DNA of 35,787 nucleotides from contig JAGVHQ010000011.1 of the NCBI GenBank assembly GCA_020056565.1, forward strand, positions 1 through 35,787, written 5' to 3'. Source of the stretch: Candidatus Berkelbacteria bacterium. Its GTDB lineage: Bacteria > Patescibacteriota > UBA1384 > JAGVHQ01. The notes beneath the pieces were generated by a model that was not told the DNA's origin, did no database searches, and saw nothing but the letters and a program-made list of their open reading frames with translations. Positions 1 through 35,787 of this stretch are shown in pieces. Within the stretch, counting starts at the first letter, position 1. Each line of letters begins with the position of its first letter. A program made the translations under genes and the position numbers.

Positions 1-2
1 CA

Positions 3-1283
3 AAGTCTGACCCAAAAAAGAAACTCGTTAAGCAAGCAGCGCCAAAAAGTATAGCACCTAAAACGCTAAAAAAGAGTGTGCCAACAAACTCGAAAGCGGC
101 ACCTAAACCCGCTCCGAAACCTGCGCCAAAGCCCTCGGGAAATCAAGCCAAACAATCACCACCTACCAAAGGGTATGTGCCACCAGTGGATCGCCGCCGA
201 CGGATTCGACCCACGATTCTACCTCTGGACGTGCCGGACGAGCTTAAAGACCTTATTCAAAAAGGCAGAGCGCACGGTTTCGTAACGTTTCAAGAGATCT
301 TGCAAGTGGTCTCTAAACCGGAAAAGAATCTGCCGCTCGTAGATGAGATGTACAATCTGCTCTTAAAGATTGGGATTGAAGTGCGCGCTGCAAAACGTTT
401 GCTCGAAGTGGATGCAAGCGGCAAGGCAGCCGATAAATCTGAAGAATTGGGTGAAATCTCCGACGACTCGGTACGAATGTACTTGCGTGAAATCGGGAGC
501 ATCCCGCTTTTGACCACTGCCGGTGAAGTGGAATTAGCCAAGCGCATCGCGCTCGGCGACAAAAACGCCAAGCGTAAGCTGGCGGAAGCGAACCTGCGAC
601 TTGTTGTCTCAATTGCTAAAAAATATATCGGGCGCGGTTTGTCGCTTTTGGACCTTATCCAAGAGGGCAATACTGGGCTCTTGCGGGCCGTGGAAAAGTT
701 TGACTATCGTAAGGGTTTCAAGTTTTCTACTTATGCCACGTGGTGGATTCGTCAGGCAATTACGCGCGCAATTGCCGACCAGGCGCGCACAATCAGGATT
801 CCAGTGCATATGGTGGAAACAATCAATAAACTGATTCGCGTTCAGCGCCAACTTGTTCAAGACTTAGGGCGTGAACCGCTGCCGGAGGAAATCGCCGCGG
901 AAATGGGAATCGAGGTAGAAAAAGTTGAGCATATCTTAAAGATTTCTCAAGAAACCGTTTCGCTGGAAGCGCCTGTGGGGGAAGAAGAGGACTCTCGTCT
1001 GGGCGACTTTTTGGAAGACAAGGAATCGCTTTCACCAGAGGAGAACGCGATTTACCAGTTAATGCGTGGGCATGTTTCGGATTCGCTCACAATTCTTTCA
1101 CCGCGCGAGCAAAAGATTATCAAGATGCGTTTTGGCTTGGAAGACGGCCGTACACATACGCTGGAAGAGGTAGGACAAGAGTTTGGGGTCACCCGCGAGC
1201 GTATCCGCCAGATTGAAGCAAAAGCGCTCCAGAAGCTCAAAAAGCACGAACAATCAGCTAAGCTGAAGGACTATCTTAAGTAG
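3..1283 (+). CDS. rpoD: RNA polymerase primary sigma factor (RpoD/SigA), 5'-partial
   Basis: Housekeeping sigma-70 factor that directs RNA polymerase to -35/-10 promoters. The frame is open to the left edge, so the true start probably lies outside; GTG at 78 is only the first in-window start. The N-terminus is a Lys/Ala/Pro-rich low-complexity tail with repeated PAPKPAPK. From the GTG, a region 1.1-like segment is followed by region 1.2 ([11 protein letters not shown]), region 2 ([17 protein letters not shown], then the [18 protein letters not shown] core-binding and [15 protein letters not shown] -10/melting motifs), region 3 and region 4 ([15 protein letters not shown] and the [14 protein letters not shown] helix-turn-helix that reads the -35). 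All diagnostic residues of a group 1 sigma are present. It ends 1 nt before the convergent small membrane protein gene. Identification is very secure; only the start is unknown. Confidence 0.97.
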
Positions 1284-1284
1284 A

Positions 1285-1464
1285 CTACTCTCCAAAGTTG
1301 CTGACGCCGAACCGGTAGCCAGCCCAAATACCTAAAGCTCCACCGAGAGTGCTGCCGAGAATAGACCAGCCAGAGAATACACTTGCCCCAAAGAAGGCCG
1401 GTAGATAACCGCCAATAGTGGAGCCAATAAATAGCCCAATCCAAACCATAGTTTTTGTTGTCAT
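1285..1464 (-). CDS. small glycine-rich two-helix membrane protein
   Basis: Hypothetical protein of 59 residues starting MTTKTMVW. It is almost entirely two hydrophobic segments rich in Gly (GLFIGSTIGGYLPAFFG and GSTLGGALGIWAGYRFG), a glycine-zipper pattern suggesting tightly packed membrane helices. A longer reading from a start at 1497 is possible. I prefer 1464 because a TATACT box on the minus strand (1473-1478) lies 8 nt upstream of this ATG, which suits a leaderless transcript; the longer start would place that promoter inside the gene. Convergent with rpoD. Function unknown; small glycine-zipper proteins of this sort are common in small-genome bacteria. Confidence 0.6.
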   Translation of the reverse strand: MTTKTMVWIGLFIGSTIGGYLPAFFGASVFSGWSILGSTLGGALGIWAGYRFGVSNFGE

Positions 1465-1472
1465 CAGTTTTG

Positions 1473-1478
1473 AGTATA
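1473..1478 (-). promoter_or_regulatory. -10 box for the small membrane protein, leaderless spacing
   Basis: TATACT on the minus strand with 8 nt between it and the ATG at 1464, so the transcript should start within about 2 nt of the start codon. No convincing -35 box seen. Confidence 0.45.
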
Positions 1479-1582
1479 CGCTCCTAACAGTAAGCAAAAT
1501 TCTTGTTCGGTACTCTCGTTTACGCTAGACTTAACCCGTAATCCTGGAGTGGGATTCGTTTATTAACATTGTTTTTTAATAT

Positions 1583-1626
1583 TCCTCCGTAGCTCTCCGC
1601 CAGCTGGCGGAGGTAGAGCGGCTCCC
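1583..1626 (+). pseudogene. tRNA-Asn 5'-half remnant with palindrome in the D loop
   Basis: A second copy of the first part of the tRNA-Asn gene at 1890. It shares the acceptor strand TCCTCCG, TA, D-stem GCTC, GGTA, D-stem GAGC, G and anticodon-stem strand GCTCC plus C32, then diverges exactly at tRNA position 33. The D loop is disrupted by the perfect 16-nt palindrome TCCGCCAGCTGGCGGA (1596-1611). No 3' half follows, so it cannot make a tRNA. The 6 nt before it (AATATT) also match the sequence before the intact copy, so the duplicated block is slightly longer than the tRNA part. It sits directly upstream of the GIY-YIG pseudogene, which is thereby flanked by direct repeats. Confidence 0.85.
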
Positions 1627-1643
1627 GATATAATATTTTTGAT

Positions 1644-1910
1644 ATGTTTTGGGTCTAGGCGATATATAACTCAGAGGCAGAAAAGTATTACATCGGGCAG
1701 ACTGATAATCTTCAGAAACGTTTACGGCTCCATAACAACCACGGGTTAGGCGGTTATACTTCAAGATTTGCGGGTGAATGGAAATTGATTCATAAAGAGT
1801 CAGTTGCCACTCGCTCGGAAGCTCTGGCAAGAGAAAAACAACTGAAGAGTTTCCGTGGCCGAGAGTTCATTAAGAAGAAATTACAATATTCCTCCGTAGC
1901 TCAATGGTAG
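1644..1910 (+). pseudogene. GIY-YIG endonuclease (UvrC-like N-terminal family), interrupted by TAG
   Basis: Reading from ATG 1644 gives MFWV, a TAG stop (1656-1658), then AIYNSEAEKYYIGQTDNLQK and on through a complete short GIY-YIG domain (AIY ... KYYIG, then QKRLRLHN, a GGYTSRF segment, and SEALAREKQLKSFRGREFIK) typical of single-domain proteins of about 80-90 residues. In relatives the TAG position is normally Tyr or another residue just before the GIY-like strand, so one base change (TAT/TAC to TAG) explains the break. No usable start codon follows before the catalytic motif. The frame runs into the 5' end of the intact tRNA-Asn and stops inside its D arm (1908-1910), so the last residues (YSSVAQW) are tRNA-encoded. 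It lies between two copies of the tRNA 5' half, suggesting a mobile or once-mobile nuclease associated with this tRNA. A leaky stop or sequencing error cannot be excluded. Confidence 0.75.
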
Positions 1911-2233
1911 AGCGGCTCCCTGTCGCGCAGCGACCCTGAGCGCAGTCGAAGGGTCCAAAAATGGCAGCTTCCCGCCGAAAGGCGGGTTGAAAAACGAGGT
2001 GAACTCGGGGAAACCCTTCTAGGGTAATCCCGAGCCAAGCCCGTCACTTTTTATAAAAGTGCCGAGGAAGGTGTAGAGACTATCTCGCAAGAGAGTACCC
2101 CGACGTTTCAGTTGGGGGAAGCGCCTCGCCCCTTACTTGTACAAAGTGTGGGGATGATATAGTCCACTCCCGTGGCAACATGGGGTTATGTGTAAGGAGA
2201 AGGTTGCTGGTTCGAGTCCAGCCGGAGGAGCCA
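1890..2233 (+). tRNA. tRNA-Asn(GUU) gene interrupted by a group I intron
   Basis: 5' exon 1890-1923: acceptor TCCTCCG, D arm GCTC-AATGGTA-GAGC, anticodon strand GCTCC, then C-T-G-T (positions 32-35). 3' exon 2193-2233: T-A-A (36-38), GGAGA, variable loop AGGTT, T arm GCTGG-TTCGAGT-CCAGC, acceptor CGGAGGA, discriminator G and an encoded CCA. Joining gives anticodon loop CTGTTAA, anticodon GTT, and a body with the usual tRNA-Asn features (TCC...GGAGCCA). The acceptor, D and T stems pair fully; the anticodon stem has 4 pairs and a G27-A43 mismatch at its base. The mature tRNA would be 75 nt with CCA. The intron falls inside the anticodon, between positions 35 and 36, so splicing is essential for decoding. 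It is the only intact copy among several fragments at this locus. Confidence 0.88.
1924..2192 (+). other. group I self-splicing intron (IC3-like) in tRNA-Asn
   Basis: 269 nt, obeying group I rules: the exon ends in U (1923) and the intron ends in G (2192). Visible core: P4 CTCGGG (2004-2009) with CCCGAG (2029-2034); P5 ACCCT/AGGGT around TCT (2013-2025); the J6-like CCGAGCCAAGCC (2030-2041); R element AGGTGTAGAGACTA (2069-2082); S element GATATAGTCC (2156-2165); and P7 pairing GACTAT (2078-2083) with ATAGTC (2159-2164). The GCCAAGC and AGGTGTAGAGACTA strings match my recollection of the Azoarcus tRNA-Ile intron. P1 can form between exon CTGT and GCAG at 1927-1930 or 1964-1967, with U.G at the splice site. 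A palindromic repeat (1932-1955) sits in the P1/P2 region, and a hairpin CCCGCC-GAAA-GGCGGG at 1971-1986 resembles P2. No ORF inside; it would need no protein of its own. Confidence 0.88.
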
Positions 2234-2280
2234 TACAAAAATATCCAACTTTAGGTTGGGTATTTTTGTATTTGTTTTTA
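2233..2280 (+). terminator. intrinsic terminator after tRNA-Asn
   Basis: A 17-bp inverted repeat (2233-2249 with 2255-2271, including one T.G pair) around a TTTAG loop, followed by the T-rich TTGTTTTTA. It begins within the CCA end of the tRNA and is well placed to end its transcript. Confidence 0.7.
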
Positions 2281-2429
2281 GGACTGGACTCGAACAGGGA
2301 AAGGGGTCGGGAAAACGGGAGTTTTCCCGCTGCGGAAAGTAGCATTCCGATGCGCTGAGAACCGAGGGGTTCTCAGAAAGTCCTGAGCGTAGTCGAAGGA
2401 CGCGAGAGAGTCCACAGCCGGAGGAGCCA
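2281..2429 (+). repeat. tRNA-Asn remnants and palindromic repeats
   Basis: Non-coding block. At 2284-2295, CTGGACTCGAAC is the inverse complement of the tRNA-Asn T arm. At 2409-2429 a damaged copy of the tRNA 3' end is seen (AGTCCACAGCCGGAGGAGCCA, with an AC insertion compared with the intact gene). Between them are hairpins: GGGAAAAC-GG-GAGTTTTCCC (around 2310-2329), CTGAGAACC-GAGG-GGTTCTCAG (2356-2377) and a 22-nt CCTGAGC...GTCGAAGG-type palindrome (2380-2401) related to the one inside the intron (1932-1955). This appears to be debris of repeated duplication at a tRNA hot spot. No promoter or gene recognised here. Confidence 0.65.
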
Positions 2430-2484
2430 AACTTTTGAACCCGTGAATGACCTCGAATGAGGTTATTTTTGGTAAGGTGAGGGC

Positions 2485-3114
2485 ATGAAACTTTTTTTAT
2501 CCTCCCAAGCAATATCCGTAAAGCAAAAACCGTACTTTCTGGCCCTCTTTAATAAACCAGCCGGAAAAATAAAATTCGCCCATATAGAGAACGCTGCTGA
2601 CCCTTATCCTGAAGAGAAAAGAAGATTTGTTCTCAGCAACCGTGAATGGATTGATGCTGTTGGAATGCGAGTTACTTATGTAGATCTTCGTAACTACAAA
2701 GGCCCTGATGAACTCCGGAAAGTATTGAGTTTATTTGATGCTATCTGGGTTGGGGGTGGCAATACCTTCTATTTACGCTGGATCATGCGTCAATCTGGTT
2801 TCGATCAAACCATTAAGAATCTACTCAAAAGAGGAATTGTGTATGGCGGAGGAAGTGCGGGCGCAATTGTTGTTGGGCCGACAATTAAAAATTTTGAAAC
2901 AGCCGATGATTCCAAAGCAGCACCTGAGTTAATAACAGATGGTCTTCATCTCACTCAATTTATACCTCTTCCTCACTGGGCAAACGAAAAATATGGAAGC
3001 AGAATGAAAGGAATACAGAAGCAGCTTGATGCAGATAATCAGAAGACCATCCAACTCACAGACGACCAAGCACTGGTGATTGAAGGAGAAGAGGTAAGGC
3101 TTGTCCCGGAATAA
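2485..3114 (+). CDS. peptidase E family protein (S51, dipeptidase E-like)
   Basis: 209 residues, the usual size for cytoplasmic S51 serine peptidases, which cleave Asp-X dipeptides in characterised members; related proteins include cyanophycinase. Visible: a beta-strand start MKLFLSSQ, the WVGGGNTFYLRW segment that shapes the active site, the nucleophile elbow YGGGSAGAIV with catalytic Ser, and DGLHLTQFIPLPHW carrying the conserved region with His. No signal peptide. The start ATG is preceded by a GGTGAGGG Shine-Dalgarno stretch. It is followed by an intrinsic terminator (3165-3186), so it is probably its own unit. It may supply amino acids from peptides; the true substrate is not readable from sequence. 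Confidence 0.88.
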   Translation: MKLFLSSQAISVKQKPYFLALFNKPAGKIKFAHIENAADPYPEEKRRFVLSNREWIDAVGMRVTYVDLRNYKGPDELRKVLSLFDAIWVGGGNTFYLRWIMRQSGFDQTIKNLLKRGIVYGGGSAGAIVVGPTIKNFETADDSKAAPELITDGLHLTQFIPLPHWANEKYGSRMKGIQKQLDADNQKTIQLTDDQALVIEGEEVRLVPE

Positions 3115-3164
3115 ACACAGTTCGAGCAAACTTCTCAGAAATTGGATGGATTGAACAGAAAAAC

Positions 3165-3186
3165 GACCCGAACAGGGTCCTTTTTT
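3165..3186 (+). terminator. intrinsic terminator after peptidase E
   Basis: GACCC-GAACA-GGGTC stem-loop followed by C and six T's. It lies between peptidase E and the start of the CYTH gene at 3214. Confidence 0.75.
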
Positions 3187-3213
3187 GGTAAGGTAAGCGA
3201 GGAAGGAAAATTA

Positions 3214-3771
3214 ATGATTGAAGTAGAGCGCAAGTTCAGGATTGATAGCAATAAGAAAGCTAGTTTAATAAGAAAACTCACTAAGTCTTCTGAGAGAATT
3301 GCCACAGTACACCAGGTTGATACGGTTTTCTTGCATAACAGCGAATCATTCGAAGGTTTCAAACGGGGTGATCCTGTTGTTCGAGTAAGAATAGAGAACA
3401 ACAAAGCTACGCTTACCTATAAGCGGGCATTAAACAATCAGGGAGATGCTGTTGAACACGAGATTCTTGTTGACCCGCCCGGTGTGGCAGAAGAGATATT
3501 GAAAGAGGTAGGCTTTAAACTCGTTACCGAAATAGAGAAAGACCGAACAAATTACAAAAGTGTAGATATCAATATCGCGCTCGATGAGGTTAAATCGTTG
3601 GGAGTATTTCTTGAGATAGAAACGCTCTGCGCATCGGAGCAAGAACTACCATCAGCGCAAGTCAAAATAATGAACAAGGCTAAGGAGCTGGGTCTTAATG
3701 AATCGGATATTGAGCCAAAAAAATACGACCAGCTAATGAGTAAACTCAAATTTGTTACACTGAAGGCGTGA
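3214..3771 (+). CDS. CYTH domain protein (class IV adenylate cyclase / triphosphatase-like)
   Basis: 185 residues from ATG 3214, which has AGGAAGG (3200-3206) about 7 nt upstream; a longer in-frame reading from 3142 crosses a terminator and is unlikely. The N-terminal IEVERKF is the ExExK signature of the CYTH superfamily (CyaB, thiamine triphosphatase, inorganic triphosphatase). It is followed by alternating charged strands of the beta-tunnel, including VVRVRI, ATLTYKRA, and FLEIETLC near the end, giving the acidic and basic residues that bind metal-triphosphate. Family members hydrolyse triphosphates or, less often, make cAMP; nothing here decides which. The stop overlaps the next gene by 4 bp (GTGA), implying translational coupling with the MFS-like protein. 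Confidence 0.85.
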   Translation: MIEVERKFRIDSNKKASLIRKLTKSSERIATVHQVDTVFLHNSESFEGFKRGDPVVRVRIENNKATLTYKRALNNQGDAVEHEILVDPPGVAEEILKEVGFKLVTEIEKDRTNYKSVDINIALDEVKSLGVFLEIETLCASEQELPSAQVKIMNKAKELGLNESDIEPKKYDQLMSKLKFVTLKA

Positions 3772-4334
3772 AGCATTTCCTAAACCACCCTCTCAGGATA
3801 ATCTTGGGGACCAATGTTCTCGCATTGATCGCGCCCGCGATGCTGGCGCCGTTTTATGCCGTATATGTCCGCAAAATCGGGGGCGATATATTAGATGCCG
3901 GCCTGGCGAGTAGCTTATTTGCTTTGGTTGCGGGAATAACAGTTATCGTAGCGGGGAAATTCAGCGACAAACTAGATCGAAGACTAGTGGTATCGATCGG
4001 TTATCTTGTCACCGGATTGGGTTTCATTGGGTATATCTTCGTTAACTCAATCGCCGCGTTGATGTTTGTACAAGTCGTAATCGGACTTGCCCAAGCAAGT
4101 ACTTTGCCGGCTTTTGATGCAATTTATAGTAACCACATTGGAGATTCACGGCATGTGAGCTCGCGATGGGGGATGTGGGAGGCAAGTAATTACTTTTCAA
4201 TTGCAGTGGGGGCCGCCCTTGGGGGATTCATTGTTGAGTTTTTCGGATTCAACCTACTTTTTCTGATGATGGCAGCGTTTAGTATTTTCGCAGGGTTCTA
4301 TCTTTTACTAACGCCAAAGGAGGTTCTCCAATAG
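3768..4334 (+). CDS. half-size MFS transporter-like membrane protein
   Basis: 188 residues with about six membrane helices. It starts at GTG 3768, overlapping the CYTH stop. It corresponds to the N-terminal half of a 12-helix major facilitator: the loop GKFSDKLDRRLVV is the MFS motif A between helices 2 and 3, and QASTLPAFDAIYSNHI lies in the usual helix 4-5 region. The frame ends with PKEVLQ and no second half can be found in the 280 nt before the metal operon. It could be a genuine six-helix homodimeric transporter or a truncated pseudogene; the clean coupling to the upstream gene and intact motif A favour a functional protein. Substrate unknown. Confidence 0.75.
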   Translation: MKHFLNHPLRIILGTNVLALIAPAMLAPFYAVYVRKIGGDILDAGLASSLFALVAGITVIVAGKFSDKLDRRLVVSIGYLVTGLGFIGYIFVNSIAALMFVQVVIGLAQASTLPAFDAIYSNHIGDSRHVSSRWGMWEASNYFSIAVGAALGGFIVEFFGFNLLFLMMAAFSIFAGFYLLLTPKEVLQ

Positions 4335-4440
4335 CCAGTATTGCTTCTTTTTTTGTTACAAACGGTTCTAACATCCCTGGAGAATCATGCCACTAATTTT
4401 TTCACTAGGATTTTTCATCTAGAGAGATTAAGATAAAAAT
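4335..4440 (+). other. intergenic stretch, no recognised gene
   Basis: AT-rich region with T runs and a CTAG...CTAG repeat (4405-4422). TAAGAT at 4429-4434 lies 6 nt before the ATG of the small basic ORF and might be a -10 box. Nothing else recognised. Confidence 0.3.
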
Positions 4441-4572
4441 ATGAAGAATCGCAACAGCCGACGCCCTCATAAGAGAGCGGAGCGTCAGATCGAAACGGCG
4501 GGGAAACGGCCGTTTCACCGTGTCGGCAAGCTGCAAAAGTTGCGGCAAAAATTACTCCATCTTTTTAAATAG
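4441..4572 (+). CDS. possible 43-residue basic small protein
   Basis: ATG to TAG reading beginning MKNRNSRRPHKRAERQIETA and ending LRQKLLHLFK. About a third of residues are Arg, Lys or His, with a leucine-rich amphipathic C-terminal helix. It is not recognised as any family. A TAAGAT box 6 nt upstream would fit the leaderless pattern of this genome; no Shine-Dalgarno is seen. The stretch includes a palindrome GAAACGGCCGTTTC (4505-4518), so it might instead be a non-coding spacer. Weakly supported. Confidence 0.3.
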   Translation: MKNRNSRRPHKRAERQIETAGKRPFHRVGKLQKLRQKLLHLFK

Positions 4573-4583
4573 CTCTGTACTAT

Positions 4584-4635
4584 TTGACAAAACATAGAGG
4601 AGGTGGGTATATAGGGTATGGGGGTATATCCCATG
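4584..4635 (+). promoter_or_regulatory. promoter and probable CsoR/RcnR-type operator of the metal operon
   Basis: TTGACA (4584-4589), 18-nt spacer, TATATA (4608-4613). Over and just after the -10 is a G-tract flanked by AT-rich inverted sequence, GGGTATGGGGGTATATCCC (4614-4632). That layout (G/C tract between TAT and ATA) is the known operator style of the CsoR/RcnR family, so autorepression by the downstream gene is likely. Transcription would start near 4620, which favours translation from ATG 4633 over ATG 4618. An AGGAGG (4598-4603) lies in the spacer and would only be used if another promoter exists upstream. Confidence 0.65.
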
Positions 4636-4911
4636 ACACATGGTCACATTTCAGAAGATACAAAACAGCGAGCTCTACATCGGCTCAAGATTATTGAGGG
4701 TCAGGTTAAGGGGTTGAGTGAGGCAATCGAGCGTGAAGAATACTGTATTGATCTGTTGAAATTATCGCTTTCAATCCAGCGCGCGCTCGGGAGTCTGGAC
4801 CAAATGCTCCTGAAGAATCACCTCGAAGTGCATGTGCACGGACAAATGAAAACTTCGCCCGACCAAGCGACACGTGAGCTCTTAGAAATCTACTCTCTTT
4901 CTCAGAAATGA
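4618..4911 (+). CDS. CsoR/RcnR-family metal-sensing transcriptional repressor
   Basis: Up to 97 residues; translation may start at ATG 4618 or, more consistent with the promoter, ATG 4633 (92 residues, MTHGHIS). All-helical DUF156 repressor: RALHRLKIIEGQVKGL is the DNA-binding helix, with the YCIDLL cysteine and KNHLEVHVHG histidines as metal ligands. Numbering from 4633, Cys38, His63 and His67 have the spacing of Cys35-His60-His64 in RcnR, and His3/His5 can supply the N-terminal ligand of RcnR; canonical Cu(I) CsoR has Cys where this protein has His67. The sensed metal is therefore uncertain (nickel/cobalt-like ligand set but a copper-type operon). Stop overlaps the DUF1573 gene by 4 bp. Confidence 0.9.
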   Translation: MGVYPMTHGHISEDTKQRALHRLKIIEGQVKGLSEAIEREEYCIDLLKLSLSIQRALGSLDQMLLKNHLEVHVHGQMKTSPDQATRELLEIYSLSQK

Positions 4912-5411
4912 CACGAATTACCGCTACAATCGTCGTCATTGTGCTTGCAGCCACAGCAATTGTTTGGCTTTGGCCGCGTTCGGAATCGGAGAAGGTGCAA
5001 GGTCAAAGTACTCAAAATGAAAGCGGGCAACCGCGCCTTGAACTGAGCGCCACAAGCGCCGATTTGGGGGAAATGGGGGTCCAAGACGAAAAAACGGCAA
5101 CCTTTACCCTCAAAAATACCGGTACGAAAGCTCTCGAGCTCAAGCAGTTCAGCACCAGCTGCAATTGCACATTTGCGCAGTTGAAAACCCCATCTCAAAC
5201 CTCACCGATGTTTAACATGATGATGCACATGAGCGCTGCGGATATGAATTGGAAAACAGAACTCAACCCAGGCGAGGAAGCGACGCTTTCGGTAATTTAT
5301 AAGCCATCCTTGATGCCCGTTTACGGGCCAGTGCAGCGTTTTGTTACATTTGAAACAGACGATCCGGAGCATAAGAAAGTCGAACTAACTATTAACGCCC
5401 AGGTGAAATAG
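4908..5411 (+). CDS. membrane-anchored DUF1573 domain protein
   Basis: 167 residues. An N-terminal membrane anchor (ITATIVVIVLAATAIVWLWP) is followed by a polar linker and an Ig-like DUF1573/ASH domain: LELSATSADLGEMG, TATFTLKNTGTKALEL, then the FSTSCNCTFAQL cysteine pair and a closing VTFETDDPEHKKVELTI strand. An insertion MFNMMMHMSAADM is Met/His-rich, as in periplasmic copper-handling proteins. It would sit outside the membrane, and the Cys-x-Cys could be a redox or metal site. Overlaps the repressor by 4 bp and the CcdA-like gene by 1 bp, so the three are co-translated. A link with the thiol-redox protein next door is inferred, not shown. Confidence 0.8.
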   Translation: MTRITATIVVIVLAATAIVWLWPRSESEKVQGQSTQNESGQPRLELSATSADLGEMGVQDEKTATFTLKNTGTKALELKQFSTSCNCTFAQLKTPSQTSPMFNMMMHMSAADMNWKTELNPGEEATLSVIYKPSLMPVYGPVQRFVTFETDDPEHKKVELTINAQVK

Positions 5412-6268
5412 TGGTTGAGCTACTGCTCTGGACCACGACAATTCTCGTGGCGTTTGTGAGCGGGGTGATCGCCTTGTTTGCGCCCTGCTGCTTAACCGTG
5501 CTGTTACCGGCCTACCTGGGAGGAATCTTACAAAGTCGGCTGCGCGTGGTGGCGGCTACATTTATCTTTACGCTCGGGATTGCCACGGTGATGCTTCCGA
5601 TCGGTTTGGGACTACGGGCGATTGTTTCGGCCTTCAACCTGTACCACACAACCGCCTATACGATTGCAGGGGCGGCAATGATTGTCGCCGCGGTTTTGAT
5701 GCTGACAAACTTTAAACTACCGATGATTGCCACACCCCGGCTTGGTAAGAACGCAACGTTCGGATCGCTCTACATCCTGGGGATTGCCTCTGGCTTAGCA
5801 AGCGCCTGCTGCGCCCCGGTGTTGTTGGCGGCAGCCACGATCACCAGCCTTTCGCCCAGTTTTGCCTTAGCGTTATTCGCGGCGATCAGTTTTGTCCTCG
5901 GCATGACCTTACCGCTGCTGGCGGGCGCGCTTTTGATGAATACCCAGTGGCTCATGGGAGTGAAAAAGTTCCTCTCCCGCCCAGTTAAGGGGGTATCGCT
6001 CGGTAACTTGTTAGGCGCAAGCGTGATGTTGCTTTACGGTGGCGTAATCATTTTCCTGGCCCTTACTGGAAGAATCGCAATGCTCCAAGGCAGCCGCCTC
6101 TTCGGGGTGGAAATAAACTCGTTCGGTCGCAACGTAACGCAGTTCTTAGAGAGAGAAAAATCATTTTCGATTATTGGTGTTATCATTCTGATCCTCATTG
6201 TTTCTTACCTCGTACGACGTGTACGCAGTGAGCTTAAAAAGGGTGTCGAAGTAGTACATCATCATTAG
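5411..6268 (+). CDS. CcdA/DsbD-family transmembrane thiol-reductant transporter
   Basis: 285 residues starting at GTG 5411. It has about seven hydrophobic segments. The first conserved site IALFAPCCLTVLLPAYLGG matches the Cys-containing Pro-Cys motif of CcdA/DsbD, and the second, ASACCAPVLLA, carries the partner cysteine. These proteins pass electrons from cytoplasmic thioredoxin to extracytoplasmic thiol proteins. Both motifs have double cysteines, unlike the single one in classical CcdA, which may create extra thiol or metal sites. The C-terminus has a further membrane helix (SIIGVIILILIVSYLVRRV) and ends VVHHH. In this operon it may keep extracytoplasmic cysteines, perhaps those of the DUF1573 protein, reduced; this is inference. 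Confidence 0.85.
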   Translation: MVELLLWTTTILVAFVSGVIALFAPCCLTVLLPAYLGGILQSRLRVVAATFIFTLGIATVMLPIGLGLRAIVSAFNLYHTTAYTIAGAAMIVAAVLMLTNFKLPMIATPRLGKNATFGSLYILGIASGLASACCAPVLLAAATITSLSPSFALALFAAISFVLGMTLPLLAGALLMNTQWLMGVKKFLSRPVKGVSLGNLLGASVMLLYGGVIIFLALTGRIAMLQGSRLFGVEINSFGRNVTQFLEREKSFSIIGVIILILIVSYLVRRVRSELKKGVEVVHHH

Positions 6269-6282
6269 AGAGGAGGTGTTTT

Positions 6283-6738
6283 ATGCAAAATCAAGTTTCT
6301 ACATATTTTTTGTCCGGCCTAATCGGTTTGATTATTGGGGTAGGTGTAGCCAGTTATTCCGTAAACAATAACATGCAGGGCATGATGCGTACGATGGGCA
6401 TGGGTAAAGCATCGCAAATGATGAATTCCTCTTCAGGGATGATGAATGGCCAATCCGGCGCGATCGAGGATATGTCGATGGGGCAAATGCAAGAGACCCT
6501 TGCAGGTAAATCGGGTGATGATTTTGATAAAGAGTTCATCGCGAACATGATCGTTCACCACGAAGGGGCGGTTGAGATGGCCCAAAAAGCAAAACAGGGC
6601 GCAAAACGCTCAGAAATCAAAAAAATGGCCGAAGACGTCATTACTGCCCAATCAAAAGAAATGGAAATGATGCGCGGTTGGTATAAGGATTGGTATGAAG
6701 TGGAGGTCGAGGATGAGCACGAGCTGCATCATAAATAG
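6283..6738 (+). CDS. DUF305 family Met/His-rich extracytoplasmic protein
   Basis: 151 residues preceded by a strong GAGGAGG Shine-Dalgarno. One N-terminal membrane helix (FLSGLIGLIIGVGVASYSV), then a Met-rich stretch with MQGMMRTMGMG, MMNSSSGMMN and MSMGQM, then the DUF305 four-helix domain: FDKEFIANMIVHHEGAVEMA, MAEDVITAQSKEMEMMRGW. The paired HH and the Met clusters are features of this ferritin-like family, which is commonly found in copper-resistance loci. It ends with a His/Glu-rich tail (EDEHELHHK). Likely an anchored metal-binding or buffering protein outside the membrane; its place in this operon supports that, though no biochemical role is established by sequence alone. Confidence 0.9.
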   Translation: MQNQVSTYFLSGLIGLIIGVGVASYSVNNNMQGMMRTMGMGKASQMMNSSSGMMNGQSGAIEDMSMGQMQETLAGKSGDDFDKEFIANMIVHHEGAVEMAQKAKQGAKRSEIKKMAEDVITAQSKEMEMMRGWYKDWYEVEVEDEHELHHK

Positions 6739-6740
6739 CT

Positions 6741-6836
6741 ATGAATAAAACTTCTTTTTTCAAAGTTTTATATTACGTTTGTTGGGTTGTTTTAGCGCTT
6801 CTTACGATTTGGGCAATAAAGGAGATTTTCATATGA
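6741..6836 (+). CDS. 31-residue single-helix membrane protein
   Basis: Starts 2 nt after the DUF305 stop: MNKTSFFKVLYYVCWVVLAL and on to WAIKEIFI. It is a basic N-terminus, one helix of about 18 residues containing a Cys, and a short charged end, i.e. a typical small membrane peptide. Its TGA overlaps the ATG of the next gene by 4 bp (ATGA at 6833-6836), the same coupling seen across this operon, and it contains the AAAGGAG Shine-Dalgarno of the next gene. That arrangement is the main evidence that it is real. It may be an accessory subunit of the ATPase or the redox protein. Confidence 0.6.
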   Translation: MNKTSFFKVLYYVCWVVLALLTIWAIKEIFI

Positions 6837-7021
6837 AAGAACGGATGGTAAGGCCGTCTTCGGCTGAATATCAGGCATCATTATATGGTGCGGTAATCGG
6901 TTCACTCGGGGTGGGTACGGTTCTTGCTCAGTACTTACAAGGATTTGCTTGGTGGCTTGTTTTGGTAGGCGTTATTCTGCATGGATGGGGAATGTATAGG
7001 GTATATCGCCGTAAGGAGTGA
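6833..7021 (+). CDS. small two-helix membrane protein in the metal operon
   Basis: 62 residues from ATG 6833 (MKERMVRPSSAEYQASLYGA), chosen because AAAGGAG lies 7-9 nt upstream. Two hydrophobic segments (LYGAVIGSLGVGTVLAQYL and WWLVLVGVILHGWGMYRVY) and a basic tail YRRKE. No family recognised. It contains AAGGAG just before its stop, serving the ATPase gene that starts at once. Conserved small hydrophobic proteins next to P1B ATPases can be accessory subunits; this is a guess from context. Confidence 0.75.
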   Translation: MKERMVRPSSAEYQASLYGAVIGSLGVGTVLAQYLQGFAWWLVLVGVILHGWGMYRVYRRKE

Positions 7022-9141
7022 TGATGGTAGCGCAAAAGTGTGAGCTGTGTGGAATGGTGGCTGAAAAGCACGTCAGGGATCAATTCGGGGTGGAACACGC
7101 ATACTGTGCCCACCACGTTCCTCCCGAGGTGGAGCATACTCACTCATCTCATGCTCAACACTCAGAGCACGTGCATGATAAACACGCTGGCCATTCCGTG
7201 GGCATGTTTCGCGATCGGTTCTGGATCACGCTTGTTCTCACCATTCCTGTTGTGCTCTACGCGCCAGTAGTTCAGGAATGGTTGGGATTCAGAGCGCCCG
7301 TATTCTCCGGTTCTCAGTGGCTACCGTTCGTATTGGGGACAATCATTTTCTTCTATGGAGGGAGTGTATTCATCAAGAGCGCTCTTGCCGAACTACGAGC
7401 GCGTCTGCCAGGAATGATGACATTAATCTCGCTTGCGATTATCGCCGCGTACGGATATAGCATTGCGACAACCTTCTTCATTAAGGGCACGGAGTTTTTC
7501 TGGGAGCTCGCGACCTTGATAACAGTAATGCTTTTGGGGCATTGGATTGAAATGCGCTCAGTGCAAAACGCCCAAGGCGCCCTGCAAGAACTCGCCAAAC
7601 TTTTGCCCGATACAGCGGAAGTGGTACGGGGTGCGGGAACACAGAAGGTACCGTTGAGTGAACTAAAAGAAGGCGATATCGTTCTGGTTCGCCCGGGGGC
7701 TAAGATTCCCGCCGATGGGGTAGTGGTATACGGGGAATCCTCGGTGAACGAGGCAATGATTACCGGAGAGTCGCGTCCGGTTAGTAAAGAAAACGGAAGC
7801 ACAGTAATCGCAGGGACGGTAAATGGCGATGGGTCGCTCAAAGTAAAGGTTACGAAAATCGGTGAACATACTGCCTTGGCAGGAATCATGCGACTTGTTG
7901 CCCAGGCGCAGGCCTCGCGTTCGAAAGCGCAAATCTTGGCCGATCGCGCGGCATTCTACCTGACGATTGTGGCTGTGATCGCCGGAGGGGTGACAGTTAT
8001 CGGATGGGGTCTGAGCGGGGCGGGGGCCGCGTTTGCTTTAGAGCGAACAGTCACCGTACTCGTGATTGCCTGCCCGCATGCTTTAGGGCTTGCCGTACCG
8101 CTTGTCACTTCAATTTCAACTTCTCTGGCAGCTCGCAATGGCCTTTTGGTTCGCGAGCGCATGGCTCTGGAGGCCGCTCGTAACATTGACGTGGTGCTCT
8201 TTGATAAAACCGGCACACTGACCACTGCCCAGCAAGGGGTAGCGGATGTGTTTGCTGCTCAGGGTAAGAGCTCCGAGGATGTGTTGCAAGTAATTGCCTC
8301 CGTTGAAGCCCCGAGCGAGCACTCAATCGGGAAAGCGCTTGTGCTTGCGGGAAAAAATAAAAAATTAGAACTCCTTCCGGTATCAAACTTCAAAGCAATC
8401 AAGGGGAAAGGGGTTACTGCCCGAATTGGAAAGAAATCTTACTTTGTCGGTGGCCCGCACTTGATTGCCGATCAAAAGGCAGCCGTTCCTGAAGAAATAA
8501 AAAAGAGAATCGCGATAGCAGAGCAAGCAGGGAAAACCGTGATTTATCTTCTTGAGGAAAGTTCAGTGCTGGGCATCGCGACGATCTCCGATACTGTTCG
8601 GCCCGAATCCAAGGAGGCAGTTGCAGCCCTGAAGCAGATGGGTGTGCGAGTGGCAATGCTTACTGGTGATTCTGAAGCGGTTTCCAAAGAGGTGGCACAC
8701 GAACTCGGGATCAATGAGTATTTTGCCCAGGTTTTGCCTGAGCATAAGGTGGACAAAGTACGGCAGTTGCAAAAGGATGGTAGCCGAGTTGCAATGGTCG
8801 GGGATGGCGTCAACGACGCCCCGGCTTTAACTACCGCGCAGGTGGGAATTGCGATTGGCGCTGGTACGGATGTGGCAATCGAGTCGGCTGGAATCATCTT
8901 GATGCGCAACGACCCCCGCGACGTTGTGAAAGTGATGCGTCTTTCTCGTACAACTTACTCCAAAATGATTCAAAATCTTATCTGGGCAACTGGTTATAAC
9001 GTGGTTGCGATCCCGCTTGCAGCCGGGGTTTTGGCTTCAGAGGGTATTATCCTTGCTCCGGCGGTCGGGGCATTGTTGATGTCTGCGAGTACGGTGATTG
9101 TAGCGCTGAATGCCCAGCTTTTGCGGCGTCTGAAGCTCTAG
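7021..9141 (+). CDS. P1B-type heavy-metal (copper-like, CopB-type) transporting ATPase
   Basis: About 706 residues. Start is 7021 or 7024 (AAGGAG at 7013-7018 favours 7024). N-terminus has KCELCGMV ... HAYCAHHV, a zinc-ribbon-like Cys/His set, then a His-rich stretch ([20 protein letters not shown]), not the usual CxxC heavy-metal-associated domain. Actuator TGES near residue 249, ion-binding CPH ([12 protein letters not shown]) near 351, phosphorylation DKTGTLT near 395, nucleotide-binding SEHS near 433, hinge MLTGD and GDGVNDAP near 595. CPH with a His-rich head marks the P1B-3/CopB-like group, described as exporting copper. The SEHP motif reads SEHS here; the key His is kept. Ends tail-to-tail with the sortase gene, both stops sharing CTAG (9138-9141). 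Confidence 0.93.
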
Positions 9142-9857
9142 TATTCCGGTTGGTACTTAGTAACAACGACCAATCGTTTCGTATAGCTGCGTTCTTTCCA
9201 GCTCCATGCCCCATTACACGTAATCAGGTTAAGGGTACGATCTTGCGAGGCTCCAAAGATCTCTTCGAAGGGGAGTGCGGTTTGGTCATACACGGCTTGC
9301 CCTACGACAACAAAGCGCCGTTCATCTCCAAAGTCATCTTCAATAAAAACTTCATCTCCGACAATGAGCTGATTGAGATCCCAAAAAGCAGCCGGGGAAC
9401 CTAAGGTGTCATCAAGATGGCCCGTGATAACAGAGCTCCCGACTTGAGCGGGGCGGGCGCCGAGATTAAACCAGCCGACCTCCTCCGGCTTGCTGGGTGT
9501 TTCCATTTGGCCTTTTGAATCGAGGCCAAGATGTTGAATATTTGCGGTAAGGTTTATTTTGGGAATCCTCAGTGTAACCGGAGAACCGACGAAAGAGCTT
9601 TTTTGTTCAGGGGCGAATTGTATTCCCGTTTGCGAAACAACCGACGGAGGGGGAGTAAACGCACGTGTATTTACTGGTTCGCTCTGAGTAATGAGAACGT
9701 ACCCGAATGTTGTTAGGCTTGCCCAGCTCAAGCCAAACGCAATCAGGAATTGAAGAATCCAGGAGGCATCCCAAAGCTTCTTGGGAGTTCCTAGTGTTTC
9801 GGGAAGCACTCCATCAAAAGATTTAGAGTCCGCAACGGAATTAGTGTCGAATTCCAT
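9138..9857 (-). CDS. class F-like sortase (surface protein transpeptidase)
   Basis: 239 residues from ATG 9857, preceded by AAGGGGTGGG; a longer reading to 9908 lies within the upstream gene and lacks this site. Cytoplasmic N-terminus, one membrane helix (about 31-55), Pro-rich linker, then the sortase beta-barrel: LRIPKINLTANIQHLGLD, PEEVGWFNLGARPAQVGSSV, catalytic His147 in VITGHLD, Cys214 in LNLITCNGAW and Arg228 in YTKRLVVVT. The sequence style (GWFNLGARP, AFWDLNQL, LITCNG) is that of class F sortases. Sortases cleave a C-terminal sorting signal and join the protein to a surface amine. Overlaps by 17 bp the gene for a protein with a matching sorting signal, its likely substrate. Confidence 0.9.
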   Translation of the reverse strand: MEFDTNSVADSKSFDGVLPETLGTPKKLWDASWILQFLIAFGLSWASLTTFGYVLITQSEPVNTRAFTPPPSVVSQTGIQFAPEQKSSFVGSPVTLRIPKINLTANIQHLGLDSKGQMETPSKPEEVGWFNLGARPAQVGSSVITGHLDDTLGSPAAFWDLNQLIVGDEVFIEDDFGDERRFVVVGQAVYDQTALPFEEIFGASQDRTLNLITCNGAWSWKERSYTKRLVVVTKYQPEY

Positions 9858-10347
9858 TCCCACCCCTTCGCTTCTGCCAGAGAATCCAAGACGTGAGTAA
9901 GAGCCCAAGTGCGCCGATAAAGATACCGATTCGCATTGTGATTCCCCCTCCCCCTGTGGCGGGTGCCGTATTCGGAATAGCTACTGACGAGCTTGAAGGA
10001 GTTGGGGTTGAGGTTTTGGTAGGTAAAGGAGTCGGGGTCTTTGTAAGGGTAGATGTGGGGGTGGGGGTTGATGTACTCGTAGACGTAACGGTCGGGGAAG
10101 CTGGTGTGCTTGAGACTTGAGTTGAAGTACCTGTTGGAGTGGCACTCGAGCTGGGTGTGTTGGTGGTCGTTAGTTGAGCAGTGAAGGTTGGCGTAGGCGT
10201 AACGGTGGCGGTTCCGGTGGGTGTTGGCAAGTCCGCAAGGGGTGTTCTCGAACCAGGCTCTGGTTCTTCGAGTGCAAAAAATAAGATCCCGAATACCAAC
10301 AGGAGTACAATAACTGAAATCGTTACGATATATCGCCCGCGGTCCAA
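9841..10347 (-). CDS. Thr/Pro/Ser-rich surface protein with LPXTG-like sorting signal
   Basis: 168 residues starting at TTG 10347, supported by AAGGAG about 10 nt upstream; no ATG fits. N-terminal helix IVTISVIVLLLVFGILFFAL (signal or anchor), then about 90 residues of low-complexity Thr/Pro/Ser (repeats such as TPTPTST and TKTPTPLPTKT) likely to be an extended, O-glycosylated stalk. The C-terminus is a sorting signal: NTAPATGGGG (APATG at 128-132 in place of LPXTG), a hydrophobic helix IGIFIGALGLLLTSWILW and a basic tail QKRRGGNGIRH. The overlap with the sortase gene makes it the probable substrate. The stalk carries no folded domain, so it may simply extend the surface or be glycosylated by the cluster at 15.8-22.8 kb (inference). 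Confidence 0.85.
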   Translation of the reverse strand: MDRGRYIVTISVIVLLLVFGILFFALEEPEPGSRTPLADLPTPTGTATVTPTPTFTAQLTTTNTPSSSATPTGTSTQVSSTPASPTVTSTSTSTPTPTSTLTKTPTPLPTKTSTPTPSSSSVAIPNTAPATGGGGITMRIGIFIGALGLLLTSWILWQKRRGGNGIRH

Positions 10348-10425
10348 CCTTTTTCCACTCCTTCTTATCTAACTCTACACTGTTATCCTCTGTGCGTGCA
10401 GCGCCTTTGAACCTAGCCTTACCAG

Positions 10426-10821
10426 TTAGGAGTTAGTTTCTCGAGTTGGACGGGCTCCAGTCTCGTAGTAGCTTTTCCAGGGAGACTGGTCGGCAAGTGT
10501 AACACTTTCAAGGTACAGACGTTTCTCAAATCCACCGCGAGAGGTTCTGCGAGAGCGCTGGATCTTCGTTATTTCTCTTTCCGAAATACCAAGCACTTTT
10601 GAAAGAGCGCTCAAGACTTCTTTAAGATCTGCCAGCTCTGTGACAATTTCGGTTGGGGTTTTTGCGTTTGAGACTTCTTTGGCTTCTTCGATTGCCTTCC
10701 GTTTCAATTCCCGAACGTACTCTCCCTTTGAAAGAATCTGGGTGGTTGATCGGTCACCAGATCTATCGATTAGGTCGGCAATTTTGTCACGTACGAGCTT
10801 ACCTACTCGAACCCGCTTCAT
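10426..10821 (-). CDS. MazG-like noncanonical NTP pyrophosphatase (COG4997-type)
   Basis: 131 residues. The opening VGKLVRDKIADLIDRSG is typical of the COG4997 house-cleaning pyrophosphatase group, and KRKAIEEAKEVSNAKTPTEI followed by VTELADLKEV gives the EExxE...ExxD metal-binding set of the all-alpha NTP pyrophosphatase (MazG/HisE) superfamily. Such enzymes hydrolyse abnormal nucleoside triphosphates to the monophosphate and pyrophosphate. The C-terminal part (after TKIQRSRRTSRGGFEKRLYL) has the KxxxRGGFxxRLxL pattern also usual in this group. Its ATG overlaps the DUF1003 stop by 4 bp, so the two are co-transcribed. Substrate not deducible. Confidence 0.85.
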   Translation of the reverse strand: MKRVRVGKLVRDKIADLIDRSGDRSTTQILSKGEYVRELKRKAIEEAKEVSNAKTPTEIVTELADLKEVLSALSKVLGISEREITKIQRSRRTSRGGFEKRLYLESVTLADQSPWKSYYETGARPTRETNS

Positions 10822-11369
10822 CTGGAGAGCTGTTGGTCAATTGTTTTTTCGATCCCTTCTACGTCGGTCGCCTCAAGCATCTTTTGAATGTCTTGGTCTT
10901 TCCCGAAATCAACTCCCTTTTCTTTCATGAACTTCACGAGGACCTCTAGGATCTTTGTGATTTCTTCTTCCATAAGGATGTTGACCTGCAAGTCTGTTTC
11001 TTCCCGCAAGTCAGCAGTCTTGGTTGAACGTTTCTGAGACATCAAGACAATAATCGCCAACATGATCGCCTCAAGCGAGACAATCGAGGTCAAAAGGATG
11101 AAGGGGTAGGGGTCAAACGGTTGGATGCCAGGGAGTTTCCCCGTGTTAATCAGAATCCAGGTGGTAAATACGAGCACGTTTAGGATCAAGAATTCCGGGC
11201 TGCCGAACGTAGCAGTCATCCAGTCGGCGATTCGTTCATATATAGTGCGTTGCGCATCAGCCCTTGCTTTAAGGGCCTTAATCATACGCCCGCGTCCGTA
11301 GAGACGCCCCTCCGAGGGTTTGATTACTTTATTCCCGTTTCTCTTCCCGTTGTTTGCTATGTCAGCCAT
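10818..11369 (-). CDS. DUF1003 family membrane protein
   Basis: 183 residues. A basic cytoplasmic N-terminus, then the DUF1003 core: RIADWMTATFGSPEFLILNV, helix VFTTWILINTG, the conserved FDPYPFILLTSIVSLEAIML and MSQKRSTK, followed by a soluble Asp/Glu-rich segment beginning with ADLREETDLQVNILMEEEIT, all hallmarks of the family. Two membrane helices; C-terminal helix bundle in the cytoplasm. Biological role of DUF1003 is not established. A TATAGT box on the minus strand lies 9 nt before the ATG. It is coupled to the MazG-like gene. Confidence 0.88.
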   Translation of the reverse strand: MADIANNGKRNGNKVIKPSEGRLYGRGRMIKALKARADAQRTIYERIADWMTATFGSPEFLILNVLVFTTWILINTGKLPGIQPFDPYPFILLTSIVSLEAIMLAIIVLMSQKRSTKTADLREETDLQVNILMEEEITKILEVLVKFMKEKGVDFGKDQDIQKMLEATDVEGIEKTIDQQLSR

Positions 11370-11378
11370 TATATTTCA

Positions 11379-11384
11379 ACTATA
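11379..11384 (-). promoter_or_regulatory. -10 box for the DUF1003/MazG operon, near-leaderless
   Basis: TATAGT on the minus strand with 9 nt to the ATG at 11369. No Shine-Dalgarno lies in the 9 nt, so a leaderless or 1-3-nt-leader mRNA is expected. -35 box weak. Confidence 0.45.
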
Positions 11385-11415
11385 GCGCGTTTTGGGACTT
11401 GCGTTGAGCGCAATG

Positions 11416-12066
11416 TCATCGGTAGAGGTCAAGAGGATTCATCCATCCTACTAACTCATTTTCTTCGGGAACATAGCCGCGCAAATCAACCTCGTCCTTA
11501 TTAAGTACCCCAAAATGGAGATGTTTGCGTTCCCCATCCGTTTCTTCTGTTCCGCCGTCCCCTAGAATCCCGATTTGTTGTCCTTGGGTGACTGTAGTAT
11601 TGATAGGGGGAATGCTTTTTGGATCAAGATGACCATAGAGAGCGAATATTTTTTTATTTTGGTACAAATGTTCAATCACGACTACGCCTCCGTACCCCGA
11701 AACACGGCGGGCGAGCACTATGGTTCCCCCAGCGACGGCGCGCACTACGACGTCACCTTCCACATCCTCAAATTCGCTATCTGCGCCGGTATGAAACCCA
11801 CGAAATCGCTCAGGTTGGATAGGAGAGTTCTCTGGGGTAATAGAGATCCCGAACGGTTTTTTGGTAATTCGCTCTCGAAAACCTTCTACTGGCTCAAAGA
11901 AAACCTCTTTTGGAGGTTGTGTGGTTAATGTGTTCATCCGCGTCGCTTGAGGGGTAGGGCTCGATTGATTTTCCGTTAGCGTCGAGTTCGAAGAATCTTT
12001 TTTCAAAAAAAACCATATCCCAAGAAATACCAAAACTACACCCGCGATTGGTAAGACATACTTCAT
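11416..12066 (-). CDS. membrane-anchored M23 (LytM-type) metallopeptidase
   Basis: 216 residues from ATG 12066. N-terminal membrane helix (YVLPIAGVVLVFLGIWFFL), Ser/Thr/Pro linker, then an M23 domain: FHTGADSEF gives the HxxxD zinc ligands, GYGGVVVIEHL and IFALYGHLDPKSI are the typical core strands, and KHLHFGV is the HxH motif. All four expected active-site positions are present, so it should be active. M23 enzymes cut peptidoglycan cross-bridges. It would act outside the membrane, and the D-Ala-D-Ala ligase gene diverging from the same promoter region fits a peptidoglycan theme. No Shine-Dalgarno; the -10 box is 7 nt from the ATG. Confidence 0.9.
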   Translation of the reverse strand: MKYVLPIAGVVLVFLGIWFFLKKDSSNSTLTENQSSPTPQATRMNTLTTQPPKEVFFEPVEGFRERITKKPFGISITPENSPIQPERFRGFHTGADSEFEDVEGDVVVRAVAGGTIVLARRVSGYGGVVVIEHLYQNKKIFALYGHLDPKSIPPINTTVTQGQQIGILGDGGTEETDGERKHLHFGVLNKDEVDLRGYVPEENELVGWMNPLDLYR

Positions 12067-12073
12067 CAATCAA

Positions 12074-12081
12074 AGTATACT
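12074..12081. promoter_or_regulatory. shared palindromic -10 element for divergent M23 and ddl genes
   Basis: AGTATACT is its own inverse complement, so TATACT is read on both strands: plus 12076-12081, minus 12079-12074. The minus-strand ATG (12066) is 7 nt away, giving a leaderless mRNA. The plus-strand ATG (12102) is 20 nt away, giving a leader of about 13 nt without a Shine-Dalgarno. The whole divergent gap is 35 nt. Confidence 0.6.
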
Positions 12082-12101
12082 AAACCTGACTTTAAATTAT
12101 T

Positions 12102-13196
12102 ATGAAACAAAAAATACGCGTTGGAATAATTTTTGGTGGTAGATCAGCTGAGCATGAAATCTCGCTCCTATCTGCCAAAAACATTGTCGAAGCGATTGAT
12201 CCCAAGAAATACGCTGTGACCTTAATCGGGATTGACCAAAGTGGGCGTTGGAATCTCAAACATTCTGCTGATTTTCTCCTGCACACGGATGATCCAACCC
12301 AGATTGTACTGGGCACATCCGCTGCCCAAATCGGCCTTGTCCCCGGGGATACGAATCAGGCCCTCATGGCTGTGACGAAGCAGGAGCACACCCCTGTCCT
12401 TGATGTTGTTTTTCCGATTTTGCATGGCCCATTTGGGGAAGACGGGACGATCCAGGGGATGCTGAAGCTTACCGGCATTCCGTTTGTAGGCGCGGGCGTA
12501 TTGGGTTCGGCCGTCGGGATGGACAAAGACGTAATGAAACGCCTCCTACGCGAAGCGGGCTTGCCTGTCGGGGAGTTTCGCACGCTTCATGCCGAAGAAG
12601 AAATTAACGAAGATGAGTTGATTCGGGAATTAGGGCTTCCATTGTTTGTGAAGCCAGCTAACCTCGGTTCATCTGTGGGAATCAGTAAAGTTATCAAGAA
12701 AGAAGAGTTGGCAGCGGCAATTAAGCACGCTTTTGAGTTTGATCGAAAAGTCGTACTCGAAGCACATATTCCTGGGCGGGAGATTGAATGTGGCGTGCTC
12801 GGCAATAATACCCCCCGCGCCTCCACCCTCGGGGAGATAAAGTCCAGACATGTTTTTTACTCCTACGAAGCAAAGTATCTTGATCCGGAAGGAGCAGAGT
12901 TAATTGTCCCTGCAAAACTCCCCGGGGCGTTGACGAAAAAGATTCAAAAGCTGGCCGTGCGCGCGTTCCAGGTGCTTGAATGCGCCGGGATGGCCCGTGT
13001 TGACTTTTTTGTCAGTGCCAAAGGAGAAGTTTTTATTAGCGAGATCAATACGATCCCCGGTTTTACGAAAATCAGTATGTATCCGCGTCTCTGGCAGGCC
13101 AGCGGCATTGCGTACTCCGCGTTAGTTGATCGCTTAATTGAGTTGGCATTGGAGAGAAGTCAGGCCGAGCGCTCGCTTAAGACTTCGTACGAATAA
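12102..13196 (+). CDS. ddl: D-alanine--D-alanine ligase
   Basis: 364 residues, normal for Ddl. This cytoplasmic ATP-grasp enzyme joins two D-Ala using ATP for the peptidoglycan stem peptide. Visible: VGIIFGGRSAEHEISLLSA at the N-terminus; FPILHGPFGEDGTIQGML; the ATP-grasp lysine and Ser loop in FVKPANLGSSVGISKV; metal ligands in MARVDFFV and ISEINTIPGFT; and the closing KISMYPRLWQASGIAY. All the family's catalytic motifs are present. No Shine-Dalgarno; the promoter is shared with the M23 peptidase. The 3' end overlaps the convergent membrane protein gene by 20 bp. Confidence 0.96.
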   Translation: MKQKIRVGIIFGGRSAEHEISLLSAKNIVEAIDPKKYAVTLIGIDQSGRWNLKHSADFLLHTDDPTQIVLGTSAAQIGLVPGDTNQALMAVTKQEHTPVLDVVFPILHGPFGEDGTIQGMLKLTGIPFVGAGVLGSAVGMDKDVMKRLLREAGLPVGEFRTLHAEEEINEDELIRELGLPLFVKPANLGSSVGISKVIKKEELAAAIKHAFEFDRKVVLEAHIPGREIECGVLGNNTPRASTLGEIKSRHVFYSYEAKYLDPEGAELIVPAKLPGALTKKIQKLAVRAFQVLECAGMARVDFFVSAKGEVFISEINTIPGFTKISMYPRLWQASGIAYSALVDRLIELALERSQAERSLKTSYE

Positions 13197-13740
13197 AACT
13201 CTTGCGCAGGGCGTATAAGCCGACGATTAATACTGTGGTGATTACCACGCCTGCTGCTGCATTTATAAAACTTTGGGGTAGGGTGTCCTCAGGTGTGATG
13301 AGATAGCCGAACGTATTGTACTGAACATCCAGAAGCGTTTTGGCGCTCAGTGCAATTACCGTAAAGACAACCCAACTACTTGCAAGCTTGTTGCGTTTAA
13401 GTAGGTAGAGTGCTTGCGACCCGTATAGCAACACCCAGCCGATTGCCCCAACCCCGAGCCATGAGAATCCTTCGTAGCGCATCAGAGCCGGATAGAAGAA
13501 TACAGCCGCAATCGCGTACGTGCTTCCCCCAATGACAGCCCATGCCATAATTGCCGGATGGGGCGTGTGCCTTTGTCGTTTTTGATGCCAGATATACGCA
13601 AGCAAAAGGGGATAGATGGGGCAGATTGCGACGACCGGCCACAAGTAAATTGGAATAATTATAAGCGTTGACCAGTCATAGACCCAGGCTGCACCACTCA
13701 GGATGAGGTCGAGGATTATTAGAGAGATCATCTTTTCCAT
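13177..13740 (-). CDS. multi-pass membrane protein of unknown function
   Basis: 187 residues with about six hydrophobic segments (starting MEKMISLIILDLILSGAAWV; later VVAICPIYPLLLAYI, IMAWAVIGGSTYAIAAVFFY, GVGAIGWVLLYGSQALYLL, SSWVVFTVIALSA, AAAGVVITTVLIVGLYAL). Charged or polar residues are mostly in short loops, with a basic C-terminus RKSFIRTKS. No family recognised. The start could also be the Met at the fourth codon. Convergent with ddl, overlapping its last 20 bp, and separated from the secreted protein gene by a strong hairpin. Confidence 0.65.
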   Translation of the reverse strand: MEKMISLIILDLILSGAAWVYDWSTLIIIPIYLWPVVAICPIYPLLLAYIWHQKRQRHTPHPAIMAWAVIGGSTYAIAAVFFYPALMRYEGFSWLGVGAIGWVLLYGSQALYLLKRNKLASSWVVFTVIALSAKTLLDVQYNTFGYLITPEDTLPQSFINAAAGVVITTVLIVGLYALRKSFIRTKS

Positions 13741-13766
13741 TAAATCACTTCAAGATTTCTAGGTAT

Positions 13767-13797
13767 CACAAAACCCGCCGATGAGGCGGGTTTTGTG
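13767..13797 (-). terminator. terminator of the surface-protein gene
   Basis: Perfect 13-bp stem (CACAAAACCCGCC with GGCGGGTTTTGTG) around GATGA. The T-run lies within the stem on both strands. It follows the secreted protein gene in the minus direction and precedes the next minus-strand gene, so it insulates a highly expressed unit. Confidence 0.75.
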
Positions 13798-13818
13798 CGT
13801 TCCGTTAACGGATCGGAA

Positions 13819-14823
13819 CTAGTTCTGGGTCGGCCCAGAAAGCAGGACAGTTACTTTTCCACCTACGGTACCATCTTCCATAGCGATACCAACCACATTC
13901 GCGGCGGTCTCACCATCCATAACTCCACCATCCGTTGCGTCGGACAAGATGACTGCTTCACCTTGAAGTGCACGGACTTCACCTGCAATGGCGTGTTTGA
14001 CTTTCACGATTCCGGCAATGGCAACTTCAACAGATTTACCGGCACTCGCGTCACGCACAACTACACCAACGAAGTCATCACCGGCAGCCGTGGTCTTGGT
14101 TACGCGACGAGATCCGTTTACAACGGAGTTTGTCACGGCCATTACGACATCACCCGCGACCAAGTCTTGGTTCGCAACGAACCAAGTCGTGAGCGCAGTG
14201 TAGTCGGTTTGGTCTGCACCAAGGCGCAAGGTTGCACCAACGACACCTTTGCCATCGAGCGCATCGGTACCGTCAACGGTGAAGGCAGGGTTGTATTCAG
14301 AGTTAAGCTGGACAACAATCCCGCCAGCCTGGTGGCCGGTAAGGTACATTGTGTTGTCTGCAGCCCACATACCACTCCAGTTTCGACGACCAGCAGCACT
14401 CTTACCAGACGAAGCCAATTCTAATGTCGGGTTGAGCCCGGCAGTAACACTGGCAAAGGTAAGCTTGCCTGCACCAGACACAATTACTTGTCCACCCGCG
14501 TCTTTCGCGTTGAGGTACAAGTTGTCGTCCGTGTTGATCCACAAGTTTCCGTTTTCGGTGATGTCGGACTTACCGCCCAAACCACCGGAAAAGTCAATCA
14601 AGCGGGTCTTGGTGTTGGCAGTATTGTTACCAAGTACTACCGTGCTCCCGTCAACGTAAACTTTCCCGCTGACTGAAGCGTTACCAGCAATAACGGCGTG
14701 TGTGGTACTAGTCACTTTTGAGTAGAGCGCCTCGTCAACTGCGGCCTTGGCTGAACCAGTACCCGCAAAACCGAGAGTCGCAACTACTGCAACTGCAAAA
14801 GAAGAAACAACTAATGTTTTCAT
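13819..14823 (-). CDS. secreted surface protein with tandem beta-rich repeats
   Basis: 334 residues from ATG 14823 (AAGGAAGGG Shine-Dalgarno about 14 nt upstream). Clear signal peptide: MKTLVVSSFAVAVVATLGFA followed by GTGSAKA-AVD. Mature protein is Gly/Ala/Val/Thr/Asp-rich, with almost no Cys. The first part (VSGKVYVDGSTVVLGNN, NGNLWINTDDNLYLNA, GGQVIVSGAGKL) resembles phage tail-fibre or adhesin beta-strands. The last 110 residues hold two copies of a module of about 50: VAGDVVMAV...FVGVVVRDASAGKSVEVAIAG and IAGEVRALQ...VVGIAMEDGTVGGKVTVLLSG, a pattern seen in phage capsid-decoration (DUF2190-like) domains. Its own strong promoter, long leader and terminator suggest high expression, e.g. 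a surface-layer or pilus-like coat. No anchor or sorting signal. Family not identified with certainty. Confidence 0.75.
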   Translation of the reverse strand: MKTLVVSSFAVAVVATLGFAGTGSAKAAVDEALYSKVTSTTHAVIAGNASVSGKVYVDGSTVVLGNNTANTKTRLIDFSGGLGGKSDITENGNLWINTDDNLYLNAKDAGGQVIVSGAGKLTFASVTAGLNPTLELASSGKSAAGRRNWSGMWAADNTMYLTGHQAGGIVVQLNSEYNPAFTVDGTDALDGKGVVGATLRLGADQTDYTALTTWFVANQDLVAGDVVMAVTNSVVNGSRRVTKTTAAGDDFVGVVVRDASAGKSVEVAIAGIVKVKHAIAGEVRALQGEAVILSDATDGGVMDGETAANVVGIAMEDGTVGGKVTVLLSGPTQN

Positions 14824-14928
14824 TATGTTCTTTTGCCCTTCCTTTTGTATCTTAGTTACGGCCCCGCTGATCACTTGACCCCTCCGGCCTGTTAGAAGAT
14901 CGACCAGGACAAACCTATATCACTCTCT

Positions 14929-14957
14929 ATATTACCATGTGGATAAGGGTAAGTCAA
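14929..14957 (-). promoter_or_regulatory. strong promoter of the surface-protein gene
   Basis: On the minus strand TTGACT (14957-14952), 17-nt spacer, TAATAT (14934-14929), near consensus. Transcription would start near 14922, leaving a leader of about 100 nt before the ATG at 14823. It is the best -35/-10 pair in the window. Confidence 0.75.
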
Positions 14958-14999
14958 GGTGGATACCACGTTCCCGACAGGGGATCGGGGCCTAAATAG

Positions 15000-15028
15000 T
15001 TGATCAGAGACCCTGATTTAGCTACACT
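15000..15028 (+). promoter_or_regulatory. promoter of the plus-strand methyltransferase, leaderless spacing
   Basis: TTGATC (15000-15005), 17-nt spacer, TACACT (15023-15028), with 8 nt to ATG 15037. No Shine-Dalgarno fits in the interval, so the mRNA is probably leaderless. Confidence 0.6.
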
Positions 15029-15036
15029 TACTCCTT

Positions 15037-15789
15037 ATGAATGTAAAAGAAATTTGGGAACAATTTGGGGAGCGTGCGGGAACAACGATTTTTCACCCGC
15101 AGTTTTTTGCAAAACAGCAAGCTGCAGATGGTCGTCGAGCAGCAGTGAGTCATGCAAAAGGTGTTGTACTAGATATTGGACCCGGGAGGGCACCATACCG
15201 AGCAGCTATTCTTGCCAAGAAGTCAGTTAAGCAATACCTCACACTTGATCATCCGCAAGCCGCGCGATTTTATAGCCCACAGTTCCCCCTTGACTACACT
15301 GGTGACGCATCTGAAAAGTTACCGCTGCGTTCTGCGAGCGTCGACACCGTAATTTTATTAATGGTATTAGAGCATCTACCAAATCCCCAGCGCGCGCTTA
15401 CAGAAATTGGGCGTGTTCTGCGCCCGGGTGGAATACTAATTGCTTCCACTATTCAGACCTATCCTTTGCACGATAAACCGTACGATTACTTTCGTTATAC
15501 CGAGTTTGCTTTGCGCTCGCTTATAGAAAAAGCCGGTCTCAAGTTACGCAGGATTCAATCGGGGGGGAACTTTGCCACAACGATTGCCATACTAGCAAAC
15601 GTGCAGATGTTCCAGGCGCTTAAGTATCTGTCTAGATGGCCACTCGGTTTGCCCTTTGCAATCCTTTGCGCGTTACCGGCATTGCTTCTTTCGATCATGC
15701 TTAATTTAATCGGCCTTGTTTTTGGAATGTTTGATCCAATTAAACGTCTTCGACACTCGCACATTCTAATTGCGTTCAAACACCGCTAG
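15037..15789 (+). CDS. class I SAM-dependent methyltransferase, membrane-associated C-terminus
   Basis: 250 residues. Rossmann-type methyltransferase of the type 11 group: SAM-binding VVLDIGPGRAPYRAA (motif I), TLDHPQAARF, DASEKLPLRSASVDTVILLM and VLEHLPNPQRALTEIGRVLR-PGG (motifs II-IV). After the catalytic domain, WPLGLPFAILCALPALLLSI followed by MLNLIGLVFGMF forms one or two hydrophobic segments that may hold it to the membrane, then a short basic tail. It probably methylates a sugar or lipid-linked intermediate; this rests on its position facing the glycan operon, with which it shares tail-to-tail stop codons (CTAG at 15786-15789). Confidence 0.85.
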   Translation: MNVKEIWEQFGERAGTTIFHPQFFAKQQAADGRRAAVSHAKGVVLDIGPGRAPYRAAILAKKSVKQYLTLDHPQAARFYSPQFPLDYTGDASEKLPLRSASVDTVILLMVLEHLPNPQRALTEIGRVLRPGGILIASTIQTYPLHDKPYDYFRYTEFALRSLIEKAGLKLRRIQSGGNFATTIAILANVQMFQALKYLSRWPLGLPFAILCALPALLLSIMLNLIGLVFGMFDPIKRLRHSHILIAFKHR

Positions 15790-17894
15790 CGTTCCTGCCA
15801 CTCCCATGCCGTTAGGGTGGGGTCCGAAGGGGTGCACTGCTTTGTTTGGTCAAGGTTTGTACGTATATAACGCGCCTGTGTCAATGCAATCCAGTGTGTA
15901 TATGTTCCCGGTTCAAATTTTCCGCGGGAGGGCACTGCTGGTTGGCTGTCGTTAATATTATCGCTCTGGCGTTCCCAAATGACCCCATCTCGCGAAGTCG
16001 TAATGAATCCGGACTCAAGCTTGGGGCAGAGGCGCTGATCAAGTGTGAGGTCAACGCGCGCAAGCTGCACTTCTCGTCCGAGGTCGTACTGGATTAACCC
16101 GTTCACATCAGTCGCTCTGACCGGTTTCATCTTTGCCATTTTTGCTTCGGGGTACCGTGCATGTTCTCGGTCGTTTTTCCAAATCCGTAGTAGAACAACA
16201 CCATCTACTTCTAATTCCCAGACCGGATTCAGAAACGTCGTAAGATACTGGTATGAATATTGGTCTGAGCGTAACCCGTCGTAGTTGAGCTCGATTTCGT
16301 ACTCAGCAAGCATGTCCGGGCCACTCCAATAATGATTTGCGAATTGGATGTCTTCCCGAATCCAAATGCGGGGGATGGATGCCATCGTGGAGTTTGCCAA
16401 CCCAAACCGCGCTCCTTGCTCGGCGTGTTGGTTCAGCCAGGCAATCCCTTGGTAATAGGCATTGCCGTACGTATTGCCGACAGAGGGGATTGCTTGCGCG
16501 CGTGCGCCATTGACCCCCCCGACGATGCTATTGAAAAATACATTTTCATTCGGATGGAGGCGAATGAGGGTGATAAGGGTCGGAATGAAGACTAGCGCGA
16601 CCACGATAAATGCGGCTCCCTTGCGGATATATGCTAACCGCGCGGCAACCCCCTCACTTATGGCTGCGATTCCTATTCCTGCAAGGATCGCAAGCGCTGG
16701 AATAAACTCCGCAATCTGTCGGACTCCGCCGTAGATCGCGCTGCCCGGGCTCATTACGCGAGCGACCGTTACAAAAAGCCAGATCAGCACTAATGCGAGC
16801 GGTGCAAACGCCACCGATTTTGTTAATCGCCAGCCGCTTACTGCCCCAATGCTTGCCATAATGATCACCGCAAGCGGAGTGGTAATCAAGATGAAAACCA
16901 AAGGATAGAGATTGACGCCTCCCTCCAGCAGAAAAGCCGGTTGGTACATGGTTGTGGTGCCGATTTCTTGATAGAATCCAATAATTTTTAATAGATTAGG
17001 AATCGGATCTTGCCATAAGAAAGGCCAAGTTGCGTAGAGTACCCCGAGCGAAATCGCGCCCACGAGCAGAAAACCTGCCCCGGCATGGAGTACGGCGGGA
17101 CGGTTCCACCTTAGTTTTTTTTGCCGCGCGGTCACAAGCAGCGTAATCACAAGCCAAATGGCAACAATCGGAACAGTAAAGAGGATATTAAATTTTGTGC
17201 CCAATCCTAACGCCCCACCGGCTGCGGCAACAAACCACCAACGGAATTTTTGGGTTGTCAGTGCTTTCCACACTCCAAACAAAAGCAGAGCAAAAAAGGC
17301 CGCTAACGGGGGATCTTTCACATTGAAATGCGACTCGGCCACTAATAGTGGGAAAAGACCGGCGGCAAGTGAAGCAGAGAATCCAGCGAATGTGCCAGCG
17401 ATTGAACGCGCGAATAACCCCACAACAAGGACAAGTAATGCGCCGGCAAGTAGGCTAAAGAGGTGGTGGCTCTCGATATCACCCATGACCCCCAGCCACC
17501 CATAAAAAATTCGGTTCAAGGCGGCGGCGAAGATGTCGTTGAGCGGTGGATGACCGTTTTCTTCCTTGAGAAGGGCAGTGACGGTGATTTGGTCGTGTTG
17601 GAAAATGCTCCGTCGGTACTCGAGCTTGGTCGAGGAGGGATCGACAGGTGTTGGCGCAAGCCCTGCGGGGGCACGGTTGCCCTCTACAGTATAGGGTTTG
17701 AGGTCACTGTAATCTTTGTTACCGGTTGAGAAGTAATGCAGGTATGCTTGCCCGCGACTAAAATGGTACGGTTCGTCCCAGTTAACGCCGTAATGAGAAA
17801 GCGTTGCAAAGTTGACAATAAAAAAGAGGAGCGCAACAAACGCCGGGGAAAATAAAAAGCTTTTTAATCTGAATTTGGTTTTTGTAGGAGCCAT
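15786..17894 (-). CDS. GT-C/PMT-type membrane glycosyltransferase with C-terminal discoidin-like domain
   Basis: 702 residues. N-terminal part has about 11 membrane helices; the first extracytoplasmic loop holds NWDEPYHF (38-45), the Asp-Glu motif used by GT-C enzymes such as protein O-mannosyltransferases (GT39/PMT) to transfer a sugar from a polyprenyl-phosphate donor. The segment around ESHFNVKDPPLAAFFALLLF follows the family pattern. After the last helix, about 250 residues lie outside; the final 110 (VNGLIQYDLGREVQLARVDL, GFITTSRDGVIWERQ, HWIALTQARYIRTNLDQ) look like an F5/8 type C (discoidin) sugar-binding fold. It is last in the glycan operon, overlapping the methyltransferase by 31 bp. 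It may glycosylate surface proteins. Confidence 0.85.
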   Translation of the reverse strand: MAPTKTKFRLKSFLFSPAFVALLFFIVNFATLSHYGVNWDEPYHFSRGQAYLHYFSTGNKDYSDLKPYTVEGNRAPAGLAPTPVDPSSTKLEYRRSIFQHDQITVTALLKEENGHPPLNDIFAAALNRIFYGWLGVMGDIESHHLFSLLAGALLVLVVGLFARSIAGTFAGFSASLAAGLFPLLVAESHFNVKDPPLAAFFALLLFGVWKALTTQKFRWWFVAAAGGALGLGTKFNILFTVPIVAIWLVITLLVTARQKKLRWNRPAVLHAGAGFLLVGAISLGVLYATWPFLWQDPIPNLLKIIGFYQEIGTTTMYQPAFLLEGGVNLYPLVFILITTPLAVIIMASIGAVSGWRLTKSVAFAPLALVLIWLFVTVARVMSPGSAIYGGVRQIAEFIPALAILAGIGIAAISEGVAARLAYIRKGAAFIVVALVFIPTLITLIRLHPNENVFFNSIVGGVNGARAQAIPSVGNTYGNAYYQGIAWLNQHAEQGARFGLANSTMASIPRIWIREDIQFANHYWSGPDMLAEYEIELNYDGLRSDQYSYQYLTTFLNPVWELEVDGVVLLRIWKNDREHARYPEAKMAKMKPVRATDVNGLIQYDLGREVQLARVDLTLDQRLCPKLESGFITTSRDGVIWERQSDNINDSQPAVPSRGKFEPGTYTHWIALTQARYIRTNLDQTKQCTPSDPTLTAWEWQER

Positions 17895-18610
17895 AGATAA
17901 TTTGGGATGAAGGGTACAATCAGGGGCCAGGCAAAGGGAGGAAGCGCACGTGTGAGGGCGCGGTAACGTGCCAGAGCGGAAAATCCAAATTTGCCAGGGT
18001 CTTTTAATATTGTAGGCGTGTAGTCGTGCACTTCAAAACGCCCAACGAGCGAGCGCAAGCCCCAATAGGTTCGATACCGGCCGGAGTAGCCAATTCCTTT
18101 ACCGCTTGCTCTCACAAGCCACTGTGAAAGTGAGATCGGTAACCAGTGCAAAAGTGGGATTTTGTATTGTGCTTCTACAAGTGTCAGCTTGTTAGCCGCT
18201 CCGAACAAACACCACCCTCCCGGCTTAAGCACGCGCCAGATTTCAGCCATGAGTGCCGTGTCAGATTCGACAAACTCGTATACTTGATTGCATAAAATAA
18301 AATCAAATGAATTATTTTTATAGGGCAAAGAAAGCGCATCCGCCACCCGATACGTAATACGACTCGTACGAGAGTGGATGCGGGCAAAGGTGATCGCGTG
18401 GCGATCCGGATCAATCCCCACGATAGAAGCGAAAAGCGGAGCGATCGTTTTTGTGACTGTTCCTCCCGTGCACCCCACATCCAGCGCCCGCATTGAACGC
18501 GTACGTGTTCCCAAATGCGCGGCGATGATTCGCTTGAACCGTTCTCCCACTCGTTTTCGTTGGGAGGTAGAAAGAATAGCGGGATATAACTGGGAATACG
18601 CTTGATCCAT
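17864..18610 (-). CDS. SAM-dependent methyltransferase in glycan operon
   Basis: 248 residues. Motif I MRALDVGCTGGTVTKTIAP, acidic loop SIVGIDPDRHA, then RVADALSLPYKNNSFDFILC, EIWRVLKPGGWCLFG: a full class I methyltransferase domain of the type 11 family. In motif I the usual GCGxG reads GCTGG, a shift of residues that still leaves the glycine turn. The C-terminal portion (WLPISLSQWLVRASGKG, PPFAWPLIVPFIPNYLWLL) is hydrophobic. It lies 2 nt after the GT4 gene and overlaps the GT-C gene; likely methylates a sugar or lipid-linked oligosaccharide. Confidence 0.85.
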   Translation of the reverse strand: MDQAYSQLYPAILSTSQRKRVGERFKRIIAAHLGTRTRSMRALDVGCTGGTVTKTIAPLFASIVGIDPDRHAITFARIHSRTSRITYRVADALSLPYKNNSFDFILCNQVYEFVESDTALMAEIWRVLKPGGWCLFGAANKLTLVEAQYKIPLLHWLPISLSQWLVRASGKGIGYSGRYRTYWGLRSLVGRFEVHDYTPTILKDPGKFGFSALARYRALTRALPPFAWPLIVPFIPNYLWLLQKPNSD

Positions 18611-18612
18611 TG

Positions 18613-19833
18613 CTAGAGGATTGTTTCAAATAGTCGGTGATAGGTACGGGCAATCGAGCGCCAAGTGAACTCTTTTTTCACCCGTGTTCTCGCCACACGG
18701 CCCATTTGTTGTCGTAGCGTTGGTTTTGTAACAAGAGTCTTGAGCGCTTCCGCCAAGGCATGGACGTTTCCCGGTGGAGTCAGCAACCCGTGTACACCAT
18801 TTTCTACAACCAGCCGATACCCGGGGAGATCACTTGAGATCACTGGTTTGGAGCAGCTCATTGCTTCAACCAGCGAAACAGATTGGTCGTCAAGATTTCC
18901 TTTACGGTCTCGGATGCTGGGGAGGACAAAGATATCTGCTGCGTTATACCACTCATCAAGTGTGTCGTAGGGCTGTTGGCCCACAAAGGTTACAACCCCT
19001 TCCAGTTTGAGAGATCGGGTTTGTTTCTCAAGCCCTTCTCGGGCGTCACCGTCGCCGACAATCAGGACCTGGATTTGATTGTGTTGGGGCTTGAGAAGGG
19101 CAAGCGCACTGAGCAGTATGTGAAATCCTTTTTTCTCCACTAACCGTCCGACACCAACAATCGTTACTTTTTTAGCGGATAGTTTAAGCTGTTGTTTGCG
19201 CGCGCGCCCTTTTTGCAAGGAGGGTCTGAAACGATTGGCGTCAACCCCGTAAATCACATGCCGGATTTTTTTAGGATTTGCCCCCAGTCCAATCAGGTCT
19301 TTTCCAAGCTCGGGACTATTGGTGGTTATGAGGCGTGCTTGTTGGAATGCAACGCGGGCAAGGCGTTGGAACACACGGTGTCTCTGACTCATATACACAT
19401 CACTTCCCGGTAGGGTGACAACCAGAGGCACACCAGTTCGGCGGGAAATAACTGCCCCAATATAACCATTCGGTACGATCCAATGGGCATGCAGAACTTG
19501 AATACCGTGCTCGCGGACGAGGCGCTCTCCAGCGCGGATGGCGCTCCAGATCATAAGCGGGCCCAAAATTAATGTTGCGGGGCGAATTCCCATATCATTT
19601 TTGAGCATTCGAGAATATCCAAGAACATGCGCCTTATTGAATGGGGCATATCGATAAGAAACCACCTTGTATTTAAAGTGAGGATCGTCCGCTCGCAAGA
19701 GTGGGTCGTAGGGTGTAAGCATTAACGACTCGTCGGCGATTTCGGTAAACCCATTTCCGAGACCTTGCATAAATGGCGCTGCCGAATCTCCGTGAAAACG
19801 GGGGCAGGTGTGGGTGATGGTAAGAATCTTCAT
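18613..19833 (-). CDS. glycosyltransferase family 4 protein
   Basis: 406 residues from ATG 19833, which overlaps the flippase stop by 4 bp (ATGA); an earlier start at 19851 is possible. GT-B fold: N-terminal domain opening with MKILTITHTCPRFHGD and containing HAHWIVPNGYIGAVISRRTG; C-terminal nucleotide-sugar domain with VTIVGVGRLVEKKGFHILLS, IQVLIVGDGDAREGLEKQ, FVLPSIRDR and the E-x7-E region VSLVEAMSCSKPVISSDLPG. A retaining enzyme acting in the cytoplasm on a lipid or glycan acceptor. Donor and acceptor are not deducible. Confidence 0.92.
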   Translation of the reverse strand: MKILTITHTCPRFHGDSAAPFMQGLGNGFTEIADESLMLTPYDPLLRADDPHFKYKVVSYRYAPFNKAHVLGYSRMLKNDMGIRPATLILGPLMIWSAIRAGERLVREHGIQVLHAHWIVPNGYIGAVISRRTGVPLVVTLPGSDVYMSQRHRVFQRLARVAFQQARLITTNSPELGKDLIGLGANPKKIRHVIYGVDANRFRPSLQKGRARKQQLKLSAKKVTIVGVGRLVEKKGFHILLSALALLKPQHNQIQVLIVGDGDAREGLEKQTRSLKLEGVVTFVGQQPYDTLDEWYNAADIFVLPSIRDRKGNLDDQSVSLVEAMSCSKPVISSDLPGYRLVVENGVHGLLTPPGNVHALAEALKTLVTKPTLRQQMGRVARTRVKKEFTWRSIARTYHRLFETIL

Positions 19834-20723
19834 CTTGTTTTTTTCCGCCATTTCACAAGGGTTGCGAAGCTTACGATTTCACTGAAGCTAACAACAATAC
19901 GCATTAAAAGTGCCAGAACCGCCGCTTCAGCGGGAGGAACGTATAAGGTTAGGAGGCCGGCAAGCGTTGCGTCACTTACCCCAAGGCCTCCGGGGGCCAG
20001 GAAAGTCAGGTATCCGACCGCCCAGGAGAAGGCATACATTCCAGAAAATACGAGCACTGAAGGCAACGCTACTGAATGACCAGTTGCCTCGAACAAGAAT
20101 GTGAGCGCCGCTCCGTTAACCAGGAAATGTAGAATGTCGATTCCTGCTACCTGCAGCGTTGTGGGTATAGGAAGCGCCACTACCGCGAACTCTTTGTGCG
20201 TCAGGCGTTTTACGAATTGTACAACGGCCGTCAGTACCGTGGGAATGAGAAGGATACATCCGATGATTAATACTGTAAGAATCGCTTGCCATGGCACTTG
20301 GACTACGTTGAGCCAGAATAGCGCCAGAGTGCTTACAAGGAACCCGGAAATCAAAAGCACAAGCATTTCAAACACCATACTTGTTGCAGTTGTAAGGGAG
20401 GGGATGTGCTCCAGCCGGCGAGCAAGCACAACTCGGCTGGCATATTGCCATACCGCACCGGGAATAAGCCGCGTACTGTTAGCTGTAAGCCAAATTCGAG
20501 CTGCTTTTGGGTATGTCAGGCCATACCCTAATCCTCGCATTACCCTCTGCCAGCTATAGATCGAAAGTGGAAAAATTGCCAACCCGATCACTGCGGCGAG
20601 CGCGAGAGGAAGTGCTTGCCAGCGGATTCCCTGAATCGTTTCCCATGACAGGGCGATTGTGGCGGCAAGAACGCTAATGAGCGCGACAACAACTACGCTT
20701 TGGAGAATTCGAAACCACTTCAT
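19830..20723 (-). CDS. UPF0104/LPG-synthase-TM-like membrane protein (flippase-like)
   Basis: 297 residues, about seven or eight helices. Features of the lysylphosphatidylglycerol synthase transmembrane/YbhN family: YSWQRVMRGLGY, NSTRLIPGAVWQYASRVVLA, and the conserved FLAPGGLGVSDATLAGLL near the C-terminus followed by the closing helix LALLMRIVVSFSEIVSFATL. Members flip aminoacylated lipids or are found beside glycosyltransferases. In this operon it most likely handles a lipid-linked glycan or lipid; this is inferred from context. Overlaps both neighbours by 4 bp. Confidence 0.82.
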   Translation of the reverse strand: MKWFRILQSVVVVALISVLAATIALSWETIQGIRWQALPLALAAVIGLAIFPLSIYSWQRVMRGLGYGLTYPKAARIWLTANSTRLIPGAVWQYASRVVLARRLEHIPSLTTATSMVFEMLVLLISGFLVSTLALFWLNVVQVPWQAILTVLIIGCILLIPTVLTAVVQFVKRLTHKEFAVVALPIPTTLQVAGIDILHFLVNGAALTFLFEATGHSVALPSVLVFSGMYAFSWAVGYLTFLAPGGLGVSDATLAGLLTLYVPPAEAAVLALLMRIVVSFSEIVSFATLVKWRKKTR

Positions 20724-21808
20724 ACAAAAGTTCGAATCGTTTGAATAATGTAGCGTACTTCAGAATTGGTCAATTCTGGGTACAAAGGAAGGGATAGGGT
20801 TGTTTTTGAAAGATATTCAGCCGTGCTATATTGCTCTGCGCGTAAGTGGGCAAATGCCTTCTGGTGATGAATGGGAGTGGGGTAGTGGATCCCGGTTGCG
20901 ATTCCTTTTTGCGCCAGATATTTGGCAAGTGCACTGCGCTTGGAGGAGAGCACAATTGCTAAATGCGGGGCCCGGGTAGTGAGCGCAGGGGTTTTGAGAA
21001 ACTGAAGCGGAGTGTGAGCAAGTCCCTTTTCGTACATTGAAAGCAGTTCCTCGCGTCGCGCAACCCACTGGGTAAGGTAAGGTAGCTTCTCTCTCAGAAA
21101 AGCAGCTTGCAGCTCATCAAGTCGCGATTGCCATCCGGCCAGAACGCTTACATAACGCTTGCGTTCCCCATACATACGCCACCGACGTACTTGCTCGTAC
21201 AGTGATTTTGAATTTGTTGTAATCGCTCCGCCATCACCTAAAGCACCGAGATTCTTTGTGGGATAGAAAGAAAAACAACCAATCTCTCCAACTGTTCCGA
21301 CAAAATGCGTGCGCCAGAGCGCACCGGCTGCCTGTGCACAATCTTCGATCAACACTAGATTCTGCGAGCGCGTGAGACGTGAAAGCGCTCCAAGATCGCA
21401 GACATTCCCATACAAATGAACGGCAATGATTGCTCTTACTTTTTTTGTGAGGCGCTTTTGAACCTGCTCCGGCCCGAGGAGTCCAGAGCTTCGTTCGACA
21501 TCCGCAATGCGCGGGGTAAGTCCGGCCATCGTAACGGCGAAAACCGTGGGCAAGCTATTGGCGGGAACAATTACTTCATCACCTTGTTTCAGGCCCGATG
21601 CCTTGAGCGCGAGTGCAATCGCTTCTGTTCCTGAGGCAACCCCTACTGCGTAACGCGCTCCAAGCGCCCCGGCAAACTCTTGCTCGAAATTGGCCACCTC
21701 CTCGTCAAGGATGAATCGACTGCGCACGAGTACACGCCGGTATGCTTTTTGAAGTGCGGGAGCGTGGCGTTTATGCTGGCGTGTCAGGTCAAAAAGCGGA
21801 ATGTTCAT
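20720..21808 (-). CDS. DegT/DnrJ/EryC1/StrS-family PLP-dependent sugar aminotransferase
   Basis: 362 residues. Typical start FDLTRQHKRHAPALQKAY, GVASGTEAIALALKASGLKQ (PLP phosphate binding), GDEVIVPANSLPTVFAV, LIEDCAQAAGA (PLP-ring Asp) and SFYPTKNLGALGDGGAI with the Schiff-base Lys at 185. These enzymes transaminate keto-sugars linked to nucleotides, commonly giving amino sugars for surface glycans. The epimerase upstream could provide a keto-sugar. Overlaps both neighbours by 4 bp. Confidence 0.93.
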   Translation of the reverse strand: MNIPLFDLTRQHKRHAPALQKAYRRVLVRSRFILDEEVANFEQEFAGALGARYAVGVASGTEAIALALKASGLKQGDEVIVPANSLPTVFAVTMAGLTPRIADVERSSGLLGPEQVQKRLTKKVRAIIAVHLYGNVCDLGALSRLTRSQNLVLIEDCAQAAGALWRTHFVGTVGEIGCFSFYPTKNLGALGDGGAITTNSKSLYEQVRRWRMYGERKRYVSVLAGWQSRLDELQAAFLREKLPYLTQWVARREELLSMYEKGLAHTPLQFLKTPALTTRAPHLAIVLSSKRSALAKYLAQKGIATGIHYPTPIHHQKAFAHLRAEQYSTAEYLSKTTLSLPLYPELTNSEVRYIIQTIRTFV

Positions 21809-22821
21809 TTGAGGCGATTCCAGTAGTGCGTCCGGTAAGAGCGATAGTACTCAATTGTTTTTTGAATACCCTTTTCAAAAGGTACTTTTGGTTTCCAGCC
21901 GAACGTTCTCTGGGCTAAGGACCAGTCGGCGATATAATCACCGATTTCAATTTTTTTCCGATCGGGCGGGAATCGTCCGACCACGATTCGCCCCGCGTGC
22001 GCGGTTCGGACTACTTTTTGGACAAATGATTTGAGATCAATTGGTTCGGCCCCAATGTTGAATGCTTTGCCCCATACTTTTGGGCAGAGGCCGGATAGTA
22101 AGAATGCACGTACTACGTCATCTACATAGACTGTGTCGCGGACTTGCCCCCCCGTGCCGTAGAGCGTGATTGTTTCGTGGTCAAGTGCTTGACGAATGAA
22201 CCAGTTTAAGACGCCTTGGCGCGAGTGCCGCATTTGATGGCGAGGGCCATACGTGTTTGAGAGTCGCAGGGAAGTCGCTTTGATCCCGTGCAACGTGTAG
22301 TAGAGCAGATGGTATGATTCCCCGGCAATATTATTGATCCCGTTGATATCAATCGGTACTTGGGGGTGGGCTTCATCAACTGGCAAGTACTGCGCTCGTC
22401 CATACTGGTTGCGTGTTCCCGCAAAAAGAATCTTCACCTTTGGGTTGAATTGCCGGCACGCTTCTAAAAGAGATAGTTGCGCTCGGCAGTTGATGTCCAG
22501 GTCTGTAAAGGGGTCAATAACAGAGTCAACATGACTGAGTGTGCCAGCGAAATTGAAGATGTAATCGCGGTGCTTTACCAGCTCATTCATAAGATGTGCG
22601 TTACGGATATCGGTATAGATTACTTCCACTTTGTTTTTGACTGACTCGATGTTGAAAAGGTTCCCTCCATAGTTGGGGATGAGAGCGTCTACGATCGTTA
22701 CCCGCGCCCCTGCTTTCACTAAAGCGATCGCGAGTGTTGAACCAATAAAACCAAGGCCACCGGTAATAAGAACGTTGGCATTTTTATAACCACGTGCGGA
22801 AGATTCTACAGCAGAGGACAT
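21805..22821 (-). CDS. NAD-dependent nucleotide-sugar epimerase/dehydratase (extended SDR)
   Basis: 338 residues, first gene of the operon. Rossmann motif NVLITGGLGFIGSTLAIA, Asp in VDALIPNYGGNL, NFAGTLSHVDSVIDPFTDLD, and LRLSNTYGPRHQ, RDTVYVDDVVRAFLLSG place it among extended SDR enzymes on nucleotide sugars. Oddity: where most members have YxxxK, this one reads DINGINNIAGESYHLLYY. In relatives I recall the sequence as NGINK-AGE, so Asn seems to replace the Lys; catalysis may differ or be reduced. ATG 22821 has a TAGACT box 9 nt upstream, TTGTAA at -35. Confidence 0.88.
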   Translation of the reverse strand: MSSAVESSARGYKNANVLITGGLGFIGSTLAIALVKAGARVTIVDALIPNYGGNLFNIESVKNKVEVIYTDIRNAHLMNELVKHRDYIFNFAGTLSHVDSVIDPFTDLDINCRAQLSLLEACRQFNPKVKILFAGTRNQYGRAQYLPVDEAHPQVPIDINGINNIAGESYHLLYYTLHGIKATSLRLSNTYGPRHQMRHSRQGVLNWFIRQALDHETITLYGTGGQVRDTVYVDDVVRAFLLSGLCPKVWGKAFNIGAEPIDLKSFVQKVVRTAHAGRIVVGRFPPDRKKIEIGDYIADWSLAQRTFGWKPKVPFEKGIQKTIEYYRSYRTHYWNRLK

Positions 22822-22830
22822 GCGAGTTTC

Positions 22831-22859
22831 AGTCTAGTCTGAACACCGGATTCTTACAA
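22831..22859 (-). promoter_or_regulatory. promoter of the six-gene glycan operon
   Basis: On the minus strand TTGTAA (22859-22854), 17-nt spacer, TAGACT (22836-22831). Nine nt separate the box from the ATG, so the first gene is leaderless or nearly so. No other promoter is visible before 15786, consistent with one operon. Confidence 0.65.
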
Positions 22860-22883
22860 GGGTATTTTGCCCTTTGAGACAGG

Positions 22884-23363
22884 TTACTTTTTCGCTTCGG
22901 GAGTGCTTTGAGTTGCTTTTTGGGCGTCGTAGTTTTGGATGAGTTTTACAACATCCGAATCTTCACGCAGGTCTTCAATCAGTAGGATCCCGTCGCGGCC
23001 CACACGAATGTCGTTGGTTGGCCCATGTGCCCCCTCAGAAACTCGGAAGATATTGAGCAGCGCTTTTCCATCTTCGTTAGAAGTGCGCACAACGTATGTT
23101 TCTTTAATGACTACAAACGGGTCATTGATATCTTCAACCTTGCCCACATAGAACTGGTCGCTGCCCGCTAAGATAACTGCTTGCCACGCGCTTTTTGTAA
23201 GCTTCGGAGACTTGCTGCTTTTTGTGGGGTTCGAGGTTGTTTGCGCCCCGCTTGAAGAGCTCTGATCGCCTTTGTCTTTAACCATCCAAGATACCAGGCC
23301 CACTAGCGCAAGGATAATTACCACGAAGACAAAAACGCCCCCTTTTGCATTCTGTTGTTTCAT
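22884..23363 (-). CDS. membrane-anchored protein of unknown function, typical of CPR
   Basis: 159 residues. N-terminal helix VFVFVVIILALVGLVSWMV, a Ser/Thr/Lys linker, then a compact domain: SAWQAVILAGSDQFYVGKVE, DPFVVIKETYVVRTS, LLNIFRVSEGAHGPTNDIRV, ILLIEDLREDSDVVKLIQNY. The pattern (surface residue followed by visible Q/YxGK, V-I-K-x-x-Y and N/H-GP-x-D) is one I recall as recurring in CPR genomes without known function. The start has a strong GGGAGGG Shine-Dalgarno. It is not coupled to its neighbours. Confidence 0.75.
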   Translation of the reverse strand: MKQQNAKGGVFVFVVIILALVGLVSWMVKDKGDQSSSSGAQTTSNPTKSSKSPKLTKSAWQAVILAGSDQFYVGKVEDINDPFVVIKETYVVRTSNEDGKALLNIFRVSEGAHGPTNDIRVGRDGILLIEDLREDSDVVKLIQNYDAQKATQSTPEAKK

Positions 23364-23430
23364 CTGAGTTTCCCTCCCTCAAATAAAGCGTAAGCTACGC
23401 CTTGCCAGTGCGTCAAGTCGCCCAGTCCGC

Positions 23431-23436
23431 TACGAT
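23431..23436 (+). promoter_or_regulatory. -10 box for the HExxH/MBL/C39/GDH operon
   Basis: TACGAT with 7 nt to ATG 23444; no Shine-Dalgarno in between. -35 not convincing (TTGCCA at 23402 is too far). Confidence 0.35.
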
Positions 23437-23443
23437 AACATTA

Positions 23444-24061
23444 ATGGGAATTGATTGGGCACAAACTTCGCAAGCTTTAGGGTCCGGGAGGTCGCAACGC
23501 AGCTGGCGTTTAATCGTAGTGGGGCTCGTGGCAGTGTTTTCTCTTTATCTTATGATCTGGCGCCCTACCTTCTCACCTTTTGATTGGATTAACGTTTTAG
23601 TGCATGAAACTGGCCATCTTGTTTTCTTGCCATTTGCGGATACGGCTGCAACCGCTGGGGGGAGTATCTTGCAAGTTGGATTACCGCTGTTGCTTGCCCT
23701 TGCATACCTTGCGCAAGATGATCAGTTCGGCGCTTCAATCAGTGTCTGGTGGCTCGGGCAAAGCCTAACCTTTCTCGCCACATATATCGGTACATCAAGA
23801 GAAGGCGCAGTGGAATTCTTTCGCACGAGCGCAGATTGGGATCAAATCCACGTGTGGCTTGGGACTGCGTATCAGCCCAGCGCCCTTGCCGGATGGGCTG
23901 TGAACATAGGAATCACGCTGATGGTTCTGGGAATTGCCGCCGCTCTGGTTGTAACGCTGCGCTCACGCCTCAGAATAGATAAAGAGCAGAAAAAGCTTCT
24001 CGACTCGGGGATTACAGAGGCCTTACTCCCTCCCGCGATAACCGGTAACAAACAACGATGA
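23444..24061 (+). CDS. membrane protein with HExxH metallopeptidase motif
   Basis: 205 residues from ATG 23444; an upstream TTG (23402) would only add a short basic tail. It has four or five hydrophobic helices. The segment INVLVHETGHLVF carries the zinc-binding HETGH (His54, Glu55, His58), as in intramembrane M50-type proteases, though no second Asp motif is clear (candidate SADWDQIH downstream). Could be a protease-like membrane enzyme or a structural relative; substrate not known. Overlaps the next gene by 4 bp, so it is co-translated with the MBL/beta-CASP nuclease. Confidence 0.7.
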   Translation: MGIDWAQTSQALGSGRSQRSWRLIVVGLVAVFSLYLMIWRPTFSPFDWINVLVHETGHLVFLPFADTAATAGGSILQVGLPLLLALAYLAQDDQFGASISVWWLGQSLTFLATYIGTSREGAVEFFRTSADWDQIHVWLGTAYQPSALAGWAVNIGITLMVLGIAAALVVTLRSRLRIDKEQKKLLDSGITEALLPPAITGNKQR

Positions 24062-25404
24062 AACTCACATTTTTCGGGGCAGCCGGGCAGGTGACGGGTT
24101 CGAACACCTTGCTTGAAATAGGTTCAAAACGAATTCTGGTTGACTGCGGCCTTTTTCAGGGGGGCTTCGAGCAAGAGGGCCTGAACTGGAATGCGTTTGC
24201 TTACGATCCGGCCACGATTGATGCTGTGGTCGTTACCCACGCCCATCTTGACCATTGCGGCCGGTTGGCAAAGCTGGTCAAGGATGGTTTCAAAGGTCCG
24301 ATTTATGCAACCGATGCTACTCGCGATCTCGTCGAGCTGCAGCTGACTGATGCGGTCGAGGTGCTTGGAGAGCATGCAGCCGCGGCTGGGCGGGAAATGC
24401 TTTTTCATACCTCTGATATTGTGCAAACGGTCGCGAAATTCGTTCCGCTTCCTTACAACCGCACCCAGCCTCTTTTTGAAGGGGCTACGCTAACCTTGAA
24501 AGACGCGGGACATATTCTTGGAGCCGCAACGCTCACCATACGTGCCGAAGACAAAACAATCGTTTTCTCGGGAGATCTCGGTAACTTAGGGGTCCCGATT
24601 CTTAATCCTCCAGAGGCTATTTCCGGGGCCAACTATCTCGTGCTGGAATCAACTTATGGCGACCGACTCCATCCCCACGAACGTAATCGCCGAGAAGATT
24701 TGAAGGAGGCGCTCACCCAAACGTACGAGGCCAAAGGGGTCTTACTCATTCCGGCGTTTGCACTTGAACGTACCCAAGAGATTCTTTTCGAAATCAATGC
24801 TTTAGCGGAGCAAAAGCTTATTCCTAAAATGCCGATTTACCTTGACAGCCCGCTTGCGATTAGGGTTACCGACGTGTTTCGTCATCACCAAAATTATTAC
24901 AATGCCCAAACGCAGGCGATGCTCAAGAAAGGTGATGATCCTTTCCAGTTTCCGAATCTCACTTTCACCCAAACGGTGGCGGAGTCAAAACGGATTAACA
25001 CAACGCCTCCTCCGAAGGTCATCATTGCCGGCTCGGGAATGCTTCAAGGGGGGCGGATTGTTCATCACCTTATTCGTTACTTGGGCGACGATCGGACAAC
25101 CGTATTATTTGTTGGATATCAGGTTTCAGGAACCTTAGGGCGACGCTTGATGGAAGGGGAACGGTTAGCGCATGTCATGGATGAGAGGGTACGGGTTCGA
25201 GCGCACATGAAACACCTCCCCGAATTTTCTGGTCACGCAGACCAAGGCCAGCTTGTTGGGTGGGCCGATCAGATGCGTTCGCCGCGGCCAGAGGTCTTCT
25301 TAAACCACGGTGAGAAAGAGGCAATGCGCTCCCTTTCCCAACACCTTGCCCAAAAAGGCTTAAAGAGTATTATTCCCACTGTAGGTGAATCATTCTCGCT
25401 TTAA
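24058..25404 (+). CDS. MBL-fold beta-CASP ribonuclease (YSH1/CPSF-like)
   Basis: 448 residues. Metallo-beta-lactamase motifs: LTFFGAAGQVTGSNTLLEIG, VVVTHAHLDHCGRL (HxHxDH at 61-66), DAGHILGAATLTI, VFSGDLGNLGVP. The beta-CASP insertion follows: LESTYGDRLHPHERN, ALERTQEILFEI (motif A region), VIIAGSGMLQGGRIVHH, FVGYQVSGTLGRRLM (motif C), and the terminal RMMBL segment with EFSGHADQGQLVGW and FLNHGEKEA. All zinc ligands are present. The family processes RNA (endonuclease, sometimes 5'-3' exonuclease). Overlaps its upstream neighbour by 4 bp and the C39 gene by 20 bp. Confidence 0.93.
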   Translation: MKLTFFGAAGQVTGSNTLLEIGSKRILVDCGLFQGGFEQEGLNWNAFAYDPATIDAVVVTHAHLDHCGRLAKLVKDGFKGPIYATDATRDLVELQLTDAVEVLGEHAAAAGREMLFHTSDIVQTVAKFVPLPYNRTQPLFEGATLTLKDAGHILGAATLTIRAEDKTIVFSGDLGNLGVPILNPPEAISGANYLVLESTYGDRLHPHERNRREDLKEALTQTYEAKGVLLIPAFALERTQEILFEINALAEQKLIPKMPIYLDSPLAIRVTDVFRHHQNYYNAQTQAMLKKGDDPFQFPNLTFTQTVAESKRINTTPPPKVIIAGSGMLQGGRIVHHLIRYLGDDRTTVLFVGYQVSGTLGRRLMEGERLAHVMDERVRVRAHMKHLPEFSGHADQGQLVGWADQMRSPRPEVFLNHGEKEAMRSLSQHLAQKGLKSIIPTVGESFSL

Positions 25405-26188
25405 TGCGCGTACCATGCTGGGGGGGCAGGGGGTCGGATGGCCCCTCTTCTTTTGCGGCGCACTCGTGCTTGTCGCGCTTTTTTACAAAGGGGATCGGCC
25501 GATAGTATCTAATGAGCAGAGTATAAGCCCCACATTGGTCCCCACTGAGTTATTGGTAGCAGTACATCCGAGCCCTACTTCAAACCCAACTCGCGCTCTT
25601 CCCACCGGCCCAATCCATAATAAAGTTCCCTTCACTTCCCAAGCGCCATACGCTAATTGGGACGAAACTCGTAAAGAGGCATGTGAAGAAGCAAGCGCAC
25701 TGATGGTGGGACGCTACTTTCGAGGCGATCGTGAAGATACGATTGATCCGGCTGACGCCGATCAGGCAATCCTTGAAATGGTGAAGTGGCAGACGATCAA
25801 TTTTGGGGGTCATTTCGATTTGACACTGGAGCAAGAGCAACAATTGATCACGGAATTTTATCCTGATCTGCACTTAGAGATTGTTACGGCAAGCGCCCAG
25901 CGGATTGTGGAGGATTTGCAAAAAGGGAATCTTATCATCATTCCTGCGGCAGGGCAGGCGTTGGGGAATCCCTATTTTCGCGCCCCCGGGCCGATTTATC
26001 ATATGCTTGTGGTAATCGGAGTGCGGGGAACGAAATTCATTACAAACGACCCAGGCACCAAGCGTGGTAAAGACTACCTCTACGACCAGAAGACGTTACT
26101 TGCGGGGGTGCATGAATGGACAGGGGATCCCGCGACAATTAATAATGGACGGGCAGTCATGCTCATCGTTGGGAAAGGAGTTGAATGA
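25385..26188 (+). CDS. C39-like cysteine peptidase, membrane-anchored
   Basis: 267 residues from GTG 25385, overlapping the nuclease gene by 20 bp; ATG at 25415 is an alternative. N-terminal membrane helix (WPLFFCGALVLVALFY), linker rich in Pro/Ser/Thr, then a papain-like C39_2 domain: VPFTSQAPYANWDETRKEAC with catalytic Cys100, GPIYHMLVVIGV with His206 and ITNDPGTKRGKDYLYD with the Asn/Asp (221-222). The domain faces outward. Common in CPR; may trim cell-wall or surface peptides. The stop overlaps the GDH start by 4 bp (ATGA). Confidence 0.85.
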   Translation: MNHSRFNARTMLGGQGVGWPLFFCGALVLVALFYKGDRPIVSNEQSISPTLVPTELLVAVHPSPTSNPTRALPTGPIHNKVPFTSQAPYANWDETRKEACEEASALMVGRYFRGDREDTIDPADADQAILEMVKWQTINFGGHFDLTLEQEQQLITEFYPDLHLEIVTASAQRIVEDLQKGNLIIIPAAGQALGNPYFRAPGPIYHMLVVIGVRGTKFITNDPGTKRGKDYLYDQKTLLAGVHEWTGDPATINNGRAVMLIVGKGVE

Positions 26189-27429
26189 TAAAGAAACAAG
26201 ATGTTTTTGAGCAGGCTCTGGCGCAATTAGAAGAAGCTCTTTCAGGCATGCGAATTGAAAAGGGCATTGCGCGGCAGCTCAAAACCCCGCAACGGGTAAT
26301 TGAAGTCAGTTTCCCACTGAAGAAAGATTCGGGAGAGGTTGAACTTATTCAAGGATTCCGGGTGCAGCACAATAATGCCCGTGGGCCGTACAAGGGAGGG
26401 TTACGCTATCACCCACAGGTAACGCTTGAGGAGGTAAAAGCACTTGCAATGTGGATGACATGGAAGACTGCGGTCGTGGATGTTCCATTTGGTGGGGGAA
26501 AGGGGGGGCTTGTAATCGATCCTAAGACCCTTTCGCGTCCAGAACGAGCTCGCCTTACCCAGAGCTTTGCGCGTACGATTCATGAGGTTGTCGGGCCGCG
26601 TATTGATGTTCCTGCCCCAGATGTAAATACAACGGGCGAGGAGATGGTATGGTTTCGCACAGTCTGGGCGAAACTACATCCCGAGGAAGAACATCCTGAC
26701 GCGGTAATTACTGGTAAACCTATTCAGGAAGGTGGATCTGAGGGGCGTACTGAAGCGACCGGTGAAGGAGGCGTGGCGACACTGGATGCTCTCCGAGATG
26801 CGATCCGACTCCCGAAGAAGTTTACAGTTTCGCTTCAGGGCCTCGGGAACGTCGGAAGTTATTTTGCCCGGGGAGTAGAGAAAATCGGAGGTACGATTGT
26901 TGCAGTTGGAGACTCCCATGGGGCAATTACCAACCCTCAAGGATTAAATATTCATAAGCTTCTTGAATACAAACGTATTCATAAAACGATCGTCGGTTTT
27001 GAGGGAAGTAAGAAAATCTCAGTGGATGAGCTGCTCGAAGGCCCGTTCGATGTGGTTGTCCCCGCCGCTTTAGAGGGGGCAATTGACGCTTCGCGCGCTC
27101 GTATTCTGCGCTCGCCAATTATCCTGGAGCTTGCGAATGGTCCAACTTTACCAGAAGCGGATCAAATTCTTTCTAAACGGGGGGTAATTGTGATCCCTGA
27201 CATTCTCGCGAATGCGGGAGGAGTGGCGGTGAGTTATTTTGAGTGGTACCAAAACATGCACGCTCTTAGGTGGGAATCTGAGGTAGTACGCAGACGACTA
27301 CGCACCTTGATGCGTTCTGCTGCCGCGACCGTGTTCGAACGCGCTCGTCGCGACCAAACAACACTGCGCACCGGGGCATTACGCGTGGCAGTGGAGCGTG
27401 TTGCCCGCGCGCTTGAGCGAAAAAGCTAA
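26185..27429 (+). CDS. glutamate dehydrogenase (Glu/Leu/Phe/Val dehydrogenase)
   Basis: 414 residues, normal length for the hexameric type. N-terminal domain with GFRVQHNNARGPYKGGLRYH (Lys70), MTWKTAVVDVPFGGGKGGLV (Lys94, Lys106, the last catalytic), DVPAPDVNTTGEEM with the conserved Asp; Rossmann domain with VSLQGLGNVGSYFARG; NAGGVAVSYFEWYQN near the end. It interconverts glutamate and 2-oxoglutarate with NAD(P)H. The coenzyme fingerprint is not decisive. Placed last in an operon with peptidase and nuclease. Stop is shared tail-to-tail with the PilO gene (CTAA at 27426-27429). Confidence 0.94.
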   Translation: MIKKQDVFEQALAQLEEALSGMRIEKGIARQLKTPQRVIEVSFPLKKDSGEVELIQGFRVQHNNARGPYKGGLRYHPQVTLEEVKALAMWMTWKTAVVDVPFGGGKGGLVIDPKTLSRPERARLTQSFARTIHEVVGPRIDVPAPDVNTTGEEMVWFRTVWAKLHPEEEHPDAVITGKPIQEGGSEGRTEATGEGGVATLDALRDAIRLPKKFTVSLQGLGNVGSYFARGVEKIGGTIVAVGDSHGAITNPQGLNIHKLLEYKRIHKTIVGFEGSKKISVDELLEGPFDVVVPAALEGAIDASRARILRSPIILELANGPTLPEADQILSKRGVIVIPDILANAGGVAVSYFEWYQNMHALRWESEVVRRRLRTLMRSAAATVFERARRDQTTLRTGALRVAVERVARALERKS

Positions 27430-28211
27430 TCTTTTTTGTCCTCGGAGGGAGCAGTAGTCCCGAATGGATTTTCTTTTCCGAATCCACTCTCTTCGGAGAG
27501 ATCAATCGCTGTGCCTGGAGCAATTGCCTGCTCGAGTCGCATAAGAACTGTTTGGGAAACATTAAATGGCTGCATCACTTCCACCCCTGCTTGTTTTTGT
27601 TTGAGGAAGTAACTCTCGCCGGTGATTGAGGCAGTAAGAACGTCTTGGTTCGCGTTGATCACAAGCTGATTAATACGGGTTAACGGGATAAGGCGTTCCA
27701 CGGCAGTGAGCCAGCCGGAGAGTTGCTCATACGTACCGGCAATCGTCGTGCTAAATGGAAATGATTCCGCTTGCGCTGTTGCAGCCTCTTCGGAAGCGGG
27801 AGCGGTTTTTTTATCTTTAGAAGCGGTACTCCCTGTTGATTTATCTCCTGCCGGTTTCTTCGGGGCTGCCTTTTTTTCTTGCTGTTGGGCGGAGAGGTTC
27901 GTGAGCGATACCTCGAGATTCTTACTCAATTCTTCAATCCGGATTGCAAACGTGGCGGTATCAGGGAAAACAGGTAACGCTTTCACAATGAGCTCCCTGG
28001 TTTTCGTAAACTCCTCAGGATTGCGGTCAAATTCTTTTAAGAGTGCAAGTTTTTCCTCGGCTTCGTTCAGCTGTTTGGTAAGAGCGGATACCCTCTTTTG
28101 ATTATTAACGATTGCCGAAAACGATGGGCGAGCAATATACCAAATACCAAAAACCCCGATAGCTAAACCGACGATAATAACGAGTAGGTATGAATAGCTA
28201 CTGCGCAGCAT
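27426..28211 (-). CDS. pilO: type IV pilus assembly protein PilO-like
   Basis: 261 residues. One N-terminal helix (YLLVIIVGLAIGVFGIWYI), a coiled coil (SALTKQLNEAEEKLALLKEF), then a ferredoxin-like domain with PVFPDTATFAIRIEELSKN. In the middle is a low-complexity Lys/Ala/Ser/Thr stretch (about 110-145), which is unusual and probably extracytoplasmic. The final strand TASITGESYFLKQKQ completes the fold, followed by an acidic tail. PilO pairs with PilN to form the alignment complex linking PilM to the pilus platform. Identity rests on fold pattern and position after pilN; overlaps it by 14 bp. Confidence 0.82.
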   Translation of the reverse strand: MLRSSYSYLLVIIVGLAIGVFGIWYIARPSFSAIVNNQKRVSALTKQLNEAEEKLALLKEFDRNPEEFTKTRELIVKALPVFPDTATFAIRIEELSKNLEVSLTNLSAQQQEKKAAPKKPAGDKSTGSTASKDKKTAPASEEAATAQAESFPFSTTIAGTYEQLSGWLTAVERLIPLTRINQLVINANQDVLTASITGESYFLKQKQAGVEVMQPFNVSQTVLMRLEQAIAPGTAIDLSEESGFGKENPFGTTAPSEDKKD

Positions 28212-28761
28212 CGCCCTCCTTCACGATTTGTTTTTCCAGCTCAGTTGAAATGGAGAAAGAAACTTCCCCCTCGCCACTTGTCGAGAATGCCCCGAGAATA
28301 GTGTTCTGAAATATCTCAGATGCGTCTAAACTCGCCCGAAATTTTTCAGCATCCCGGATACTGGGTGCAATGGCGTTTACCGTAATATTTGGAGAGGTTG
28401 AGAGCGAGCCATTGAAGTTTGAAATCGAGGCTGAGGTTGGGATTGCTTGCGCGAATGCGCCGAAAATCGCTGTCCACTCTGGACGAGCATCGAGAATTCT
28501 TTTGATTTCTTCGCCTCGAATTTGGGCATCAGTTACCTGGCCCGCCAGCTCGGCGTAGCGCTTCATTTCTTGATTTACTTGTTCAATTGCAGCTTCTTGA
28601 GTGCGAATATTGGATTCTAAAATCGTTTTGAACCCTAAGAGCGCAACATCCAGTAGCACAATGAGCCCCAGCCCTGCACTGATGATCAATACCGTGGTTG
28701 CCGTGCGGGCTCGCGCGGCACGTTGGATTCGGATTTCTTGGGGAAGGAGGTTAATCGTCAT
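28198..28761 (-). CDS. pilN: type IV pilus assembly protein PilN-like
   Basis: 187 residues. MTINLLPQEIRIQR is the NLLP motif that binds PilM, on the cytoplasmic N-terminus. Next comes a helix (TTVLIISAGLGLIVLLDVALL), coiled coil (IEQVNQEMKRYAELAGQV) and an extracytoplasmic ferredoxin-like domain. Overlaps pilM and pilO by 4 and 14 bp. Confidence 0.88.
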   Translation of the reverse strand: MTINLLPQEIRIQRAARARTATTVLIISAGLGLIVLLDVALLGFKTILESNIRTQEAAIEQVNQEMKRYAELAGQVTDAQIRGEEIKRILDARPEWTAIFGAFAQAIPTSASISNFNGSLSTSPNITVNAIAPSIRDAEKFRASLDASEIFQNTILGAFSTSGEGEVSFSISTELEKQIVKEGDAAQ

Positions 28762-29804
28762 TGAATCCCTCTGCTGAGCGCGGAACCGATTGCGCTTGTG
28801 TATCCTAAGGCAATCGCAGTGGGGAAAATGTCCGCGGTACTAGGCACGAGATTAACGAGTGGGTTTCCGAGGCGGATATTCATCCCAAGTGTTTCCTTAA
28901 GATGGAAGATCAATCCGGGAACGTTTGCCCCCCCTCCCGTGATAAAGGCGGCTGTAATTTTCGATTTCGAGTTGAGGCGGTTCTGAAAATAATGCACTGC
29001 ATTTTGCACTTCTTGAACTATTGGTTGAGCGGCGGTAGATAACTTCTGCTGCAGCACTTCGTTCGTGGGAGCCTGGGCTGCTGCGTCAAGTGTTTTTAGT
29101 TTTTTGTTCTCCTCTGGCTTGTAGTCAATCGATTGGTTAATAACCTTTCCGCCAATATCGACAGTTCCTGTAAGTTTTAGAGCACCAGAATCGGCAATTG
29201 AGACTGTCGTGTGCTCTCCGCCGACGTCAATCACTACCCATGCGCCCTTGTCATCTGCCCCGAGTAGCGCCCGCAGCGTCGCGAGTGATTTTGTTTCCAA
29301 AAGCATTATTTCCATTCCCACGCTCTTTAATGCAGCCAAGAGTGAATCAACGATTACTTTCGGTGTCCCGACAACATAGACGTTGATTTCTTGCGTTTCT
29401 TTTGGTGATCCAAGCACGGTCCAATCTAAAAGCAACTCATTAATTGGGACAGGGAAGAACTCCGCCGCTTCAGAGGGGACGACCTTGGCGATCTCGTGCG
29501 GTTTCATTTTGGGGATCGTGAGTGTCTTGGAGAATACGAGTTCCTCGGGGAGTGCGGTTGCGACCAAACGTGAGCGGATCGGATTTGGCTTCGCACTTTC
29601 ACAGGCGGCGATGATCTTTTTTGCAACAGCTTCCCCTTGGGCTAACCCTTCTTTCGTAAGCACATGGGGAGTAATCGCCGCCTGTGCATATCCGACAAGC
29701 TTGAAACGACTTCCAACGCTTTTAAGCTCGACAACTTTGATGTTATCGCTGCCAATATCAAGTCCCATGACATTCTGATGTGATCCGCCCATCGAAGAAA
29801 ACAC
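28758..29804 (-). CDS. pilM: type IV pilus assembly ATPase-fold protein PilM
   Basis: 348 residues from GTG 29804; ATG 29792 (MGGSHQ) and ATG 29768 (MGLDIG) are alternatives, and AGGAGGG just upstream fits the GTG. Actin-like fold: MGLDIGSDNIKVVELKS (phosphate 1), VVIDVGGEHTTVSIAD (phosphate 2), AAFITGGGANVPGLIFHLKE (adenosine motif), NPLVNLVPSTADIFPTAIAL (end). Cytoplasmic ring component that binds PilN's NLLP peptide and couples to PilB/PilC. Upstream 140 nt hold two hairpins. Confidence 0.93.
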   Translation of the reverse strand: MFSSMGGSHQNVMGLDIGSDNIKVVELKSVGSRFKLVGYAQAAITPHVLTKEGLAQGEAVAKKIIAACESAKPNPIRSRLVATALPEELVFSKTLTIPKMKPHEIAKVVPSEAAEFFPVPINELLLDWTVLGSPKETQEINVYVVGTPKVIVDSLLAALKSVGMEIMLLETKSLATLRALLGADDKGAWVVIDVGGEHTTVSIADSGALKLTGTVDIGGKVINQSIDYKPEENKKLKTLDAAAQAPTNEVLQQKLSTAAQPIVQEVQNAVHYFQNRLNSKSKITAAFITGGGANVPGLIFHLKETLGMNIRLGNPLVNLVPSTADIFPTAIALGYTSAIGSALSRGIQ

Positions 29805-29837
29805 AGCCCTCCTCGTCGCTGCGAAACTTTAGGGTTC

Positions 29838-29911
29838 ATCCCGCCTTAGGGCGGGATTTCACAGCAGAAGTTTGCAGCTCCTCTGCGCACAAAATGCTGC
29901 ATTTTGTGCGC
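29838..29911 (-). terminator. two hairpins between pilX-like gene and pilM
   Basis: 29838-29857: ATCCCGCC-TTAG-GGCGGGAT. 29885-29911: near-perfect palindrome GCGCACAAAATGC-T-GCATTTTGTGCGC. They lie after the pilX-like gene (minus direction) and before pilM, so they may end or attenuate the first pilus transcript. No clear T-tract, so they may instead be repeats or RNA-processing sites. Confidence 0.5.
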
Positions 29912-29944
29912 TAGAAATAAATATCTATGCCTACTATAACAGAT

Positions 29945-31705
29945 TTAGGGGTTTGGAACTTCCCTCCACGAGCCCGATTCAACCGACCAGCCCCCACCCG
30001 GCCCACTTGTAAAGAAGACATTGGCCAGTCCAGATTCATAGTTAACAACCGTATTATTGCTCATCGTCATGCCCCAGGCCGTGGCCTCTTTCGCCGAGGC
30101 GGAGTTTGAGAATTGAATTTGAGATTTTCCGGCATAATACACCACTCCAACGGAAGGGTTAGAAGCATAAATTGAGATCTGTGTTTTCGTGTCCCGCGCG
30201 GCAAGTAGCATAATATAGCTTCCAGCTTCCCCTGATCCCTCAAACCCTGTTTCGTTGGAGATCGTATAAACGCCATCGGAAACCATTACACCTGAGCTTG
30301 AACCGTATCCCGGGTCAAGTCGCATTCGAGAAGTATTAGAGACGTAGACATTCCCAGTGACCCAAACCGTCCCGGTAAGGGTCAGGACAGATTGGTTCGA
30401 GAGAGTCATGTCCCCCACGATTTTTTTCGGCCCCAATGAAGCGGTTTGCGAACCACTCAGGTTATAATCTCCGTTTTGAACGCCGCCCGCTTCAGCTGTA
30501 TTTTTCCAGTCCTCAATCACGCCGTCTGAGATCGGAAGCGGCTGTTGGGATTGATTATCTACGGTGCAGTATTGATTTGGGCAGAGTGTGCCATGTACGG
30601 TTGTATTCACAAACTCGTTCGCGTGAGCGCCCCCTGAAGAGGCATCGCCAATCTGTATATCTTGAATTTTTGTGGCGCTTCCCCCAATCCAAACGCGAAA
30701 TGCCAGATCGCCCCCTGCGTTGGACCAGGTAGGATTTCCGGAACAGCAGTTTGATGTGTATTCACCAGTATTATTTGGGTACGCGTCACTTGCGTCTTTG
30801 CGCCAGTTCCAATAGCTTGTTGCGGAATTTGAGTTGTAGTCAAGGACAAGCCAATACTTTGAGCCGTTTGTAACAGTTGGCACAGGACCAGAGCTAAACG
30901 TTGCTTCCACGAATGAGGGCGTGAGTCCAACTGATGTGGCGGGGATTGTGGTCGTTCCCAGGCTATTGGTCGAAGGCCGACCGGCATTATCAGTGGCAAT
31001 GCGCACCGTTAAGCTGTTCGTGGGGCTGCCCACTTTTCCCAGGAAAACGGCAACTTTAGAGACGTCTCCCGTTGCGGTAGCTGAAAAGGATTGGGCGATA
31101 TCCCGATTCGAGCTGGAAGTTGCAAAGAATTGATCAGTATTTTCACTTGTCCATTCTAGTGTGGGGGTATCGCTCAAACCGCCCGCGACGACAACATCTC
31201 CCATAATCTTTGCGGAGTTAGTCCCGATGATGCTGCCATTTGAGAATACGTTGCCATTGATTTGGGATGAGTTCGCCATTTGTAGCCCGCCCCCGCCAAC
31301 CTGTACCCCGTAGAAAAATTCTACTGATTCACCGGTAATCTGCGCATTGGCGCGTAAGCGCTTGACGATTTTAGGGTTCGTGGCGTTGGGAAAATAACCC
31401 GTGCTTTCTATTTCTCTTTGATTACCCGAGCCGGTTAAGTCGCGCACGATAAACGTGCCATTCCCAAGCGTCGTTTCTGTCTCGGTTACTGCTCCGGAGT
31501 CGTTGAGGGAGCGGATTGCAAAATCAACTCCCGCCTCTGCGAAATTAAGGACTTGACTGTCCTTCAACGTTCTCTCACTTAGGGTAAACGTGGCCGTTGT
31601 ATTCGCCAGCAGTGCCCCAGTCAGAATGAAAACAACACTTAAAACGACTAATGCAGGGATCAGGATTTGTCCCCGAGCTAATCTAGCGGTTGCGTAATGC
31701 CCCAT
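29945..31705 (-). CDS. PilX-like pilus-associated adhesin with carbohydrate-binding-type insertion
   Basis: 586 residues. N-terminal ARGQILIPALVVLSVVFILT resembles a PilX-type prepilin helix but lacks the Glu5 of normal prepilins; then SQVLNFAEAGVDFAIRSLN, as in PilX/pilus-tip proteins. Middle (about 210-350) holds a jelly-roll-like anchoring domain: AQSFSATATGDVSKVAVFL, GKVGSPTNSLTVRIATD, GSKYWLVLDYNSNSATSYWN, a style of 'choice-of-anchor' modules. Flanking parts are right-handed beta-helix-like Asn/Gly/Ser-rich repeats (SSQINGNVFSNGSIIGT, GDMTLSNQSVLTLTG, VTGNVYVSNTSRM). One Cys pair (SNCCSGN). A plausible large adhesive pilus-tip subunit. Overlaps the pilW-like gene by 23 bp. Confidence 0.75.
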   Translation of the reverse strand: MGHYATARLARGQILIPALVVLSVVFILTGALLANTTATFTLSERTLKDSQVLNFAEAGVDFAIRSLNDSGAVTETETTLGNGTFIVRDLTGSGNQREIESTGYFPNATNPKIVKRLRANAQITGESVEFFYGVQVGGGGLQMANSSQINGNVFSNGSIIGTNSAKIMGDVVVAGGLSDTPTLEWTSENTDQFFATSSSNRDIAQSFSATATGDVSKVAVFLGKVGSPTNSLTVRIATDNAGRPSTNSLGTTTIPATSVGLTPSFVEATFSSGPVPTVTNGSKYWLVLDYNSNSATSYWNWRKDASDAYPNNTGEYTSNCCSGNPTWSNAGGDLAFRVWIGGSATKIQDIQIGDASSGGAHANEFVNTTVHGTLCPNQYCTVDNQSQQPLPISDGVIEDWKNTAEAGGVQNGDYNLSGSQTASLGPKKIVGDMTLSNQSVLTLTGTVWVTGNVYVSNTSRMRLDPGYGSSSGVMVSDGVYTISNETGFEGSGEAGSYIMLLAARDTKTQISIYASNPSVGVVYYAGKSQIQFSNSASAKEATAWGMTMSNNTVVNYESGLANVFFTSGPGGGWSVESGSWREVPNP

Positions 31706-32255
31706 AGCCCTCCAAGCGTACTGTATTTACGTGTCCTCGAACGGTTTGGCTTCGTTCCAAAGCGATTGTTACGCGCGCAGTTTGTGGATAGTTCGCCGCG
31801 GTAGTGATAACGGTGCCACTTTGGTCGTAATAGCTAAATGTAACGGCGCCATCTGCAAGGACGGTGCTGGTCGTTGTAGTTCGGCTGCTTTGGGGACTTG
31901 CCACGATAATTCGGGAAAAGTTGCTACCGATAAGGGCGAAGATGAAGGTGTCGTAAACACCGTTTACAACTTGTCCATTACTATCAAGCGCCGGGACTTG
32001 CAGGACTGCACTTTGGGTAGCTGTAGTGTAGGTTGGGGGGACGTCATAGCTGACTAAGACTTGGCGCGCACCTCGGATGTCGCGTACGATCCGTTCCATG
32101 GCGGTTGAGACGCTTGTTTGCAGTGCGCTCTGGGCGGTTTGGTTTAAAAACGATTTGTTGCTCGAGATAAAACTCGTCAGCAGGACCGTACTGACGATAA
32201 TCAGAATGGCAAGTACGGTAATGATCTCAATTATCGTATAACCAGTGCGCTTCAT
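31683..32255 (-). CDS. minor prepilin, PilW/GspJ-like
   Basis: 190 residues with a class III signal: MKRTG then YTIIEIITVLAILIIVST, cleaved after Gly with Glu at +5. The long hydrophobic helix joins the pilus core; the C-terminal domain (TAMERIVRDIRGARQVLV, then beta-strands) resembles PilW/GspJ proteins. It needs a prepilin peptidase, not found in the window. Overlaps the pilV-like gene by 4 bp. Confidence 0.85.
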   Translation of the reverse strand: MKRTGYTIIEIITVLAILIIVSTVLLTSFISSNKSFLNQTAQSALQTSVSTAMERIVRDIRGARQVLVSYDVPPTYTTATQSAVLQVPALDSNGQVVNGVYDTFIFALIGSNFSRIIVASPQSSRTTTTSTVLADGAVTFSYYDQSGTVITTAANYPQTARVTIALERSQTVRGHVNTVRLEGYGALRNR

Positions 32256-32662
32256 GGGTTGATTCCACCTTCTCCAACAATAGTTGTCAGCGAGATCTGG
32301 CGCACGAGGATTCCTTCATTCCAGCGTACTTCTACGGTTACCTCACGCATGGACCCCGAAGTGCTTCCTGATGGATAATTTGCGATCGTGAGGGTTGCTT
32401 GTCCTTGAGGTAGTCGATCTAGGTCGCTTACGGTACCGACGAACGCGCCCTGGTTTTGGTTTGCAGGAAACTGAGCAAACGGCGTGACTCGTAGTAGTTC
32501 CATTTCTTCACTTGCGACACGATGGGCAACCGCTGTGTGCCGGGCGCGTAGATTCGTGCGTACGGCAAAAGAAAAAGCGCCCAATAAAACAGTAATTGCC
32601 AACCCAACGATCGCAACCGCAATCAGGACCTCAATTAATCCAATACCACGCGCTCTGCGCAT
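32252..32662 (-). CDS. minor prepilin, PilV/GspI-like
   Basis: 136 residues. Prepilin leader MRRARG then IGLIEVLIAVAIVGLAIT, with Glu at +5 after processing. The following region (AVAHRVASEEMELLRVTPFA) and the strand-rich end are typical of PilV/GspI. Ends by overlapping pilW by 4 bp and shares 1 bp with the pilC stop. Confidence 0.85.
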   Translation of the reverse strand: MRRARGIGLIEVLIAVAIVGLAITVLLGAFSFAVRTNLRARHTAVAHRVASEEMELLRVTPFAQFPANQNQGAFVGTVSDLDRLPQGQATLTIANYPSGSTSGSMREVTVEVRWNEGILVRQISLTTIVGEGGINP

Positions 32663-33867
32663 TATTGCCCCTGTAAATTAACGAGGTTATAAATTGGCAT
32701 CAGAACTGCAGCAACAACAAGGGCCACGCCTGCTCCCATCACTACCATCAGGAGTGGTTCCAAAAGTGAAGCAAGGTTTTTTGTCATCTGTTCCACTTCG
32801 CGGTCAAAAAAGTTCGCGATGTTTGATAATACGTAATCAAGATTACCCGAGCGTTCTCCGACGGCCATCAGATGAGTGATTACGGGGGGGAATGCTTTTT
32901 CCTCGCGCATCGCGACCGATACTTGCACACCATTTTCGACTTGATGGGCAATGCGTTCCAGTGCGTCGTGGTAGACCCAGTTACCAACGACATCTTTTAC
33001 TGTTTCGAAAATGTCCAGAAGCGGGAGTCCGGCTGAAACCAAGGTTGACATAGTTCGGGAAAAGCGCGCCATACAGATAAGACGAACCAATTTTCCCAAA
33101 ATGGGCAGACGCAATTTTAAACGGTCCCATAATCTGCCCCCAGTTGGCGTGGCGATAAAGCGGCGCAGCGCCCATACCCCGACGATCGCAAGCGCGACGA
33201 GGATCAAGATATATTTACGGGTGAAAACGCTCAGAGCAAGGACCGCCCGCGTAATGAGCGGCAGATCCGCCCCGACATCCTCAAAGATCGTTTCCAACTG
33301 CGGGATCACAAAGACCAGCATAAGAATCACGACCCCCACCAGCGCAATCAGAATGAGCAGGGGGTATGCCATCGCCCCACGGATACGGGAGGAGAGTTGG
33401 TAATCGTTCTCCATCTGGTCTGCCAAACGGAGTAAAACCTCTTCTAATTTTCCCGATTTTTCACCGGCCCTTAAGACGTTCGTGTAATAACGCGGGAAAA
33501 CATTCGGATGCTTTAAAAACGTGGCCTCAATTCCCATACCGCCTTTCAGGTCAGAAACCATTCCGTTAATGATGCGCTGGAATGCTTTGGAGGAGGTCTG
33601 TTCCTCTAAACCGCTTAAAGATTCGACGATCGGCAAACCGGATTTAATCATCACTGCCAATTGGCGCGTAAACATAATCTGCTCTTTTTTGGGAACTCGC
33701 TCGCCAGAAAGAAAAGGAATTTGTAGGGTTTGTAGCTGGGAGGTTAAAGAGAGTACGTATGTTCCTCTTCGGCGCAGGGCCGCGGTCGCGGTCTTCTCAT
33801 CTGTAGAGTCAATAAAGCCGCGCTCTCGCTTGCCTTCTTTCGTTCGAATAACGTATTTGAAGCGCAT
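32662..33867 (-). CDS. pilC: type IV pilus inner-membrane platform protein PilC (GspF family)
   Basis: 401 residues, two tandem T2SSF domains each with membrane helices. Domain 1: FTRQLAVMIKSGLPIVESLS, then GMGIEATFLKHPNVFPRYYT, helix LLILIALVGVVILMLVFVIPQ. Domain 2: FSRTMSTLVSAGLPLLDIFE, AMREEKAFPPVITHLMAVGE, closing helix LLEPLLMVVMGAGVALVVAA. The platform is turned by PilB to add pilins. Three nt after pilB. Confidence 0.94.
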   Translation of the reverse strand: MRFKYVIRTKEGKRERGFIDSTDEKTATAALRRRGTYVLSLTSQLQTLQIPFLSGERVPKKEQIMFTRQLAVMIKSGLPIVESLSGLEEQTSSKAFQRIINGMVSDLKGGMGIEATFLKHPNVFPRYYTNVLRAGEKSGKLEEVLLRLADQMENDYQLSSRIRGAMAYPLLILIALVGVVILMLVFVIPQLETIFEDVGADLPLITRAVLALSVFTRKYILILVALAIVGVWALRRFIATPTGGRLWDRLKLRLPILGKLVRLICMARFSRTMSTLVSAGLPLLDIFETVKDVVGNWVYHDALERIAHQVENGVQVSVAMREEKAFPPVITHLMAVGERSGNLDYVLSNIANFFDREVEQMTKNLASLLEPLLMVVMGAGVALVVAAVLMPIYNLVNLQGQ

Positions 33868-33870
33868 GAT

Positions 33871-35652
33871 CTACTCTTTGGTTGCCCGCCACACTTCTTC
33901 AAGTGTGGTGATGCCCAATACGGCCTTGATTAACCCATCTTGCATTAAGGTAATCATTCCTTCTTTTTGGGCTTGCTCTTTAATTTTGCTGGATGAGACT
34001 CGCTGTACAATGAGCTGCTTAACCAGTTCGGTGACTAAAAGCAGCTCAAACAATCCGACTCGGCCTTTATATCCGCTTTGATGACACTGGGCACATCCTT
34101 TCCCGTGGAAAAATTTGAGTTGGTCAACCTTCAATTTTGTCTTTAACGCCGCTGGGATGTGGTCAAACTCATTTTTTACGAGCTGTTCTTGGTCGGCTCC
34201 GACGTCCAGCTGCTCTTTGCAGTGTTCACAAATCTTTCGCGCAAGGCGTTGGCCGATAATCGCATTTACGGACGAAGTAATCAGAAACGGCTCAATTCCC
34301 ATGTCAATCAGGCGTGGGGTCGCACCTGCGGCGTCATTCGTGTGTAGAGTTGAAAGCACAATATGGCCAGTCAAAGCGGCATGGATTCCCAAGTCAGCGC
34401 TTTCTAGGTCTCTAATTTCTCCAACCATGATGATATCAGGGTCTTGGCGTACGATTGAGCGCAATCCAGCACCAAATGTGTATTTAATCTCCGCGTTCAC
34501 CTGGCTTTGGTTGATTGAGGGGATGCGAAATTCAACCGGGTCTTCTAGGGTTACGATATTGACCGTTTCTTTCATCAGTTCTTTCAATACCGCGTAGAGC
34601 GTGGTTGATTTCCCGCTTCCGGTCGGCCCGGTGACTAAGGTCATTCCATGTGCTTTGGAGATCGCCCCCTTCAGGGCTGGTAGATCCTCTTCTCGAAATC
34701 CGAGTTGTTCCAACGTTAAAACCCCTGCCGAGGTATCAAGAATACGGGCGACAACCTTTTCGCCGTTAACGGTTGGAAATGTCGAAACTCGAAAATCAAT
34801 CCGGCCTTGGTCAAGATTAATTTGAAATCGTCCGTCTTGGGGCAAGCGCTGTTCGTCAATTTTCATGTCAGAGAGAACTTTGATGCGCGAGGTAATTTCG
34901 GCGTGCACTGTTTTTGGCAGCGTCACAACCTTACGCAGGAGCCCGTCAACTCGAAACCGTACGACAACTTCAGTTTCGCTCGGCTCAATGTGAATGTCAG
35001 ATGCTTTTTCTCGCACAGCGCGTTTTAAAAGCGACGCGACAATTTTAGAGGCAGGGGACTCTTCGGAGAAATCCCGCAGTTCGATCCCTTTGGGCTGCTC
35101 GGGTTTTGCTTCTTTAACAGCCGCCTTGCCGGCTTTCGCTTGTTCGACGATCTGTCTTATTTCGCTCTGAACCTCACCGTATTGATCAAGGATGTGGGCA
35201 ATGTCCGCTTGCGTTGCAATCTGCACTTCAATTTTTTTGCCAATTTTCTTTTTTACAACTTCAAGCGCCTCATGGTCATCCGGGTCAATCATTGCGACCG
35301 TGACGGCATTCGGCTTTACTTCAACGGGAACAATGAAGTATTGGCGGGCGATATGTTCTGGGATCAGCCCTAAGACGTCTTTGGGGATCGTCGCCTCAGA
35401 GAGGTTAACGTAGGGAATCGAAACGGCCGCTGCATGCGCAAGCGTTTTTTGAAGATCACTATCGGAAGCAAGAATCCGTGAGTCAGGGTTGAAAGCAATC
35501 GAAATTACATCACCTTCTTTTCCCGAGGGAGTTTCAAGGGTGCTTCGTTGGAAGGTACCTACATAGGGGATCGCGATTTCGCCATCTTTTCTCGTTAGGG
35601 CACGCTCAATTACACTGGTGAGCGCGTCAATCATCTTGGCACTATCGGTCAC
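33871..35652 (-). CDS. pilB: type IV pilus extension ATPase PilB (GspE family)
   Basis: 593 residues from GTG 35652, chosen for the GGGAGGGG Shine-Dalgarno 3-5 nt away; the -10 box (35677-35682) rules out the longer frame start at 35703. N-terminal MshEN-like region binding the membrane partner, linker rich in Lys/Ala (near 170-190), then the ATPase: ASDIHIEP (Asp box), Walker A GPTGSGKSTTLY (342-353), Asp box VNIVTLEDPVE, Walker B DPDIIMVGEIRD (404-415), His box ALTGHIVLSTLHTND. Zinc tetracysteine CEHC (475-478) and CAQC (520-523). Hexameric motor for pilin polymerisation. First gene of the pilus operon. Confidence 0.95.
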   Translation of the reverse strand: MTDSAKMIDALTSVIERALTRKDGEIAIPYVGTFQRSTLETPSGKEGDVISIAFNPDSRILASDSDLQKTLAHAAAVSIPYVNLSEATIPKDVLGLIPEHIARQYFIVPVEVKPNAVTVAMIDPDDHEALEVVKKKIGKKIEVQIATQADIAHILDQYGEVQSEIRQIVEQAKAGKAAVKEAKPEQPKGIELRDFSEESPASKIVASLLKRAVREKASDIHIEPSETEVVVRFRVDGLLRKVVTLPKTVHAEITSRIKVLSDMKIDEQRLPQDGRFQINLDQGRIDFRVSTFPTVNGEKVVARILDTSAGVLTLEQLGFREEDLPALKGAISKAHGMTLVTGPTGSGKSTTLYAVLKELMKETVNIVTLEDPVEFRIPSINQSQVNAEIKYTFGAGLRSIVRQDPDIIMVGEIRDLESADLGIHAALTGHIVLSTLHTNDAAGATPRLIDMGIEPFLITSSVNAIIGQRLARKICEHCKEQLDVGADQEQLVKNEFDHIPAALKTKLKVDQLKFFHGKGCAQCHQSGYKGRVGLFELLLVTELVKQLIVQRVSSSKIKEQAQKEGMITLMQDGLIKAVLGITTLEEVWRATKE

Positions 35653-35676
35653 TTTCCCCTCCCTTGTGTCTCTCTC

Positions 35677-35682
35677 ACTATA
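35677..35682 (-). promoter_or_regulatory. -10 box of the pilus operon
   Basis: TATAGT on the minus strand, 24 nt before the PilB GTG; the leader contains a strong Shine-Dalgarno, so this operon is translated in the ordinary way. -35 weak. Confidence 0.5.
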
Positions 35683-35706
35683 CCAAAACCTGAAGCTTCC
35701 CACGAT

Positions 35707-35735
35707 TTGCGCCGCGCCCTCACCCTACGTATAGT
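35707..35735 (+). promoter_or_regulatory. dnaX promoter
   Basis: TTGCGC (35707-35712), 17-nt spacer, TATAGT (35730-35735), then 18 nt containing TAGGAG before ATG 35754. It lies back-to-back with the pilus promoter. Confidence 0.5.
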
Positions 35736-35753
35736 GTTTCTGTTAGGAGTACG

Positions 35754-35787
35754 ATGGCTCAAGCTTTATATCGCCGTTTCCGACCCC
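35754..35787 (+). CDS. dnaX: DNA polymerase III subunit gamma/tau, first 11 codons, cut by window edge
   Basis: Reads MAQALYRRFRP and then runs off the edge. ALYRKYRP is the start of DnaX clamp-loader subunits in most bacteria, and TAGGAG lies 6 nt upstream. Only 34 nt are visible, so identity rests on that signature. Confidence 0.75.
   Translation, partial: MAQALYRRFRP

Follow-up and report, generated by a model that had tools for sequence, protein, structure and literature searches.

Group I introns in bacterial tRNA genes have classically been described in tRNA-Leu(UAA), tRNA-fMet, tRNA-Ile(CAU) and tRNA-Arg(CCU) of cyanobacteria and proteobacteria (PMC8450103, PMC4033280, PMC5733544). 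Further cases have been claimed for cyanobacterial tRNA-Gly and tRNA-Lys, and Asn is not named as a host tRNA in these reviews and surveys. In CPR bacteria, group I introns were reported in some tRNAs of circularised genomes (Lui et al. 2021, PMC8172020) and in the 16S and 23S rRNA, where they often occur with LAGLIDADG endonucleases (Tsurumaki et al. 2024, PMC11270868). Finally, a 2025 preprint announces in its title a novel insertion site in Patescibacteria tRNA genes and, judging from that title, probably covers the 35/36 Asn site described below.

The locus analysed here belongs to a Candidatus Berkelbacteria contig, of which a stretch of 35,787 nt (hereafter the window) was examined. A group I intron of 269 nt was found at positions 1924-2192 of the + strand, and the Rfam model Intron_gpI (RF00028) matches 1937-2185 of the same strand over its full length (model positions 1-253) with 64.1 bits (E = 3.4e-14), above the curated cut-off of 50 bits, the match including the P3-P8 core with its P, Q, R and S elements. 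This search had been proposed in an earlier sequence-only reading, in which the R and S elements were also paired as P7 and the exon and intron were said to end in U and G, respectively. All of these features were recovered: the pseudoknotted P7 is formed by GACTAT (2078-2083) with ATAGTC (2159-2164), the last exon base is a U (1923) and the last intron base a G (2192). RNA folding of 1888-2233 gave -141.4 kcal/mol, which is better than each of 100 shuffled sequences (z = -4.2). In the minimum-energy structure, the four tRNA arms (acceptor, D, anticodon and T) are formed together with P1 to P6 and P8 of the intron.

No tRNA was found by ARAGORN in the raw, unjoined window. Once 1923 is joined to 2193, the same program returns a tRNA-Asn(gtt) of 75 nt with a canonical cloverleaf and an encoded CCA, split between positions 35 and 36. 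The 5' exon (1890-1923) corresponds to tRNA positions 1-35 and ends in CUGU, while the 3' exon (2193-2233) runs from position 36 to the CCA and is immediately followed by a terminator-like hairpin and a T run (2233-2271). The joined exons carry a GUU anticodon and an Asn-like acceptor stem (UCCUCCG/CGGAGGA) with G73. The intronless tRNA-Asn of a relative of the same class (G015; CTCCCTGTTAAGGAGAAGGTTGCTGGTTCGA) has 31 bases identical to the joined exons across the junction, and a pattern search indicated that the loop of intronless relatives reads CTGTTAA.

Several joints near 1923/2193 also yield a loop acceptable to ARAGORN. The only serious rival lies two bases upstream (1921 joined to 2191), where the U/G rule is equally obeyed and a 7-base loop accepted by the program would expose a UGU (Thr) anticodon. 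That this is the true junction is extremely unlikely and it was discarded, because the acceptor stem UCCUCCG with G73 resembles that of bacterial tRNA-Asn and differs from those of the three intact Thr tRNAs of this genome, because the loop of intronless relatives reads CTGTTAA, and because the invariant U-G wobble of P1 (see below) falls at U35. The earlier assignment of the joined exons to a tRNA-Asn split at 35/36 by a group I intron is borne out by the Rfam match, the cloverleaf, the U/G rule, P7, covariation in 60 sequences, the intronless relative and the lack of a second tRNA-Asn in the assembly (see below).

Covariation was assessed in an alignment of 60 introns of at most about 285 nt with short exon flanks. 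For the whole structure, 86.9% of the cells are paired versus 68.5% in shuffles, 708 cells are changed on both sides versus 258, and the pairing score collapses when partners are slid by one to three columns. P2, P3, P4, P7.1, P7.2 and P8 were all found to covary. In the window intron, the P2 hairpin occupies 1971-1986 (97.5% of cells paired, with covariation at 6/6 pairs), and the two strands of P3, placed by fold, alignment and covariation for the first and by alignment and covariation for the second, lie at 1995-2001 and 2122-2128. The domain composed of P4, P5 and P6, which contains the P and Q elements, extends over 2005-2072 (Rfam alignment and covariation). As for P7, five of its six pairs are invariant in relatives, the 5' strand being the R element and the 3' strand, located by the Rfam alignment, the S element. 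The interval 2084-2117, which lies after the 5' strand of P7 and before the 3' strand of P3, is occupied by two hairpins, P7.1 (2084-2093) and P7.2 (2098-2117), and all 10 of their pairs covary. P8 (2129-2153) was defined by alignment and covariation, and P9 (2169-2184), a hairpin with a GCAA loop, by the Rfam alignment and covariation.

P1 is short and consists of four exon-guide pairs and two intron-internal pairs. Its 5' strand (1920-1925, from the fold) combines the exon CUGU with the intron bases CG, and its 3' strand (1962-1967) is the internal guide sequence UGGCAG. The exon CTGT, the guide GCAGC and the U-G pair at the 5' splice site are invariant in 60/60 aligned introns. The first intron base lengthens P1, in covariation with the nucleotide just 5' of the guide (GC 20, CG 18, AU 15, GU 2 and unpaired 2). 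Because CTGT and GCAGC are invariant while the exon base preceding CUGU varies freely among tRNA-Asn introns, the guide most likely reads only loop bases 32-35.

Overall, these data make it very likely that the window contains a group I intron inserted between U35 and U36 of the sole detected tRNA-Asn(GUU), whose splicing would be directed by the guide and which would be a retained, ORF-less copy from a family spread by an HNH endonuclease (see below). In the transcript, which is presumably expressed and spliced in vivo, the guide GCAG (1964-1967) would pair with the exon CUGU (C32-U33-G34-U35). The first step would be an attack after U35 by a guanosine bound in P7; the freed U35 would in turn attack behind the last intron base (G, 2192), ligating the exons as CUGUUAA to give the mature tRNA-Asn. 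The reaction is predicted to be autocatalytic, and a protein splicing cofactor may be needed. Since only the invariant anticodon loop would be read, the guide should tolerate any anticodon stem and suit other GUN tRNAs, and the tRNA-Tyr(GUA) gene of this genome likewise harbours a relative of the intron with an identical guide.

When GTDB species genomes were scanned with a sequence pattern, at least 113 loci matched. The listed scan matches and the loci of relatives together provided at least 108 distinct introns that join to a tRNA-Asn(GUU) with a paired anticodon stem at the same site; all 108 follow CTGT and 108/108 end in G. Among the matches listed, the hosts are mostly Patescibacteria, with about ten Omnitrophota, three Elusimicrobia and one Marinamargulisbacteria. 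The arrangement is thus real but common, more than 100 related species sharing this type of intron at this position. Asn had been regarded as an unfamiliar host, which holds insofar as it is not among the classical Leu, fMet, Ile and Arg hosts, but this number of introns and the title of the 2025 preprint show that Asn is no exotic single case.

Within the class to which the window belongs, an intronless tRNA-Asn was detected by pattern in 23/55 genomes and a split one in at least 8. Such a patchy distribution is as expected for an element that would be mobile or repeatedly lost. A class pattern placing the S element next to GTAA was too strict and recovered only 3/55 genomes; a looser phylum-wide pattern was uninformative and matched almost every genome through other tRNAs. 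Relatives of this class also have group I introns in tRNA-Phe, tRNA-Met and tRNA-Lys, several of them apparently located after U33 (L201, L208, L210, L211, L212, L218, L225, L227, L228, L235 and others). Automatic assignment of the hosts of these other introns left the register ambiguous at some loci and did not succeed for most rRNA introns; clear cases only were used.

Introns longer than 500 nt account for 31 of the 108. In nearly all of these the guide is located about 280-380 bases from the intron start, versus mostly 5-40 elsewhere, because an ORF of about 90-150 codons occupies the P1 loop. Such P1-loop ORFs, found in about 30 of the 108 introns, display an HNH-like motif (CxxCGY, HH, CANCHRE), and three of them appear truncated or frameshifted. 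One of two proteins tested matched Pfam HNH (PF01844), with an E-value of 5.6e-4 and a score just below the cut-off. The family was probably spread by the endonuclease encoded in the P1 loop. No endonuclease ORF was found in the 269-nt intron of the window, which is therefore not itself of the endonuclease-bearing (mobile) type. At the place where relatives have the HNH gene, its P1 loop contains a 24-nt hairpin (1932-1955, + strand) built on the repeat CCCTGAGCGCAGTCGAAGGG, which recurs at 2381-2400. A short palindromic repeat, CCCTGAGCGNAGTCGAAGGG, is present both in this loop (1934-1953) and at 2381-2400, with 0.01 occurrences expected by chance. The simplest history would be that the endonuclease gene was lost and that a small repeat later entered the tolerant loop. 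The ORF-less copy would have persisted because its loss would require a precise deletion. The window intron is best read as a degenerate, ORF-less member of a mobile family, with past homing presumed, whose guide would read only the invariant anticodon loop.

A remnant resembling a GIY-YIG endonuclease (PF01541, E 3.9e-14) lies just upstream of the tRNA (1656-1898); its reading frame is interrupted by a stop codon close to the first motif and continues into the tRNA gene. Partial copies of the same tRNA flank the intact one, namely a 5' half at 1583-1626, with the palindrome TCCGCCAGCTGGCGGA in place of its D loop, and a 3' end at 2415-2432. At 2284-2295, 12 nt of the T arm are repeated in inverted orientation. 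The flanking fragments look like what remains of a tRNA that was disrupted when an insertion introduced a complete copy.

The assembly (804,583 bases in 64 contigs, 91.4% complete) gave 45 tRNA matches, all intact and covering 18 amino acids, Asn and Tyr being the two that are missing; a "Pyl" call of ARAGORN was counted as tRNA-Arg(UCU) after reading of its loop. A direct search for an uninterrupted tRNA-Asn with the CTGTTAA pattern was also negative in this assembly, which is about 91% complete, the missing 9% leaving some doubt. The statement that the split gene is the only tRNA-Asn copy is thus upheld by inventory and pattern within the assembly, and an intact copy could sit in the missing 9%. 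A tRNA-Tyr(GUA) split at 35/36 was detected on contig 9 (4985-5203, minus strand; L001), where CTGT is followed by a 215-nt group I intron and then by AAATCAGC; no intact tRNA-Tyr was found in the assembly (about 91% complete). Both amino acids without an intact tRNA therefore have a group I intron after CUGU in the anticodon loop. The Tyr intron shares the GCAGC guide with the Asn intron but lacks P7.1 and P7.2. Among the best 22 matches of the Asn intron, the closest are Asn introns of other species, with about 70% identity, and the Tyr intron is absent; recent copying between the two introns of this genome is therefore unsupported.

The fragments and the GIY-YIG remnant described above, together with a genome that is 91% complete, could also be taken to indicate a dead copy, whose core is degraded or cannot fold because of the insertion in the P1 loop, while the missing 9% of the genome contains an intact tRNA-Asn. 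We consider this very unlikely, since the core helices are all intact, the P, Q, R and S elements are canonical and the exons make a perfect cloverleaf with an encoded CCA. In addition, 18 amino acids have intact tRNAs, and Asn and Tyr, the only ones without, are both present as intron-bearing genes. Interruption of the only detected tRNA-Asn gene might otherwise suggest that the intron has been kept for regulation of Asn decoding in a reduced epibiont, for instance by guanosine nucleotides or growth state. This too seems improbable, if slightly less so than a dead copy: no regulatory feature was found, the distribution is patchy with intronless tRNA-Asn in 23/55 class members, and a mobile element that has lost its endonuclease is a simpler account. 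The sequence-only reading had stated that splicing would control whether AAU/AAC codons are read; that splicing would be required for this follows from the sole detected gene, but regulation is not indicated.

The preferred reading thus remains that of a well-formed member of a widespread family which, as far as its sequence indicates, interrupts the only detected tRNA-Asn gene. When an essential single-copy tRNA is split in its anticodon, the ribozyme would become indispensable to the cell, and a guide reading only the anticodon loop would make it simple to predict which tRNAs are open to these introns. Standard finders overlook tRNA genes that are interrupted, and genomes such as this one therefore appear to be without tRNA-Asn and tRNA-Tyr. 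More tentatively, and with the odds rather against so broad a statement, 35/36 of GUN tRNAs could be a separate intron niche, in which one HNH-mobile family enters several essential single-copy tRNAs per genome (here Asn and Tyr) and crosses Patescibacteria, Omnitrophota and Elusimicrobia, so that whole codon sets would depend on ribozyme splicing.

Introns of tRNA-Leu, tRNA-Ile and tRNA-Arg belong to subgroup IC3, which is not known to have P7.1/P7.2. Two such hairpins in the segment separating the 5' strand of P7 from the 3' strand of P3, as in the window intron, would be a mark of subgroup IA rather than IC3. Because about a quarter of the aligned same-site relatives are without these covarying hairpins, two structural classes may share the tRNA-Asn site. 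Alignment rows such as L022, L040, L045, L049, L111, L113 and L120 have no P7.1/P7.2 and a P4 of ACGGT/ACCGT, at the same tRNA-Asn site and with the same guide. The second class, having the same site and guide, suggests separate origins or a replacement of the core.

When compared to known systems, the window intron resembles the classical tRNA introns in lying in the anticodon loop and in its presumed removal by group I splicing. It differs from them in its host, which is tRNA-Asn(GUU) at 35/36 instead of Leu, Ile, Arg or fMet, in its guide and in its extra hairpins P7.1 and P7.2. The rRNA introns of CPR bacteria occur in the same phylum and three such matches were also found in this genome, on the 23S rRNA contig (contig 36; L003, L004 and L005, two of them under the Rfam cut-off). 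They are hosted by rRNA and often associated with LAGLIDADG endonucleases, whereas the tRNA-Asn family has HNH ORFs. The 2025 preprint, from its title, likewise concerns the same phylum and the same class of introns in tRNA genes.
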